Origin: Methylibium sp.
GTDB lineage: Bacteria > Pseudomonadota > Gammaproteobacteria > Burkholderiales > Burkholderiaceae_C
DNA length: 64,000 bases
Direction: 5' to 3'
NCBI GenBank assembly: GCA_013824165.1
Contig: PNNH01000018.1
Span: 1-64,000, forward strand
Shown here: piece by piece, positions 1 to 64,000 of the stretch
Layout: every line of letters starts with the position of its first letter
Numbering within the stretch: position 1 is the stretch's first letter
The notes under the pieces: model-generated
Told to the model about the DNA's origin: nothing
Database searches by the model: none
The model's input: the letters and a program-made list of their open reading frames with translations, nothing else
Made by a program: the position numbers and the translations under genes

Positions 1-1
1 C

Positions 2-1147
2 TACGGTTCGTACCACGCCATGGGCAAGAACCGCGTGCGCCCCAAGACGGCGATGGTCTATGCGACGCAGTCCACCCACAAGCTGCTGGCCGGACTCTCG
101 CAAGCCTCGCAGGTGCTGGTGCAGGACTCGCAGAACGTGAAGCTGGACAAGCATCTGTTCAACGAGGCCTATCTGATGCACACGTCCACCAGCCCGCAGT
201 ACTCCATCATCGCCAGCTGCGATGTGGCTGCGGCCATGATGGAACCCCCAGGGGGCACCGCGCTGGTGGAGGAAAGCATCAGCGAGGCTTTGGACTTCCG
301 TCGCGCCATGCGCAAAGTTGACGAGGAGTACGGCCAGGACTGGTGGTTCAAGGTCTGGGGGCCGGACAAGCTGGTGGAGGAGGGCTATGGCAAGCCCAGC
401 GATTGGATGCTCAAGGCCAATGCCAAGTGGCACGGTTTTGGCAATATCGCTGCCGGTTTCAATATGCTGGACCCGATCAAGTCCACCATCATCACCCCCG
501 GTCTGGACATGAGCGGCAAGTTTGCCAAGACGGGTATCCCGGCCAGCATCGTCACCAAGTTCCTGGCCGAGCATGGCGTCGTGGTGGAGAAGACGGGGCT
601 GTATTCCTTCTTCATCCTTTTCACCATTGGCATCACCAAGGGGCGTTGGAACACGCTGCTGACGGCGCTGCAGCAATTCAAGGACGACTACGACAAGAAC
701 GCGCCTTTGTGGCGCATCTTGCCCGAGTTCTGCGCGGCCCAGCCGCGCTACGAGCGCATGGGGCTGCGCGACCTGTGCCAAAGCGTCCACGAGGCGTACG
801 CCAAGGGTGACATTGCCCGCCTCACGACCGAGGTTTACCTGTCGGATCTTGAGCCTGCCATGACGCCTAGCGATGCCTATGCGCACATTGCCCATCGCAA
901 GACTCAGCGGGTTGAGATCGATGTGCTCGAAGGGCGCGTCACAACCGCGCTGCTGACGCCTTACCCGCCAGGCATTCCGCTGCTGATTCCGGGTGAGCGC
1001 TTCAACAAGCGCATCGTCGACTATCTGAAGTTCACGCGGGAATTCAATGCGGCCTTCCCGGGCTTCGCCACCGACGTGCATGGTCTGGTGGAGGAGAAGG
1101 GCGAGGATGGGCGCTCGCGCTATTACGTGGACTGTGTGGCCGCCTGA
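2..1147 (+). CDS. Orn/Lys/Arg decarboxylase, C-terminal half (5' end outside window)
   Basis: PLP-dependent basic amino acid decarboxylase of the large class III (fold type I) family, which makes a polyamine or cadaverine/agmatine from its amino acid with release of CO2. The reading frame is open from base 2, so the gene starts upstream; about 381 residues of a usual ~750 are visible. The motif STHKLLAGLSQAS just after the left edge holds the lysine that binds PLP, followed by the rest of the large domain and the C-terminal domain. Which substrate (arginine, lysine or ornithine) is used cannot be told from this half. A strong hairpin terminator follows the stop codon. It is a partial gene because of the window edge, not a pseudogene. 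Confidence 0.93.
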   Translation, partial: YGSYHAMGKNRVRPKTAMVYATQSTHKLLAGLSQASQVLVQDSQNVKLDKHLFNEAYLMHTSTSPQYSIIASCDVAAAMMEPPGGTALVEESISEALDFRRAMRKVDEEYGQDWWFKVWGPDKLVEEGYGKPSDWMLKANAKWHGFGNIAAGFNMLDPIKSTIITPGLDMSGKFAKTGIPASIVTKFLAEHGVVVEKTGLYSFFILFTIGITKGRWNTLLTALQQFKDDYDKNAPLWRILPEFCAAQPRYERMGLRDLCQSVHEAYAKGDIARLTTEVYLSDLEPAMTPSDAYAHIAHRKTQRVEIDVLEGRVTTALLTPYPPGIPLLIPGERFNKRIVDYLKFTREFNAAFPGFATDVHGLVEEKGEDGRSRYYVDCVAA

Positions 1148-1170
1148 TCGGCGCTGCAGGGCACCATGAA

Positions 1171-1196
1171 AAAACGGGGCTATGAAGCCCCGTTTT
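1171..1196. terminator. Bidirectional intrinsic terminator between the decarboxylase and fabI
   Basis: An 11-bp perfect stem (1171-1181 with 1186-1196) closes an ATGA loop. It is flanked by an A-run on the left arm and a T-run on the right arm, so it can end transcription in both directions. It lies in the 72-base gap between two convergent genes, as expected for a shared terminator. Confidence 0.88.
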
Positions 1197-1219
1197 GCTT
1201 TGATGACGCGACCGCTGAA

Positions 1220-2005
1220 TCAGACTTCTTCGTCAGTGAGTGCCACGTGGCTGAAGCCGCCGTCCACATACATGATCTCGGCGCTGACACCGGATGCCAG
1301 ATCGGACAGCAGAAATGCAGCAGCATTGCCGACATCGTCGATCGTGATGTTGCGGCGAATCGGCGTGTTGGCCGCGAAGTGCGTCAGCAGCTTGCCAAAG
1401 TCTTTGATGCCGGAGGCGGCCAGCGTCTTGATCGGACCGGCCGAAATGCCGTTCACCCGGACGTTGCGCGCGCCCATGTTGTAGGCGAGGTAGCGCACGC
1501 TCGCCTCCAGCGAGGCCTTGGCAAGGCCCATGGTGTTGTAGTTCGGGACATAGCGCTCCGCGCCCAGATACGACAGCGTGAGCAGCGAGGCACCGGCCCG
1601 CAGACGCGGCGCAGCGGCCTTGGCCATGGCTGGGAAGCTGTAGGCCGAGATGTCGTGGGCGATGCGGAAGTTCTCCCGGGTGAGCCCATCAAGAAAGTTG
1701 CCCGCGATGGCCTCGCGCGGCGCGAAACCGATGGAATGCACAAAGCCGTCGAACTCAGGCCACACTTCGCCCAGCTGGCTGAACAGGGCCTCAATCTGCG
1801 CGTCGTCTCCAACATCGCAGTCATACACCAAGGTCGACCCGAACTCGGCCGCAAACTCGGTGATGCGCTCCTTGAATCGTTCGCCCACATAGCTGAAGGC
1901 CAGTTCGGCCCCCTCGCGATGGCAGGCGCGGGCAATGCCGTAGGCGATCGAGCGGTTGGACAGCACGCCCGTGATCAGAAGTCGCTTGCCGGCGAGAAAC
2001 CCCAT
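1220..2005 (-). CDS. fabI: Enoyl-[acyl-carrier-protein] reductase (NADH), FabI
   Basis: Reduces the enoyl-ACP double bond in the last step of each type II fatty acid elongation cycle. The 261-residue length matches E. coli FabI (262). The N-terminal Rossmann segment [20 protein letters not shown] binds NADH. The catalytic pattern Y146, Y156, M159 and K163 is present with the same spacing as in E. coli. Gly93 in the SIGFA segment is the residue whose change gives triclosan resistance; it is wild type here. An AGGAG ribosome site precedes the ATG. The gene is monocistronic, convergent with the decarboxylase and divergent from rimP. Confidence 0.97.
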
Positions 2006-2070
2006 AAATGCTCCTAGTTATTGAATGCGGCGGATTTTCGCATGGCAACAGCGGCTGACAAGCTCGATGC

Positions 2071-2099
2071 TTGCGGGCATGGTGCTTGCATAGTACAAT
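2071..2099 (+). promoter_or_regulatory. Sigma70-like promoter of the rimP-nusA-infB operon
   Basis: A TTGCGG hexamer at 2071-2076 and a TACAAT hexamer at 2094-2099 are separated by exactly 17 bases. This is close to the sigma70 consensus. It sits about 150 bases upstream of the rimP start, so the transcript would have a structured leader of about 140 bases. Confidence 0.65.
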
Positions 2100-2169
2100 C
2101 CCGGCTTCGCTGAGAGGCTGTGGCGCCATGGAATGCTAGACCATGGGGGCGGCGACTTCGCGACGAAGG

Positions 2170-2198
2170 TGGGCGGATTCATCCAGCCCATTTTTTTT
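2170..2198 (+). terminator. Attenuator-like intrinsic terminator in the rimP-nusA leader
   Basis: A hairpin with outer stem TGGGC/GCCCA (2170-2174 with 2186-2190), one bulged A, an inner GGA/TCC stem and a TTCA loop is followed at once by eight T residues (2191-2198). It has the form of an intrinsic terminator yet lies between the promoter and the first gene of its own operon. Two further hairpins precede it: CCATGG 2126-2131 with 2141-2146, and CTTCG 2156-2160 with CGAAG 2164-2168. The layout suggests premature termination controls the operon. Autogenous NusA control is known for nusA operons elsewhere; here it is inference. Confidence 0.6.
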
Positions 2199-2247
2199 GC
2201 TTCTTCGATTTTTTGATTCGACCTGAGAAAGCCAGAGATATTCACGC

Positions 2248-2865
2248 ATGAATTGGCAAGCCGCTGTTGAGAAAACCGTGACCGGGCTCGGTTACGACCT
2301 GGTGGACTGCGAGCGCAGCGCCGGCGGATTGCTGCGCGTGTACATCGACAAGCTGCCCGAGCAGGCGCTGGCCGGTGAGCTGATCACGGTCGAGGACTGC
2401 GAGCGCGTGACGCGCCAGTTGCAGTACGTCCTCGAAGTTGAGAATTGCGATTACCAACGGCTTGAGGTGTCTTCGCCGGGGATTGATCGCCCGTTGAAGA
2501 AGCTCGCCGACTACCAGCGTTTCGCTGGACAGGAAGTGGAAATCACGCTGCGTGTGGCATTTCAGGGGCGGAAGAAGTACCGCGGCCTGCTGGCGGCAGA
2601 GGGTGACGGATGGCGCGTCGTGTTCAACGACGGCAAGACAGATCAAGCGCTGGATTTCAGCCTTGAAGAGGTGAAGGACGCCAAACTGGTGCCCCAGATC
2701 AGCTTCAAGGGGCGCAGTGCCAAGGCTGCAGAGCCTGGTGCGGACAAGGCTGGCAAGCCTGCGAAGCCGAAACGCAAGCAGAGCAATGCCAAGGCCCGGC
2801 AACCGCTAGAAGCGGAGCCGGCGGCCGACAAGGATGACAAGGTTGACGGAGGTCTCGATCAATGA
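2248..2865 (+). CDS. rimP: Ribosome maturation factor RimP
   Basis: Assembly factor for the 30S ribosomal subunit. The N-terminal alpha/beta domain shows the family segments GYDLVDCER and [12 protein letters not shown], followed by an SH3-like C-terminal domain to about residue 150. The protein is 205 residues against a usual ~150; the extra ~50 residues are a low-complexity tail rich in Lys, Ala and Pro. First gene of the operon; its TGA overlaps the nusA ATG (ATGA), so translation of nusA is probably coupled. The ribosome site before the ATG is weak. Confidence 0.95.
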
Positions 2866-4340
2866 ACCGCGAACTGTTGATGCTGGTGGATGCGATTTCG
2901 CGCGAAAAAAGCGTGGAGCGCGATGTCGTTTTCGGAGCGGTGGAAGCGGCGTTGGCCTCGGCCACCAAGAAGCTCTTTGGCGGTGAGGTCGACATCCGCG
3001 TGACCGTTGATCGCGACTCTGGCGAGTACGAGACCTTCCGCCGTTGGCATGTGGTCCCCAATGAAGCCGGTCTGCAAAATCCGGACGCTGAGATCCTCTT
3101 GTTCGAAGCTCAAGAGCAGATCGCGGACATCGAGGTGGAAGACCACATCGAAGAGCCCGTCGAATCGCTGCCCATTGGCCGCATCGGTGCTCAGGCAGCC
3201 AAGCAGGTGATCCTGCAGAAGATTCGTGACGCTGAGCGCGAGCAATTGCTGAATGATTTCCTGTCGCGTGGCGAAAAGGTCTTCATCGGTACCGTCAAGC
3301 GCCTGGACAAGGGTGACATCATTGCCGAGTCCGGCCGCATTGAAGGCCGCCTCAAGCGCAGCGAGATGATCCCCAAGGAGAATCTGCGTACCGGCGACCG
3401 GGTGCGTGCGGTGATCCTCGGTGTGGACCCGACCCTGCGTGGCCCGCAGATCATGCTGTCGCGCTCCAGTCCCGAGTTCATGAAGGAACTGTTCGCTCAG
3501 GAAGTGCCTGAGATCGAACAGGGACTGCTCGAAATCAAGAGCTGCGCCCGTGACGCTGGCAGCCGTGCCAAGATCGCCGTGGTCTCGCACGACAAGCGCG
3601 TGGATCCGATCGGCACCTGCGTCGGCGTGCGTGGTTCGCGTGTCAACGGCGTGACCAATGAGCTGGCTGGCGAGCGTGTGGACATCGTGCTGTGGTCGGA
3701 AGACCCGGCTCAGTTTGTCATCGGCGCCCTGGCTCCGGCCAATGTGCAGTCCATCGTGGTCGATGAAGAACGTCACGCCATGGATGTCGTGGTTGACGAG
3801 GAAAACCTCGCCATTGCCATCGGCCGTGGCGGCCAGAACGTGCGGCTCGCTTCCGAGCTGACCGGCTGGCGTATCAATATCATGTCGGCCGAGGAATCGG
3901 CCGCCAAGCAAGAACAGGAATCGGAATCGGTGCGCAAGCTCTTCGTCGATAAACTCGACGTTGATGCCGAAGTCGCCGACATCCTGATCGCCGAGGGGTT
4001 CACCAGCCTGGAAGAAGTGGCCTATGTGCCGATGCAGGAAATGCTGGAAATCGAGGCCTTCGACGAGGACACGGTCAACGAGTTGCGCACCCGTGCAAAG
4101 GACGCGCTGCTGACCATGGAAATTGCACGTGAAGAGAAGGTCGAGGAAGTGTCCCAAGACCTGCGTGATCTGGAAGGCATGTCGCCTGAACTGATCGCCA
4201 AGCTCGCCGACGGCAATATCCATACACGCGACGATTTGGCCGATCTGGCCGTCGACGAACTCGTTGAGCTGGCCGGCATGGGCGAGGCTGAGGCCCGCGC
4301 CATGATCATGAAGGCTCGCGAACATTGGTTCACCGCCTAA
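2862..4340 (+). CDS. nusA: Transcription termination/antitermination factor NusA
   Basis: RNA polymerase-binding elongation factor that modulates pausing, termination and rRNA antitermination. Order of domains: N-terminal polymerase-binding domain (1 to ~130), S1 domain (~135-200, with the [14 protein letters not shown] start), KH1 and KH2 (~230-345, with [17 protein letters not shown]), then two acidic C-terminal repeats (~365-490). The 492-residue length equals the long proteobacterial form that keeps both AR repeats (E. coli 495). Start overlaps the rimP stop by 4 bases. The leader hairpin upstream of rimP may be a target of its own activity. Confidence 0.97.
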
Positions 4341-4394
4341 GGCTCGAAAGCCCGGCCGCACCAGCATAGAACGCATAAGTTAAGGATTTCCACA

Positions 4395-7300
4395 ATGGCT
4401 GTGACTACCGTCGCCCAGTTCGCTGCAGAGCTTCAAAGGCCTGCGAGCACGCTGCTTGAGCAGCTGCAAGCTGCGGGCGTCAAAAAGGCGTCTGCCGATG
4501 ACGCGCTCAACGAAGCCGACAAGGAGCGTCTGCTTGATTACCTGCGCACCGCGCACGGCACTGCAAGCGCTGATCGCAAGAAGATCACGTTGACGCGCAA
4601 GTCAACCAGCGAGATCAAGCAGGCTGACGCCAGCGGCAAGGCTCGCACCATCCAGGTCGAAGTGCGCAAGAAGCGCACCTTCGTCAAGCGCGATGACGTG
4701 CCGGGTGGCCTCGACGAGGCCGGCGCCGCCGCCGCCGAGGAAGCCGAACTGCAGCGTCGCGAAGAAGAAGCCCAGGCGCAGGCCGAAGCCTTGCGCCGCC
4801 AGGAAGAAGAGCTGGCCGCCCGCATGCGTGAACGCGAGGCTGCCGAGCGTGCCGCGCGTGAGGCCGAAGAGCTGCGCCGCCAGGAGAAGGCGGCCGCTGA
4901 AGCCCGCGCTGCTGAAGAAGCCGCGGCCAAGGCCGTCGCTGACGCCGAGGCAGCCAAGAAGGCAGCCGTCGCAGCCAGGGCCAGTGCCAAGGATGCAGCA
5001 GCAGATGCAGCCGCAGCCATCAACAAGGCCATGAGCAAGGGCAAGTCCGCACCGGCCGCCGCCGCTGCGCCTGCTCCTGCCGCTCCGGTGGCTGCGCCCG
5101 AGCCGGCCCCGGCTCCCGCGCCTGCACCGGTTGCGCCTGTCGCTCCGGTCGAACCGCCCAAGCCCGCACTGCGCGTGATCAAGGCGGTTGACGTCGGCGC
5201 CGAGGAAAAGCAGAAGCAGGTCGATCTTGAGCGCCGCCGCAAGGCCGCTGAGGCCGAGGCTGCCGCCATCCGCGCGATGATGAACGCGCCCAAGAAGGTG
5301 ATGGTGGCCAAGAAGGAAGAGCCCAAGCCGGCCGAGCCTGCCAAGGAAATCAAGGGCACCATCCACAAGAAGCCGGGTACGCCTGGCGCACCCGCAGCCA
5401 CAGCTGGCGCTGGTGCCAAGCCGGGCGACAAGAAGTCCGTCAAGTCGGAGAAGCTGTCGTCCAGCTGGGCTGACGACGCGGCCAAGAAGCGTGGTCTGAA
5501 GACCATCGGCGCGACTGCGCCGTCCGGCGCGCGTCCGGCGGGCTGGCGTGCACCCAAGGGCGGCACTGGCGGCCGTCGTGGCGACCGCCATGACCGCGGC
5601 AACGCGCAGTCCAACTTCGTCGCACCGACCGAACCGGTGGTGCAAGAGGTGCATGTGCCCGAGACCATCTCGGTTGCGGATCTGGCGCACAAGATGTCTG
5701 TCAAGGCTTCCGAGGTCATCAAGCAGTTGATGAAGCTGGGCCAGATGGTCACCATCAACCAGCAGCTGGACCAGGAGACCGCGATGATCGTGGTCGAGGA
5801 AATGGGCCACAAGGCCTTCGCCGCCAAGCTGGACGATCCCGATGCCTTCCTGGAAGAGGAAGGCGTTGCCGCCGAGCAGGAGCACGAGCTGCTGCCGCGC
5901 GCACCGGTCGTGACCGTGATGGGCCACGTCGACCACGGCAAGACCTCGCTGCTGGACTACATCCGCCGTGCCCGTGTGGCCGCGGGTGAAGCCGGCGGCA
6001 TCACGCAGCACATCGGCGCTTATCACGTCGATACGCCGCGCGGCATGATCACCTTCCTGGACACTCCGGGTCACGCAGCCTTCACGGCCATGCGTGCCCG
6101 CGGCGCCAAGGCCACCGACATCGTCATCCTGGTGGTGGCGGCGGACGACGGCGTGATGCCGCAGACCAAGGAAGCGATCCACCATGCCAAGGCGGCGGGC
6201 GTGCCCATCGTCGTGGCGATGACCAAGATCGACAAGCCTGACTCCAACGCCGAGCGCGTGAAGAGCGAGCTGGTTGGCGAGCAGGTCGTGCCTGAAGAGT
6301 TTGGTGGCGAGTCGCCGTTCGTCGGCGTGTCTTCCAAGACGGGTCAAGGCATCGACGAGTTGCTGGAGCAGGTGCTGCTGCAGGCCGAAGTGCTGGAGCT
6401 GAAGGCCGCCAAGGATTCCATGGCCAAGGGCCTGGTGATCGAAGCCAAGCTGGACAAGGGCCGCGGCCCCGTGGCTACCATCCTGGTGCAGAGCGGCACG
6501 CTCAAGCGCGGTGACGTGGTTTTGGCGGGCTCGACCTATGGCCGCGTGCGCGCCATGCTGGACGAGGACGGCAAGGCCTGTACCGAGGCCGGTCCCTCGA
6601 TCCCGGTGGAGATCCAGGGTCTGACCGAAGTGCCGCAGGCGGGCGACGAGTTCATGGTGCTGGGCGACGAGCGCCGCGCCCGTGAGATCGCCACCTTCCG
6701 TTCGGGCAAGTACCGCGACGTCAAGCTGGCCAAGCAGCAGGCCGCCAAGCTGGAGAACATGTTCAGCGAGATGGGTTCTGGCGATGTGCAGACTCTGGCC
6801 CTGATCATCAAGGCCGACGTGCAGGGCTCGCAAGAAGCGCTGGCCACGTCGCTGCTCAAGCTGTCGACCCCCGAGGTCAAGGTGCAGGTGGTGCACGCGG
6901 CCGTGGGTGGCATCAGCGAGTCGGACGTCAACCTGGCGATCGCCTCCAAGGCCATCATCATTGGCTTCAACACCCGCGCTGACGCGAATGCGCGCAAGCT
7001 GGCCGAGGGCAATGGCGTTGATCTGCGCTACTACAACATCATCTACGACGCCGTCGATGAGGTGAAGTCGGCGATGGGCGGCATGCTGGCTCCCGAGCAG
7101 CGCGAAGAAGCGCTGGGCACGGCCGAGATCCGCGTGGTCTTTGTCGCTTCCAAGATTGGTACCGTCGCCGGTTCCATGGTCACTTCCGGCCTGGTCCGTC
7201 GTGGCGCCAAGTTCCGCCTGCTGCGCGAGAACATCGTCATCTACACCGGCGAGGTCGACTCGGTGCGCCGCGAGAAGGACGACGTCAAGGAAGTCAAGGA

Positions 7301-7400
7301 AGGCTTCGAGTGCGGTATCAAGCTCAAGAACTACAACGACATCAAGGAAGGTGATCAGCTGGAGTTCTTCGAGATCAAGGAAGTCGCCCGAACGCTGTAA
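4395..7400 (+). CDS. infB: Translation initiation factor IF-2
   Basis: GTPase that brings fMet-tRNA to the 30S subunit and promotes subunit joining. The 1001-residue protein opens with an IF2_N domain (1-~55), continues with a long Ala/Glu/Arg coiled-coil and Ala/Pro-rich linker (~100-390), a second IF2_N-type segment (~420-470), then the G domain. G1 is GHVDHGKT at 510-517, G3 is DTPGH and G4 is TKID. Domains II to IV follow, with the C-terminal tRNA-binding domain at the end. It is longer than E. coli IF2 (890) through the linker. It follows nusA by 54 bases. Confidence 0.97.
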
Positions 7401-7423
7401 CAGCGGAGTTGGCCTCAACCAGC

Positions 7424-7452
7424 AACCCCGCCCTCCGACGAGTGGCGGGGTT
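7424..7452 (+). terminator. Terminator-like hairpin between infB and rbfA
   Basis: A 9-bp perfect stem (7424-7432 with 7444-7452) with an 11-base loop sits 23 bases after the infB stop. The downstream T-run is broken (TTTGTGTTTA), so it would at most be a partial terminator, setting rbfA-truB expression below that of infB. It could instead be a processing site. Confidence 0.5.
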
Positions 7453-7470
7453 TGTGTTTAGGAGCAGTCC

Positions 7471-7854
7471 ATGCGTCACAAAAGAGTCATCCCCAACCGC
7501 GGTTTCCGCGTCGCCGACCAGATCCAGCGCGATCTGTCGGAGCTGATCCGCGAACTCAAGGATCCTCGCATCGGCATGCCCACGGTCAACGCCGTCGAGG
7601 TCACGCCGGACTACGCCCACGCCAAGGTCTTTTTCTCGGTGTTGGTGGGCGACCCCGAGGAGACGGCAGCGGCGCTCAACGAGGCGGCGGGCTTCCTGCG
7701 CAACGGCCTGTTCAAGCGTCTGCAGATCCATACCGTGCCGACCCTGCACTTCCATTACGACCGCAGCATCGAGCGGGCTGCGGAGCTGAGCGCGCTGATC
7801 TCCAAAGCCAATGCCAGCCGGGCTTTGGACGACGATGAAAGCCGCGAGGACTGA
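7471..7854 (+). CDS. rbfA: 30S ribosome-binding factor RbfA
   Basis: Small KH-fold protein needed for late 30S assembly, 16S rRNA 5' end processing and cold adaptation. At 127 residues it has the usual length. The family start [20 protein letters not shown] is clear, as is the central [16 protein letters not shown] strand region. A good AGGAG ribosome site lies 6 bases before the ATG. It sits between infB and truB, the standard order in proteobacteria. Confidence 0.96.
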
Positions 7855-7859
7855 ACACC

Positions 7860-8798
7860 GTGACTGAGGTCAAGCCCCAGCGTGTCAAGCAAGTGCGCCG
7901 TGCTCTGCACGGCGTGCTGCTGCTCGACAAGCCGTTGGGCCTGTCCAGCAACAACGCGCTGCAGAAAGCCAAGTGGCTGCTGCGTGCCGAGAAGGCTGGC
8001 CACACCGGCACGCTGGATCCGCTCGCCACCGGCCTGCTGCCACTGTGTTTCGGCGCCGCCACCAAATTCAGCCAGGTCAGCCTGGACGCTGACAAGGTCT
8101 ACGAGGCCACGCTGCGCCTGGGTGAGCGCACCAGCACTGGCGACGCAGAGGGCGAGCTGCTGCAGACGCGCGCCATCGCCTTGGATCGCGCAATGATCGA
8201 GGCAGCCTGCGCGCAGTTCCTCGGCGAGATCGAGCAGGTGCCGCCGATGTACTCGGCGCTCAAGCATGAGGGCCGTGCGCTGTACGAATATGCCCGCGAG
8301 GGCGTCGAGATCGAGCGCAAGCCGCGCCGCATCACGATTCACTCGATTGACATCCTCGACTGGCAGCATGAAACGCTGCGCATCGCGGTGCGTTGCAGCA
8401 AGGGCACCTACATCCGCACGCTGGCCGAAGACATCGGCGAGCGTCTGGGCTGCGGCGCCCATCTGTCAGCCTTGCGTCGCACGGCCAGCGGCCCGCTGAA
8501 CGTGGGCGAGGCCATCAGCCTGGACGCGCTGGCTGCGATGACCGAAGCCGAGCGCGAAGCCATGCTGCGTCCACCTGACAGCCTGCTGGCGGACTGGCCG
8601 GCGCTGAGCCTGCCGGCCGACGAAGCGGCGCGGTTCCTGACCGGACTGCGCCGCCGCGTCAAATCCGCCGATGCGCCTCAGGTCCGGGTCTACGGCCCCG
8701 ATCAAGCCCTGCTGGGCAGTGCGCACATCACAAGCGGCGAGTTGATCGCCGATCGATTACTGAGCCCGCAGGAAGTGCAAAGCCTGCAAGCTGCCTGA
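7860..8798 (+). CDS. truB: tRNA pseudouridine(55) synthase TruB
   Basis: Isomerises U55 in the T-loop of tRNAs. The catalytic Asp is D53 in [14 protein letters not shown]. The segments [21 protein letters not shown] and [14 protein letters not shown] are also family hallmarks. The 312-residue length matches E. coli TruB (314). The start codon is GTG, chosen because it is the first in-frame start after the rbfA stop, 5 bases away, with a GAGGA ribosome site inside the end of rbfA. The C-terminal domain (from ~250) is of the PUA-like type. Confidence 0.96.
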
Positions 8799-8820
8799 AC
8801 AGATTTTTAGAAAGCGTCGT

Positions 8821-10647
8821 ATGACTACCCAGATCCGCAACATCGCCATCATTGCCCACGTCGACCACGGCAAAACCACCATGGTGGACCAGCTGCTGCG
8901 CCAGAGCGGCACCTTCGCCGACCACGAGAAGATCGTCGACACCGTGATGGACAACAACGCCATCGAACGCGAGCGCGGCATCACCATCCTGGCCAAGAAC
9001 TGCGCGGTGTCCTGGGAGGGCACGCACATCAACATCGTCGACACCCCCGGACACGCGGACTTCGGCGGCGAAGTGGAACGTGCGCTGTCGATGGTCGACG
9101 GCGTGGTGCTGCTGATCGACGCGCAGGAAGGCCCGATGCCGCAAACCCGCTTCGTCACCAAGAAGGCGCTGGCCCTGGGCCTGAAGCCCATCGTCGTGGT
9201 CAACAAGGTCGACAAGCCGGGCGCCAAGCCTGATGCCGTCATCAACGCCGCCTTCGACCTGTTCGACAAGCTGGGTGCCACCGACGAGCAACTGGACTTC
9301 CCGGTGGTGTATGCCTCGGGCATCAACGGCTGGACCTCGCTGGAAGAAGGCGCACCGGGCGAGCAGTGGGGCCCCGATATGTCGGCCCTGTTCAATACCG
9401 TGCTCAAGCATGTGCCGGCCCAGTCGGGTGACCCGGCTGCGCCGCTGCAGCTGCAGATTTCGGCGCTGGACTTCTCCACCTTCGTCGGCCGCATCGGCGT
9501 GGGCCGCATCAGCCAGGGCACCATCAAGCCCGGCATGCAGGTGGCCGTGATGGAAGGCCCGGACGGCAAGGCCGTCAACGGCCGCATCAACCAGGTGCTG
9601 ACCTTCCACGGGCTGGACCGTGTGCAGGTCACCGACGCCGGCCCCGGCGAGATCGTGCTGATCAACGGCATTGAAGACATCGGTATCGGCGTGACCGTGA
9701 CCGACCCGCTGAACCCGGCACCGCTGCCGATGCTGAAGGTCGACGAGCCGACGCTGACGATGAATTTCTGCGTCAACACCAGCCCGCTGGCCGGCCGTGA
9801 AGGCAAGTACGTCACCAGCCGCCAGATCTGGGATCGCCTGCAGAAAGAGCTGCAGCACAACGTGGCGCTGCGCGTGAAGGAAACCGACGAAGACGGCATC
9901 TTCGAAGTCTGCGGCCGCGGCGAACTGCACCTGACCATCCTGCTGGAAAACATGCGCCGTGAAGGCTATGAGCTGGCCGTCTCCAAGCCGCGCGTGATGT
10001 TCAAGGACGTGGGCGGCGAGAAGCACGAGCCGATGGAACTGGTGACCGCCGACGTGGAAGAGGTGCACCAAGGCGGCGTGATGCAGGCTCTGGGTCTGCG
10101 CAAGGGCGAGATGATCAATATGGAGCCGGACGGCCATGGCCGTGTGCGCTTGGAATACCGCATCCCGGCCCGTGGCCTGATCGGTTTCTCGAACGAGTTC
10201 ATGAACCTGACCCGTGGCTCGGGCCTGATCTCGTCGATCTTCGACGGCTACGAAGCCCACAAGGGTGAGATCGGCGGCCGCAAGAACGGCGTGCTGATCT
10301 CGATGGACGACGGCGAAATCTTCACCTACGCACTGGGCAAGCTGGACGATCGCGGCCGCATGTTCGTCAAGCCGAACGACCCGGTCTATGAAGGCATGAT
10401 CGTCGGTATCCACAGCCGCGACAACGACCTGGTCGTTAACGCCACCCGTACCAAGCAGCTGACCAACTTCCGCGTCTCTGGCAAGGAAGATGCGATCAAG
10501 ATCACCCCGCCGATTGAGCTGACGCTGGAATACGGCGTGGACTTCATCGACGACGACGAGCTGGTCGAGATCACGCCCAAGAGCGTGCGTCTGCGCAAGC
10601 GCCATCTGTCCGAGCACGACCGCAAGCGTGCGGCGCGCGGCGGCTGA
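8821..10647 (+). CDS. typA: Ribosome-associated GTPase TypA/BipA
   Basis: Translational GTPase related to EF-G, linked to 50S assembly, stress and cold growth. G1 is AHVDHGKT at 12-19, followed by ERERGITI (switch II region start), [16 protein letters not shown] (G3) and NKVDKPGA (G4). The family-specific C-terminal domain carries [20 protein letters not shown] and GLIGFSNEF. Length 608 residues against 607 in E. coli. It follows truB by 22 bases; two hairpins follow its stop, so it is probably the last gene of the transcript. Confidence 0.97.
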
Positions 10648-10696
10648 ACGCCACCTGGCGCCGCGCGCTGTGCGCCGGACCTGGGCTCCCCCTAGT

Positions 10697-10713
10697 CCCC
10701 CTCCGGGAGGGGG
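10697..10713 (+). terminator. GC-rich hairpin after typA
   Basis: A 7-bp stem CCCCCTC/GAGGGGG (10697-10703 with 10707-10713) closes a three-base loop about 50 bases after the typA stop. It lacks a T-run. It may stabilise the mRNA end or assist the stronger hairpin just downstream. Confidence 0.35.
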
Positions 10714-10734
10714 GCTCTAGTCAGTCAATGGCCC

Positions 10735-10762
10735 GCGACCCCTCTGGGGTCGCTCTTCTTTC
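10735..10762 (+). terminator. Probable typA terminator overlapping the 5' edge of the next reading frame
   Basis: A perfect 8-bp stem GCGACCCC/GGGGTCGC (10735-10742 with 10746-10753) with loop TCT is followed by the pyrimidine run TCTTCTTTC. It looks like an intrinsic terminator for typA. It falls inside the open frame if translation of the next gene began at the upstream ATG (10728). That favours the later ATG at 10764 as the true start. Confidence 0.6.
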
Positions 10763-10763
10763 G

Positions 10764-11678
10764 ATGACGCATCGACGTGCTGTCCTGCTGATGATCGTGG
10801 TCACGCTGCTGTGGAGCACGGCGGGCGTGGTGTCGCGGCATCTGGAGGCGGCGCGGGGCTTTGAGGTGACCTTCTGGCGCAGCGCCTTCAATGCGCTGGG
10901 TCTGGTGGTGGCGCTGTCGCTGATCCGCGGCCGCGGGCTCTGGGGTCAGCTCTTGCGTGCTGGACGCGATGTGTGGATCTCGGGCTTGTGCTGGGCGGTG
11001 ATGTTCACCGCCTTCATGCTGGCACTGACTCTGACCAGCGTCGCCAATGTGTTGGTCACCATGTCGCTCGGCCCGCTGCTGACTGCGCTGTTCGCGCGCC
11101 TGTTCCTGCGCCACCGGCTGCCGGCGCGCACCTGGGCCGCCATCCTGCTAGGTAGCGCTGGCATCGCGTGGATGTTCGGCCATGAGATGCAGTCCGGCTT
11201 GAGCGGCTTGGCTGGCATGGCCGTGGCGCTCGGCGTGCCGCTGGCGGCCGCAACCAACTGGACTTTGCTGCAGCACAGCCACGCAAAGGCGCAAGCCGCT
11301 GCGGCCGAGGAGGGCGCGGGCGACGACATGCTGCCCGCCGTGCTGCTGGGCGCCTTGATTTCGGCAGCGCTCACCTTGCCCCTGGCCTGGCCGCTGCAGG
11401 CCTCGTGGCACGACATCTCGCTGCTGGCGGGCCTGGGCGTGTTTCAGCTGGCCTTGCCCTGTCTGCTCGCCGTGTCTCTGACCCGCGTGCTGGCGGCGCC
11501 AGAGATTGCCCTGCTGGGCCTGCTCGAAGTCGTCTTCGGCGTGCTGTGGGCCTGGCTCGGTGCTGGGGAAGCCCCGTCTACCGCGACGCTCGTGGGCGGT
11601 GCTATGGTGATCCTTGCCTTGTTGGGCAATGAGTTGCTGGGTATGGGAGGCCGCCGTGCGGCCGCGCCGACCCGCTGA
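10764..11678 (+). CDS. DMT-superfamily (EamA) transporter
   Basis: Inner-membrane protein of the drug/metabolite transporter superfamily, about ten hydrophobic segments in two EamA repeats. The first segment (MTHRRAVLLMIVVTLLWSTAG) is the typical family start. An in-frame ATG 12 codons upstream (10728) is possible, but its leader encodes the stem of a probable terminator. A hydrophilic Ala/Glu loop (near residues 170-190) separates the two halves. Substrate unknown; members export amino acids or metabolites. No ribosome site stands out at either start. It is followed at 30 bases by an acyl-CoA hydrolase gene. Confidence 0.85.
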   Translation: MTHRRAVLLMIVVTLLWSTAGVVSRHLEAARGFEVTFWRSAFNALGLVVALSLIRGRGLWGQLLRAGRDVWISGLCWAVMFTAFMLALTLTSVANVLVTMSLGPLLTALFARLFLRHRLPARTWAAILLGSAGIAWMFGHEMQSGLSGLAGMAVALGVPLAAATNWTLLQHSHAKAQAAAAEEGAGDDMLPAVLLGALISAALTLPLAWPLQASWHDISLLAGLGVFQLALPCLLAVSLTRVLAAPEIALLGLLEVVFGVLWAWLGAGEAPSTATLVGGAMVILALLGNELLGMGGRRAAAPTR

Positions 11679-11708
11679 GAACAAAGCAAGAACGAAACTG
11701 GAGTTGGC

Positions 11709-12827
11709 ATGTCCGCCGCATTGATTCCCGCGCTGCAATCCGAGGGCCAGATCCTGGCTGAAGTCAACGGCTGCCTGGGCCTGATCACGCTGAACCGCGC
11801 CAATGCGCTGAACGCCCTGTCGCTGGCCATGATCCGCGACATCACCGCGCTTCTGAAGCACTGGGCCGCGACGCCCGCGATCCAGGCGGTGGTGGTGCTT
11901 GGTGCCGGCCGTGAAGGCAAGCCCGCGGCCTTCTGTGCCGGTGGCGACATCCGCTTCTTCCACCAGGCGGCGCTGGCCAATGACACCGCGCTGGAGGACT
12001 TCTTCACCGAGGAATATGCGCTCAACCACCTGATCCACAGCTACCCCAAGCCCTATATCGCTTTGATGGACGGCGTGGTGATGGGCGGTGGCATGGGCAT
12101 CAGCCAGGGCGCCAAGTTGCGCGTGCTGAGCGAGCACTCCAAGCTCGCCATGCCCGAGACCAATATCGGCCTGTTCCCCGATGTCGGCGGCGGCTGGTTC
12201 CTGGCCCAATGCCCTGGGCGCGTCGGTGAATGGCTGGCGCTGACGGGGCAGGTCATCGCCGCTGGCGATGCGATCGAGCTGGGCCTGGGCGATGTGTTCG
12301 TGCCCAGCAAGGAACTGCCGGCCATGATCGAGGCCTTCCGCCATGGCAAACAGCCGAACGCCGAGCATGTGGTGGCCGAGGTCATGGAGCGGGCCGAACT
12401 GGCGCCGTCCCCCGATCATCTGGAACTGCGCAGCCGCATCGACGCCCACTTCGCCAAGGACAGCGTGGCCGAGATCATGGCCTCGCTGGCGGCCGCCGAT
12501 GATGAGTGGTCTCGCCACACGCACAAGATGCTCAGCCAGCGTTCGCCGCTGATGATGGCTGTGACGCTGGAACAGCTGCGCCGCGCTCGTTCGATGACGC
12601 TGGCGGAAGACCTGCGCATGGAGCGCGACATGGTGCACCGCTGCTTCCATCTGCGTCCGGGTGCGGCCAGCGAAACGGTCGAGGGCATCCGCGCGCTGGC
12701 GGTCGACAAAGATCACACGCCGCGCTGGAACCCGGCGCGCATCGAGGACGTGACGCCTGCGATGGTGCAGGCCTTCTTCGCCAGCCCCTGGCCGGCTGAC
12801 CAACATCCGCTGCGCGCACTGGCCTGA
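11709..12827 (+). CDS. Enoyl-CoA hydratase/isomerase family protein, 3-hydroxyisobutyryl-CoA hydrolase type
   Basis: Crotonase-fold protein of 372 residues, the length of the 3-hydroxyisobutyryl-CoA hydrolase (HIBCH) branch and longer than plain hydratases (~260). The oxyanion-hole segments AFCAGGD (75-80) and MGGGMG (125-130) are present. The pair E150 and D158 in MPETNIGLFPDVGGG matches the catalytic Glu/Asp spacing of HIBCH. In valine degradation this enzyme releases 3-hydroxyisobutyrate from its CoA ester. The neighbours are not valine genes, so the substrate is inferred from family features only. A strong terminator follows. Confidence 0.85.
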   Translation: MSAALIPALQSEGQILAEVNGCLGLITLNRANALNALSLAMIRDITALLKHWAATPAIQAVVVLGAGREGKPAAFCAGGDIRFFHQAALANDTALEDFFTEEYALNHLIHSYPKPYIALMDGVVMGGGMGISQGAKLRVLSEHSKLAMPETNIGLFPDVGGGWFLAQCPGRVGEWLALTGQVIAAGDAIELGLGDVFVPSKELPAMIEAFRHGKQPNAEHVVAEVMERAELAPSPDHLELRSRIDAHFAKDSVAEIMASLAAADDEWSRHTHKMLSQRSPLMMAVTLEQLRRARSMTLAEDLRMERDMVHRCFHLRPGAASETVEGIRALAVDKDHTPRWNPARIEDVTPAMVQAFFASPWPADQHPLRALA

Positions 12828-12850
12828 CAAGACCTGGCCCCGCCCATAAT

Positions 12851-12886
12851 CGCGGCAGCGCCCCCACCGGGGCCTGCCGCGTTTTT
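12851..12886 (+). terminator. Intrinsic terminator before fhs
   Basis: An 8-bp stem CGCGGCAG/CTGCCGCG (12851-12858 with 12874-12881) continues past one bulged C into a 5-bp GCCCC/GGGGC stem (12860-12864 with 12869-12873). Five T residues follow (12882-12886). It should end the upstream hydrolase transcript. Confidence 0.85.
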
Positions 12887-12922
12887 CGTTGATTGCCTTG
12901 TCCTGATCCAGGGGAACAGCAG

Positions 12923-14599
12923 ATGCCTACCGACATCGAGATAGCCCAGGCTGCGGTGCTGCAGCCCATCATCCCGTTCGCACAAGAGCAGCTTGGCCTG
13001 CCTGCTGAAAGCCTGGTCCCCTACGGCCACTACAAGGCCAAGCTCTCGCTCAGCCATATTGCGAGCCTGCGCGAGCGACCCGATGGCCATTTGGTGCTGG
13101 TGACCGCGATCAGCCCCACGCCGCCAGGCGAGGGCAAGACCACCACCACCGTCGGCCTGGGCGATGCGCTGCAGCGCATCGGCAAGAAGGCGGTGATCTG
13201 CCTGCGGGAGCCTTCGCTAGGCCCCAGCTTCGGCATGAAGGGCGGCGCCGCCGGTGGTGGTCGGGCCCAGGTCGTGCCGATGGAAGACATCAATCTGCAC
13301 TTCACCGGCGACTTCCACGCCATTGCGTTGGCGCACAACCTGCTGGCGGCCTTGATCGACAACCACATCCACCATGGCAATGCGCTCGGCTTGGACCTGC
13401 GCCGCATCGTCTGGAAGCGGGTGGTCGACATGAACGACCGTGCGCTTCGCCACATCACGGTTGGCCTCGGCGGGCCGGCGAACGGCTTCCCGCGCGAAGA
13501 TGGCTTTGACATCGTGGTGGCCTCCGAGGTGATGGCCATCCTGTGCCTGGCCAGCGACCTGATGGATCTGAAAGCCAGGCTGGCGCGCATCGTCGTCGGC
13601 TACACGCAGGACAAGCGCCCGGTCACGGCGCACGACTTGCAGGCCGAGGGTGCGATGGCAGCGCTGCTGCGCGACGCACTGGCGCCCAATCTTGTGCAGA
13701 CCCTGGACGGCACGCCGGCCTTGGTGCACGGCGGGCCCTTTGCCAATATCGCGCATGGCTGCAATTCGGCGATCGCTACGCGCACCGCCCTGAAGCTGGC
13801 CGACTATGTGGTGACCGAGGCGGGATTCGGCGCCGACCTGGGGGCCGAGAAGTTCATCGACATCAAATGTCGCAAGACCGGACTGAAGCCGGGCTGCGCG
13901 GTGCTGGTGGCCACCGTGCGTGCGCTGCGCTACCACGGCGGCGACGATGCGGGCCAGGCCCATGCCGGCGGATTGGGCAGCCTGGAGCGCGGCCTGGCCA
14001 ATCTGCAGCGCCATGCGCAGAACCTGCGCCAGCACCTGGGCCTGCCGGTGGTGGTGGCCATCAACCGCTTCGCAGCCGACAGCGCTGAGGAGATCGAGCT
14101 GATCGCGCGCCATTGCGAGCATGACAGCCTGCCCTGCGTGTTGGCCACACATTGGGCCGACGGCGGCGCTGGCGCCACCGAGCTGGCCCATGCGGTGGTG
14201 CGGGCCTGCGAATCCGGCTTGGCACGACCGACGCTGCTCTATCCCGATGAGCTGCCGCTGGTCGACAAGATCCGCAGCGTGGCGCAGAAGATCTACCGCG
14301 CCGCGGACGTGGCCTTCGAGCCCGCCGCGCTGGCGCTGCTGCACGAGTGGCAGGCGGGAGGCTGGGGCCATCTGCCGGTGTGCATCGCCAAGACGCCCTA
14401 TAGCTTCAGCGCCGACCCCAAGGCACGCGGTGCCGTCGAGGGGCATGTGCTGCGCGTGCGCGAGGTGCGCTTGGCCGCTGGTGCCGAGTTCGTGGTGGCG
14501 ATCTGCGGCGACATCATGACCATGCCAGGCCTGCCCAAGCGGCCGGCCGCCGAGCGTATCGACGTCGATGCGCAAGGCCGGATCAGCGGGCTGTTCTGA
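12923..14599 (+). CDS. fhs: Formate--tetrahydrofolate ligase
   Basis: ATP-dependent joining of formate to tetrahydrofolate to give 10-formyl-THF for one-carbon metabolism. The P-loop-like [14 protein letters not shown] lies near residue 65, followed by [20 protein letters not shown] and [11 protein letters not shown], all diagnostic for the family. The 558-residue length fits (~555). The ATG at 12923 is chosen over one 10 codons upstream because it has an AGGGGAA ribosome site at proper spacing and the upstream codons do not look like family sequence. It stands alone between a terminator and an MFS gene. Confidence 0.95.
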
Positions 14600-14683
14600 T
14601 ACCCTTGCCAGTACAAAAAGGATGGCGGCCAAGCCGCTCAAGAAAAAGCATAGGGGCGCCTTGATGGCCCGCAGGGAGGATGC

Positions 14684-15994
14684 GTGTTTCTTGATGCCCT
14701 GGCGCAGCGTGCTGCGGCCTTGGGCCTGCCGTTTCGAGGCCTGCTGCTCAGCGATGCGCTGACCTGGCTGTCGCTGATGGTCGGCTACGTGGCCGTCCCC
14801 TGGTGGATTGCGACGCAGGGCGGGGCGCACGATCTGGCGGTCTACGGGCTGAGCAGTTCGGCGGTTTCCTTCATCAGCGCGCCGGCACTCTCGCCACTGG
14901 GGGACCGGCTGCCCAAGCGCCGCCTGATCCGCCTGGGTCTGGCGCTGCAGATGGCGGTGGCCGCCCTGCTGGCCAGCCTGATCAGCCTGGATCTGTACGC
15001 GCTGTCCTGGGTGCTGCTGACCGGCGGGATCAGTGCGGTTGCAATGGCCGTGCTGCTGCCGGCCACCTTGACGATCGCCGCCGAGCTGGTGCCCGCGGCT
15101 GACCTGCCGCGGGCGCTGAGCCTGCAGCGCAGTGCTCAGGCCATCGGGCGCGTGGCCGGCCCGGCCCTGGGCGGTGCTGCCCTGAGTCTGGGCACAGGCG
15201 TGGCGTTGTGGCTGCAACTGGGCTTGCTGCTGGCGGCCTTCATGGTGGCGCGCAGCCTGCCGCTCACACGCCCGGCCGCTGCGGCTGGCGTGCAGGGTTG
15301 GCGGCGCTGGCACGGTGAGCTCCAGCAGGGCCTGCGTGCAGCCTGGCGCATGCCCTTGGAGCGCGGCTGGATGCTGGTGAACTTCGCGGGGTGGATCTTC
15401 ATGTTCCCCGCGCTGACCTTGCTGGTGCCGCTCAAGGTCAAGGATCTAGGCCTGTCCGGCGTGTGGCTGGGTGGCGCCGAGGCGGGCCTTTCGCTGGGCA
15501 TGCTGGCAGGCGCGCTGGGTGGTGCAGCGGTGGTGACACGGCTGTGGGGCCGCTACGCCACCCGCATCGCTGCCACGGCAGCGCAGGGGCTGGGACTCGC
15601 CTTGGCCGGCTGGAGCGACAACGGCCCGCTGCTGGTGGCGGCTCTGTTTTTTGTCGGGTTCGCGAACTCCTGCGGCGTGCTGGTTGGACAGACCCATCGC
15701 CTGCTGGCGATTCCGCAGGCGTTCAGGGCCCGCCTAAGCGCGGTGGGAATGATGAGTTCACAGATCAGCGCCACCCTTGGGCCGGCCCTGGCGGGGCTGG
15801 CACTGCTGCATGCATCGGTCAGCGTGGTCTATATCGCCTTCGGTCTGCTGGCCGGCGCGTCGGCGCTGGGCTACCTGCTGGTGCCGGACTTCAAGACGCT
15901 GCTCAACCTGGACCACGAGTCGGTGCAGGGTTGGTATGGCCGCAAGCACCCAGAGCTGTTCGGCCCAGACGTGACGCCCGAGGACCGCGCTTAG
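14684..15994 (+). CDS. MFS transporter
   Basis: Predicted inner-membrane transporter of 436 residues with about twelve hydrophobic segments and the central cytoplasmic loop near residues 200-230. SPLGDRLPKRRLIRLG near residue 70 matches the loop 2-3 motif of major facilitator proteins. The start is a GTG with AGGGAGGA just upstream. A hydrophilic tail of about 30 residues (ending PEDRA) follows the last membrane segment. The substrate cannot be inferred from neighbours. Confidence 0.85.
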   Translation: MFLDALAQRAAALGLPFRGLLLSDALTWLSLMVGYVAVPWWIATQGGAHDLAVYGLSSSAVSFISAPALSPLGDRLPKRRLIRLGLALQMAVAALLASLISLDLYALSWVLLTGGISAVAMAVLLPATLTIAAELVPAADLPRALSLQRSAQAIGRVAGPALGGAALSLGTGVALWLQLGLLLAAFMVARSLPLTRPAAAAGVQGWRRWHGELQQGLRAAWRMPLERGWMLVNFAGWIFMFPALTLLVPLKVKDLGLSGVWLGGAEAGLSLGMLAGALGGAAVVTRLWGRYATRIAATAAQGLGLALAGWSDNGPLLVAALFFVGFANSCGVLVGQTHRLLAIPQAFRARLSAVGMMSSQISATLGPALAGLALLHASVSVVYIAFGLLAGASALGYLLVPDFKTLLNLDHESVQGWYGRKHPELFGPDVTPEDRA

Positions 15995-16178
15995 AGCATT
16001 GAGCCGGCGCGCTGTTAAGCGGTGTTAACCCCGCCTCTTCAGCTGCGTGGGCGCTCAAGGGCCATTGCACAATCAAGCGGATTCAGCCGCGCTGCGCTGC
16101 TACAGGCAAGCAGCCGGCTTGACCCCCCGGTGCGGGCAAGCTGCCCGTCGCACGCTGTTCCGAGAGAAAGCTGTCCAG

Positions 16179-19037
16179 ATGTTCGGATCTCGGTGTTTTC
16201 GCTGGCTGGTTTTGGGCGTCTGTTTTGTCTGGGCTTCGCTGAGCGCGGCCCAGCCGGCGCCGGCGCCCCAGGCCGCTGACGCGCCGGGCGTGCTGGTGAT
16301 GCTGTCAACCGGCTACGGGCAGGCGGGTATCGACAGCTATGTCAAGGGCTTCTATGAGGTGCTGCGCGAGAACGGCGTGCGCTTCAACCGCATCCATGTC
16401 GAGTACCTGGATCTGGTGAAGAACCCGGGTGAGGCCTACCGGCACGAACTCAGCGAGTTGCTGCTGCACAAGTACAGCGACAAGCCCCTGCGCGCCATCG
16501 TGACGATGCAGCCGGTGGCCTTGGAATTCCTGCTCAAGGAGGGCAACCAGCTGGCACCTGAGGCGCCGGCGCTGGTGGCGCAGGCGCGTCTGCCCAAGGA
16601 TGCAGCCGCCAGCGAACGCAGCTTCCATCTGCAGACGCCCAGGCTGGCATTCGCCGGTACGCTGGAGCGCGCGCTGGAGTTGTTTCCACGCACACGCATC
16701 GTCTATGTGCTGTCCGGCAGCAGCGCCGTCGAGCAGGAGCGCCTGCAGGATGCCCGACGCCAGTTCCAGCCCTGGGTGGAGAGCCTGGAGTTCAGGTTTC
16801 TCGATGGCAAGGCAATCGAGGAGATCGAGCAGGAACTGGCGCAGGCCCCGGCCGATGCCGTGGTCATCGCGCCGGGTGTGAATCGCGACGGCCGCGGCCA
16901 GGTCATGGTGCCGGTGGACAGCATCGTGCGAATTGCCAAGACCGCCAAGGCTCCGGTGTTCCCGGTCTATGCCGGTTCGATGGGGCAGGGGCCGATCGGC
17001 GGCATGGTGTCGGTGCTGGAGGACGAGGGGCGCTCGATGGCGCAATCCGTGCTGGCCTTGCTGGCCGCCGCGCCCGCTGACAGCGCCGGATTCACGGTGC
17101 AGACCTCCAAGCCCGTGTCCATGTTCGACTGGCGCCAGATCGAGCGCTGGGGTGGGGACTGGAGCCGCCTGCCGGCAGACACGGTCTATCTGCATCGGCC
17201 GCCCAGCCTGTGGGGGCAGTACCGCGGCTATGTGATCGGTGCCGTGGTGGCACTGGGGGCCCTGTCCGCGCTGGCCTTGGCCCTGGCCATGCAAAGCCGC
17301 CGGCGCCTGCGTGCCGAGATCGACGCGCGCACCAGCCAGTCGCGCTATCAGCTGCTGGCCGACAATATGTCGGACGTGCTGTGGGTGCTCAATATGGACC
17401 GCGGCGCGCTGGAATACCTCAGCCCCTCGGCCCAGACGCTGCTGGGCCACACGCCCGAGTTTCTGCTCAGCGCATCGATGAAGGCGGTGATGGAGGCGCA
17501 GACCTTTGAGCGTTTCGATGCCAATGGCCGGGCGCGCGCGCAGAAGCAGCGGGAGCGCCCTGATGAGCCGCGTCGCTACATCGATGTACTGGAGTTGATC
17601 CGACAGGACGGACAGCGGGTCTGGACCGAATCGGTGACGCACTTTGTGCATAACGCCGCTGGCGAGCTGGTGATGATGGGCGTCACGCGCGACATCAGCC
17701 AGCGCATGCAGGCGCAGGCCGAGATCAACCGCCTGGCCTTCTATGACGGTCTGACGCAGCTGCCCAATCGCAAGCTGCTGCAGGATCGCGCCCAGCAGGC
17801 GATGGCCGTCAGTGCGCGCAGCCAGCGCCATGGGGCGCTGCTCTTCATCGACCTGGATCACTTCAAGACCCTCAACGACACGCGCGGCCATGAGATTGGC
17901 GACCAGTTGCTGCAGCAGGTGGCGGGCCGCCTGACGCTGTGCGTGCGGGCCGGTGATACGGTGGCCCGGCTGGGCGGCGATGAATTCGTCGTGCTGCTCG
18001 AAGAACTGAACGAGGAGTCCTCGCGCGCTGCCGCGGAAGCCAAGGTGGTGGGCGACAAGGTACTGGCCGCGCTGGAGCCCGTGTTCACGCTCAACGGGGT
18101 GGAGCACGCCATCACCGCCAGCATCGGGGTGACGCTGTTCGTTGGCGTCGCGGACAGCTATGACGAACTGCTCAAGCGCGCCGACCTGGCCATGTATCGC
18201 GCCAAGTCGGCCGGTCGCAACGGCTTGTGTTTCTACGACCCGGAAATGCAATCCATCGTGCAGGCGCGCGCAGCGCTGGAACTGGATCTGCGCCGTGCCT
18301 TGCAGCAGGGCGAATTTGTGCTGCATTACCAGCCCCAGGTGCTGGCGGATGGCCGCATCGTCGGCGCTGAAGCCTTGGTGCGCTGGACGCGGCCAGGCCA
18401 TGGACTGGTCTCGCCCGCTGACTTCATTCCCGTGGCGGAGGAGAGCGGTCTGATCAAGCCGCTCGGGCTGTGGGTGTTGCAGACCGCCTGCCGCCAGCTG
18501 GTGGCCTGGTCGGGACATGCGGCGACGAGCGGGCTCACGCTGGCGGTCAACGTCAGCCCGCGCCAGTTCCGGCACAGCGACTTCGTGGCCAGCGTGATGG
18601 CAGCTCTGACCCAGAGCGGCGCCAGCCCGGACTTGCTCAAGCTCGAGCTGACGGAGAACCTCTTGCTGGAGGATGTCGAAGCCACCATCGCGCGCATGCA
18701 CGAGCTTCGTGCCCTCGGGGTGGGCTTCTCGCTCGACGACTTCGGCACCGGCTACTCCTCGCTGGCCTATCTGAAGCGCCTGCCGCTGGACCAGCTGAAG
18801 ATCGACCGTTCCTTCGTGCGCGACGTGCTGACCGATGCCAACGATGCCTCCATCGCCCGCACCGTGCTTGCGCTGGGACACAGCCTGGGCCTGAGTGTGA
18901 TTGCCGAAGGCGTCGAGACCGAAGGCCAGCGCAACTTTCTGGCCGAGCAGGGCTGCGAAGGCTTCCAGGGCTATCTGTTCGGCAAGCCGGTGCCGGCAGA
19001 GGCCTTTGAGCGTTTGCTGGGGAGCTCTTTGGGATAA
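16179..19037 (+). CDS. Membrane c-di-GMP protein: periplasmic binding domain, PAS, GGDEF, EAL
   Basis: A 952-residue sensor with a signal peptide (1-~24), a periplasmic domain resembling ABC substrate-binding proteins (~35-320), one membrane span (~349-371), a PAS domain (~385-520), GGDEF (~525-690) and EAL (~700-945). The cyclase signature GGDEF is intact at 599-603, with an RxxD inhibitory site five residues before it. The phosphodiesterase signature EALVRW begins at E731, and ELTEN, DDFGTG, KIDRSF and AEGVET follow, so both activities may be real. The ATG at 16179 is chosen because it begins the signal peptide; the longer frame upstream is not hydrophobic. The dusA start lies only 7 bases after the stop. 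Confidence 0.92.
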   Translation: MFGSRCFRWLVLGVCFVWASLSAAQPAPAPQAADAPGVLVMLSTGYGQAGIDSYVKGFYEVLRENGVRFNRIHVEYLDLVKNPGEAYRHELSELLLHKYSDKPLRAIVTMQPVALEFLLKEGNQLAPEAPALVAQARLPKDAAASERSFHLQTPRLAFAGTLERALELFPRTRIVYVLSGSSAVEQERLQDARRQFQPWVESLEFRFLDGKAIEEIEQELAQAPADAVVIAPGVNRDGRGQVMVPVDSIVRIAKTAKAPVFPVYAGSMGQGPIGGMVSVLEDEGRSMAQSVLALLAAAPADSAGFTVQTSKPVSMFDWRQIERWGGDWSRLPADTVYLHRPPSLWGQYRGYVIGAVVALGALSALALALAMQSRRRLRAEIDARTSQSRYQLLADNMSDVLWVLNMDRGALEYLSPSAQTLLGHTPEFLLSASMKAVMEAQTFERFDANGRARAQKQRERPDEPRRYIDVLELIRQDGQRVWTESVTHFVHNAAGELVMMGVTRDISQRMQAQAEINRLAFYDGLTQLPNRKLLQDRAQQAMAVSARSQRHGALLFIDLDHFKTLNDTRGHEIGDQLLQQVAGRLTLCVRAGDTVARLGGDEFVVLLEELNEESSRAAAEAKVVGDKVLAALEPVFTLNGVEHAITASIGVTLFVGVADSYDELLKRADLAMYRAKSAGRNGLCFYDPEMQSIVQARAALELDLRRALQQGEFVLHYQPQVLADGRIVGAEALVRWTRPGHGLVSPADFIPVAEESGLIKPLGLWVLQTACRQLVAWSGHAATSGLTLAVNVSPRQFRHSDFVASVMAALTQSGASPDLLKLELTENLLLEDVEATIARMHELRALGVGFSLDDFGTGYSSLAYLKRLPLDQLKIDRSFVRDVLTDANDASIARTVLALGHSLGLSVIAEGVETEGQRNFLAEQGCEGFQGYLFGKPVPAEAFERLLGSSLG

Positions 19038-19044
19038 TGCCGGG

Positions 19045-20094
19045 GTGCAACAGACTCCCTTGAATCCCTGGCGCCTCAGCGTGGCGCCCATGCTCGACTG
19101 GACCGACCGGCATTGCCGATTCTTCCATCGCCTGCTGAGCCGCCACACCCGCCTCTATACCGAGATGGTCACCACCGGCGCGCTGCTGCATGGTGACCAG
19201 GGCCGCCATCTGGACTTCAACACCGAAGAGCATCCGGTGGCACTTCAGCTGGGCGGCAGCGAGCCAGCCGATCTGGCCGCCTGTGCCAAGCTGGCCGAGC
19301 GCTGGGGCTATGACGAAGTCAACCTGAACTGCGGCTGCCCCAGCGAGCGGGTGCAGCGCGGCGCCTTTGGCGCCTGCTTGATGGCCGAGCCCAAGCTGGT
19401 GGCCGAAGGCATGAAGGCGATGAAGGACGCCGTCAGCATTCCGGTCACGATCAAGCATCGCATCGGCATCGACAAGGTCGAAAGCTACGAGTTCGTACGT
19501 GACTTCGTCGGCACGATTGCCGAGGCCGGCTGCGAGGTGTTCATCGTCCATGCGCGCAATGCCTGGCTGCAGGGCCTGTCGCCCAAGGACAACCGCGAGA
19601 TTCCGCCACTGCGTTACGAGCTGGTGCATCGGCTCAAGCGCGAGTTTCCGCAGCTGACCCTCGTCATCAACGGCGGCCTCAAGGGCGACGATGAAATCGC
19701 CGAACAGCTGCAGCATGTGGACGGCGTGATGGTGGGCCGCCAGGCCTACCACGAGCCCTGGCAGATGGCCGGCTGGGACGAGCGCTTCTTCGGCACCGCC
19801 GGCCCGGCCGGCAGCCGTGAGCAGGTGGAAGCCGAATGGCTGCGCTATCTGCAGGCGCAGGTCGAAAAGGGCCGGCCCTGGTCGCAGGCCATGCGCCATG
19901 CGCTGGGCCTGTGGAACGGCGAGGCGGGCGCGCGGCGCTGGCGCCAGGTCTGGTCTGACCACAAGCTCAAGGAGCTACCGCCGGCCGAGGTGGCGGCGAT
20001 GGCCAGCAGCGCGCGCAGCGGCATCGCCGCGCATGTGGCCGAGCATCAGGCCCACCATGCGGCCGTGCATGCCACGGCGGTGTCCGCGGGCTGA
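19045..20094 (+). CDS. dusA: tRNA-dihydrouridine(20/20a) synthase DusA
   Basis: FMN-dependent reductase that forms dihydrouridine in the tRNA D-loop. The N-terminus NPWRLSVAPMLDWTDRHCR and the active-site segment NLNCGCPSERVQRGAFGACLM are diagnostic for DusA; the proton-donor Cys is C98. Arg/Lys residues for FMN and RNA appear in TIKHRIGIDKVESY. Start assigned to a GTG 7 bases after the preceding stop because conserved sequence begins within ten codons of it; a TTG at 19060 or ATG at 19090 are alternatives. Length about 349 (E. coli 345). Confidence 0.93.
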   Translation: MQQTPLNPWRLSVAPMLDWTDRHCRFFHRLLSRHTRLYTEMVTTGALLHGDQGRHLDFNTEEHPVALQLGGSEPADLAACAKLAERWGYDEVNLNCGCPSERVQRGAFGACLMAEPKLVAEGMKAMKDAVSIPVTIKHRIGIDKVESYEFVRDFVGTIAEAGCEVFIVHARNAWLQGLSPKDNREIPPLRYELVHRLKREFPQLTLVINGGLKGDDEIAEQLQHVDGVMVGRQAYHEPWQMAGWDERFFGTAGPAGSREQVEAEWLRYLQAQVEKGRPWSQAMRHALGLWNGEAGARRWRQVWSDHKLKELPPAEVAAMASSARSGIAAHVAEHQAHHAAVHATAVSAG

Positions 20095-20109
20095 GCTCAA
20101 GCGCCGTAC

Positions 20110-20694
20110 ATGAGCATCACAGCGCCGCCGCCGCTGCTGGGCCTGCTGTGCTTCGACACCGCGCTGGGCCGCTGCGCCCTGGTGTGGAGCAGCGAAGGCA
20201 TCGTCGGCTCGCAGCTGCCCGAGGAAAACGCGCGCGCCACGCGCGACCGCATGCGCCAGCGATTCCCGAGCGCGCAAGAGAAGCTGATGCCGCCGCCCTT
20301 TGTGCAGCAAGCCGTGCAAGGCATACAGCGCCTGCTGGCCGGCCAGAGCGCCGATCACCGCGAGTTGCTGGCCCTGCCGCTGGATGAGACGGCGCTGCCC
20401 ACCTTCAACCGCTGCGTGCTGGCACTGACACGCCAGATCCCCGTGGGGCAGACGCGCAGTTACGGCGATATCGCCCGCGCGCTGGGCCAGCCTGGCGCCG
20501 CGCGTGCGGTCGGCCGCGCCGAGGCGGGCAACCCCTTTGCGCCCATCGTGCCCTGCCACCGCGTCACCGGCGCGGCCGGGCAGGGCGTGGGTTTCTCGGC
20601 GCATGGTGGGCTGCAGACCAAGCAGCGGCTGCAACTGATCGAGGCGCGCGCAGCCGGCCAGGCCACCGCTGTGCAGCAATCCCTGTTCGACTGA
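20110..20694 (+). CDS. ogt: Methylated-DNA--[protein]-cysteine S-methyltransferase (Ogt type)
   Basis: Suicide DNA repair protein that moves the methyl group from O6-methylguanine to its own cysteine. The acceptor is C149 in IVPCHRV, preceded by the helix-turn-helix containing SYGDIARALG and AVGRAEAGNP. The 194-residue length fits stand-alone Ogt; there is no Ada regulatory domain. It lies 15 bases after dusA, probably on the same transcript as the c-di-GMP protein and dusA. Confidence 0.93.
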   Translation: MSITAPPPLLGLLCFDTALGRCALVWSSEGIVGSQLPEENARATRDRMRQRFPSAQEKLMPPPFVQQAVQGIQRLLAGQSADHRELLALPLDETALPTFNRCVLALTRQIPVGQTRSYGDIARALGQPGAARAVGRAEAGNPFAPIVPCHRVTGAAGQGVGFSAHGGLQTKQRLQLIEARAAGQATAVQQSLFD

Positions 20695-20753
20695 GTCGGC
20701 TTTGCGCCGGTGCTAAGCTGGACCGCTGATCCAATCCCTGCGAGAGGAATGCC

Positions 20754-21887
20754 ATGCCCGGCCTGCTGCCCACCATCGATCCTGACGGCCTGCTCGAATA
20801 CTCGGTCGTGTTCACCGATCGCGCGCTGAACCACATGTCGCAGCGCTTCCAGGGCGTGATGCGCGACCTGTCGGCCACGCTGAAGAGCGTCTACCAGGCG
20901 CACACGGCCATCGTCGTGCCCGGCAGCGGCAGTTTTGGCATGGAATCGGTGGCGCGCCAGTTCGCGGCCGGGCAGCAGGTGCTGGTGATCCGCAACGGCT
21001 GGTTCAGCTACCGCTGGACGCAGATATTCGAGATGGGCGGCATCCCTGCAGCCCACACCGTTCTCAAAGCCCGGCAAACGGGGCCGGGTGCGCAGGCGCC
21101 GTTCGCGCCCGCGCCTGTCGATGAGGTGGTGGCCGCGATCCGGGCCGAGCGTCCGGCCGTGGTGTTCGCCCCGCATGTGGAAACCGCGGCCGGCCTGATG
21201 CTGCCCGACAGCTATCTGCGTGCCGTGAGTGATGCGGTGCATGAGGTCGGCGGTCTGTTTGTGCTGGACTGCATCGCCTCGGGTGCGATGTGGGTGGACA
21301 TGGCGGTCACCGGCGTCGACGTGCTGATCAGCGCGCCGCAGAAGGGCTGGAGCGGTTCGCCCTGCTGTGCCTTCGTGATGCTCAGCGAGCGCGCCCATGC
21401 GCGACTGCAGGAGACCACGTCCAGCAGCTTCGCCATGGACCTGAAGAAGTGGCAGCAGATCATGGCAGCGTATGAGGCGGGTGGCCATGCCTATCACGCC
21501 ACCATGCCGACCGACGCGCTGGCGGCCTGCCGCGATGCGATGCTGGAGACGCGTGACTACGGCTTCGAGAAGCTGCGCGCTGAGCAGCTGGAGCTAGGCC
21601 GCCAGGTGCGCGCGCTGCTGGCCGGGCAGGGTCTGCCCAGCGTCGCTGCGCCGGGCTTCGAGGCGCCAGGCGTGGTGGTCAGCTACACCCATGACGCCGG
21701 GCTGCACAGCGGAAAGGCCTTCCTCGCCGAAGGTCTGCAGACCGCCGCCGGCGTCCCGCTGCAGTGCGACGAGGGCCCGGAGTTCAAGACCTTCCGCATC
21801 GGCCTGTTCGGCCTGGACAAGCTGCACAACCCTCAGCGCAGCGTGGCCTCGCTGGAGCGGGCGCTGCGCAAGATCCTGGCGGGCTGA
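20754..21887 (+). CDS. Class V aminotransferase (alanine-glyoxylate / serine-glyoxylate type)
   Basis: PLP enzyme of fold type I, 377 residues. K197 in LISAPQKGWSG is the predicted Schiff-base lysine. D172 of LDCIASGAM is the residue expected to contact the pyridine nitrogen, and PGSGSFGMESVARQF is the phosphate-binding region. The family transfers amino groups from alanine or serine to glyoxylate, or acts on related small amino acids; the exact substrate is not set by the sequence. AGAGGAA precedes the ATG. Monocistronic, convergent with rdgC with only 24 bases between stops. Confidence 0.87.
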   Translation: MPGLLPTIDPDGLLEYSVVFTDRALNHMSQRFQGVMRDLSATLKSVYQAHTAIVVPGSGSFGMESVARQFAAGQQVLVIRNGWFSYRWTQIFEMGGIPAAHTVLKARQTGPGAQAPFAPAPVDEVVAAIRAERPAVVFAPHVETAAGLMLPDSYLRAVSDAVHEVGGLFVLDCIASGAMWVDMAVTGVDVLISAPQKGWSGSPCCAFVMLSERAHARLQETTSSSFAMDLKKWQQIMAAYEAGGHAYHATMPTDALAACRDAMLETRDYGFEKLRAEQLELGRQVRALLAGQGLPSVAAPGFEAPGVVVSYTHDAGLHSGKAFLAEGLQTAAGVPLQCDEGPEFKTFRIGLFGLDKLHNPQRSVASLERALRKILAG

Positions 21888-21911
21888 GGCCGGCCAGGAG
21901 CTGCGGCGCGT

Positions 21912-22910
21912 TTACTCCCAGGGCGCCGGTTCGGCGCCGATTTGTGTGGCAGGCTGGTCCAGATCCAGCACGTCCTTGTCTGGCGCCACCAGTTCCGACA
22001 CCGGCATTGAGCCCAGGAAGTCGTGCTCGCCGCCCAGGCCCTCGATCAGCGCCGGGATCAGCTGGCTCAGTTCTCCAGTGGCGATTGCCGCATCGGCGTC
22101 GAAGGCCTCGTCTTTATCGCCCTTGTCACGGCCTTCGAAGACCACGTCCAGGAAACTGATCTTCTTCAGCTGTAGCGTGTCGGTCAGCAGGAAGGAGACG
22201 CGGTCCTGGTAGGTCATCGCCAGGCGGGTGGGGCGCTTGCCGCTGGTGAGGTGCTGGCGCACCTCGTCGATGTCCAGCGCGTGGCGGGCATAGCGCACCA
22301 CCGACTTCATCTCGTCCTCGCTCTTGAGCTCGCACTCGCGGTCGATGGTGAAGCCGGCCGGTGGCACGCCGTCCATCAGCCAGGCCGCCATGCAGGCAGC
22401 CGGCGTCTCGGCGCTCTGCACCAGATGCAGAGCCAGGCCATCCAGGGTCTTGATCAGCAGGCTCACCACTTCCTCGGCGCGCGAGGAGCTTGACGCGTCA
22501 ATCATCAGCAGGCGCTCGGCCGGCGCGATCCAGATGCGGATGCTGCTGCGCTTCTTGAAGCACAGCGGCAGCAGTTCGTGCGTGGCTTGTTCCTTCAGGT
22601 CCTTCAGCGCCTTCTTGCCAGGCTTGCGGCCGGTCTGTTCCTCGATCTGCGCGGCAATCTCATCGACTCGCTCCTTGACCACCGAGCCGGGCAGCACGCG
22701 CTGCTCGATCTGCAGGCGCAGATGCAGATGGCCGTCGATCACCTCGATCAGCGGCGCGTGTTCGATGCCGCGTGGCGGCACCCAGCCCAGCGACAGCGCC
22801 TCGGTGGCGCCACAGGGCAGGAATTGCCCTTTGGTCAGAGCGGCTTCAACTTCGTCCTGGGTGGGCTGCCAGCCCGGACCCACGCGGTAAATCGTCAGGT
22901 TCTTGAACAT
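21912..22910 (-). CDS. rdgC: Recombination-associated protein RdgC
   Basis: Ring-forming DNA-binding protein that inhibits RecA-mediated strand exchange and affects replication fork repair. The family N-terminus MFKNLTIYRV and later segments CGATEALSLGWVPPRG and LLPLCFKKRS are clear. Start assigned at MFKN, nine codons inside the longest frame, by family homology. At 332 residues it is slightly longer than the E. coli protein (303), mainly through an acidic C-terminal tail. A terminator for the upstream gene separates it from that unit. Confidence 0.94.
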   Translation of the reverse strand: MFKNLTIYRVGPGWQPTQDEVEAALTKGQFLPCGATEALSLGWVPPRGIEHAPLIEVIDGHLHLRLQIEQRVLPGSVVKERVDEIAAQIEEQTGRKPGKKALKDLKEQATHELLPLCFKKRSSIRIWIAPAERLLMIDASSSSRAEEVVSLLIKTLDGLALHLVQSAETPAACMAAWLMDGVPPAGFTIDRECELKSEDEMKSVVRYARHALDIDEVRQHLTSGKRPTRLAMTYQDRVSFLLTDTLQLKKISFLDVVFEGRDKGDKDEAFDADAAIATGELSQLIPALIEGLGGEHDFLGSMPVSELVAPDKDVLDLDQPATQIGAEPAPWE

Positions 22911-22935
22911 CTCGGATGCGTGCGGTGTCACCAAC

Positions 22936-22964
22936 AAAAAAGACCGCCCCGGAACACGGGGCGG
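22936..22964 (-). terminator. Intrinsic terminator after the FrnE-type gene
   Basis: Read on the minus strand, an 8-bp stem (22957-22964 with 22944-22951) with a five-base loop is followed two bases on by six T residues (22936-22941). It lies directly after the stop codon of the thiol oxidoreductase gene and just before rdgC, so rdgC needs its own promoter. Confidence 0.87.
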
Positions 22965-22985
22965 CGCTGTTGGAGAGATTGTCGC

Positions 22986-23627
22986 TCAGGCCGGCGTTGC
23001 GGCGATCTGGCGCAGTGCCTGCTCGAACATCTCGGGCGGCTGTCCGCCGGAGATCAGATGGCGATCGTTGATGATGACCGCCGGCACCGAGCTGATGCCT
23101 TGCGATTGGTAGAAAGCTTCAGCCTCGCGCACCTCGTCGGCAAAGGCGCCGCTGGCCAGCACGGCTTCGGCGGCACTGCGATCCAGGCCAACGGCTTCGG
23201 CGGCGCCCAGCAGCACTTCGTGCGCGCCAGGATTTCGCCCCTCGGTGAAATAGGCAGTGAACAGCGCCAACTTCAGATCACGCTGCAGGCTGCCGCCCTG
23301 GGTGTGCGCCCAGTGCAGCAGGCGATGGGCGTCGAAGGTGTTGTAGATGCGGCTGCGCGCACCCATCGTGAAGGTGAAGCCCAGCGCCTCGCCGCGCTGG
23401 CGGATGGCTTCGCGCGTGTGGGCCAGCTGCTCGGGTCCGGCGCCGTACTTCTGCGCCAGGTGCTCGTTGATGTCCTGGCCCTCGGGCACCATCTGCGGGT
23501 TCAGCTCGAAGGGCTGGAAGTTCAGCTCGACCTGCAGCTCGGGCAGGCGGCTGAGCGCCTGTTCCAGGGACTTGAGCCCGATGGCGCACCAGGGGCAGGA
23601 GACGTCGGAGACGAAATCGATCTTCAT
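22986..23627 (-). CDS. DsbA-family thiol oxidoreductase, FrnE type
   Basis: Thioredoxin-fold protein with an inserted helical domain, 213 residues. The redox motif is C11-P-W-C14 in SDVSCPWCAIG; the cis-Pro loop is SSVPAVIIND near residue 180. There is no signal peptide, so it is cytoplasmic, as for FrnE and the related 2-hydroxychromene-2-carboxylate isomerases. The Cys pair argues for oxidoreductase rather than isomerase activity. Start set at MKIDFVSD by homology; the longer frame upstream is not conserved. A strong terminator follows. Confidence 0.9.
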   Translation of the reverse strand: MKIDFVSDVSCPWCAIGLKSLEQALSRLPELQVELNFQPFELNPQMVPEGQDINEHLAQKYGAGPEQLAHTREAIRQRGEALGFTFTMGARSRIYNTFDAHRLLHWAHTQGGSLQRDLKLALFTAYFTEGRNPGAHEVLLGAAEAVGLDRSAAEAVLASGAFADEVREAEAFYQSQGISSVPAVIINDRHLISGGQPPEMFEQALRQIAATPA

Positions 23628-23676
23628 GATTGGCACTGTAGCCGGCCTGTCCGAGCCTTGTGCAGGCCCAGGGCAT

Positions 23677-24075
23677 TCATGCCGTGCGAAGCCCCTGGGC
23701 TGCCAGCCAGTCAAGCCCGGGCTGAATCTCTCGGTGGTGGCAATAGGTGGCCAGGCGCCCGGCCCGCTCGGCCAGTTCCTTGACCATGGCTTCATGGAAA
23801 TGGCTGGGCAGGATGTCGGTGACGGCGCGCATGCCATGCTGCACAGCATCTTCGAAAAAGAACCACCACAGCGTCAGCGCCTCGGGGGTGGCACCGTCCC
23901 AGTCGCGCAGATCGCTCAGCATGCCCCAGCCCTGGCCGCCATGCTGCTGCCAGAGGGCGCGCGCGTCGCGGTGCAGATTGCGCACGGCCACATCATTCCA
24001 GGCGCCGCTGTAATGGGCGATCAGGACCTCGCCCTGCCAGCTGAGACGGAACTGACCATGCTGAGACCATTCCAT
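23677..24075 (-). CDS. Hypothetical protein (possible SpoIIAA/STAS-like fold)
   Basis: A 132-residue soluble protein beginning MEWSQHGQFRLSWQGEV. The alternation of beta strands (RLSWQGEVLIAHYSG) and a helix with a central WGMLSDLRDWDG strand is reminiscent of SpoIIAA/STAS-like proteins. This is a fold impression only. It carries many Trp and His residues, including LWWFFFEDAVQHGMRAV. It lies 46 bases after the AstE-like gene and 49 before the FrnE-type gene on the same strand, with a CTAGACTG element in front of it. Function unknown. Confidence 0.72.
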   Translation of the reverse strand: MEWSQHGQFRLSWQGEVLIAHYSGAWNDVAVRNLHRDARALWQQHGGQGWGMLSDLRDWDGATPEALTLWWFFFEDAVQHGMRAVTDILPSHFHEAMVKELAERAGRLATYCHHREIQPGLDWLAAQGLRTA

Positions 24076-24112
24076 CGCTGTTTGTCCCCGACTGCCGCTG
24101 AATGAATAGCTG

Positions 24113-24120
24113 CAGTCTAG
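24113..24120 (-). promoter_or_regulatory. CTAGACTG promoter-like element upstream of the small hypothetical gene
   Basis: Sense-strand CTAGACTG ends 37 bases before the ATG at 24075. It is one of four copies in the window, all in the sense direction 37-47 bases before a start codon. TAGACT could serve as a -10 hexamer; no -35 hexamer at 16-18 bases is recognisable. Confidence 0.35.
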
Positions 24121-24121
24121 G

Positions 24122-25102
24122 TCAAAGCTGGCGCTGGCTGGGCCGTGCCAGATAAAACCACTCCTGGCCGGGCTGGGCGCGGCTGTTCGGGAAGACGATG
24201 CGGCCCTCGGACGGCGCCAGCACCGGCGTGCCGTCATGCCGCGTGCCGATGGTCTGGCCGGCGCTGACGGCGTCGAAGCTGGCCCATTCGTGCTCGAAGC
24301 GGTCATCCGGATGCGCGCGGTCAATCACCTCGTAGAGCTGCAGCAGCTCGATGGCGCGCTTGGGCTCGGCCGGCTCCACCGCGCCCGGGGCAATCATGCC
24401 CAGCAGCGTCAGCGTGCGCAGGATGGCTTTGTAAGCCACTTCGGGGGCCTGCGGGTCGGCATGCTGGCCGCATTCCAGCGTGATGCCGTAGCCGCCCTGG
24501 CTGCGCATGTATTCGGTGGTGCCGACGCCGTAATGCGGGTCCTGCACCAAGGCCTGCTGACGTGAGCCGTCGCTGCCTCGTTCGGCACGCCGCTGCAGCC
24601 CCAGCGCATAGGTGGACAGCCAGCCTTCGACGATGCGGCCGGTGCCGACACAGGCCGCCAGCTGGCCTTCGGCCAACTGGTGCGCAAAGGGCTCAAGCTC
24701 GCCGTCGTTGTCGCGCGGGCCCAGCATCGCGAAGGCAGGGCCGGGGTTGTTGAAGGAGTGCAGGTCCAGTAGCACATCGTGCTGTGCCAGCCAGGGGCAG
24801 AGCTGGCGCGCGATGCGGTCCTCGAAGTCCTGCGGAATCATCGCCGGGCGCAGATTGCGGTTCAGGTTGCGTTCGCCTTCGCGCTGGCCCTTCTGGTGCG
24901 CCAGCGGGTTGACGATGGGGATCATGCTCAGCGTGCCGCGCAGCAGCGTCAGCGCGCCGCTGTCGAACTCAGCCAGGACGCGCTGGATGGCACTGATGCC
25001 ACACACCTCGTTGCCATGCACGGCAGCGGTGACGATCAGGCGCGGGCCGGGCTTGAGGCCGGCGAGCTGGTGGATGCGCAGATGGGTCGGTGGGGTGCTC
25101 AT
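24122..25102 (-). CDS. Succinylglutamate desuccinylase/aspartoacylase family zinc hydrolase
   Basis: M14-type zinc carboxypeptidase-fold enzyme, 326 residues, that splits an N-acyl amino acid or a related amide. Predicted zinc ligands are H29 and E32 in AAVHGNEVCG and H115 in LDLHSFNN; E210 in ITLECGQH is the likely general base. The C-terminal part has a beta-barrel-like domain with PSEGRIVFPN. No other ast genes are nearby, so it is not a standard arginine succinyltransferase enzyme. It lies 22 bases after the PIG-L gene, in an apparent three-gene operon with an exporter. Confidence 0.87.
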   Translation of the reverse strand: MSTPPTHLRIHQLAGLKPGPRLIVTAAVHGNEVCGISAIQRVLAEFDSGALTLLRGTLSMIPIVNPLAHQKGQREGERNLNRNLRPAMIPQDFEDRIARQLCPWLAQHDVLLDLHSFNNPGPAFAMLGPRDNDGELEPFAHQLAEGQLAACVGTGRIVEGWLSTYALGLQRRAERGSDGSRQQALVQDPHYGVGTTEYMRSQGGYGITLECGQHADPQAPEVAYKAILRTLTLLGMIAPGAVEPAEPKRAIELLQLYEVIDRAHPDDRFEHEWASFDAVSAGQTIGTRHDGTPVLAPSEGRIVFPNSRAQPGQEWFYLARPSQRQL

Positions 25103-25124
25103 ATCGGGGTCAGGCCTTGCAGGG

Positions 25125-26072
25125 TCAGAGTTCCAGCGCGGTCGCGCTGTCGCAGAACATCGGGGTCAGGTCTTGCTGCCAGGCGCCATCGGCCCAGCGG
25201 CTCAGGCCGTAGAGCGTGGCGAAGGCATAGCGGGGCGGCTCGCTGCCGGCACCGGCGATCAGCTCACCGCCGCGGCGCACGTTGTCCGCCATCCAGGCCG
25301 GCAGGCGCAGGTGATACGGGTTGCGGGCCACTTCGCCCACATGGCAGGCCAGCGCCTGCACCAGCCGTGCCGTGTCGGCGATGCTGGTCTGCACCATGCA
25401 GTTGGGTGCGGCCTGAGGCGCCCAGAACTCGGTCTGCGCCAGCAGCCCGGCATAGTGGGCTTGCGCCAGCGCCTGCATGATCAGCTGGTGCACGCCGATA
25501 TGCGTGGCGTTGGCGTCGGCGCCATGCGGCGCCAGCACCAGCGCGGGCCTGGCGCGCGTCAGCAGTTGCCCCACGCGGTCGAGATGGCTGCGCCACAGCG
25601 CGGGTTCGGCATCCGCGGTGTCGGGGCGCACGCGCTCCAGGCCTTCGTCGCCCAGTATCAACAGCTCGAAGCCGAGATGCGCGCAGGCCGCGCCCAACTC
25701 GGCGCGGCGAGCCGCACGGCGTTCGCGTTGGCTGCCTAGCGTGACAGCCACCACCGTGACCTGCCAGCCGCTCTCCTGCTGCAGGCGCAGCGGCAAGGCG
25801 CCGACGATGCATTCATCATCCGGGTGCGGGGCAAAGACCAGGCACTGGCGTTTCGCGTCGCGCGAGCGGGTGGGCGGCGCTGCGCCCTCGGGCGCGGCCT
25901 GCAGCAGTTCGGCGAAGCGGCCGACCCAGTGGTGCCAGGACGCGGCATCGGTGGGCGCGCAGCAGGCAGCGGGGAACGTGTCAGTCATTCGGGCTCTGGC
26001 GTCGGCAAGAAAGCGGCGCTGATTGTCGGCGATGCGTTGGGGCTTGTTGAGCTGGCCACCATCACTTTTCAT
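25125..26072 (-). CDS. PIG-L/LmbE family deacetylase
   Basis: Zinc-dependent N-deacetylase family, 315 residues. The metal motif PHPDDE lies at 82-87 (H83, D85, D86) and the second motif HIGVH at 191-195. Members remove acetyl groups from amino sugars or sugar-thiol conjugates; the substrate here is unknown. The ATG at 26072 is chosen since it overlaps the stop of the upstream transporter by 4 bases (ATGA), implying coupling; an internal Met at 25988 is an alternative. The next gene downstream is an acyl-amino-acid hydrolase. Confidence 0.85.
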   Translation of the reverse strand: MKSDGGQLNKPQRIADNQRRFLADARARMTDTFPAACCAPTDAASWHHWVGRFAELLQAAPEGAAPPTRSRDAKRQCLVFAPHPDDECIVGALPLRLQQESGWQVTVVAVTLGSQRERRAARRAELGAACAHLGFELLILGDEGLERVRPDTADAEPALWRSHLDRVGQLLTRARPALVLAPHGADANATHIGVHQLIMQALAQAHYAGLLAQTEFWAPQAAPNCMVQTSIADTARLVQALACHVGEVARNPYHLRLPAWMADNVRRGGELIAGAGSEPPRYAFATLYGLSRWADGAWQQDLTPMFCDSATALEL

Positions 26073-27001
26073 GGGGCAGTCATGCGCTGCGGCCGGGCCG
26101 GGCTGTCGGGCCAGGTGGCCAGCAGCACGCCGGCCAGCGCCAGCGCATAGGCCAGGGCCTGCAGCAGGCTGATTGATTCGCCCAGCCACAGCAGGCCCAC
26201 CAGCGCCGTGGCCACCGGCAGAAACACCATGAAGACGCCGGCACGCGCGGCCGGCACCTGCTGCAGGCCGTGCATCCACAGCCACACCGTCACCATGCTG
26301 GCGGCAAGCGCGTAGAACAGCAGCAGGCCCCAGCTGCCGGGCTGCACCGCGGCAAAGTCGAAGCTCATGGCCTGCCACAGGCCCAGCGGCGTCACCAGTA
26401 CCAGGCCCCACAGATTGATCAGTGCGCTGATGCGCCGCGGCGGCAGATCCTGCGTCAGGCGCTTGCCGATCACCACATAGCAGGCTTCGCAGAACACCGC
26501 GCCCAGCACCAGCAGCGCGCCCCAAGTCGAGGTGCCGGCCATCGCGTCACCGCTGCGCCCCAGCGCCACCAGCGCGATGCCGGCCACGCTCAGCGCAATG
26601 CCGGCGGCCACGCGCGGCGCGATGCGTTCGCCCAGCACGATGCGGCTGAGGAGGGCGACCGCCGCCGGGATGCCCGCCAGGATGACGCCGGCCACCACGG
26701 CTGAGCTGGCGCGCAGCCCGTACAGCAGGCAGATCGAGAACAGAAAGTTGCCGAGAAAGGATTCAAGGAACAACAGGCCGCGCGTGCGCCCATCCAGGCG
26801 CGGCTCGTGCGGCGCACGCCGCAGCCAGGGCAGCATGAACACGGCCGCCATGCCGAAGCGTAGCCAGGCCAGCAGGAAGACGGGGAACACCAGCACCAGC
26901 AGCTTGGACAGGCCCACATAGCTGCCGACCAGGCTGGTGCTGAGCGCCAGGCTGGCGTAGGCCAGCCATGGAATCGCGGACGAGGGTTCAGGACGGGACA
27001 T
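26069..27001 (-). CDS. DMT-superfamily (EamA) transporter
   Basis: Inner-membrane protein of 310 residues with about ten hydrophobic segments in two repeats, ending in the typical TALVGLLWLGESISLLQALAYALALAGVLLA pattern of the EamA family (only part shown is AGVLLATWPD). It begins a same-strand unit with the PIG-L deacetylase (4-base overlap) and the AstE-like hydrolase. Export of a product of those enzymes, or of their substrate, is a fair guess. Divergent from arsA with about 98 bases between. Confidence 0.85.
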   Translation of the reverse strand: MSRPEPSSAIPWLAYASLALSTSLVGSYVGLSKLLVLVFPVFLLAWLRFGMAAVFMLPWLRRAPHEPRLDGRTRGLLFLESFLGNFLFSICLLYGLRASSAVVAGVILAGIPAAVALLSRIVLGERIAPRVAAGIALSVAGIALVALGRSGDAMAGTSTWGALLVLGAVFCEACYVVIGKRLTQDLPPRRISALINLWGLVLVTPLGLWQAMSFDFAAVQPGSWGLLLFYALAASMVTVWLWMHGLQQVPAARAGVFMVFLPVATALVGLLWLGESISLLQALAYALALAGVLLATWPDSPARPQRMTAP

Positions 27002-27099
27002 CGCAGACCAAGCGTTGAGCAGTGCGCATCATGCCTGCTGCGCGCAACGCTTTGATCCAGCGCGAGCCGTGCGTGCGGCGCTGGCCGCACAATGAAACC

Positions 27100-28923
27100 A
27101 TGGGCACCTCATCGACATCAGCTGTGCTGGCGCTGTTGCAGCCGGTTCCTCCGTTTCTGTTCTTCACCGGCAAGGGCGGCGTCGGCAAGACCTCGCTGTC
27201 CAGCGCCACGGCGCTGGCGCTGGCCGAGCAGGGCCTGCGGGTGCTGCTGGTGTCCACCGATGCGGCGTCCAACCTGGACGAGATGCTGGGCGTCACGCTG
27301 TCGAACCAGGCCATGCCGGTGCCGGGCGTGCCGGGCTTGGCCGTCATCAACATCGACCCCGAGGCGGCGGCCGAGGCCTACCGGCTGCGGGTCATCGCGC
27401 AGCTGGGCGAGCAAGCCGCGGACGAGGAACGCGCTACGGTGCGTGAGCAGCTCTCAGGCGCCTGCACCACCGAGATAGCCGCCTTCGACGAGTTCGCCGG
27501 CCTGCTGGCTGCTGGTGGCTCGGGCTATGACCATGTGGTGTTCGACACCGCGCCCACCGGCCACACGCTGCGCCTGCTGAGCCTGCCCAAGGCCTGGAGC
27601 GGCTTCCTGGAGGACAACGACCGTGGCGCTTCCTGCCTGGGGCCGCATTCGGGATTGAAGATGCAGGAACAGCGCTTTCGGGAGGCGCTGGCGGCGCTGA
27701 CCGATGGCGCGCAGACGCGTGTGGTGCTGGTCAGCCGGCCCGAGCGCAGCGCCTTGCTGGAAGCCGACCGCGCCTGCCGCGAACTGGAGGAGCTTGGGCT
27801 CAACAGTCAGCGCCTGATCATCAACGGCGTGCTGAGCCCGCAGGCCGCCAGCGACGCAGTCTCGCGTGCCATCGCCGAGGCAGGGCGCCAGGCCTTGGCC
27901 GAGATGCCAGCGGCCCTGGCCGCCTTGCCGCGCGCCGAAGTGCCGCTGCGTGCCTTCGACACCATCGGCCTGCCGGCGCTGCGGGCCTTGCTCTCTGGCG
28001 GCGAGCCGACGGCCGCCGTGCTCACACAGCAGGCTGTGCTGACCCAGGCCGCCTTGCGCGCCCATGCAGCCGCCATGCCCGGTCTGGACCGGCTGGCCGA
28101 CGAGCTGGCGGCGCCGGGGCGAGGCTTGATCATGGTGATGGGCAAGGGCGGCGTGGGCAAGACCACGGTGGCCGCCGCGCTGGCCATCGGCCTGGTGCAG
28201 CGCGGCCATTCGGTGCACCTGAGCACCACCGATCCGGCTGCGCATCTGGAGCTGACACTGGCCGGCCAGTTGGAGGGTCTCAAGGTCGACCGCATCGACC
28301 CCAAGGCCGAGACGGCACGCCATATCGACAAGATCATGGCCAGCCGCGGTGCCGGTCTGGATGCAGCCTCGCGCGCATTGCTGCTGGAAGACCTGCAATC
28401 GCCCTGCACCGAGGAGGTGGCGGTGTTCCATGCCTTCTCGCGCGTGGTCAGCGAGGCGCGCAGCGCTTTTGTGGTGCTGGATACCGCGCCCACCGGCCAT
28501 TCGCTACTGCTAATGGATGCGACCGGGGCCTACCACCGCCAGATGCTGCGCGAGTTCGAGGGCAAGATGGGTGGCGGCCGTGTCACCACGCCGCTGATGC
28601 GCCTACAGGACCCGGACTACACCCGCATCGTGCTGGTGAGCTTGCCCGAGACCACGCCAGTGTCGCAGGCTGAGGCGCTGCAGGCCGATCTGCGCCGCGC
28701 CGGTATTGAGCCCTATGCCTGGTTGCTGAACCGCAGCATCCTGGCCGCCGAGACCGAGGATGCGCTGCTGCTGGCACGCAAGCAGGGCGAGTGGCGCCAG
28801 TGGCAGCGGGTGCAGGGCGGCCTGGCGCAGCGCTGCTTCGTGTTGCCCTGGCAGGCCGAGCCGCCGGTGGGCGTGGCGGCGCTCGGGCACCTGGTCAGCA
28901 AGGGTCAGAAAGCAGCTACGTAG
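27100..28923 (+). CDS. arsA: ArsA-type arsenite/antimonite-stimulated ATPase (two fused halves)
   Basis: Soluble ATPase that drives the ArsB arsenite pump in classic ars operons. 607 residues in two homologous halves, with P-loops GKGGVGKT at 24-31 and 348-355 and the DTAPTGH signature in both halves (near 149 and 465). All three metalloid-binding cysteines are present in their usual contexts: C122 (GACTTEIAAFDEF), C179 (ASCLGPHSGL) and C436 (SPCTEEVAVFHAF). ATG at 27100 chosen; the 26 residues before it are not conserved. No arsB, arsC, arsD, arsR or acr3 gene is in the window. Its end overlaps the convergent glutamine synthetase-like gene by 19 bases. Confidence 0.9.
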   Translation: MGTSSTSAVLALLQPVPPFLFFTGKGGVGKTSLSSATALALAEQGLRVLLVSTDAASNLDEMLGVTLSNQAMPVPGVPGLAVINIDPEAAAEAYRLRVIAQLGEQAADEERATVREQLSGACTTEIAAFDEFAGLLAAGGSGYDHVVFDTAPTGHTLRLLSLPKAWSGFLEDNDRGASCLGPHSGLKMQEQRFREALAALTDGAQTRVVLVSRPERSALLEADRACRELEELGLNSQRLIINGVLSPQAASDAVSRAIAEAGRQALAEMPAALAALPRAEVPLRAFDTIGLPALRALLSGGEPTAAVLTQQAVLTQAALRAHAAAMPGLDRLADELAAPGRGLIMVMGKGGVGKTTVAAALAIGLVQRGHSVHLSTTDPAAHLELTLAGQLEGLKVDRIDPKAETARHIDKIMASRGAGLDAASRALLLEDLQSPCTEEVAVFHAFSRVVSEARSAFVVLDTAPTGHSLLLMDATGAYHRQMLREFEGKMGGGRVTTPLMRLQDPDYTRIVLVSLPETTPVSQAEALQADLRRAGIEPYAWLLNRSILAAETEDALLLARKQGEWRQWQRVQGGLAQRCFVLPWQAEPPVGVAALGHLVSKGQKAAT

Positions 28924-30236
28924 CGCTGCATCTCCCAAGCGCTGACATGGCGGGCATAGCCCAGCCATTCCTCGCGCTTGAGGGCTAGGAACTGCTGCGT
29001 CAGCGTCTCGCCCAGAGCGTCGCAGATCATCGCGTCGGCGAGCAGCGCTTCCAGCGCTTGGTCCAGGCTTTGTGGCAGCAGCGCGATACCGCGATCAGCG
29101 ATCTGCCGCAGCGACAGCGCAAACAGATCGTCCTCGCAGGCTGCCGGAGGCTGCAGCTCACGGTCGATGCCGTCGAGGCCTGCGGCGATCAGCGCGGCGC
29201 TGGCCAGATAGGGATTGGCCGCGGCATCCGGCAGGCGCCACTCAAAGCGACCGGGCAGGGTGCGGACCAGGGCTGTACGGTTGTTGGGGCCGTGGGCGAT
29301 ATAGGCCGGCGCCCAAGTGGTGCCTGACAGCGATTCGCCGACCGTCAGCCGCTTGTAGCTGTTGACGGTGGGCGCTGCCAGCGCGCACAGCGCCGGCGCA
29401 TGCGCCAGCACTCCGGCAATGAAGTGGCCCAGCAAGACCTGCCCCTCGGCGCCGTCGAACAAGCAGCGCTCAGTGGGGCCTTCGCCCGTCCACAGCGAGG
29501 CATGGAAGTGCATGCCGCTGCCCGGCTGGTCGGCAAAGGGCTTGGGCATCATCGAGAACAGCGCGCCATGCTTCTCGGCGATGGCCTGGGCCGCCAGCTT
29601 GAACAGCATGATGCGGTCGGCACTGTGCAGCGCGCGGTCGTAGGCGAAGTTGAGTTCGTACTGACCCTGTGCATCCTCATGGTCGATCTGCAGCACCTGC
29701 AGGCCGCAGCCCTGCAGCGCCAGGTGCAGCTCGCGCAGCAGTGCCGCCTGGCGCGGCAGGGCCTTGAGGTCGTAGGAGGGCTTGTCCAGCCGGTCGGCGT
29801 CGTCGATGGGCACGTAGCTGCCGCGACCATCGGTTTTCAGCAGGAAGAACTCCGGTTCGATGCCGGTGCGCAACTGCCAGCCGCGCGCGCTCAGCCGGGC
29901 CTCAGCGCGCCGCAGCACCTGGCGCGGGCAGGCATCGAAAGGCTGGCCGGCTACGAAGCCGTCGCAGACCAGACGGGCGTAACCGGGCATCCAGGGCAGG
30001 GCCTGCGCGGTGCTGGCGTCGCCCCGCCCCCAATACTCGCTGCGCGGGCCCTGCCGGGCCAGACCGGTCCCGGCGATCGACGGGCCGGAGAAGCCAGCAC
30101 CTTCGCTCAGCAAGGCGTCCAGCTGCTCCAGCGGCAGGTACTTGCCCTTGGCCACGCCATGCAGATCGGTGAACTGCGCCAGCAAGGTGTGCACGCCGGC
30201 GGCGCGCAATTGGTCTTGCAGAGCTTGGCTCAGCAT
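28905..30236 (-). CDS. Glutamine synthetase-fold ligase (GlnT-like or second gamma-glutamylpolyamine synthetase)
   Basis: ATP-dependent gamma-glutamyl ligase fold, 443 residues. The N-terminal FTDLHGVAKGKYLPL, metal-site segments GIEPEFFLL and GSGMHFHASLW, and the Arg-bearing NNRTALVRTLPGRFEWRLPD are typical of the GlnT / class III-like branch. It does not keep the adenylylation loop of GlnA. As last gene of the polyamine cluster, 4 bases after puuC, it may ligate glutamate to another amine (spermidine, diaminopropane or an alkylamine). Its 3' end overlaps arsA by 19 bases. The exact substrate is open. Confidence 0.82.
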   Translation of the reverse strand: MLSQALQDQLRAAGVHTLLAQFTDLHGVAKGKYLPLEQLDALLSEGAGFSGPSIAGTGLARQGPRSEYWGRGDASTAQALPWMPGYARLVCDGFVAGQPFDACPRQVLRRAEARLSARGWQLRTGIEPEFFLLKTDGRGSYVPIDDADRLDKPSYDLKALPRQAALLRELHLALQGCGLQVLQIDHEDAQGQYELNFAYDRALHSADRIMLFKLAAQAIAEKHGALFSMMPKPFADQPGSGMHFHASLWTGEGPTERCLFDGAEGQVLLGHFIAGVLAHAPALCALAAPTVNSYKRLTVGESLSGTTWAPAYIAHGPNNRTALVRTLPGRFEWRLPDAAANPYLASAALIAAGLDGIDRELQPPAACEDDLFALSLRQIADRGIALLPQSLDQALEALLADAMICDALGETLTQQFLALKREEWLGYARHVSAWEMQRYVAAF

Positions 30237-30240
30237 GGGC

Positions 30241-31737
30241 TCAGGCCTTGATTTTCAGCCAGGTGGTCTTCAGCTCGGTGTACTTGTCAAAGGCATGCAG
30301 CGACTTGTCGCGTCCGTTGCCGCTCTGCTTGTAGCCGCCGAAAGGTACGGTGATGTCGTCCTCGTCGTATTGGTTGACGTGCACGGTGCCGGCGCGCAGC
30401 TGGCGTGCCACGCGGTGGGCGCGGTCGATATTGGAGCTCCAGACGCTGGCCTGCAGGCCGTAGCTGGAGTCGTTGGCCTGCGCCAGCGCGTCGGCCTCGT
30501 CCTTGAAGCGCAGCAGCGACATCACCGGGCCGAAGATCTCTTCGCGGGCGATCTTCATCTGGTTGTTGACGCCATCAAACACCGTGGGCTCGACGAAGTA
30601 GCCGCCACTCTCGCTGCGGGCCTGGCTGCCGCCGACCATCGCCGTGGCACCTTCGGCGCGACCTGCCTCGATATAGCCCATCACGGTGCGCAGCTGGCCT
30701 TCGTCGACCAGGGCGCCCATGACCGTGCGCGGGTCGAGCGGATCGCCCGGCGCGTACTTCGGCGCCTCGGCCGCGACGACGGCGGCGAACTCATCGGCGA
30801 TGCTCTCGTGCACGAACACGCGCGAGGGCGCGTTGCAGCTTTCGCCCTGGTTGAAGAACATCGCGCCGGCCACGGTCTTGGCGGCCAGTGCGATGTCTTC
30901 GTAGTCCGGGAACACCAGGAATGCTGACTTGCCGCCTAGCTCGTTGTAGACCCGCTTGAGGTTGGAGCGGCCTGCGTACTCGAGCATCTTGCGGCCGACA
31001 CGTGTGGAGCCGGTGAAGCCGATTGCATCCACATCCATGTGCAGCGCCAGCGCTTCGCCGGCCTCATGGCCGAAGCCCGGGACGACGTTGAAGACGCCCT
31101 CGGGCAAACCGGCTTCGAGGGCCAGTTCAGCCAGGCGCAGCGCGGTCAGCGGCGATTTTTCACTGGGCTTGAGCACCACCGAGTTGCCGGCCGCCAGCGC
31201 GGGGCCTAGCTTCCAGGCGGCCATGATCATCGGGTAGTTCCAGGGCACGATCACGCCGATCACGCCCATCGCCTCGCGCTGGATCAAGGCCAGCGCATTG
31301 GCGCCGGTGGGCGCGATCTCGTCGTAGATCTTGTCCACCGCCTCGGCATACCAGGCGATGCAGCGTGCGGTGGCCGGCACGTCGACGCTGAGCGCGTACT
31401 GGATGGGCTTGCCCATGTCCAACGTCTCCAGCAGCGCCAACTCGTCCTTGGCCGCCAGGATCAGCTCGGCAAAGCGCTGCAGCACGCGCTTGCGCGCGGC
31501 CGGCGCGCGGGCCGCCCAGCGGCCATCGTTGAAGGCGGCGCGCGCGGATTGCACGGCCGTATCGATGTCGGTCGCCTGGCCGCGCGACACTGAGCCGAGC
31601 ACGCGCGCGTCAATCGGCGAGATGCAGTCGAACTGCTCGCCGCTTTGCGTGTCGACCCTGCGCCCGCCGATCAGCGGGCGTCCGTCGATGCGCAGCGCCG
31701 CAGCGCGTTCATGCCAGTTGATCCGGTTCGCACTCAT
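30241..31737 (-). CDS. puuC: Gamma-glutamyl-gamma-aminobutyraldehyde dehydrogenase (PuuC-type ALDH)
   Basis: NAD(P)-dependent aldehyde dehydrogenase, 498 residues. Catalytic C301 lies in FFNQGESCNAPSR, general base E266 in YNELGGKSA, and N167 in VPWNYP. Closely resembles PuuC/KauB enzymes that oxidise gamma-glutamyl-GABA-aldehyde or other aminoaldehydes. The start follows the porin gene stop by 7 bases and its stop precedes the next gene by 4, so it is firmly inside the polyamine operon. The precise aldehyde is inferred from context. Confidence 0.88.
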   Translation of the reverse strand: MSANRINWHERAAALRIDGRPLIGGRRVDTQSGEQFDCISPIDARVLGSVSRGQATDIDTAVQSARAAFNDGRWAARAPAARKRVLQRFAELILAAKDELALLETLDMGKPIQYALSVDVPATARCIAWYAEAVDKIYDEIAPTGANALALIQREAMGVIGVIVPWNYPMIMAAWKLGPALAAGNSVVLKPSEKSPLTALRLAELALEAGLPEGVFNVVPGFGHEAGEALALHMDVDAIGFTGSTRVGRKMLEYAGRSNLKRVYNELGGKSAFLVFPDYEDIALAAKTVAGAMFFNQGESCNAPSRVFVHESIADEFAAVVAAEAPKYAPGDPLDPRTVMGALVDEGQLRTVMGYIEAGRAEGATAMVGGSQARSESGGYFVEPTVFDGVNNQMKIAREEIFGPVMSLLRFKDEADALAQANDSSYGLQASVWSSNIDRAHRVARQLRAGTVHVNQYDEDDITVPFGGYKQSGNGRDKSLHAFDKYTELKTTWLKIKA

Positions 31738-31744
31738 GCCGACC

Positions 31745-33121
31745 TCAGAACTTCACGACCATCGAGGCGCCGAAGACGCTGTTGCTCTTGCGGAAGCTGC
31801 CGTCCTTGACGTCTTCGAACACGGCGGCGTTGGCGCGGTCCAGGCGGTATTCCAGCTTGAAGCTGGTGTTCAGGTCGTAGGCATAGCCCAGGCCCAGCGA
31901 CAGCGCGGTGCGGTTCACGCCCTTCTCGGTATCGCCGAACACCAGATCGCCGGTGACGGCGTCGTAGCCCAGCACCTCGGGGCCGATGCCGTTGCGCTGG
32001 TCAGCGCCATAGCCCAGAAGGCCACCGCCGTGCTTGTTGTTCTTCAGATAGTCGGCGCGAGCGATCAGCTCCAGGCGCGGCGTCAGCTTGTAGGCGGCCA
32101 GTGCCGACAGACCCATCCACTTGGCGGTGCGCAGATCGCCGGTATCGGGGTCGGGCGTGATGGCGGCCTGCTTCTGCTGGCCATAGCTGAACTGGCCCTG
32201 CACGGTCCAGTCGCCGCGGATGAAGTAGCCGTCGATTTCGAACAGATCCAGCGCCGTGTTGCGTGTGCCGCCGACCAGATTGGCCGCCTTGCCATGCACG
32301 CCGGCAAAGCCGAAGCCCTGGAACTCGCCACGCGCGTAATCGACGCGGTAGGCCAGAACCGGGGCCTTCTCTCCAGCGGCATTCTTGGACGCGTTCATGT
32401 TCGCCAGCACGGCCTTGCTGACCCATTTGCCGCGCGTCAACTCCATGCCGGCGCCGGTGTAGGCGGTGGGCAGTGTGAAGTCGAACAGCAGGTTGTGCGT
32501 GATCAGCTTGTTGAGCGTGGGCTGCAGATACTCATAGCCCGACCAGTCCGGGATGTGGCCGGCGATCATGCGTGTCTGCAGGTCGCCGAGCGGCACCGAG
32601 ACGCTGGCTTCATGCACAAAGCCGCCGTTGCCGATCACCGCATCGGTGCCGCGGTTCGGGCTCAGCGTCAGCTTGTAGCGGGTGCCGGATTCGGTTTCCT
32701 TGGCGAACTCGAGCGCGACGGTGCCGAAGTAGGAGTTGTCGTAGTTGTAGCCGTCGTCGCCGACGTTGTTGATGAACTGGAAGCCGGCGCGGTTCTGCGC
32801 CTTGTTGTAGATGTAGGCGGGCTCCATATAGCCGCTGATCTTCAGGCCTTTGTAGCCCTGGGCTTCCTGGGCGTCTTCGAGCGCCTCGGTCTTGATCGCG
32901 ATGCGGTTGAATTCCTGCACCTGCTGCGGTGTCATGCCCCATTGCGGCTGGCTGGTCGCGGGCTTGGATTCTGCAGTCTTCAGGCGGTTCTCAAGCTGCG
33001 TGACACGGTCGCGCAGGGCGCGCAGTTCCTTGAGAAGCTCTTCATTGCTCTGTGCCTGGGCCGCACCGGGAAAGGCGGCGGCAAGAGCGAGGGTCAGGGC
33101 GGCGAGCTGGGGGGCTTTCAT
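31745..33121 (-). CDS. Porin-like outer-membrane protein in the polyamine operon
   Basis: 458 residues. A signal peptide ends near AQA (23), followed by a short coiled coil (25-48, NEELLKELRALRDRVTQLE), then many alternating amphipathic strands of a beta barrel. The C-terminus ends in Phe (VVKF), the outer-membrane insertion signal. A channel with an N-terminal coiled coil recalls carbohydrate porins and DUF3138 proteins. AGGAG lies at good spacing before the ATG. It sits between potI (58 bases) and puuC (7 bases), so it probably lets polyamines or related cations cross the outer membrane. This role is inferred from location only. Confidence 0.8.
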   Translation of the reverse strand: MKAPQLAALTLALAAAFPGAAQAQSNEELLKELRALRDRVTQLENRLKTAESKPATSQPQWGMTPQQVQEFNRIAIKTEALEDAQEAQGYKGLKISGYMEPAYIYNKAQNRAGFQFINNVGDDGYNYDNSYFGTVALEFAKETESGTRYKLTLSPNRGTDAVIGNGGFVHEASVSVPLGDLQTRMIAGHIPDWSGYEYLQPTLNKLITHNLLFDFTLPTAYTGAGMELTRGKWVSKAVLANMNASKNAAGEKAPVLAYRVDYARGEFQGFGFAGVHGKAANLVGGTRNTALDLFEIDGYFIRGDWTVQGQFSYGQQKQAAITPDPDTGDLRTAKWMGLSALAAYKLTPRLELIARADYLKNNKHGGGLLGYGADQRNGIGPEVLGYDAVTGDLVFGDTEKGVNRTALSLGLGYAYDLNTSFKLEYRLDRANAAVFEDVKDGSFRKSNSVFGASMVVKF

Positions 33122-33179
33122 GCAGAACTCCTCTGTGTTGAATCGTTGAGATCGGTTGTTCGGTTGAAAAGTGTTCGCT

Positions 33180-34028
33180 TCAGGCACCGCGCTGGGCCGC
33201 TGCAATGTCTTGCGAGCGACGGCGCTCGGCGCGCGCGATCAGGTAGCTGGCGACGATGACGCCAATCGAGACGGTGACGATGATCAGCGTGGCCACGGCA
33301 TTGATGCTGGGGCTCATGCCCAGGCGTGCGCGGGAGAAGATCACCAGCGGCATCGTGGTGGAGCCGGGGCCGGACAGGAAGGCTGACAGCACCACATCGT
33401 CCAGCGACAGCGTGAAGGTCAGCAGCCAGGCCGACAGCAGGGCTTGCATGATCATCGGCAGTGTGACGAGCAGGAAGACCTGGTGCGGGCGCGCGCCCAG
33501 ATCGAGCGCTGCTTCTTCAAGCTGCGGGTTCAGCTCGGACAGCCGCGCCTGAACCACCACGGTGGCATAGGCCATGCCCAGCAGCAGGTGCCCCATCCAG
33601 ATCGTCAGCAGGCCGCGCTCCGGGAATCCCAGCGCGCGCTGCATCGATACCAGCATCAGCAGCAGCGACAGGCCGACGATCACCTCGGGCATCACCAGCG
33701 GCGCGCTGATCATGCCGGCGAACAGCGTGCGGCCCTTGAAGCGGCGGTACTTGACCAGCGCGAAGGCGGCCAGCGTGCCCAGCACCACCGAGGCGCAGGC
33801 GGTGAAGAAGGCGATCTTCAGCGACAGCCACAAGCCCGTCAGCATTTCGCGGTCTTCGGCCAGCTTGGCGTACCACTTCAGCGTGAAACCGCCCCAGACC
33901 GAGGGCAAGGCCGAGTCGTTGAAGGAATAGATGATCAACGCCAAGATGGGCAGGTAGAGGAATGCAAAGCCCAGGCCCAGCCAGCTGCGACCGAACCAGC
34001 GGGTCATCTGGGTGGAGGTGCCGCTCAT
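33180..34028 (-). CDS. potI: Putrescine/polyamine ABC transporter permease PotI
   Basis: Inner-membrane permease of 282 residues with about six spans. The cytoplasmic EAA loop is ELNPQLEEAALDLGARPHQ near residue 170, contacting the ATPase PotG. The family segment SLDDVVLSAFLSGPGSTTMPLVIF marks the PotC/PotI branch. Its start overlaps the potH stop by 4 bases (ATGA), typical of tightly coupled permease pairs. Confidence 0.94.
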   Translation of the reverse strand: MSGTSTQMTRWFGRSWLGLGFAFLYLPILALIIYSFNDSALPSVWGGFTLKWYAKLAEDREMLTGLWLSLKIAFFTACASVVLGTLAAFALVKYRRFKGRTLFAGMISAPLVMPEVIVGLSLLLMLVSMQRALGFPERGLLTIWMGHLLLGMAYATVVVQARLSELNPQLEEAALDLGARPHQVFLLVTLPMIMQALLSAWLLTFTLSLDDVVLSAFLSGPGSTTMPLVIFSRARLGMSPSINAVATLIIVTVSIGVIVASYLIARAERRRSQDIAAAQRGA

Positions 34029-34984
34029 GGACGCCCTCCCGGCCGGTCTTGCGCCTCGGCCTGGTACTTGTTGAACAACGCCAGCGGCACGATGATCAGC
34101 AGCACCATCACCACCGCAACGGCCGACGCCATCGGCCAGTCGTTGTTGCTGAAGAATTCATCCCACAGCACCCGGCCGATCATCAAGGTCTGCGGGCCGC
34201 CCAGCAGCTCGGGAATCACGAACTCGCCCACGCAGGGAATGAAGACCAGCATCGAGCCGGCGATGATGCCGGCCTTGGACAGGGGCACGGTGATTTTCCA
34301 GAACGCGACCCAGGGCGTGGCGCCCAGATCGGCCGCAGCCTCCAGCAGGCGCAGATCCAGCTTGGACAGATTGGCGTACAGCGGCAGGATCATGAAGGGC
34401 AGGTAGGTGTAGACCATGCCCAGCAGCAGTGAGAAGGGCGTGTTCATCAGCTTGCCCGGCGCGCTGATCAGGCCGCCGGCCAGCAGCAGCTGGTCCAGGC
34501 CCAGGCCGATGATGAGGTCGGCCGCCCAGCCATGGTCGGACAGCAGCCCCTTCCATGCATAGACGCGCAGCAGGAATGAGGTCCAGAAGGGCAGCATCAC
34601 CAGCATCAGCAGCACCGGCTGCAGGCTGGCGCGAGCGCGGGCCATGAAGTAGGCGAAGGGATAGCCGATGATCAGACAGCCCAGCGTGGTCAGCGCCGCA
34701 AACTTCAGGCTGGTGAGGTAGGCCGTGACGTAGAGCTCGTCCTCGGTGATGAAGATGTAGTTGCCCAGCTTGAGCGTTAGCTGCAGCATGCCGTCGGCAT
34801 AGCGGATCAGGTCCTTGAAATGGACCGTCTCCATCTCCGAGACGCTGATCTTCAGCACGATCAGGAAGGGCAGGGCGAAGAACAGCAGCAGCCAGGCGTA
34901 GGGCAGGCTGATGACGGCCGTGCGGCCACTCAGCAGGCGCTTGAGCCGCTGCCGGGTACCTTGGAGGAGGGTGGCGATGCTCAT
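34025..34984 (-). CDS. potH: Putrescine/polyamine ABC transporter permease PotH
   Basis: Inner-membrane permease of 319 residues with about six spans and the EAA loop LDLRLLEAAADLGATPWVAF near residue 220. The segment FIPCVGEFVIPELLGGPQTLMIG is a hallmark of PotB/PotH. It forms the translocation pore with PotI. The gene follows potG by 4 bases and overlaps potI. Confidence 0.94.
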   Translation of the reverse strand: MSIATLLQGTRQRLKRLLSGRTAVISLPYAWLLLFFALPFLIVLKISVSEMETVHFKDLIRYADGMLQLTLKLGNYIFITEDELYVTAYLTSLKFAALTTLGCLIIGYPFAYFMARARASLQPVLLMLVMLPFWTSFLLRVYAWKGLLSDHGWAADLIIGLGLDQLLLAGGLISAPGKLMNTPFSLLLGMVYTYLPFMILPLYANLSKLDLRLLEAAADLGATPWVAFWKITVPLSKAGIIAGSMLVFIPCVGEFVIPELLGGPQTLMIGRVLWDEFFSNNDWPMASAVAVVMVLLIIVPLALFNKYQAEAQDRPGGRP

Positions 34985-34988
34985 GGCC

Positions 34989-36092
34989 TCAGTGCGTCAG
35001 CACCACATGGGCATTGCGCGACCAGTGGGCCCAGACCTCGTCGCCCCAGCTGAGTTCGTCGTCGCGATGGCGTTGAACATTGCTGACCGACACCTTGAGC
35101 ATGGCGCCACTGCTCAGCTTGATGCGGTAGACGGTGAAGCTGCCGAAATAGGCCAGATCCTGGATCACGCCGCAGGCGGTGTTGAAGGGGTCCTCAGGCT
35201 TGCTGCGCGTGAGGTGGATCTTTTCCGGCCGCAGCGCCACGGTAACGGCCATGCCCTCGGTGCCGGTAATGCCATGGCCCACATAGTGGCGGCAGTCGGC
35301 GCTGTCGATGATGACGTGGTCGGGGTTGTCGCAGGTCAGTGCGCCGTCCATCAGGTTGACGTTGCCGATGAAGTCGGCAACGAAGCGATTCGCCGGGGTC
35401 TCGTAGATCTCGGCCGGTGCGCCCACCTGCAGGAAACGCCCCTCGCTCATCACCGCGATGCGCGAAGCCATCGTCATCGCCTCTTCCTGGTCATGCGTCA
35501 CCATCACGCAGGTCACGCCGACCTCCTCGATGATGTTGACCAGCTCGATCTGCGTTTCCTCACGCAGCTTCTTGTCCAGCGCGCCGAGCGGCTCGTCAAG
35601 CAGCAGCAGCTGCGGCTTCTTGGCCAGGCTGCGCGCCAGCGCCACGCGCTGCTGCTGCCCGCCCGAGAGCTGGTGCGGCTTGCGCTTGGCAAACTTGGAC
35701 AGCTGCACCAGCTTGAGCATGGCCTCGACGCGCGCCGCGATTGCGTCCTTGGGCAGACCTTCGCGCCGCAGGCCGAAGGCGATGTTGTCCCAGACGCTCA
35801 GATGGGGGAATAGCGCATAGCTCTGGAACATCATATTGATCGGCCGGACATGCGGCGCCATGCCGCCGAGGTCCTGGCCGTTCAGCACGATGCGTCCGCT
35901 GGTCGGCGTCTCGAAGCCGGCCAGCATGCGCAGCAGCGTGGTCTTGCCACAGCCGGAAGATCCCAGCAGAGCGAATATCTCGCCCTTGGCAATGTCGATC
36001 GAGACGTTGTCGACGGCCACCGCGCCGCCGCCGAAGTCTTTCACGACGTTCTGGATCTGCAAGTACGGCGATGCCGCGGCCACGCTGCTCAT
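34989..36092 (-). CDS. potG: Putrescine/polyamine ABC transporter ATP-binding protein PotG
   Basis: ABC ATPase of 367 residues powering the PotFGHI importer. Walker A GSSGCGKT is at 44-51, the Q-loop is MMFQSYALFPH, the signature LSGGQQQRVALARSL lies near 143, and Walker B LLLLDEPLGALD near 168. The C-terminal third is a TOBE-type regulatory domain. It follows potF by 28 bases on the same strand. Confidence 0.95.
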   Translation of the reverse strand: MSSVAAASPYLQIQNVVKDFGGGAVAVDNVSIDIAKGEIFALLGSSGCGKTTLLRMLAGFETPTSGRIVLNGQDLGGMAPHVRPINMMFQSYALFPHLSVWDNIAFGLRREGLPKDAIAARVEAMLKLVQLSKFAKRKPHQLSGGQQQRVALARSLAKKPQLLLLDEPLGALDKKLREETQIELVNIIEEVGVTCVMVTHDQEEAMTMASRIAVMSEGRFLQVGAPAEIYETPANRFVADFIGNVNLMDGALTCDNPDHVIIDSADCRHYVGHGITGTEGMAVTVALRPEKIHLTRSKPEDPFNTACGVIQDLAYFGSFTVYRIKLSSGAMLKVSVSNVQRHRDDELSWGDEVWAHWSRNAHVVLTH

Positions 36093-36120
36093 GCGATTGC
36101 TCCCCCTGAGATGCAGCGCA

Positions 36121-37248
36121 TCAGATGCCGGTCTTGAACGAGGTGTACATGCGCGTCATGGTGCGCCGCACGTCGTTGTTGATGGCGTCCGGTGCAGCCA
36201 TCTTCTTCATGTCGGCATCGCTGAGGAAGACCGTGGGATTGCTGGCCACCTCGGGCTTGACGAACTTCTTCGACTCCTTGTTCGGGTTGGCGTAGAAGAC
36301 CTTGTTGGTCAGGCTGGCGTGCACTTCGGGGCGCAGGATGTAATTGATGAACTTGTGGGCATTTCCCGGGCGCGGCGCGTCGGCGGGGATCACCATCACA
36401 TCCATGAAGATCAGGCCGCCGGTCTTGGGAATCAGCGCCTCGATCTTCTGGCCGGTCTTGCCATCGATGGCGCGCTGACGCGCGATATTGATGTCACCCG
36501 ACCAGCCGAGCGCCAGGCAGATCGAGCCATTGGCCATGTCGTTGATGTAGCCGGAGGAGCTGAACAGGCTGACATGCGGGCGGATGCTCTTCAGCAGGGC
36601 CGGCACGCCGGCATAGTCGGCCTGGCTGCGGCTGTAGGGCGATTTGCCGAGGTAGTGCAGGGCGGCAGGAATCACCTCGGTGGCTGAATCCAGCACGCTG
36701 ACGCCGCAGCTCTTGAGCTTGCTGATGTACTCGGGCTTGAAGACCAGATCCCAGGCGTTGTCCGGCATCGGCATGCTGCCCAGCGCGGCCTTGACCTTGT
36801 CGACGTTGATGCCGACCGTGGTGAAACCCCAGAGCCAGTTCACCATGAACTCGTTGCCGGGATCGAGCTTGGCCAACTGGGCCTGCACGTCGGGGTCAAG
36901 GTTCTTGTAGTTCGGCAGCAGCGACTTGTCGATCTTGCGCAGCAGGCCGCCGTCGGCCTGCAGCTTGGCCCAGTAGGACGAAGGCACGACGATGTCGTAG
37001 CCGGTCTTGCCAGCCACCAGCTTGGCATGGACGATCTCGTTGTTGTCGAAATTGTCGTAGCGCACCTTGATGCCGGTTTCCTTCTCGAAGTTCCGGATCG
37101 TGTCTTCGGCGATGTAGTCGCTCCAGTTGTAGATGTTCAGCACCTTCTCCTCTTCCTGAGCCAGGGCCGAGCCGCCCAGCAAGGCGGCGCCAGCGGCGAA
37201 CAGCAGGCTGAAAGAGGCAGTCAGACGACGCGATAGCTTGAGTTTCAT
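36121..37248 (-). CDS. potF: Periplasmic putrescine-binding protein PotF
   Basis: Substrate-binding protein that feeds the PotGHI permease. A signal peptide ends after ALA at residue 30 of 375. The mature start VLNIYNWSDYIAEDTI is typical of PotD/PotF; the family LYNWSDY region helps hold the polyamine. Aromatic and acidic binding residues (GWSGD near 245, NWLWGF near 140) favour polyamine over other ligands. GGAGAG precedes the ATG. A 97-base gap with a CTAGACTG element separates it from spuC, so it may start its own transcript. Confidence 0.94.
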   Translation of the reverse strand: MKLKLSRRLTASFSLLFAAGAALLGGSALAQEEEKVLNIYNWSDYIAEDTIRNFEKETGIKVRYDNFDNNEIVHAKLVAGKTGYDIVVPSSYWAKLQADGGLLRKIDKSLLPNYKNLDPDVQAQLAKLDPGNEFMVNWLWGFTTVGINVDKVKAALGSMPMPDNAWDLVFKPEYISKLKSCGVSVLDSATEVIPAALHYLGKSPYSRSQADYAGVPALLKSIRPHVSLFSSSGYINDMANGSICLALGWSGDINIARQRAIDGKTGQKIEALIPKTGGLIFMDVMVIPADAPRPGNAHKFINYILRPEVHASLTNKVFYANPNKESKKFVKPEVASNPTVFLSDADMKKMAAPDAINNDVRRTMTRMYTSFKTGI

Positions 37249-37295
37249 GACAGGGCTCTCCGGGAAAGTCGAGTGCAGGATGAAGGGAATGAAAT

Positions 37296-37303
37296 CAGTC
37301 TAG
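37296..37303 (-). promoter_or_regulatory. CTAGACTG promoter-like element upstream of potF
   Basis: Sense-strand CTAGACTG lies 47 bases before the potF ATG, within the largest gap inside the polyamine block (97 bases). TAGACT is a plausible -10; no -35 hexamer is evident. It suggests that potFGHI can be transcribed separately from the upstream catabolic genes. Confidence 0.35.
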
Positions 37304-37345
37304 ATCGAGGGTCTGCTGCGCGCATGCCCCAAAACCCTGGGTCGG

Positions 37346-38767
37346 TCACAGCCAGCCCTTGCGGTTCAACTCGTCCAGGGTCAGGTCGAGGCAGCGCTTG
37401 ATCAGCGTCATCATCTCGTCCACCTGGGGGCGGGTCATCACCAGCGGAGGCGCGACGATCATGCGGTCACCGACGGCGCGCATGATCAGACCGTTGCCGA
37501 AGCAGTGGGCGCGGCACAGCATGCCGACTTCCAAATCGCTCGCAAAAGGCGTGCCCGTGCTGCCGGCCTTGCCCTTGCCCTTGACCAACTGCACCGCACC
37601 CATCATTCCGCAGGTCTGGGTTTCACCCACCAGCGGGTGATCATCGAGCTCGGCAAAGCGCTCGGCCAGATAGGGGCCGATGTTGTGCTTCACATGGCTT
37701 ACCAGATTGAGCTGCTGGATCAGGCGGATATTGGCCAGCGCCACCGCACAGGCCACTGGGTGGCCGGAGTAGGTGAAGCCGTGGTTGAACTCGCCGCCGT
37801 CGGCGATCAGCGCCTTGGCAATGCGCTCGCCCACCATCACGCCGCCCAGCGGCACATAGCCCGAGGTGACGCCCTTGGCAAAGGTCATCAGATCGGGCTT
37901 GCTGCCCATCGTCTCGCAGCCGAACCAGTTGCCGGTGCGGCCGAAACCGCAGATCACTTCATCGCTGACCAGCAGGATGCCGTACTTGTCGCAGATGCGC
38001 TGGATCTCGGGCCAGTAGGTCGAGGGCGGCACAATGACGCCGCCGGCACCCTGCACCGGCTCGCCGATGAAAGCCGCCACACGCTCAGGGCCGACGGCCA
38101 GAATCTTCTCCTCCAGCCAGCGCGCAGCCTTCAAGCCGAAGTCCTCGCGGCTCATGCCCTGGCCGAGCTCGAACCAATGCGGCTGCTCGATATGGGTGAT
38201 GTCCGGAATCGGCAGCCCACCTTGCGCATGCATGCCGCTCATGCCGCCCAGCGAGGCACCGGCCATGGTGGAGCCGTGATAGCCGTTGTTGCGGCTGATA
38301 ATGACCTTGCGCTCCGGCTGGCCCAGGATGTCCCAGTAGCGCCGCACCATGCGCACCACGGTGTCGTTGCCCTCGGAGCCGGAGCTTGTGTAGAACACAT
38401 GCTGGAACTGCGGCGGCGAGACCTCAGCCAGCAGTTCCGCCAGCTCGATGGCGGGCGTGGTGGAGGTCTGGAAGAAGGCGTTGTAGAAGGGCAGCTCCTT
38501 CATCTGCCGGCTGGCCGCATCCACGAGGGCCTGCTGGCCATAGCCGACATTGACGCACCACAGGCCGCTCATGCCATCGAGGATCTTGTGGCCCTCGCTG
38601 TCCCAGAGGTAGATGTTGTCGGCGCGGGTGATGATGCGTGCGCCCTTCTTGGCCAGGCCGCCGTGATCGGTGAAGGGATGGATGAAATGGCTGGAGTCGG
38701 CCTGCTGCCACTCCTTCGTGCTGCGCGATTCTGCGCGCGCAGCCTGCTGGACTTGAATTGCACTCAT
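37346..38767 (-). CDS. spuC: Putrescine/polyamine--pyruvate aminotransferase (SpuC-like)
   Basis: Class III omega-aminotransferase, 473 residues. K298 in MTFAKGVTSGYVPLG is the predicted PLP lysine, D269 of VSDEVICGFGRTG pairs with the pyridine nitrogen, and SSGSEGNDT binds the phosphate. Closest by pattern to SpuC, which moves the amino group of putrescine or cadaverine to pyruvate. It lies 21 bases after puuA. It would give a transamination route parallel to gamma-glutamylation. Confidence 0.87.
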   Translation of the reverse strand: MSAIQVQQAARAESRSTKEWQQADSSHFIHPFTDHGGLAKKGARIITRADNIYLWDSEGHKILDGMSGLWCVNVGYGQQALVDAASRQMKELPFYNAFFQTSTTPAIELAELLAEVSPPQFQHVFYTSSGSEGNDTVVRMVRRYWDILGQPERKVIISRNNGYHGSTMAGASLGGMSGMHAQGGLPIPDITHIEQPHWFELGQGMSREDFGLKAARWLEEKILAVGPERVAAFIGEPVQGAGGVIVPPSTYWPEIQRICDKYGILLVSDEVICGFGRTGNWFGCETMGSKPDLMTFAKGVTSGYVPLGGVMVGERIAKALIADGGEFNHGFTYSGHPVACAVALANIRLIQQLNLVSHVKHNIGPYLAERFAELDDHPLVGETQTCGMMGAVQLVKGKGKAGSTGTPFASDLEVGMLCRAHCFGNGLIMRAVGDRMIVAPPLVMTRPQVDEMMTLIKRCLDLTLDELNRKGWL

Positions 38768-38788
38768 GGGGTTTCCTTGACTCGGGGC

Positions 38789-40156
38789 TCAGACGTGCAG
38801 CAGCAGATGCTCACGTTCCCAGGGCGAGATCACTTTCATGAACTCGGCGTACTCGATTTCCTTGATCTCGGTGTAGACGGTGACGAAGGATTCGCCCAGC
38901 ACGGCGGCCAGGTCCTTCTCGTTGCGCAGCAGCTCCAGCGCCTCGCCCAAGCTGCGCGGCAGCTGGTAGTCGCCCAGGTAGGCGTCGCCCTTGCATTCGG
39001 GCGAGGGCTCGATGCGGTTCTTGATGCCCAGATAGCCGCAGGCCAGCGTGGCGGCCAGCGCCACATAGGGGTTGGCGTCGGCGCCGATCACGCGGTTCTC
39101 CACTCGGCGCGCGGCCGGCGGGGCCACCGGCGAGCGGATCCCCACGGTGCGGTTGTCGGTGCCCCACTGGATGTTGATCGGCGCGGCGGTGAAGCGCGCC
39201 AGGCGGCGGTAGCTGTTCACATAGGGGGCGAACAGCGCCATCGCGGCCGGGATGTATTTCTGCAGGCCGCCGATGTACCAGAAGAACTCCTGGCTGGGCG
39301 AACCGTCCTCGTTGCTGAACAGATTGCGGCCGGTCTTCTTGTTGATCACGCTCTGGTGGATATGCATCGCGCTGCCTGGCTCGCCGGCGATGGGCTTGGC
39401 CATGAAAGTGGCGAACATGTCGTGGCGCAGCGCAGCCTCGCGCACCGTGCGCTTGAAGAAGAACACCTCGTCGGCCAGGCCCATGGGGTGGGCGTGGAAG
39501 AAGTTGATCTCCATCTGGCCGGCGCCGATCTCGTGGATCAGCGTGTCGACATTGAGCTCCATCTTCTCGCAGTAGGCGTAGACATCCTCGAACAGCGGAT
39601 CGAACTCGTTGACCGCGTCGATCGAATAGGCCTGGCGCGAGGTTTCGGCGCGGCCGCTGCGGCCGATCGGCGGCTTCAGCGGCATGTCGGGGTCGGTGTT
39701 GCGCGCCACCAGATAGAACTCTAGTTCGGGGGCGACCACTGGGTCCCAGCCCTCGGCGTCGAACAGGTCGCAGACGCGGCGCAGCACCGAGCGCGGCGCG
39801 AACGGGATCAGCTTGCCGTCGCGGTCAAAGCAGTCGTGGATGACTTGCGCAGTTGGGTCGACGGCCCAGGGCACCAGGCGTGCCGTGGTCGGGTCGGCGC
39901 GCAGATGCATGTCGCGGTCATTCGGGCTGATGACATCGTAGTAGGGCCCCTCTTCGGGAAACTCGCCTGTCACGCCCATCGCGACCACCGCCTCGGGCAG
40001 GCGCATGCCGCGGTCTTCGGTGAACTTCTCGCGCGGCAGGATCTTGCCGCGCGCAACACCGGTGAGGTCGGGCACCAGGCACTCGATCTCGGTGACGCGA
40101 TGTTCTCGAAACCATTGTTCGAGCTCGCTGAATGTGAATTCGTTTCTGACCACCAT
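38789..40156 (-). CDS. puuA: Gamma-glutamylputrescine synthetase
   Basis: Glutamine synthetase-fold enzyme that ligates glutamate to putrescine, the first step of the Puu route. 455 residues. Metal-site segments VAPELEFYLV and AGQMEINFFHAHP, the GSAMHIHQSV segment, and TDNRTVGIRSP with ARRVENRVIGADANPYVA near 340-370 are as in PuuA/SpuB. An adenylylation loop is absent. In the operon it follows puuD by 86 bases and precedes spuC by 21. Confidence 0.92.
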   Translation of the reverse strand: MVVRNEFTFSELEQWFREHRVTEIECLVPDLTGVARGKILPREKFTEDRGMRLPEAVVAMGVTGEFPEEGPYYDVISPNDRDMHLRADPTTARLVPWAVDPTAQVIHDCFDRDGKLIPFAPRSVLRRVCDLFDAEGWDPVVAPELEFYLVARNTDPDMPLKPPIGRSGRAETSRQAYSIDAVNEFDPLFEDVYAYCEKMELNVDTLIHEIGAGQMEINFFHAHPMGLADEVFFFKRTVREAALRHDMFATFMAKPIAGEPGSAMHIHQSVINKKTGRNLFSNEDGSPSQEFFWYIGGLQKYIPAAMALFAPYVNSYRRLARFTAAPINIQWGTDNRTVGIRSPVAPPAARRVENRVIGADANPYVALAATLACGYLGIKNRIEPSPECKGDAYLGDYQLPRSLGEALELLRNEKDLAAVLGESFVTVYTEIKEIEYAEFMKVISPWEREHLLLHV

Positions 40157-40242
40157 GGTTCACCTCTGTCTTCTGGTCTTGGCCCAGGGCGACATCGCCC
40201 GGGGCTGCGGATTGCAAGAATTCGGGGATGGGGTCAGCGGCG

Positions 40243-41043
40243 CTAGGTCTCGGGGTCGCGCTTGTAGTCGTGGCGGGGTTCGTGGAGCTGCGCGCTGTAA
40301 TCGCGGCAGGCCTGGCCAAAGGCGCTCAGAAGAGTCATCGAGACCGGATTGCTGGCTGCCTGCCACTCAGGGTGCCATTGCACGCACAGGTTGAAGCCGC
40401 GCGCGGCCTCCACTGTGAACGCTTCCACCAGGCCGTCAGGCGCCACCGCCTCGATGCGCAGGCCTGGTGCCAGGGTCTTGACGCCCTGGCCGTGCAGGGA
40501 ATTGACCTGGATCTGGCGGTGGCCCAGCAAGGCCTCCATGGTGCCGCCGGGCAGCACCTGCACCGGGTGCTGCTCGGCATAGGCGATCTCAGGCGGCTGG
40601 TCCGGCGGCGCACGATGGTCAGCCAGGCCGGCCTGCTCCTGCACCGCCTGATGCAAGGAGCCGCCCAGCGCCACATTGGCTTCCTGGAAGCCGCGGCAGA
40701 TGGCGAACAGCGGCATGCCGCGCTCGATCGCCTTGGGAATCAGCGGCAGGGTCCAGGCATCGCGAGCCGGGTCCAGCGGCAGGGCCGGGTTGTGCACGGC
40801 CTCGTCGAAATGGCTGGGATGCACATTCGACTGCGAGCCGGTCAGCAGCACGCCATCGGCCAGGTCCAGCAACTCGTCCAGTTCGTCCGGCGAGCTGCTG
40901 GGCACGATCAGCGGCAGGCAGCCGGCCAGGCGCACCGCGTCGATGTACTTCTTGCCGGCCATGTGGAAGGGATGGTCGCCCATCATGCGGTTGCAGGCCG
41001 GCACCAGCACCACGGGCTTTCTTTGCATCAACGGGGCACTCAC
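40243..41043 (-). CDS. puuD: Gamma-glutamyl-gamma-aminobutyrate hydrolase
   Basis: Class I glutamine amidotransferase-like hydrolase that splits gamma-glutamyl-GABA to glutamate and GABA, the last Puu step. Nucleophile C116 in FAICRGFQE, catalytic His in VQWHPEWQ near 228, with the conserved NSLHGQG segment before it. A GTG at 41043 whose sequence overlaps the puuB stop (GTGA) is taken as start, giving 266 residues; an ATG five codons later is the alternative. E. coli PuuD is 254. Confidence 0.92.
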   Translation of the reverse strand: MSAPLMQRKPVVLVPACNRMMGDHPFHMAGKKYIDAVRLAGCLPLIVPSSSPDELDELLDLADGVLLTGSQSNVHPSHFDEAVHNPALPLDPARDAWTLPLIPKAIERGMPLFAICRGFQEANVALGGSLHQAVQEQAGLADHRAPPDQPPEIAYAEQHPVQVLPGGTMEALLGHRQIQVNSLHGQGVKTLAPGLRIEAVAPDGLVEAFTVEAARGFNLCVQWHPEWQAASNPVSMTLLSAFGQACRDYSAQLHEPRHDYKRDPET

Positions 41044-42350
41044 AGCATGTCCCTCAGTCGGTAATAGGCCATGCCCAGCACCAGCGCGGGCATTCGCATC
41101 AGGCGCCCGCCCGGGAAGGGGCGATGCTTCAGGCGGGCAAAGCTGTCGAAGCGGCTGGCATCGCCGTGCATGGCTTCGGCTACCACGCGGCCGGCCAGGC
41201 CGGTCAGCGCCAGGCCATGGCCCGAGAAGCCTTGCAGGTAGTACACATTGCTGTGTGCGCCAAGGCGGCCGAAATCGGGGGCACGGTTCATCGAGATATC
41301 CACGAAACCTCCCCATGCATATTGCATGCCCAGGTCCTGCAGCTGCGGGAAGCTCAGAAGCAGGCGCTCGCGCATGCTGGCCAGCAAGGAACGTGGCGTG
41401 ACGGTGCTGTAGCTGACGCGTCCACCGTAAAGCAGACGCTGATCGGCCGTGGGCCGGAAGTAGTCGAGCACGAAGTTGGTGTCGCACACCGCGCTGCGGC
41501 TGGGGATCAAGGCATCGACGCGATCCTTGTCCATGGGCTCGGAGCAGACGATATAGGTGCCGACCGGCATGATGCGTGGCGCCAGCTTCTCTGCCAGCTC
41601 GGGCGCGTACTCCTGCAGATAGACATTGCCGGCCAGCAGCACCTGCTTGGCGCGCACGCTGCCCTCAGCGCAGCCCAGCTCGACGGTCTGGCCCTGTTGC
41701 ATGCGGGTGACCGGGCTGTGCTCGTAGATGCGCACGCCCAGGCCGTGCGCGGCGCGTGCCAATCCGAGGCAGTACTTGAGCGGATGCAGATGGCCGGAGC
41801 GCGGGTCATGCACGCCGGCCTTGAAGCGCGGGCTGGCAATCCACTGCTGGATGTCGCCGGGTGCGATCCAGCGCATCGGATAGTCGTAGTGGCTTGCCAT
41901 GCGCTCAGCCCAGGCCTGCAGATCGCGGCCCTTGCTCTCGCTGGTGGCCAGGCCGAGGTAGCCGTCCTGCCACTCGCAGTCGATGTCGAAGCGCTGGCAG
42001 CGCGCGCGGATCAGGTCCAGCGCTTCCAGGCTCATGCTCCAGATGCGCCGGGCTTCGTCCATGCCCAGCTGCGCTTCGATGGTGCTCTGGTCGCAGGCCA
42101 GGCCGTGGATGGCCTGGCCACCGTTGCGTCCGGACGCGCCGGCGCCGACCTGGCTGGCTTCCAGCAGCACCACGCTGAGTCCACGATCCGCGAGCTCGAT
42201 GGCCGCCGACAGGCCGGCCAGACCGCCGCCCACGATGGCCACATCGGCCGTCACCTTCTCTCGCAACGGTGCGAAATCCAGGCTGCGCGCCGCGGTGGCC
42301 ACGTAGTAGGAGTCGCGCGTGAGTTCGCGGTCGGTCTCAAGCAGGCTCAT
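41040..42350 (-). CDS. puuB: FAD-dependent gamma-glutamylputrescine oxidoreductase
   Basis: DAO-family flavoprotein that oxidises gamma-glutamylputrescine to the aldehyde, second Puu step. 436 residues. The FAD Rossmann motif VAIVGGGLAGLSAAIEL is at 37-53, followed by GAGASGRNGGQAIHG, and the C-terminal FAD-contact segment is VYYLQGFSGHGLALTG near 380. The start follows the transaminase gene by 53 bases; the stop overlaps the puuD GTG by 4, so the two enzymes are translationally coupled. Confidence 0.91.
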   Translation of the reverse strand: MSLLETDRELTRDSYYVATAARSLDFAPLREKVTADVAIVGGGLAGLSAAIELADRGLSVVLLEASQVGAGASGRNGGQAIHGLACDQSTIEAQLGMDEARRIWSMSLEALDLIRARCQRFDIDCEWQDGYLGLATSESKGRDLQAWAERMASHYDYPMRWIAPGDIQQWIASPRFKAGVHDPRSGHLHPLKYCLGLARAAHGLGVRIYEHSPVTRMQQGQTVELGCAEGSVRAKQVLLAGNVYLQEYAPELAEKLAPRIMPVGTYIVCSEPMDKDRVDALIPSRSAVCDTNFVLDYFRPTADQRLLYGGRVSYSTVTPRSLLASMRERLLLSFPQLQDLGMQYAWGGFVDISMNRAPDFGRLGAHSNVYYLQGFSGHGLALTGLAGRVVAEAMHGDASRFDSFARLKHRPFPGGRLMRMPALVLGMAYYRLRDML

Positions 42351-42403
42351 AGGTCAGCGCTAGGCAGTCCTTCGGTGCGGTGGGTGCTAGTCTGGCGCGC
42401 AGC

Positions 42404-43723
42404 TCAGGCCGCGCGGCGCAAGGCTGCGCGCACGGTGTCGATGATGCGATCGATGTGCGCGCGCTCGATGATCAAGGGTGGCGACAGGGCCACGGTGTCG
42501 CCGGTGGTGCGGACCAGCACACCCTGCTCCCAGCAATCGAGGAACACATTGAAGGCGCGCTTGGCCGGCTCGCCCGGCAGCGGGCTGAGTTCGATGCCCC
42601 CGACCAGACCGATATTGCGCACGTCGATGACGTTGGGCTCGCCCTTGAGCGAGTGCACGCCTTGTGCGAAGTAGTCCTGCATGTCGCCGGCGCGGGTCAG
42701 CAGACCATCCTCGGCATAGGTGTCCAGGGTTCCCAGTGCCGCGGCGCAGGCCAGCGGGTGGGCCGAGTAGGTGTAGCCGTGGAAGAACTCGATCAGGTGC
42801 TCGGGGCCGTTCATGAAGGCGTCGTAGATGCCTTGCTTGGCGAATACCGCACCCATCGGCACGCAGCCATTGGTCAGGCCCTTGGCGACCGTCATCAGAT
42901 CAGGTGTGACGCCGAAGGTCTGCGCGCCGAAGGGGTTGCCGGTGCGGCCGAAGCCGGTGATGACCTCGTCGAAGATCAGCAGGATGCCGTGCTTGTCGCA
43001 GATCTCGCGCAGGCGCTGCAGATAGCCTTGGGGCGGAATCAGCACGCCGGTCGAGCCCGCCACGGGTTCGACGATCACCGCGGCGATGGTGGAGGCGTCG
43101 TGCAGCGCAATCAGCTTCTCCAGATCGTCGGCGAACTCGGCGCCATGCGCTGGCTGGCCGACCGAAAACGCATTGCGGGCCGGGTCATGCGTGTGGCGGA
43201 TGTGGTCCACCCCGCCCAGCATGGTGCCGAACATCTTGCGGTTGGCGACCATGCCGCCGACCGAGATGCCGCCGAAATTGACTCCGTGGTAACCGCGCTC
43301 ACGGCCGATCAGCCGGGTGCGCGCACCTTCGCCGCGAACGCGGTGGTAGGCGATGGCCATCTTCAGCGCTGTATCGACCGACTCGGAGCCGGAGTTGGTG
43401 TAGAAGACCTTGCTTAGACCCTTGGGGGTGAGCTCCACCAGCCGCTCGGCCAGTTCGAAAGCCTTGGGATGGGCCATTTGGAAGGGCGGCGCAAAGTCAA
43501 GCTCAGCCGCCTGCTTCTGGATCGCTTCGACAATCCTCGGGCGGTTGTGGCCGGCATTCACGCACCACAGGCCGGCAATGCCGTCCAGCACCTGGCGGCC
43601 CTTGTCATCCGTGAAGTACATGCCGTCGGCGCCAGTCAGCAAGCGCGGCGCCTTCTTGAACTGGCGGTTGGCCGTGAAGGGCATCCAGTAGGCGTCGAGC
43701 TTGTCGACGATCGGCTGACTCAT
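42404..43723 (-). CDS. Omega-amino acid (beta-alanine)--pyruvate aminotransferase
   Basis: Class III aminotransferase, 439 residues. K281 in MTVAKGLTNGCVPMG is the PLP lysine; D252 in IFDEVITGFGRTG and the TNSGSESVD phosphate site are in place. The N-terminus VDKLDAYWMPFTANRQF matches omega-amino acid:pyruvate transaminases of Pseudomonas and Chromobacterium. In this operon it could use GABA from PuuD or beta-alanine from diaminopropane. First gene of the polyamine block, divergent from the Lrp-type regulator. Confidence 0.88.
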   Translation of the reverse strand: MSQPIVDKLDAYWMPFTANRQFKKAPRLLTGADGMYFTDDKGRQVLDGIAGLWCVNAGHNRPRIVEAIQKQAAELDFAPPFQMAHPKAFELAERLVELTPKGLSKVFYTNSGSESVDTALKMAIAYHRVRGEGARTRLIGRERGYHGVNFGGISVGGMVANRKMFGTMLGGVDHIRHTHDPARNAFSVGQPAHGAEFADDLEKLIALHDASTIAAVIVEPVAGSTGVLIPPQGYLQRLREICDKHGILLIFDEVITGFGRTGNPFGAQTFGVTPDLMTVAKGLTNGCVPMGAVFAKQGIYDAFMNGPEHLIEFFHGYTYSAHPLACAAALGTLDTYAEDGLLTRAGDMQDYFAQGVHSLKGEPNVIDVRNIGLVGGIELSPLPGEPAKRAFNVFLDCWEQGVLVRTTGDTVALSPPLIIERAHIDRIIDTVRAALRRAA

Positions 43724-43767
43724 TGCGTGCTCCCGAAGCGTTGTTGTCGTGAACTCCCGACAGCATG

Positions 43768-43775
43768 CAGTCTAG
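43768..43775 (-). promoter_or_regulatory. CTAGACTG promoter-like element at the head of the polyamine block
   Basis: Sense-strand CTAGACTG lies 44 bases before the ATG of the omega-transaminase, in the 154-base divergent region shared with the Lrp-type gene (43724-43877). The copy lies near the transaminase side. That region is the natural place for binding sites of the divergent regulator, though no clear Lrp consensus was identified by eye. Confidence 0.38.
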
Positions 43776-43877
43776 TCAGGGCGTCACGCAATGTGCTGGC
43801 GCTTTGGCTCTGGGCAAACCCCAGGTTTCGCAACTTCATGCGGTAGGATGGCCTCGTTTCCGCATAAAAAATCAAAC

Positions 43878-44348
43878 ATGAGCTCTGAAGTGCAACTGGA
43901 TGCGATCGACCGCGCCATCCTGAACGAGTTGCAGCACAACGGCCGGCTCTCCAATGTGGAACTGGCGCAGCGGGTCCACCTGTCACCTTCGGCGTGTCTG
44001 CGCCGGGTTAAGGTGCTTGAAGATGCGGGCGTGATTGCCGGCTATGTCGCTCTCGTCAATCCGAAAGCGGTGGGAAAACAGGGCACTTGCTACTCGATCA
44101 TCAATCTCGAACGCATGACCACCGCGGCGCTGGCGGCCTTCGAGCAGGCGATCCAGGACAGCCCGGACGTGCTGGACTGCTTCTACGTCGCCGGCACCAA
44201 CGACTACCTGATCCGCTTTGCCTACAGGGATGCCGAGGACCTGGAGCGCTTTCACACCCATGTGCTGATGCAGTTGCCCGAGGTGGCGCGCTCCAACTCG
44301 ATGCTGGTGCTGCGCACCATCAAGAAGACGACGGCTTTCGAGCTTTGA
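43878..44348 (+). CDS. Lrp/AsnC family transcriptional regulator
   Basis: DNA-binding regulator of 156 residues. Winged helix-turn-helix at ~8-60 (LDAIDRAILNELQHNGRLSN then LSPSACLRRVKVLE), and a RAM ligand-binding/oligomer domain from ~75. Start set at MSSEVQLD, at the end of an A-rich leader; the frame upstream is not conserved. It is divergent from the first polyamine gene, so the likely role is amino acid- or polyamine-responsive control of that block. This is inferred from position. Confidence 0.9.
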   Translation: MSSEVQLDAIDRAILNELQHNGRLSNVELAQRVHLSPSACLRRVKVLEDAGVIAGYVALVNPKAVGKQGTCYSIINLERMTTAALAAFEQAIQDSPDVLDCFYVAGTNDYLIRFAYRDAEDLERFHTHVLMQLPEVARSNSMLVLRTIKKTTAFEL

Positions 44349-44350
44349 GG

Positions 44351-44373
44351 GCTGGCCTCAGGCGCCGGCCAGC
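44351..44373. terminator. Hairpin at the convergent end of the Lrp gene and the small membrane gene
   Basis: A 7-bp stem GCTGGCC/GGCCAGC (44351-44357 with 44367-44373) spans the stop codon of the small minus-strand gene and starts 3 bases after the Lrp-gene stop. It has no T-run, so it may act as a transcript end structure rather than a strong terminator. Confidence 0.3.
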
Positions 44374-44525
44374 GCCACCAGCACGGACGCGGCGAACAAG
44401 CCCAGCGCGCCGGCAAAGCCCAGGCTTTCAACCTTGCGGGTGAAGCCGGCGAAACGCGGCTTGGCGGACGGTGTGCTCGTCAGATAGGCTTGCGACTGGC
44501 TCAGAAACAGCGGAACGGTACTCAT
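44358..44525 (-). CDS. Small predicted membrane protein, 55 residues
   Basis: A short reading frame starting MSTVPLFLSQSQAYL and ending VALAGA. Residues ~36-54 (LGFAGALGLFAASVLVALA) form one predicted membrane segment, preceded by a basic, Pro-containing stretch (SAKPRFAGFTRK). A strong GGGAGAG ribosome site lies 4 bases before the ATG. The codons are GC-rich at third positions, like neighbouring genes. It fills the only sizeable gap here and lies tail to tail with the Lrp-type gene, downstream of a DMT gene on the same strand. No family recognised. Confidence 0.65.
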   Translation of the reverse strand: MSTVPLFLSQSQAYLTSTPSAKPRFAGFTRKVESLGFAGALGLFAASVLVALAGA

Positions 44526-44614
44526 CAGGCTCTCCCAGCCACCTGGACCTCAGGTGGATTGGGTTCGACTGTGACAGCACTTAGTGAAAACCCTATGACA
44601 ATGGTCGCGTCCGC

Positions 44615-45514
44615 TCAGGCGGTCGCGCGAGCCGTGCGGCGCAGCAGCGGCAGCAACTGGATGGCCAGCATGCTGGTCAAGATCAGCGCGCAACCGGCCA
44701 GTCCTGCCGCGCCCAAGCGGTCACCCATCAGCAGGTAGCCAAACAGTGCGGCGAACAGGGTCTCTGACGACAGGATGATGGCGGCATCCGCCGCGTGCGC
44801 ATAGCGCTGAGCCACCACCTGCGCCGTGAAGGCGACGCCGACCGAGAGGATGCCCGCATAGAGCAGCGGCGCCGCGGCGGCCTGGACATCCGACCAGGCA
44901 AAGGGCTCGAAGGCGAAGGCCCAGCACAGGGCCACCAGGCCACAGAACAGGAACTGGCCGCCAGCCACCAGGAACGGCGCCGCCATGCGGTCGGCAACGC
45001 GGCCCACCAGCAAGACATGCAAAGCCCAGGGGAATGCCGAGCCGATCACCCACAGGTCGCCGGTGCCGATATTCAACTCGTGGGCACCTGACAGTAGGAA
45101 TGCGCCCACGAGGCAGGCCAGCGCTGCCGGCCATACCGACCAATGCGGCAGATGGCGCATCAGCAGCCAGCCCAGCAGTGGGACCAGGGGCACATACAGG
45201 GCGGTCAGGAAGCCGGCATTGGTGACCGAGGTGCTGACGATGCCGATCTGCTGCATCGCTGCCCCCATCAGCAACAAGCCGCCCAGGCCGGCAATTTTGG
45301 CCGCATCGGTGCGCTGCAGGGGCTTGCCTTGGCGCTGCAAGGCCTGCCACTCGCGCCACATCAGCGGCGCCACCACCAGCGTGCCGATCAGAAAGCGCAC
45401 GCCGGTGAAGGCCATCGGTCCGAGATCAGCCATGCCATGGCTTTGGGCGACAAAGGCGGAGCCCCAGATCAGGGCGATGACGGTCAGCAGCAGGTTGGCT
45501 TGGATACGGGTCAC
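44615..45514 (-). CDS. DMT-superfamily (EamA) transporter
   Basis: Inner-membrane transporter of 299 residues with about ten hydrophobic segments in two repeats. The start TRIQANLLLTVIALIWGSAFVAQ and the C-terminal AAIILSSETLFAALFGYLLMGDRL are the family's usual repeat signatures. It is the third EamA gene in this window, unlike the other two in sequence. It is preceded at 39 bases by the ferritin-like gene on the same strand. Substrate unknown. Confidence 0.85.
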   Translation of the reverse strand: MTRIQANLLLTVIALIWGSAFVAQSHGMADLGPMAFTGVRFLIGTLVVAPLMWREWQALQRQGKPLQRTDAAKIAGLGGLLLMGAAMQQIGIVSTSVTNAGFLTALYVPLVPLLGWLLMRHLPHWSVWPAALACLVGAFLLSGAHELNIGTGDLWVIGSAFPWALHVLLVGRVADRMAAPFLVAGGQFLFCGLVALCWAFAFEPFAWSDVQAAAAPLLYAGILSVGVAFTAQVVAQRYAHAADAAIILSSETLFAALFGYLLMGDRLGAAGLAGCALILTSMLAIQLLPLLRRTARATA

Positions 45515-45553
45515 AGGAATTGAATGGGTGAGAGATAGGAGAGCGGCGTGGCT

Positions 45554-46345
45554 TCAGCCCGCCTGCAGATAGGCGAGTTCTTCCGCGCTGAAACCAGCGG
45601 CGCTGCGCGCGGCCATATTGAAGGGCGGACGCAGCCGCGGCGCTTCGTACTGCGCCACCAGCTGCGGATACAAACCAAGCGGATCGAGTCCGCGTTCCCG
45701 GCACAGATGGCGATACCAGCGGTTGCCGATCTCGACATGGCCGATCTCGTCGCGCAAGATCACCTCCAGGATCTCCACCGCACGCTGATCGCCGGCGCGG
45801 GCGAACTTGGCCTGCAGCGGCGGCGTGGCATCCAGGCCGCGTGCTTCCAGCGTGCGCGGCACCAGGGCCATGCGCGCCAGCACATCGCCGGCGGTGCGCT
45901 CAGCCATGGTCCACAGCCCATCATGGGCGTCGAAGTCGCCATAGCTGTGGTTCAGGGTCTGCAGATGATCGTTCAGCAGCGTGAAGTGCAAGGCCTCCTC
46001 GGCCGCCACCTTGAGCCAGTCGCGGTAGAAGGCGTCGGGCATGCCGGGGAAGCGCCATATTGCATCGAGCGCCAGATTGATGGCGTTGAACTCGATATGC
46101 GCGATGGCATGCAGCAGGGCCGCGCGGCCTTCGATCGTAAAGGGCGAACGTTTGGGCACCTGCAGCGTGGGAACCAGCCGCGGGCGTTCGGGACGGCCGG
46201 GCAGGGCCGGCGGCTGCTCGAATACGCGCTGCGCGTCCAGCGCTAAGCCAGCCTGCGCGGCGTCGAAAAGGCTGCGCGCGGCCTGTGCTTTGTCGGCCGG
46301 AGGCACGAGACACAAGACCTGCAGCGCACGATCACGGAGTTCCAT
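45554..46345 (-). CDS. Ferritin-like DUF455 protein
   Basis: A 263-residue helical protein. Two carboxylate/His pairs typical of diiron ferritin-like proteins are visible: [12 protein letters not shown] (~83-94) with [11 protein letters not shown] (~114-124), and later [17 protein letters not shown] (~200). The N-terminal segment is basic. The family is of uncertain function and resembles tRNA hydroxylase MiaE in fold. No signal peptide. It is divergent from the gamma-carbonic anhydrase/hslO pair, with 49 bases between start codons. Confidence 0.82.
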
Positions 46346-46394
46346 TCTTACAATTATCCCTTTGCCTCGATGCGGGCCTGCCCGGGAGAACTCA

Positions 46395-46922
46395 ATGGCT
46401 GTCTATCAACTGGGCGAACACCGTCCCACTGTTCCTGAATCTGCTTGGGTGGCTGAGAGCGCCCAGGTGATCGGCAAAGTGAACTTGGGTGAGCATGTCA
46501 GTGTCTGGTTCAACGCCGTGTTGCGAGGCGACAGCGACTCACTGACCATCGGCGCTGGCAGCAATATCCAGGACGGCTCAGTGCTGCATGCCGACACCGG
46601 TTTTCCGCTGGTGCTGGCCGAGAACGTGACGGTGGGCCACCAGGTGATGCTGCATGGCTGCAGCGTGGGCGAGAACTCGCTGATCGGCATCGGCGCCGTG
46701 GTCTTGAACGGCGCACGCATCGGCAAGAACTGCTTGGTCGGCGCAGGTGCCCTGGTGACCGAAGGCAAGGAGTTTCCGGATGGCTCGCTGATCATCGGCA
46801 GCCCGGCCAAGGCGGTGCGCGAGTTGGCGCCCGAGCAGATCGCCGGGCTCAAGCTCAGCGCGCTGCACTATGTGAGCAATGGACAGCGCTATGCGTCCGA
46901 ACTGAAGAAGATCGCCGAATGA
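46395..46922 (+). CDS. Gamma-carbonic anhydrase family protein
   Basis: Left-handed beta-helix (hexapeptide repeat) trimer of the YrdA/PaaY/CaiE type, 175 residues. The repeats run from [22 protein letters not shown]; three His ligands for zinc appear in VLHAD and VGHQVMLHG. Activity may be carbonic anhydrase or a thioesterase-like role. ATG at 46395 is preceded by GGGAGAA; upstream codons of the same frame are antisense to the DUF455 gene. Its stop overlaps the hslO start by 4 bases. Confidence 0.9.
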
Positions 46923-47878
46923 GTGAATTGCACAAGTTTCTTTTCAAGGGTCTGCCGGTGCGCGGCCAGCTGGTGCGCCTGACCGACAGCTGGAAAGAGC
47001 TGCAGAGCCGGCGCGAGCCCGATGCGCATTACCCGCCCGAGGTGCGCCAGCTGCTGGGCGAGATGGCCGCCGCTGCGGTGCTGATGCAGTCCAACATCAA
47101 GTTCAACGGCGCCCTGGTGCTGCAGATCTTCGGCGATGGCCCGGTCAAGCTGGCGGTGGTCGAGGTGCAGCAGGACCTGAGCTACCGCGCCACGGCCAAG
47201 GTGGTCGGCGAGGTGCCACCGGGTGCCGGTCTGCCGGCGATGCTGAATGTCCATGGCCAGGGGCGCTGCGCGATCACGCTGGACCCCAAGGACAAGCTGC
47301 CGGGCCAGCAGCCCTATCAGGGGGTGGTGCCGCTCAGTGATGAGAAAGGCGCGCCCTTGCAGTCATTGAGCGCCGTGATCGAGCATTACATGCTCCAGTC
47401 TGAACAACTCAGCACCAGGCTGGTGCTTGCGGCCAGTGATGAGACGGCTGCCGGCCTGCTGATCCAGCATCTGCCGGTGCAGGGCGAGGGCAACCTGGCG
47501 GGTGCCACGCATGCCGAGGAAGACCCGGAGCTGGCGGACGCCTTCAATCGCATCGGCATTCTGGCGGCCAGTGCCAAGCGCGAAGAGCTGCTCGATCTGG
47601 ATGCGGAGACGGTGCTGCGGCGCTTGTTCTGGCAGGAACCTCTGGAGCGCTTCGAGCCGCTGCGTCCGCGCTTTGCCTGCACCTGCTCACGCGGTCGCGT
47701 GGGCGCGATGTTGCAAGGGCTGGGGCGTGAGGAAGTCGATTCGGTGCTGGAGGAGCGTGGCGAAGTCGAGATTGCCTGCGACTTCTGCGGCGCGCATTAC
47801 CGCTTCGATGCGGTGGACGTCGGCGAGCTCTTCACCGCCGGCCACCAACAGCAGCCGGGTAGCGGCACGTTGCAATAA
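46919..47878 (+). CDS. hslO: Redox-regulated chaperone Hsp33
   Basis: Holdase chaperone switched on by oxidation. 319 residues. The zinc-binding redox centre is C254-x-C256 and C287-x2-C290 in [10 protein letters not shown] and IACDFCGAH, all present. The N-terminal substrate-binding core starts [18 protein letters not shown]. Start overlaps the preceding stop (ATGA), so it is coupled with the gamma-carbonic anhydrase gene. Confidence 0.95.
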
Positions 47879-47899
47879 GCCGCCCGCTGGCCGGTGCGA

Positions 47900-47932
47900 G
47901 CGACCCTCCTGGCTGATGACCGTGAGGGTCGC
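47900..47932. terminator. Hairpin between convergent hslO and the 5'-nucleotidase gene
   Basis: A 9-bp perfect stem GCGACCCTC/GAGGGTCGC (47900-47908 with 47924-47932) with a 15-base loop fills the 66-base gap between two convergent genes. No clear T-run follows on either strand, so it is a likely but unproven terminator. Confidence 0.45.
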
Positions 47933-47944
47933 GGCCGCGCTTCT

Positions 47945-49633
47945 TCAGTTGATGCGCTTGACCCGATCAAGCGCGGGCGGGCGGATGCTGCGGCCGGCGC
48001 TCAGGTAACGCTCCAGCGCATCCACGTCCATGATGCCGGTGCGCAGCGCCTTGCCTTCGGTCAGCACGCGGAAACCATCGCCGCCACTGGACAGGAAGCT
48101 GTTGACGGTGACGCGGTAGCTGGCTGTGGGATCGATCGGCTGGCCGTTCAGCATCATGCTGCTGGCCACAATGCGCGCGCCCAGCGGCTTGCTCGCATCC
48201 CAGCTGTAGCTGAAACCCTGTGACACCTGCAGGAAGATGCCGCGCAGCTCTTCGCTGCGCCACTGCTGTTCCAGCAGTCGGCGGATCTGCTCGCCGGTCA
48301 GCGTCATCGTCACCAGGTTGTTGTAGAAGGGCTGAACCGCAAACGCGTCCGCGTAGCTGACCTCGCCGCTGGCGCTGCGCGTCAAGGCCGCGCGCACGCC
48401 GCCGGTGTTCATGAAGGCGATCTGCGCCCCACCGTCTGCTGCGGCAGCACTGGCGGCCAACTGTGCATCGGCAATCAGCTGCCCCATCGGCATCGAGCCT
48501 GCAGCGTCAGCGTCGCGGGAGATGCTGGCGTCGATGCGGCCGACGACGCGCCGGGCCAGCGGCTCGGCCAGTTTTTCATAGGCGGTTATCAGCTGTGTTT
48601 GCGCCGGGTCCTTGGCATAAGTTGCGGTGCGAACGATCACGTTGTTGGCCTTGGCGGCAATGACATCGCGGGTCTTGCGGTCCAGCTGCAGATCGATCTC
48701 GCTGACGACGGTGCCGTACTTGTCGCCGCTGGTGACCAGGCGACCATCGACCTGGCACTGGTATGCACGGTGCGTGTGGCCGCTGACGATCAGGTCAACG
48801 GCCTTGTCGAGCTTTTTCACGATGTCGACGATGGGCCCGGAAATTCCCGGGCACTCGTTGTAGTCGCCGGTCGGGTAACCGCCTTCATGGATCAACAGCA
48901 CGATGGCCTCGATCCCCTTGGCTCGAAGCTCCGGCACCAGCTTATTGACGGTCTCGGCCTCGTCATCGAAACGCAGTCCGGCCACACCTGCTGGCGTCAC
49001 GATGTCCGGTGTGCCCTTGAGCGTCAGGCCGATGAAGGCCACGGGCACGCCTTCGAAGCTCTTGACGTGGTAGGCCGGCAAGACGGTTTTGTTGGTCCTG
49101 GTGTCCCAGGTGCTGGCGGCCAGGTATTTGAAACTGGCCCCCTTGAACTGGGTCGGGCCCTTGCAGCCGTCCTTGGGATGGCAACCTCCGTACTGCTTGC
49201 GCAGCAGCTCGGCCAGGCCGGAGTCGAACTCGTGATTGCCCACGGCCGTGATCTCCAGGCCCATCAGGCTCAGCGACTCGATGGTCGGCTCGTCATAGAA
49301 CAAGGCCGACAGCAGCGGGCTGCCGCCGATCAGGTCGCCGGCAGCGACGAAGACATGGTTGGGGTTAGCCTTGCGCAGCTCGGCCACAGCGGTGGCCAGG
49401 TGTTCGGCGCCGCCAGCCGGCACGGTGATGGTCTTGCTGGGATCTTGCGGGTCCTTGATCCGGATGCCGCCGGAGGCCGGCTTCAGGTTGCCGTGGAAGT
49501 CGTTGATCGCCAGAACCTTGACGGCGACTGGCGTCGTCGGTGGCGCGTTGACCAAGCCGGCGCAGCCGGCGAGGGCGACGACGGGCAGCAAAGAGGCCAG
49601 AAGCCTGAGGCGGAAAGGGGTTCGGATCTTCAT
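47945..49633 (-). CDS. 5'-nucleotidase / UshA-family metallophosphoesterase lipoprotein
   Basis: Secreted phosphatase hydrolysing nucleotides or 2',3'-cyclic nucleotides, 562 residues. Lipoprotein signal with lipobox LAGC (C24). Metallophosphoesterase motifs: AINDFHGNL, AGDLIGGSPLLS, AVGNHEFDSG and VSGHTHRAYQC. The C-terminal nucleotidase domain has MNTGGVRAAL and VNSFLSSGGDGF. A PurR/LacI-type palindrome lies 17-28 bases upstream of the ATG, suggesting repression by a LacI-family purine- or nucleoside-responsive factor. Confidence 0.9.
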   Translation of the reverse strand: MKIRTPFRLRLLASLLPVVALAGCAGLVNAPPTTPVAVKVLAINDFHGNLKPASGGIRIKDPQDPSKTITVPAGGAEHLATAVAELRKANPNHVFVAAGDLIGGSPLLSALFYDEPTIESLSLMGLEITAVGNHEFDSGLAELLRKQYGGCHPKDGCKGPTQFKGASFKYLAASTWDTRTNKTVLPAYHVKSFEGVPVAFIGLTLKGTPDIVTPAGVAGLRFDDEAETVNKLVPELRAKGIEAIVLLIHEGGYPTGDYNECPGISGPIVDIVKKLDKAVDLIVSGHTHRAYQCQVDGRLVTSGDKYGTVVSEIDLQLDRKTRDVIAAKANNVIVRTATYAKDPAQTQLITAYEKLAEPLARRVVGRIDASISRDADAAGSMPMGQLIADAQLAASAAAADGGAQIAFMNTGGVRAALTRSASGEVSYADAFAVQPFYNNLVTMTLTGEQIRRLLEQQWRSEELRGIFLQVSQGFSYSWDASKPLGARIVASSMMLNGQPIDPTASYRVTVNSFLSSGGDGFRVLTEGKALRTGIMDVDALERYLSAGRSIRPPALDRVKRIN

Positions 49634-49649
49634 GCGCTGGGCTCCATGA

Positions 49650-49661
49650 GCAAACGTTTGC
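49650..49661. promoter_or_regulatory. LacI/PurR-type operator upstream of the 5'-nucleotidase gene
   Basis: GCAAACGTTTGC is a perfect 12-base palindrome centred on CG, identical to the core of the E. coli PurR box. It ends 16 bases before the ATG of a nucleotidase gene, a position suited to repression. The match to purine metabolism is notable, but the regulator is not in the window. Confidence 0.6.
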
Positions 49662-49703
49662 AGCTGATGTGGCCGCTAGTGTCTGCGTCAGCTGGCCATC
49701 GCG

Positions 49704-50408
49704 TCAAGCCTGATGACCCGAGCGCCGTAGGCTGGCGTGCTCGCATTCGGGCACATCGCAGTTCTGGCAGAACCAGGCCTGCTCGGGCATGGCCTGCTGG
49801 CGCTGCTCCAACCGGGTGAACAAGCCTTGGCGCGGGCCGCTGCGGGCGAGCAGCAAGGGGGTGAGCGCACTCAGCGCAGCTTCGGTTCGCGCTTCACCTT
49901 GGCCGCTGATCAGGGACCAAGGCAGACCGGCCTCGATCAATGTGCTGCGCAGCAGGCGGTCAACCGGCGTCTGCACATGGGGGCCGTCGCGCTGAAGTCC
50001 ATCGGCAACCCAGGGCAGGTCGAGCGCAGTGAGCAGGGTCAGAGCACAAAGCCGCTGCTGCTCAAGCGCGAACTCGAACAGGCTGTGGTCGCCGAACAGC
50101 AGTGCGCTGTAGATGGCCGTCATTAGCGGCGTGGTATCGCAGAGCACGATCTGGTGCGTTTGGGCGGCGGCTTGCACGGCTTGGGCCTGTGCCCTCGCGA
50201 TGGCGAACTGCTCATCCGCGCGCGGTGTGCGTCCAGCAGCAGCGCACCAATCGCGCAGGTGTTCAGTGACGTGGGTGCAACGCAGGCCGGTCTCGTCAGC
50301 CAATCGGGCGCACAAGGCCTGGGCCAGTGTGCTTTTGCCGGTGCTCTCGGCGCCCACGATCGCAATACGCAATCCGCCTGCCCGATCCGGCGCGCTTGGT
50401 GCCGACAT
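49704..50408 (-). CDS. NadR-like kinase (probable ribosylnicotinamide kinase)
   Basis: P-loop kinase of 234 residues similar to the C-terminal domain of NadR. Walker A GAESTGKS is at 19-26, followed by THVTEHLRDWC and DTTPLMTAIYSALLFG. The NadR nucleotidyltransferase and repressor domains are absent. Just upstream (11 bases) is pnuC, so the pair probably imports nicotinamide riboside and phosphorylates it to NMN. The last ~25 residues hold a Cys/His cluster (C214, C217, C222, H224) unusual for the family. Start set at MSAPSAPD; upstream codons overlap pnuC antisense sequence. Confidence 0.85.
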   Translation of the reverse strand: MSAPSAPDRAGGLRIAIVGAESTGKSTLAQALCARLADETGLRCTHVTEHLRDWCAAAGRTPRADEQFAIARAQAQAVQAAAQTHQIVLCDTTPLMTAIYSALLFGDHSLFEFALEQQRLCALTLLTALDLPWVADGLQRDGPHVQTPVDRLLRSTLIEAGLPWSLISGQGEARTEAALSALTPLLLARSGPRQGLFTRLEQRQQAMPEQAWFCQNCDVPECEHASLRRSGHQA

Positions 50409-50419
50409 CGCGATGCCGC

Positions 50420-51049
50420 TCAAGCCGGCTGCAACTGGCGCTGCCAAGCACGCCATCCCGCCACCGACATCGGAATGAAGACGGCGTAGAGCAGCACGGT
50501 CAACCAGTAGCCCTTGTAGGCGAACAGGCTGACACTGACGGCATTCACCAGCAGCCAAACGCCCCAGTTCTCCTGGTACTTGCGCCCGAGCAGGTACTGG
50601 CCCAGCAGGCTGGCCACGGTCGGGAAGGCGTCCCAGTACGGCACGCTTGAATCGGTCTGGCGATCCAGCCACAGACCGAGCAAGGGCCAGGCCAGCAGTA
50701 CGGCTGAGAGGGCCATCCAGCGTGCCCGTGCGCTCATGACGCGCACCTTGAGCGCGTGCCCTTGCTGATCGCGCCCGCGCAGCCATTGCCACCAGCCCCA
50801 GATGGCCAGCGCGGCGAACACGAGCTGTAAGGCCGCTTCACCATAGAGCTTGCCGCTCCAGAACAGCAGGAAGTACAGCAGCGAGCTGGTGAGCGCGAGG
50901 GGCCAAGCCAGCACATGCACGCGCATATTGCAGACCACCATCCAGATCGCCAGCGAAAAGGCCAGCAACTCGGTCCAGCTGATGGGGCTGCCGAGGACCT
51001 GGAAGGCCGGCGCAAACAGCGGTTGGAGTGACTGCAGCAGCGCGTCCAT
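50420..51049 (-). CDS. pnuC: Nicotinamide riboside transporter PnuC
   Basis: Inner-membrane facilitator of 209 residues with about seven spans. WPLALTSSLLYFLLFW and AIWGWWQWLRG are PnuC signatures, as is GRKYQENWGVWLLVNAVSV near 155. Uptake is driven by intracellular phosphorylation, here probably by the adjacent kinase. It begins 21 bases after the ftsB stop, so it is likely read from the eno-ftsB transcript. Confidence 0.92.
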   Translation of the reverse strand: MDALLQSLQPLFAPAFQVLGSPISWTELLAFSLAIWMVVCNMRVHVLAWPLALTSSLLYFLLFWSGKLYGEAALQLVFAALAIWGWWQWLRGRDQQGHALKVRVMSARARWMALSAVLLAWPLLGLWLDRQTDSSVPYWDAFPTVASLLGQYLLGRKYQENWGVWLLVNAVSVSLFAYKGYWLTVLLYAVFIPMSVAGWRAWQRQLQPA

Positions 51050-51070
51050 CGAGGGTGGGAGCGTGCTGAC

Positions 51071-51340
51071 TCAGCGACGCACGGTCACGAAGATTTCGTC
51101 CGGCTTGACCATGCCCAGCTCCAGGCGGGCCTTCTCTTCGACCATCTCCAGGCCTTCGCGCAGATCGCGGAGTTCAGCGCTGATCTGGTTGTTGCGTGCC
51201 CGAGCCGCTTCATTGGCCTGCTGCTGGGCAGCGACCTCGCTCTTGAGCTGCACCACGCGCGCAAGGCCGCCCTTGCCAAACCAGAGTTGGGCTTGGATGG
51301 CCACCAAGAAGGCAGCCAGGATGAGGCCGATGACTTTCAC
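51071..51340 (-). CDS. ftsB: Cell division protein FtsB
   Basis: Bitopic divisome protein that with FtsL and FtsQ activates septal wall synthesis. One membrane segment at ~2-18 (KVIGLILAAFLVAIQAQLW), then FGKGGLARV and a coiled coil to ~75. A GTG at 51340 is taken as the start, giving 89 residues as usual in the family. The longer frame from an ATG at 51403 would add 21 non-conserved residues and its ATG lies in the stem of a hairpin. Follows eno, as in many proteobacteria. Confidence 0.86.
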   Translation of the reverse strand: MKVIGLILAAFLVAIQAQLWFGKGGLARVVQLKSEVAAQQQANEAARARNNQISAELRDLREGLEMVEEKARLELGMVKPDEIFVTVRR

Positions 51341-51400
51341 AAGCGAAGTGTAGCCAAGGCGGTATCCGCCCGAACCCAGAGGGTCCGGGCGCTTGCGAGA

Positions 51401-51430
51401 CATGCGTCAAAACGCAAGTTTTGCCGCATG
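51401..51430 (-). terminator. Hairpin between eno and ftsB
   Basis: Stem CATGCG/CGCATG (51401-51406 with 51425-51430), one mismatch, then CAAAAC/GTTTTG (51408-51413 with 51418-51423) with a four-base loop. It starts 8 bases after the eno stop. With no T-run after it, it may be an mRNA-stabilising or partial attenuating element separating high eno from lower ftsB expression. Confidence 0.45.
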
Positions 51431-51437
51431 TCCACGC

Positions 51438-52724
<1,287 letters not shown>

Positions 52725-52818
52725 TCAAGGTCTCCAAAAGGTCAGGAATTCTTTGTGGGGCAGATGATGGCGGCAGATCGTTACCTGCGCTGAACAAGAT
52801 GCGCGCGCAGCAAGTGCC

Positions 52819-53106
52819 TCAGACGCCGTCGACCACCACCATGCGCATGATGCCGGCCTGCTCGCGCAGCGACTTGGCATGCTGGTAGGTCTGGGAGTTG
52901 TAGAAGGCCTTGGCCGCGGAGCGGTTGGCAAACTTCAGCAGCACGATGCGGCTGGGCGTCCATGGGCCTTCCAGCACCTCGAACTCGCCGCCGCGCACCA
53001 GCACTTCGGCGCCATGCTCTTGCATCGCTTTGGTCGACCACTCGCGGTACTTGGCCATCTGCTCAGGGTCGGTGACAGTGACGTCGGCAATGATGTAGGC
53101 AGCCAT
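52819..53106 (-). CDS. DUF1330 family protein
   Basis: A 95-residue protein of the dimeric alpha/beta-barrel (ABM-like) fold. Family marks: YIIADVTVTDPEQMAKYREW, then GPWTPSRIVLLKF and AKAFYNSQTYQHAKSLR. Often small cytoplasmic proteins of unknown role. It sits between kdsA (63 bases) and eno (94 bases) on the same strand, so it is probably cotranscribed with the core cluster. Confidence 0.9.
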   Translation of the reverse strand: MAAYIIADVTVTDPEQMAKYREWSTKAMQEHGAEVLVRGGEFEVLEGPWTPSRIVLLKFANRSAAKAFYNSQTYQHAKSLREQAGIMRMVVVDGV

Positions 53107-53169
53107 GATCTGCAGGGTCTTTCTTGCTTGGTTCGGCAGGAGTGGTGGTTCTGGCGAAGTGGCTTCGAC

Positions 53170-54027
53170 TCAGCCGTTGAAGTCGTTCTCTAGCAGCGGC
53201 TGGGACTTGACCACGCGGTCCAGTGCGACCAGTTGCGTGAGCAACGCCTTCATGTGCTTGAGTGGCACGGCATTCGGACCGTCAGACCAGGCCTCGGCCG
53301 GACGCGGGTGGGTTTCCATGAAGAGACCGGCCACACCTGCTGCCACGCCGGCACGGGCCAGCACCGGCACCATCTCGCGGGCGCCGCCACTGCTGGTCCC
53401 TTGACCGCCGGGCTTCTGCACCGAATGGGTCACGTCGAACACCACCGGGGCACCTGTCTTGCGCATCTCGGCCAGGCTGCTCATGTCGGCCACGAGGTTG
53501 TTGTAGCCGAAGCTCACGCCGCGCTCGCAAGCCAGAAAGCGGTCTTCCGACAGACCTGCCTCGCGAGCCGCCTCGCGCGCCTTGTCGATGACATTCTTCA
53601 TGTCCCAGGGCGCGAGGAACTGGCCCTTCTTGATGTTGACCGGCTTGCCCGACTTGGCCACGGCACGGATGAAGTCCGTCTGGCGGCACAGGAAGGCCGG
53701 GGTCTGAAGCACGTCGACCACGCTGGCCACCTCGGCCACCTGGGACTCATCATGAACGTCGGTCAAGATGGGCAACTGAAGTTGGCGGCGCACCTCGTCC
53801 AAAATCTTCAGGCCGGCCTCCATGCCCACGCCGCGCTTGGTGCTGCTGGAAGAGCGGTTGGCCTTGTCGAAGGATCCCTTGTAGATCAGGGGAATGCCCA
53901 GGGCGGAGCAGGCTTCCTTCAGTTGGCCTGCCACATCCAGGGACATGTCCAGACCTTCGATCGAACAGGTGCCAGCAATCAGGAAGAAGGGTTTGTCGAT
54001 CCCGACGTCGAATCCGCACAGCTTCAT
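53170..54027 (-). CDS. kdsA: 3-deoxy-8-phosphooctulonate synthase (KDO8P synthase), apparently metal-dependent type
   Basis: Condenses phosphoenolpyruvate and arabinose 5-phosphate to KDO8P for lipopolysaccharide inner core. 285 residues. C21 in IAGTCSIEG takes the position held by Asn in metal-independent KdsA of E. coli, and [26 protein letters not shown] and WSDG follow the metal-dependent pattern. FDKANRSS, the PEP/A5P site, is conserved. It follows pyrG by 14 bases. Confidence 0.95.
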
Positions 54028-54041
54028 GGGTTGCTTTCTTG

Positions 54042-56597
<2,556 letters not shown>

Positions 56598-56601
<4 letters not shown>

Positions 56602-59207
56602 GGGTGGATTTTCTGGCTCAGGCTCTTCAGGCGGTACAGCGCATCGAGCGCTTCACGCGGGGTCAATGCGTCAGGGTCGAGATCATGCAGCGCTGCGAGC
56701 GCCGCGTCGGTCTCGGTGGCGACAGTGGTGGGTGTCGGCTCAGGCTCAGGCGGCGCGGCGAACAGGTCGATCTGCGCCTCGCCCGCGCTGGCCTTGGCTT
56801 CCAGCGCCTCCAGCGTGGTTCGCGCCTGCCGCACCAGGCTGGCCGGCATGCCCGCCAGCCGCGCCACCTGCACGCCATAGCTGCGGCTGGCGGGGCCGGG
56901 TTGGATTTCGTGCAGGAAGACGATGTCCTCACCGCTTTCCACCGCAGCCACATGGCAGTTCAGCGCCTGTGCATGCTTGGCAGGAAACTCGGTCAGCTCG
57001 AAATAGTGCGTGGCAAACAGCGTGAAGGCGCGCGTCTTGTCGTGCAGATGGCTGGCGATGGCGCCGGCCAGCGCCAGACCGTCGAAGGTCGAGGTGCCGC
57101 GCCCGATCTCGTCCATCAGCACCAGCGATTGGTCGCTGGCACTGTGCAGGATGGCCGCGGCCTCGGTCATCTCCAGCATGAAGGTGGACTGCGCATTGGC
57201 CAGGTCGTCGGCCGCACCGATGCGGGTGTGGATCGCGTCCATCGGCCCCAGGCGGCAGCCCGTGGCCGGCACATAAGAGCCGATGGCGGCAAGCAGGCAG
57301 ATCAGCGCCACCTGGCGCATGAAGGTGCTCTTGCCGCCCATGTTCGGGCCGGTGATCACCAGCATCTTGGTGCGCGCATCAAGCCGGCAATCGTTGGCCA
57401 TGAACTCGCCTGCGCCGGTCTCGCGCAGCCGGGCCTCCACCACTGGATGGCGGCCGGCCGTGATGTCGATCGCCGGCTGGTTGACGAAGTCCGGACAGCA
57501 CCAGTTCAGCGTCGCAGCGCGCTCGGCCAGCGCGGCCAGGGCGTCCAGGCTGGCCAGCGCGCGGCCCAGCGCGGTGAGCGTCGGCAGTGCCTCGGTCAAC
57601 TGGTCGATCACCATCTCGAACAAGAGCTTCTCGCGCGCCAGCGCACGCTCCTGAGCGGACAAGGCCTTGTCCTCGAAGGCCTTGAGTTCGGGCGTGATGT
57701 AGCGCTCGGCGTTCTTCAGCGTCTGGCGGCGCTGGTAATCCAGCGGCACCTTGTCCACCTGGCCCTGCGTCACCTCGATGTAGAAGCCGTGCACCTTGTT
57801 GAACTGCACGCGCAGATTGGCGATGCCAGTGCGGGCGCGCTCACGGGTCTCCAAGTCGAGCAGGAAGCTGTCGCAGTTCTGCTGGATGCCGCGCAGCTCG
57901 TCGAGCTGCTCGTCGAAGCCTATGGCGATCACGCCACCATCGCGCAGCAGGACGGCCGGCTCGTCGGCGATGGCGCGCCTCAGCAGCTCCTCGATATCCG
58001 GAGCCGGGGTCAGGTGTTGTGCCAAGGTGGTGATCAGGGCGCTGCCCTGTTCCCCGCCCGGCAGTGTGTGGCGCAGGTCCGGCAGGGTTTGCAGCGTGGC
58101 GCGGAGGCCGGTGAGTTCGCGCGGACGCACCTGGCGCAGCGCAATGCGCGCAGCGATGCGCTCCACGTCCGAGACATGGCGCAGCGCCTCGCGCAGTGGC
58201 TCGAAGCCGTTCTCGATCAGCGCTCCAATCGCTGCATGGCGGCCCAGCGCCTCGCTGCGTTCGCGCTTGGGATGCAGCAGCCAATGGCGCAGCGCACGGC
58301 TGCCCATGCCGGAGCGACAGCTATCGAGCACGGAGAGCAGGGTGGGCGAAGACTCGCCGCGCAGCGTCTGCGTCAGCTCCAGATTGCGCTGCGTGGCCGG
58401 CGGCAGGTCCAGCAGCTCGGTGCTGCGTTGCACCTGCAGGCTCTTCACATGCGCCAGCGCCCGGCCCTGCGTGTGCTCGGCATAGCTCAGCAGTGCGGCG
58501 GCGGCGGCCTGTGCGGCCTTCAGATCCTGCGCATTGAAGCCCTGCAGACTGGCAACACCCAGCTGTTCGCACAGCTTGCGCGCGCCAAGCTGGGTGTCGA
58601 ACTGCCAGCTTGGCCTATTGGTAATGGGCAGCCGCGCGGCCAGCACAGCCTGCGGCTGGCGCTCGCGATCAACCAGCACCTCGGCTGGGCTCATGCGAGC
58701 CAGGAAAGACGGCAGCTCGCGTTCGCTGCACTCCGACAAGCCAAGCTGGCCTTGGGTCAGTGACAGCCAGGCCAGGCCCAGCGTCTTGCCCTGTGTTGCC
58801 ACGGCCAGCAGGATGGAGTCCTGCTTGTCGGCCAGCAGTTCGGTATCGGTGACCGTGCCGGGCGTTACCACGCGCACCACCTTGCGCTCCACCGGCCCCT
58901 TGGCCGTGGCCACATCGCCCACCTGTTCGGCAATCGCCACCGCCTCGCCGAGGCGGATCAGCTTGGCCAGATAGCTCTCCAGCGCGTTCACCGGCACGCC
59001 AGCCATCACCACCGGCTGGCCGGCACTCTGCCCGCGCTGGGTCAGCGTGATGTCCAGCAGAGCGTTGCACTTGCGGGCGTCGTCGTAGAAGACCTCATAG
59101 AAGTCGCCCATGCGGAAGAACACGAGCACATCCGGGTGCTCGGCCTTGAGGCGGAAGTACTGCGCCATCACCGGCGTGTGGGCGCTGAAGTCCTGGGGCT
59201 GGCTCAT
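56598..59207 (-). CDS. mutS: DNA mismatch repair protein MutS
   Basis: Recognises mismatches and recruits MutL. 869 residues. The mismatch-reading Phe-x-Glu is F36-Y37-E38 in GDFYEVF. Connector, lever and clamp domains follow; the ATPase P-loop GPNMGGKST lies near residue 618 and the Walker [17 protein letters not shown] near 695. Start set at [17 protein letters not shown]; the 73 codons upstream in the frame are not conserved and overlap the terminator hairpin. Length close to E. coli (853). Confidence 0.96.
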
Positions 59208-59227
59208 GAAAAGGATGCTGAAATGGA

Positions 59228-59251
59228 CAAAGCCCTCGAGCGAGGGCTTTG
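59228..59251 (-). terminator. Hairpin between suhB and mutS
   Basis: An 11-bp inverted repeat (59228-59238 with 59241-59251), with only two bases between arms, has an AAAGCCC..GGGCTTT form in which the stem ends in TTT. Downstream on the minus strand a T-run is weak. Likely terminator of suhB before the mutS start. Confidence 0.6.
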
Positions 59252-59280
59252 CAGGACTGAAGAAAAGCTTGGGCCGGAGT

Positions 59281-60228
59281 TTAGATCGGCGCGTCGTCGC
59301 CGCCGGCCTTCTTGATTCGCACCGGGCCACGCTTCTTGGGTTCGCCTGCTGCCGCCGCAGCGGCATCCCCGGCAGCGCCTGCGTCACCGGCGTCAGCTTC
59401 TGCTCCCTCTTCGGCCTTGATGACACGGGTGTAAGGCGCCAGGATCTGCACCAATTGGCCGTAGATCTTGGGGCTGCCGGCCACCACCTCGCGCTGGTTC
59501 ATGAAGTCGGCTTCGCCTGTGAAGTTGCCGATCAGGCCGCCCGCTTCCGTGATGATCAGCGAGCCCGCAGCCACGTCCCAGGGGTTCAGCCCGGTCTCGA
59601 AGAAAGCGTCGTAGTAACCGGCAGCGACGTAGCAGAGATCCAGCGCGGCAGCACCCGGGCGGCGCAGGCCGGCGCACTGGGTCATGACCTCCTCGAACAT
59701 CTTCACGTAGCGCTTGAAGTTGTCGCCGCGGCGGAAGGGGAAACCGGTACCGATCAGCGCGTCGCCCATGCGGGTGCGCTTGGAGACGCGCAGGCGCTTG
59801 TCGTTCACGTAGGCGCCGCGGCCCTTGGTGGCGTAGAAGAGGTCGTTGCGTGTCGGGTCATAGACGACCGCCTGCTGCACCACGCCGCGGTGCGCCAGCG
59901 CGATAGACACGCAGTAGACCGGGAAGCCGTGGATGAAGTTGGTGGTGCCGTCCAGCGGGTCGATGATCCAGACGAACTCGGAATGCTTGGCGCCGCGTGT
60001 GCGGCCCGACTCTTCGGCGAGGATGGCGTGCTCAGGATATGCCTGCAGCAGCGTATCGATGATGATCTCTTCGGCCGCGTGGTCCACCTCGGTGACGAAA
60101 TCGTTGGGCGACTTCGAGTTGATCTTCAGGATATCGAGGTCCATCGACGCGCGGTTGATGATGGCTCCCGCTGCGCGTGCGGCCTTGATGGCGACGTTGA
60201 GCATGGGATGGAGTGCAACTTGCGTCAT
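59281..60228 (-). CDS. suhB: Inositol-1-monophosphatase / Nus factor SuhB
   Basis: Mg-dependent inositol monophosphatase; in E. coli it also joins the rRNA antitermination complex. Metal motifs EESG (72-75) and [15 protein letters not shown] (D90, D93) plus the [15 protein letters not shown] segment near 225 are complete. Start set at [11 protein letters not shown] with AGGGT upstream. At 315 residues it is about 45 longer than E. coli SuhB; the extra C-terminal tail is Ala-rich then basic ([15 protein letters not shown]). Divergent from trmJ. Confidence 0.93.
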
Positions 60229-60331
60229 GCGGTGACCCTGCAAGAAAAAAGTGAGGTGGCTGGCGGAGGAAAAGAGCGGGTGGGCCAGCAGTTTGTGCAT
60301 TGCGGCCCACGATAATCGCGCATTTTAGCCG

Positions 60332-61075
60332 ATGCCGGCTGGGCCGACCGTGGATTCCACACGCTTCATTCTGATTCAGACCAGCCACCCGGGCAATGTG
60401 GGCGCGGCAGCGCGAGCCATGAAAGTCATGGGCTTCTCCGAACTGGTGCTGGTGGCGCCTCGATTCGCCGATGTGCTGTGCCAGGAGGAAACCATCGCGA
60501 TGGCCAGTGGTGCCGCCGACATCCTGGCGCGTGCCCGCATCGTGCCGACGCTGGAACAGGCACTCGACGGCGTGAGCTTTGCCTGCGCCACCGCCATGAC
60601 GCCGCGCGACTTCGGGCCGCCGGTGCGCGAGCCCCGCGCTGCGTTTGCCGAACTGGCGATGCAACAGCACAAATTGGGACTGGTGTTCGGCTCCGAGCGT
60701 TATGGGATGAGCAACGAGGACGTCTACCGCTGCCATGCGGTGCTGTCGATTCCGACCCATCCTGACTACGGCTCGCTGAATCTGGCCCAGGCGGTCCAGC
60801 TGCTCGCCTATGACCTGCGCCAGGCACTGGGCGGGTTCGGCGTCGTGCCCCGCACCGCGGACCCGCAACTGGCCGATGCGCAGGCCGTGCAGGGCCTGCT
60901 GACGCACTTGCAGCAAGGACTCCAGAAAATCGGCTATCTCGACCCGGCGGCACCGAAGAAGCTGATGCCGCGCCTGAATCAGCTCTTCAACCGGGCGCAG
61001 CTCACCGCTGAGGAAGTGCATATCCTGCGCGGCATCGCGCGTGCGATGGTCAAGTCGGGCGGCAGCGAGGATTGA
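60332..61075 (+). CDS. trmJ: tRNA (cytidine/uridine-2'-O-)-methyltransferase TrmJ
   Basis: SPOUT-class methyltransferase modifying the 2'-O of residue 32 in tRNA. 247 residues. The trefoil-knot SAM site is GLVFGSERYGMSNEDV near 115 and SIPTHPDYGSLNLAQAVQLL near 145; the N-terminus FILIQTSHPGNVGAAARAM is diagnostic. The C-terminal helical extension (~170-247) is of the dimerising TrmJ type. Divergent from suhB; a GATAAT lies 16 bases before the ATG. Confidence 0.93.
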   Translation: MPAGPTVDSTRFILIQTSHPGNVGAAARAMKVMGFSELVLVAPRFADVLCQEETIAMASGAADILARARIVPTLEQALDGVSFACATAMTPRDFGPPVREPRAAFAELAMQQHKLGLVFGSERYGMSNEDVYRCHAVLSIPTHPDYGSLNLAQAVQLLAYDLRQALGGFGVVPRTADPQLADAQAVQGLLTHLQQGLQKIGYLDPAAPKKLMPRLNQLFNRAQLTAEEVHILRGIARAMVKSGGSED

Positions 61076-61084
61076 ATCGCCCGG

Positions 61085-61092
61085 CTAGACTG
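61085..61092 (+). promoter_or_regulatory. CTAGACTG promoter-like element upstream of cysE
   Basis: Sense-strand CTAGACTG lies 40 bases before the cysE ATG and starts 9 bases after the trmJ stop. TAGACT could be a -10; no -35 is evident. It is the only plus-strand member of the four copies. Confidence 0.38.
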
Positions 61093-61132
61093 GCCGTCCC
61101 TGAAAACCACGAACGACTAGCTCTCCCTGCCC

Positions 61133-61909
61133 ATGTTTCAGCGCCTCCACGAAGACATCGCCTGCATCCTTGAGCGCGACCCGGCTGCCCGGTCGGCTTG
61201 GGAGGTGCTGACCTGTTATCCGGGGCTGCATGCGCTTGTGCTGCATCGGCGTGCGCACTGGTGCTGGACGCATGGCCTGAAATGGCTGGGGCGTTTCATT
61301 TCGCACCTCTCGCGCTGGCTGACCGGGATCGAGATCCATCCCGGTGCCACGATCGCGCGCAAGGTCTTCATCGACCATGGCATGGGTGTCGTGATCGGCG
61401 AGATGGCCGAGATCGGCGAGGGCTGCACGATTTACCAGGGTGTCACTTTGGGTGGCACTTCGCTGGTGAAGGGCGCCAAACGGCATCCCACGCTTGAAGC
61501 CGGGGTGATCGTGGGCGCCCATGCCTGTGTGCTGGGTGGATTCACGGTCGGCGCCGGTGCCAAGATCGGCTCGGGTGCTGTGGTGACCAAGCCGGTGCCG
61601 GCAGGAGCCACAGCGGTGGGCAATCCGGCGCGCGTCATCGAGGCCAAGCTGGACGCGCAGCGTGAGGAGCTGGCGGCGAAGATGGGGTTTTCAGCCTATG
61701 GCGTGACCCAAGGCGATGACCCGGTGGCGCAGGCGATGAAGGGGTTGATTGACAACGCTGCCGGCCACGAGCACCAGATTGCTTTGCTGTGGCAGGCGGT
61801 GTGCAAGCTCTCGGCCGCCTCGGCGCAGCCCGTCGGCGACTGCGTGCCAGTCGATGCGCAGCAGAGCGAGCGTTTTGACGCGGCTGAGCTGAGTCGGCTG
61901 GTGAAGTAG
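61133..61909 (+). CDS. cysE: Serine O-acetyltransferase
   Basis: Forms O-acetylserine from serine and acetyl-CoA, first step of cysteine synthesis. 258 residues with a left-handed beta-helix from ~68 ([19 protein letters not shown]); H82 is the catalytic His. The helical N-terminal domain is short, so this is the compact CysE type rather than the E. coli length (273). VTLGGTS marks the acetyl-CoA region. A TGGG-rich C-terminal tail extends past the helix (from ~185). Convergent with slyD. Confidence 0.94.
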
Positions 61910-61934
61910 GCCGTCGGCGTTTTGGGGCCACGGC

Positions 61935-62037
61935 CGCAGGGCTTGTCGGTGATCACTCAGCCTGCCCATGCGAGACATGGGCAGCCCTTCGTGAGGCGTC
62001 GGACAAGCCGCAGGACTTGTCCTCGGTCCTCACTCAG
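61935..62037. repeat. Imperfect direct repeat pair in the cysE-slyD gap
   Basis: 61935-61960 and 62009-62037 share the pattern CGCAGGNCTTGTC..GGT..CACTCAG with small differences; the second copy runs into the slyD stop codon. Between them is a strong hairpin, and the second copy is itself part of an inverted repeat GGACAAG/CTTGTCC (62001-62007 with 62016-62022). The 124-base gap is mostly made of these elements. Origin unclear: tandem duplication or a small dispersed repeat. Confidence 0.5.
61962..61984. terminator. Perfect hairpin in the cysE-slyD gap
   Basis: A 9-bp perfect stem CTGCCCATG/CATGGGCAG (61962-61970 with 61976-61984) with a five-base loop lies between two convergent genes. No T-run follows. 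It is suited to acting as a shared transcript end. Confidence 0.5.
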
Positions 62038-62516
62038 TGATGCTGATGGCCGTGTTCGCCGTGGGCGTGGTGATGGGCGATTTCCTCGGCACTGGCCGCG
62101 CGCACCGAGAGCACCTTCAGGCTGATCTTCAGGCTCATGCCGGCCAGCGGGTGATTGCCGTCCAGCAGCACGGTGTCACCCTTGATCTTGCTGACGTGGT
62201 AGAGCCTGAATTCGCCGGCTTCGCCCTCGCTGATCTCCAGTTGGCCACCAACCTTGACGCCCGGCGGGAAATCCTTTTTGGCGAGGCTGCGCAGCAGGCT
62301 CTCGTCGCGCTGGCCAAAGGCCTGCTCCGGCGGCAGGTTCAGCGTGGCTTCAAAGCCTGGCTCCTGGCCTTCCAGCGCCGCTTCGATCGCGGGCAGGGTG
62401 TTGCCATAGCCGCCGATCAGCACGGCCGCTGGCTCCTTGGCGTTCTCGATCAAGCGCCCCAGGCTGTCCGCCACTTTGAGTTTCAGGGTCGCGACGGTGT
62501 CTTTGGTGATCTTCAT
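62034..62516 (-). CDS. slyD: FKBP-type peptidyl-prolyl isomerase SlyD
   Basis: Prolyl isomerase and chaperone, also a nickel/metal storage protein. 160 residues. The FKBP core carries the flap (IF) domain between NLPPEQAFGQRDESLL and FPPGVKVGG, and the active-site LDGNHPLAGMSL. The C-terminal tail HHHAHGEHGHQHH is a metal-binding His cluster. Start set at MKITKD; codons upstream overlap mog. It lies 5 bases after mog, same strand. Confidence 0.94.
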   Translation of the reverse strand: MKITKDTVATLKLKVADSLGRLIENAKEPAAVLIGGYGNTLPAIEAALEGQEPGFEATLNLPPEQAFGQRDESLLRSLAKKDFPPGVKVGGQLEISEGEAGEFRLYHVSKIKGDTVLLDGNHPLAGMSLKISLKVLSVRAASAEEIAHHHAHGEHGHQHH

Positions 62517-62521
62517 CGGGG

Positions 62522-63109
62522 TCAGGTCTTGCTGTTGTTGGGCTTGATGGCGGACTTGGGGCGGAAGGCCTTGCAAATCTCGTCACGGGTTTCGAGGTAA
62601 GGGCCGCCGATCAGGTCGATGCAATAAGGCACCGCAGCGAAGATGCCCTGCGCCTTCTCGTGGCCGGCCAGGGTCTCGGCGATGGCCTTGGGCTGACCCG
62701 GCAGGTTGATGATCAAGGCTTTGCCGCGGATCACCGCCACCTGGCGCGAGAGGATGGCGGTGGGCACGAAGTGCAGCGAAATCTGGCGCATCTGCTCGCC
62801 GAAGCCGGGCATCTGCTTGTCGGCCACGTCCAGCGTCGCCTCGGGTGTCACGTCGCGCGGCGCGGGTCCGGTGCCACCGGTGGTCAGCACCAGGTCGCAG
62901 TGCGCCTGGTCGACCAGTTCGCGCAGCGTGGCGCTGATCTGCGCACGCTCGTCCGGGATCAAGCGTGGCAAGAACTCAATCGGGTTTTGCAGCGCACGGC
63001 TGAGCCAATCTTGCAGCGCCGGCAGGCCTTTGTCTTCGTAGACGCCGCTGGAGGCGCGGTCGCTGATCGAGACGATGCCGATGCGGACCGCATCGTAGGC
63101 TTCACTCAT
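62522..63109 (-). CDS. mog: Molybdopterin adenylyltransferase
   Basis: Adenylates molybdopterin before molybdate insertion. 195 residues, the usual size. The MoCF motif TTGGTGPAPRDVTPEAT near 70 is diagnostic, and VAVIRGKALIINLPGQPKA follows near 130. Start set at MSEAYDAVRIGIVSISDRASSG; it overlaps the darP stop by 8 bases, so the two are coupled. No other molybdenum-cofactor genes are in the window. Confidence 0.94.
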   Translation of the reverse strand: MSEAYDAVRIGIVSISDRASSGVYEDKGLPALQDWLSRALQNPIEFLPRLIPDERAQISATLRELVDQAHCDLVLTTGGTGPAPRDVTPEATLDVADKQMPGFGEQMRQISLHFVPTAILSRQVAVIRGKALIINLPGQPKAIAETLAGHEKAQGIFAAVPYCIDLIGGPYLETRDEICKAFRPKSAIKPNNSKT

Positions 63110-63641
63110 CTTCCGGCTCCACGCGCAGTTGCTCGGCCTTGATGAACTGGAACAGCTCCCGGAAGGCGCGGCCGTTGCGTTGTTCAGGTGCGCCGGCCGC
63201 GTCCTTGCGGGCCGCACGGACCAGGCTGCGCAGTTGCTGCACGTCGATGCCAGCGTGCTGGTTGATGAAGTCCTGCAGGGCATCGTCCTCGGCCAGCAGG
63301 CGCGCGCGCCAGCGTTCGCTCTCATGCAGCGCGAGGCTGTCCTTGGCATGGCCGAGCTTGAAGGCCGCCACCGCCTCACGGATCGGCTCGGGGTCGACCC
63401 TGCGCATCAGCTTGCCGATGTACTGCATCTGGCGGCGCTTGCCCTCGAAGTTGGTGATCTTCTTCGCGGCCTTGACCGCGTCGAGCAGGATTTCGGGCAG
63501 GCCCAGGGGCTCGACGCGGCTGTCGGGCAGGGACATAAGATCCTCGCCGAGCGATTGCAGCTCGTGGCTATCCTTCTTCTTCTGGGTCTTGCTCGGACGG
63601 TCGAAATCGTCGTCGTCCTGGAAATCGTGGCTTGGGTTCAT
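63102..63641 (-). CDS. darP: Dual-action ribosomal maturation protein DarP (YjgA)
   Basis: Ribosome assembly protein of the DUF615 family, acting on the 50S. 179 residues with an acidic N-terminus and the helical core LPEILLDAVKAAKKI and RRQMQYIGKLMRRVDPEPI. The C-terminus FRELFQFIKAEQL is also typical. Gene is divergent from pmbA, a usual neighbour in proteobacteria. Confidence 0.93.
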   Translation of the reverse strand: MNPSHDFQDDDDFDRPSKTQKKKDSHELQSLGEDLMSLPDSRVEPLGLPEILLDAVKAAKKITNFEGKRRQMQYIGKLMRRVDPEPIREAVAAFKLGHAKDSLALHESERWRARLLAEDDALQDFINQHAGIDVQQLRSLVRAARKDAAGAPEQRNGRAFRELFQFIKAEQLRVEPEDE

Positions 63642-63745
63642 GGCTTCACTGAGTGGGGCGCCCCGCGCAAAGCATGCAAAGCAAGCCAGGGGGCGTGACC
63701 CGTATGATTGTCGCCCACAACCGCATCTCTGCCTTGTCCTCCCCC

Positions 63746-64000
63746 ATGCCCAAGACGCAAGCCCACGCCAACACCTCCCATGCCGACTCCGCAGAGAGCG
63801 GCTTCGCCTACAGCCAGGAACGTTTCCGTGAGTTGGTCGACGAGGTGCTCGGCGAGGCCAAGCGCCTGGGCGCCAGTGATGCTGGGGCCGAGGTCTCTGA
63901 AGGCTGCGGCCTGTCGGTTTCGGTGCGGCGCGGTGCGCTCGAGAACGTCGAGCGCAACCGCGACAAGTCGCTGGGCATCTCCGTCTATCTGGGGCAGCGG
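63746..64000 (+). CDS. pmbA: Metalloprotease PmbA (TldE), N-terminal part (cut by window end)
   Basis: Partner of TldD in a cytoplasmic metalloprotease that matures some peptides. The visible 85 codons start MPKTQAHANTSHADSAESG and run into the family segment LVDEVLGEAKRLGASDAGAEVSEGCGL with VRRGALENVERNRDKSLGI (shortened here to GALENVERNRDKS). The rest lies beyond base 64000. No clear ribosome site; a TATGAT lies about 40 bases upstream. Divergent from darP, its usual neighbour. Confidence 0.9.
   Translation, partial: MPKTQAHANTSHADSAESGFAYSQERFRELVDEVLGEAKRLGASDAGAEVSEGCGLSVSVRRGALENVERNRDKSLGISVYLGQR

Follow-up and report, generated by a model that had tools for sequence, protein, structure and literature searches.

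Introduction

RbsR repressors of the beta- and gammaproteobacteria, as Ravcheev et al. (2014; PMC4052901) describe them, form a group from which PurR is excluded as a clade; PurR has the same motif because it descends from RbsR, and it retained that motif while its ligand and default state changed. Where that account treats their distribution, the betaproteobacteria are given a single RbsR and PurR orthologues are placed only in three gammaproteobacterial orders; UriR, AdeR, and HpxR are also mentioned. For nucleotidases, a described arrangement is the NadN-PnuC-NadR route of Haemophilus influenzae, in which a periplasmic nucleotidase feeds nicotinamide riboside to PnuC and a kinase (PMC10694654).

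Here we analyze a 64,000-nucleotide stretch of a Methylibium sp. genome (contig PNNH01000018.1, positions 1 to 64,000; hereafter the window), in which a short palindrome stands before a 5'-nucleotidase gene. The palindrome shares its core with the PurR box of E. coli. Judging from the sequence and its relatives, it is very probably a real repressor site, through which an enzyme of nucleotide degradation is linked to a small set of nucleoside-scavenging genes and to a regulator of the ribose type, not the purine type. No paper recognizable as describing this regulon was found in the literature; RegPrecise may already list parts of it.

Results and Discussion

The Nucleotidase Locus

The features on which the analysis turns are as follows.

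49650..49661, strandless: candidate operator, the perfect palindrome GCAAACGTTTGC, proposed from four exact copies per genome and from conservation before the nucleotidase
47945..49633, minus strand: 5'-nucleotidase, 562 aa, with a lipoprotein-type N-terminus (LAGC, Cys24); PF00149 and PF02872
49704..50408, minus strand: NadR-kinase-like protein, probable nicotinamide riboside kinase; Pfam AAA_28; TIGR01526 (nadR) 56.8 bits, below the cut-off of 341
50420..51049, minus strand: PnuC, nicotinamide riboside transporter; PF04973; TIGR01528 84.3 bits, above the cut-off of 42.45
49702..49707, minus strand: proposed -35 element TTGACG, overlapping the kinase stop codon, from sequence and recurrence
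49678..49683, minus strand: proposed -10 element GACACT, a weak match to consensus, 18 bases past the -35 element and 16 bases ahead of the operator

The window sequence reads as a perfect 12-base palindrome that spans -28 to -17 of the minus-strand nucleotidase frame, where the original prediction had put it, with 16 bases between palindrome and ATG (49633-49631). The predicted identity of the downstream gene also holds: its product carries the Pfam Metallophos and 5_nucleotid_C domains, and the PDB chains related to it are 5'-nucleotidases. The lipobox was judged by eye. On the NadN model TIGR01530 the protein reaches 97.5 bits, far under the cut-off of 436, so any NAD activity would be putative. 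The minus-strand gene order is pnuC, the NadR-kinase-like gene, then the nucleotidase gene, and the end of the kinase gene together with the 70-base gap that follows it reads TTGACG, an 18-base spacer, GACACT, 16 bases, and the palindrome. The same succession of TTGACG, [GC]ACACT, and palindrome occurs in six other genomes (G001, G101, G205, G029, G178, and G259); a strict consensus scan called no promoter or terminator here. The window holds no tRNA, and no Rfam element was found in 44000-56000.

Exact Copies and Their Genes

The genome (4,708,395 bases, 99.26% complete) holds four exact copies of GCAAACGTTTGC, where Markov models of orders 0, 1, 2, and 3, fitted on 132,551 bases of the same genome, lead to expectations of 0.15, 0.31, 0.14, and 0.04; a reversed control sequence has none. 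Near-matches are not enriched in this way. With up to two mismatches there are three matches in the window against 2.88 expected; with up to one mismatch, the whole genome has seven palindrome sites against five for the control, which is no clear enrichment, and a 10-base core with up to one mismatch occurs 34 times genome-wide against 38 for its control. Since near-matches lie at background, weight can come only from exactness or from recurrence ahead of one gene across several genomes, and near-matches were counted only in the latter case.

The four exact copies stand before a LacI-family gene, the nucleotidase gene, a TonB-dependent receptor gene, and a 2OG-Fe oxygenase gene divergent from sucA. 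One other genome of the genus was compared (G001), and its four exact copies stand at these four genes as well. The third copy is 45 bases ahead of the receptor gene, which is followed by pyrE, and the site on this pyrE-side receptor is also exact in G001, G008, G197, and G275. None of the three exact sites in G281, G099, or G203 is at this receptor, which indicates a variable target set; G101 and G205 have four exact sites each, two of the four being located in each. In G091, an exact site precedes a related receptor that adjoins the regulator gene.

The fourth copy (contig C107, L011:1689-1700) lies between the gene for the 2OG-Fe(II) oxygenase, whose nearest solved chain is the uncharacterized 3on7 (412 bits), and sucA, the E1 component of 2-oxoglutarate dehydrogenase. 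This site recurs in eight genomes, exact in six (G000, G001, G281, G099, G203, and G035) and with one mismatch in G135 and G229. In the seven of these compared for it (all but G001), a CTAGACT element faces the oxygenase 18 bases past the site, in the variants CTAAACT in the window's genome and TTAGACT in G229; because of its orientation, the oxygenase is a likelier target than sucA.

A one-mismatch copy on contig C53 (L014:5515-5526) lies 78 bases before the gene for a second outer-membrane receptor (OMP_b-brl_4). All five genomes checked for this have one-mismatch sites upstream of related receptors (56-62% identical): in G281, G203, and G099 the distance to the start is about 77-79 bases, and G281 and G203 have a second upstream site; in G275 and G197 the distance is about 130-390 bases. 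Two further one-mismatch copies fall within coding regions and were taken as chance, one (C1:70378) in the gene for a solute-binding protein and the other (C18:27416) in that for a PEP-CTERM protein, which lies upstream of an ExeM/NucH nuclease.

Distribution of the Palindrome and Regulator

A search of the whole genome with the LacI helix-turn-helix model returned a single LacI-family gene, so that the regulator gene sought by the original prediction was found, with an exact palindrome 85 bases ahead of its start and a GCTATGCT element just ahead of that palindrome. Among 60 relatives, the exact palindrome occurs in 20 and the reversed control in five; the regulator (E 1e-60) occurs in 10, all of them among the 20, leaving 10 of the 60 with an exact copy and no regulator. 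In a wider set of 399 family genomes, 138 hold an exact copy and 30 a regulator orthologue (E 1e-110), the palindrome being present in 29 of the 30 regulator-bearing genomes vs. 109 of the other 369 (Fisher p about 1e-13, indicative only since the genomes are related). Here "regulator-less" means without a match at E 1e-110; more distant homologues exist, for example in G021. Because 109 of 369 genomes without an orthologue hold an exact copy, other factors or more distant regulators use or tolerate the palindrome. Eight regulator-less genomes (G285, G348, G406, G109, G210, G102, G206, and G070) have direct tandem exact palindromes 12 bases apart. Four genomes (G014, G086, G197, and G275) have the exact palindrome within nuclease-like genes (L248, L250, L251, and L253; labels assigned by eye, the one of the four that was scanned being Exo_endo_phos). 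These copies are probably coding only, since the palindrome encodes a conserved PANVC peptide in frame and coding sequence thus accounts for them.

Every one of the 30 regulator-bearing genomes has a site at the regulator or its operon; 28 of these sites are exact, and those of G135 and G229 have one mismatch. The site lies within 200 bases of the regulator gene in 28 of the 30 and 1.1-1.2 kb upstream in G224 and G361; in G224 it stands just ahead of a Bmp-type binding-protein gene leading into the regulator.

Before the nucleotidase gene, a palindrome with at most one mismatch was found in 16 of 20 regulator-bearing genomes vs. none of 15 regulator-less genomes examined (Fisher p = 1.9e-6, among related genomes). 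The 20 are the regulator-bearing genomes examined that have a nucleotidase homologue at least 59% identical; the 15 were drawn from 75 regulator-less genomes with a nucleotidase match. The site is exact in seven (G000, G001, G101, G205, G099, G203, and G281) and has one mismatch in nine (G135, G229, G197, G373, G311, G241, G029, G178, and G259); it is absent at this threshold from four regulator-bearing genomes (G035, G008, G091, and G151). At the 15 regulator-less loci, whose nucleotidases are 48-67% identical, there is no palindrome even at two mismatches over 3.7-5.0 kb, and five of these loci have the pnuC-kinase-nucleotidase order. Across 80 named nucleotidase loci, the site is exact in three (G101, G205, and G203). 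In G001 (L098, contig C147), the nucleotidase homologue is split over two overlapping frames and is therefore read as frameshifted, in the genome or in the assembly.

Aligned on the palindrome, the 16 sites have 92% pairwise identity within the site vs. 32% in the 45 bases before it and 30% in the 30 bases after it. In the comparison of upstream regions, in which the automatic start codon was wrong for G101, G205, and G241, placement relative to promoter-like elements could be assigned for 12 of the 16: the site follows TTGACG-[GC]ACACT in seven genomes, including that of the window, and lies directly ahead of a -10-like TATAGT or TAGAAT in five (G099, G203, G281, G135, and G229). The position of the putative operator relative to these promoter-like elements has thus shifted between genome groups.

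Ten genomes stand outside the 20-genome count. Five of them (G014, G251, G320, G380, and G168) have a homologue that is 39-44% identical, with a site about 0.4-0.8 kb upstream, exact in four and with one mismatch in G320; their near-matches are not above control in three of the five and barely so in the rest. In G324, an exact site lies between the regulator gene and a 39% identical homologue that is divergent from it. In G224, a TonB receptor gene with an exact site precedes a partial, 44% identical homologue, in what appears to be an independent nucleoside-scavenging cluster (L254, 229-5998): pyrimidine-phosphorylase-type and phosphopentomutase-type genes, the exact palindrome, the TonB-dependent receptor gene, and then the nucleotidase gene. 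The remaining three are G275, with a 50% identical homologue, G086, which has no nucleotidase match at the threshold, and G361.

Regulator Identity and the Probable Inducer

The regulator gene, at 87255-88259 of contig C6 and preceded by a citrate synthase gene, heads an operon in which it is followed by genes for a ribokinase (TIGR02152, 305.0 bits, above the cut-off of 299.65), a nucleoside hydrolase, and an amidohydrolase. Its product combines a LacI helix-turn-helix with a sugar-binding effector domain (PF00356, PF13377, and PF00532). The curated RbsR model NF007743 is not reached (306.7 of 531 bits), nor is NF047341 (284.6 of 382), and the PurR model falls below its cut-off as well (299.4 of 501 bits); because the curated models were built on other clades, membership in the wider RbsR group is the most that can be assigned. 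A tree of 39 proteins groups E. coli RbsR with PurR (99/94) and places the query in a separate clade of 24, with an unresolved base and with the E. coli proteins on long branches. More distant regulators, 46-49% identical, are found in G042, G021, and G056 in rbsB-A-C-R-K operons headed by the same palindrome.

We consider it likely that the palindrome serves as operator for an RbsR-type repressor, the one LacI-family protein of this Roseateles/Paucibacter-group bacterium, which would be released by ribose or a close derivative and would control nucleotide and nucleoside scavenging. This reading draws on the site and its conservation, its co-occurrence with the regulator, the regulator's own site and operon, and a ribose-type ligand pocket. 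At ten positions that we take, from E. coli RbsB (the ribose-binding protein), to be ribose contacts, the regulator reads N F F D R R F N D C and RbsB N F F D R R F N D Q, so that nine of ten are kept and the position of Q235 is Cys; the corresponding residues are A Y F D W R F G D Q in PurR and N F Y D W R F N D Q in E. coli RbsR. Among 34 regulators compared, these contacts are kept except at Q235 in most and for F15Y in three. Weighing against an operator, nine of the 16 positive genomes have a one-mismatch site only, a class that is not clearly enriched genome-wide.

The nearest competing account accepts an RbsR-like regulator and makes its inducer a nucleoside, as for CytR, or a nucleotide, in place of free ribose. 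It would suit genomes such as G057, G224, and others, where the regulator is grouped with BMP/nucleoside-type ABC transporter genes, and the placement of the G224 site between phosphorylase/phosphopentomutase-type genes and the TonB receptor; the retention of the ribose contacts across the regulators compared speaks against it, and we regard it as rather unlikely.

The original prediction was of a LacI-family purine sensor that represses the nucleotidase, so that scavenging follows purine need. We find this reading, with a PurR-like protein whose corepressor would be a purine base, improbable. In its favor are the shared core, a regulator that is 40% identical to PurR, close to the 42% for RbsR, a PurR/RbsR-like recognition helix, and the nucleoside hydrolase of the operon, which would release purine bases. 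The PurR residues that we take to be its purine contacts, W147, R190, and T192, are nevertheless R, F, and V in the regulator, whose operon pairs ribokinase with nucleoside hydrolase and whose relatives in three genomes sit among rbs genes. The resemblance to the PurR box holds for the 12-base core only; the 16-base consensus box has no match within three mismatches in the window. The genome scan near purine and nucleoside genes that had been suggested led to the regulator/nucleoside-hydrolase operon and the nucleotidase, and to no recognizable purine-synthesis gene at the seven sites with at most one mismatch; purL, 5 kb from the regulator's site, has no palindrome near it, a negative that covers these sites and purL. 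The placement of PurR orthologues by Ravcheev et al. (PMC4052901), so far as that account extends, also argues against it, and the ancestry of RbsR and PurR given there accounts for the PurR-core look of the palindrome. Of the predicted control, the LacI-family operator is supported, on the grounds of the single LacI gene, the palindrome before that gene, the co-occurrence between genomes, and a site just past promoter-like elements; the purine sensor is not.

That the palindrome is chance and the nucleotidase merely part of a pnuC-kinase NAD-precursor operon, perhaps under an NAD regulator, is scarcely credible: the cluster does resemble NAD-precursor salvage, many regulator-less genomes hold the palindrome somewhere, and near-matches are at background, but a chance origin of the exact site is rejected on the exact count against expectation and on conservation of the site against its flanks, the palindrome is missing from the five regulator-less genomes that share this gene order, and the published NadQ motif (PMC5343134) has with up to three mismatches four window matches vs. 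4.79 expected, none near the nucleotidase cluster.

A Model for Control by an RbsR-Type Repressor

For binding, the inducer, the direction of regulation, and the substrates of the nucleotidase and receptors, we infer the following from the RbsR-type reading. Without inducer, a repressor dimer would sit just downstream of the nucleotidase's own promoter and block it. That promoter, with a predicted transcription start near 49671, would lie within the pnuC-kinase-nucleotidase cluster, the palindrome separating the nucleotidase from pnuC and the kinase. As nucleotides or nucleosides are consumed, the nucleoside hydrolase would free ribose; ribose or a close derivative would then release the repressor, and the nucleotidase, the TonB-dependent receptor(s), the hydrolase, and the ribokinase would rise together. 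The nucleotidase would in this way be tied to nucleotides as a source of ribose, separately from the NAD-precursor genes that precede it. The sense of control is probably opposite to that of PurR, with a sugar freeing the repressor instead of a base strengthening its binding.

More tentatively, one repressor may run a full outer-membrane-to-cytoplasm system for extracellular nucleotides or nucleic acids, in which TonB-dependent receptors would import nucleotides or oligonucleotides, the lipoprotein 5'-nucleotidase would dephosphorylate them, the hydrolase would free ribose, and the ribokinase would trap it; a promoter placed after pnuC and the kinase would let carbon supply draw on a NAD-salvage enzyme, and the 2OG-Fe oxygenase would be an unrecognized step in nucleoside or base breakdown. 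If true, this would be a utilization system comparable to a polysaccharide utilization system.

The control proposed here is a fairly ordinary kind of metabolic regulation, though the comparison supports the palindrome well. It accounts for the presence of a box resembling that of PurR in a betaproteobacterium, the motif being the older RbsR operator; for this reason, a PurR-core palindrome found beyond the enteric relatives should not be taken as a sign of purine control. The proposal also suggests nucleotide or nucleoside uptake roles for two uncharacterized outer-membrane receptors and associates a solved but uncharacterized 2OG-Fe oxygenase with this regulator. A regulon of one LacI-family protein and about five targets would be easy to test.

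Comparison With Described Systems

As in the H. influenzae NadN-PnuC-NadR route, nucleotidase, PnuC, and kinase genes are present, and here they are adjacent; unlike NadN, the nucleotidase matches the NadN model at only 97.5 of 436 bits and has its own putative operator. By analogy, that route suggests a possible second use of the same nucleotidase. The locus shares with CytR- and UriR-type LacI regulators the kind of pathway, nucleoside utilization, whereas the regulator scores lower on the CytR (254 bits, cut-off 436) and UriR (170.5 bits, cut-off 550) models than on that of RbsR.

With E. coli PurR, the locus has in common the 12-base core, a similar helix-turn-helix, and 40% identity; it differs in the two outermost bases at either end of the 16-base consensus box, which mismatch here, in the purine-contact residues, absent at the positions that we assume, and in its targets, none of the seven sites with at most one mismatch standing at a recognizable purine-synthesis gene.

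The closest likeness is to the RbsR repressors (E. coli RbsR, PDB 9ny7), which, as far as Ravcheev et al. (PMC4052901) describe them, have the same combination of LacI helix-turn-helix, periplasmic-binding domain, and linked ribokinase, and an even palindrome of the GCAAACGTTTGC type with a central CG upstream of their own operon. Unlike them, the operon here has a nucleoside hydrolase in place of a ribose transporter, the regulator is only 42% identical to E. coli RbsR, and the palindrome also precedes genes for a nucleotidase, TonB-dependent receptors, and a 2OG-Fe oxygenase.
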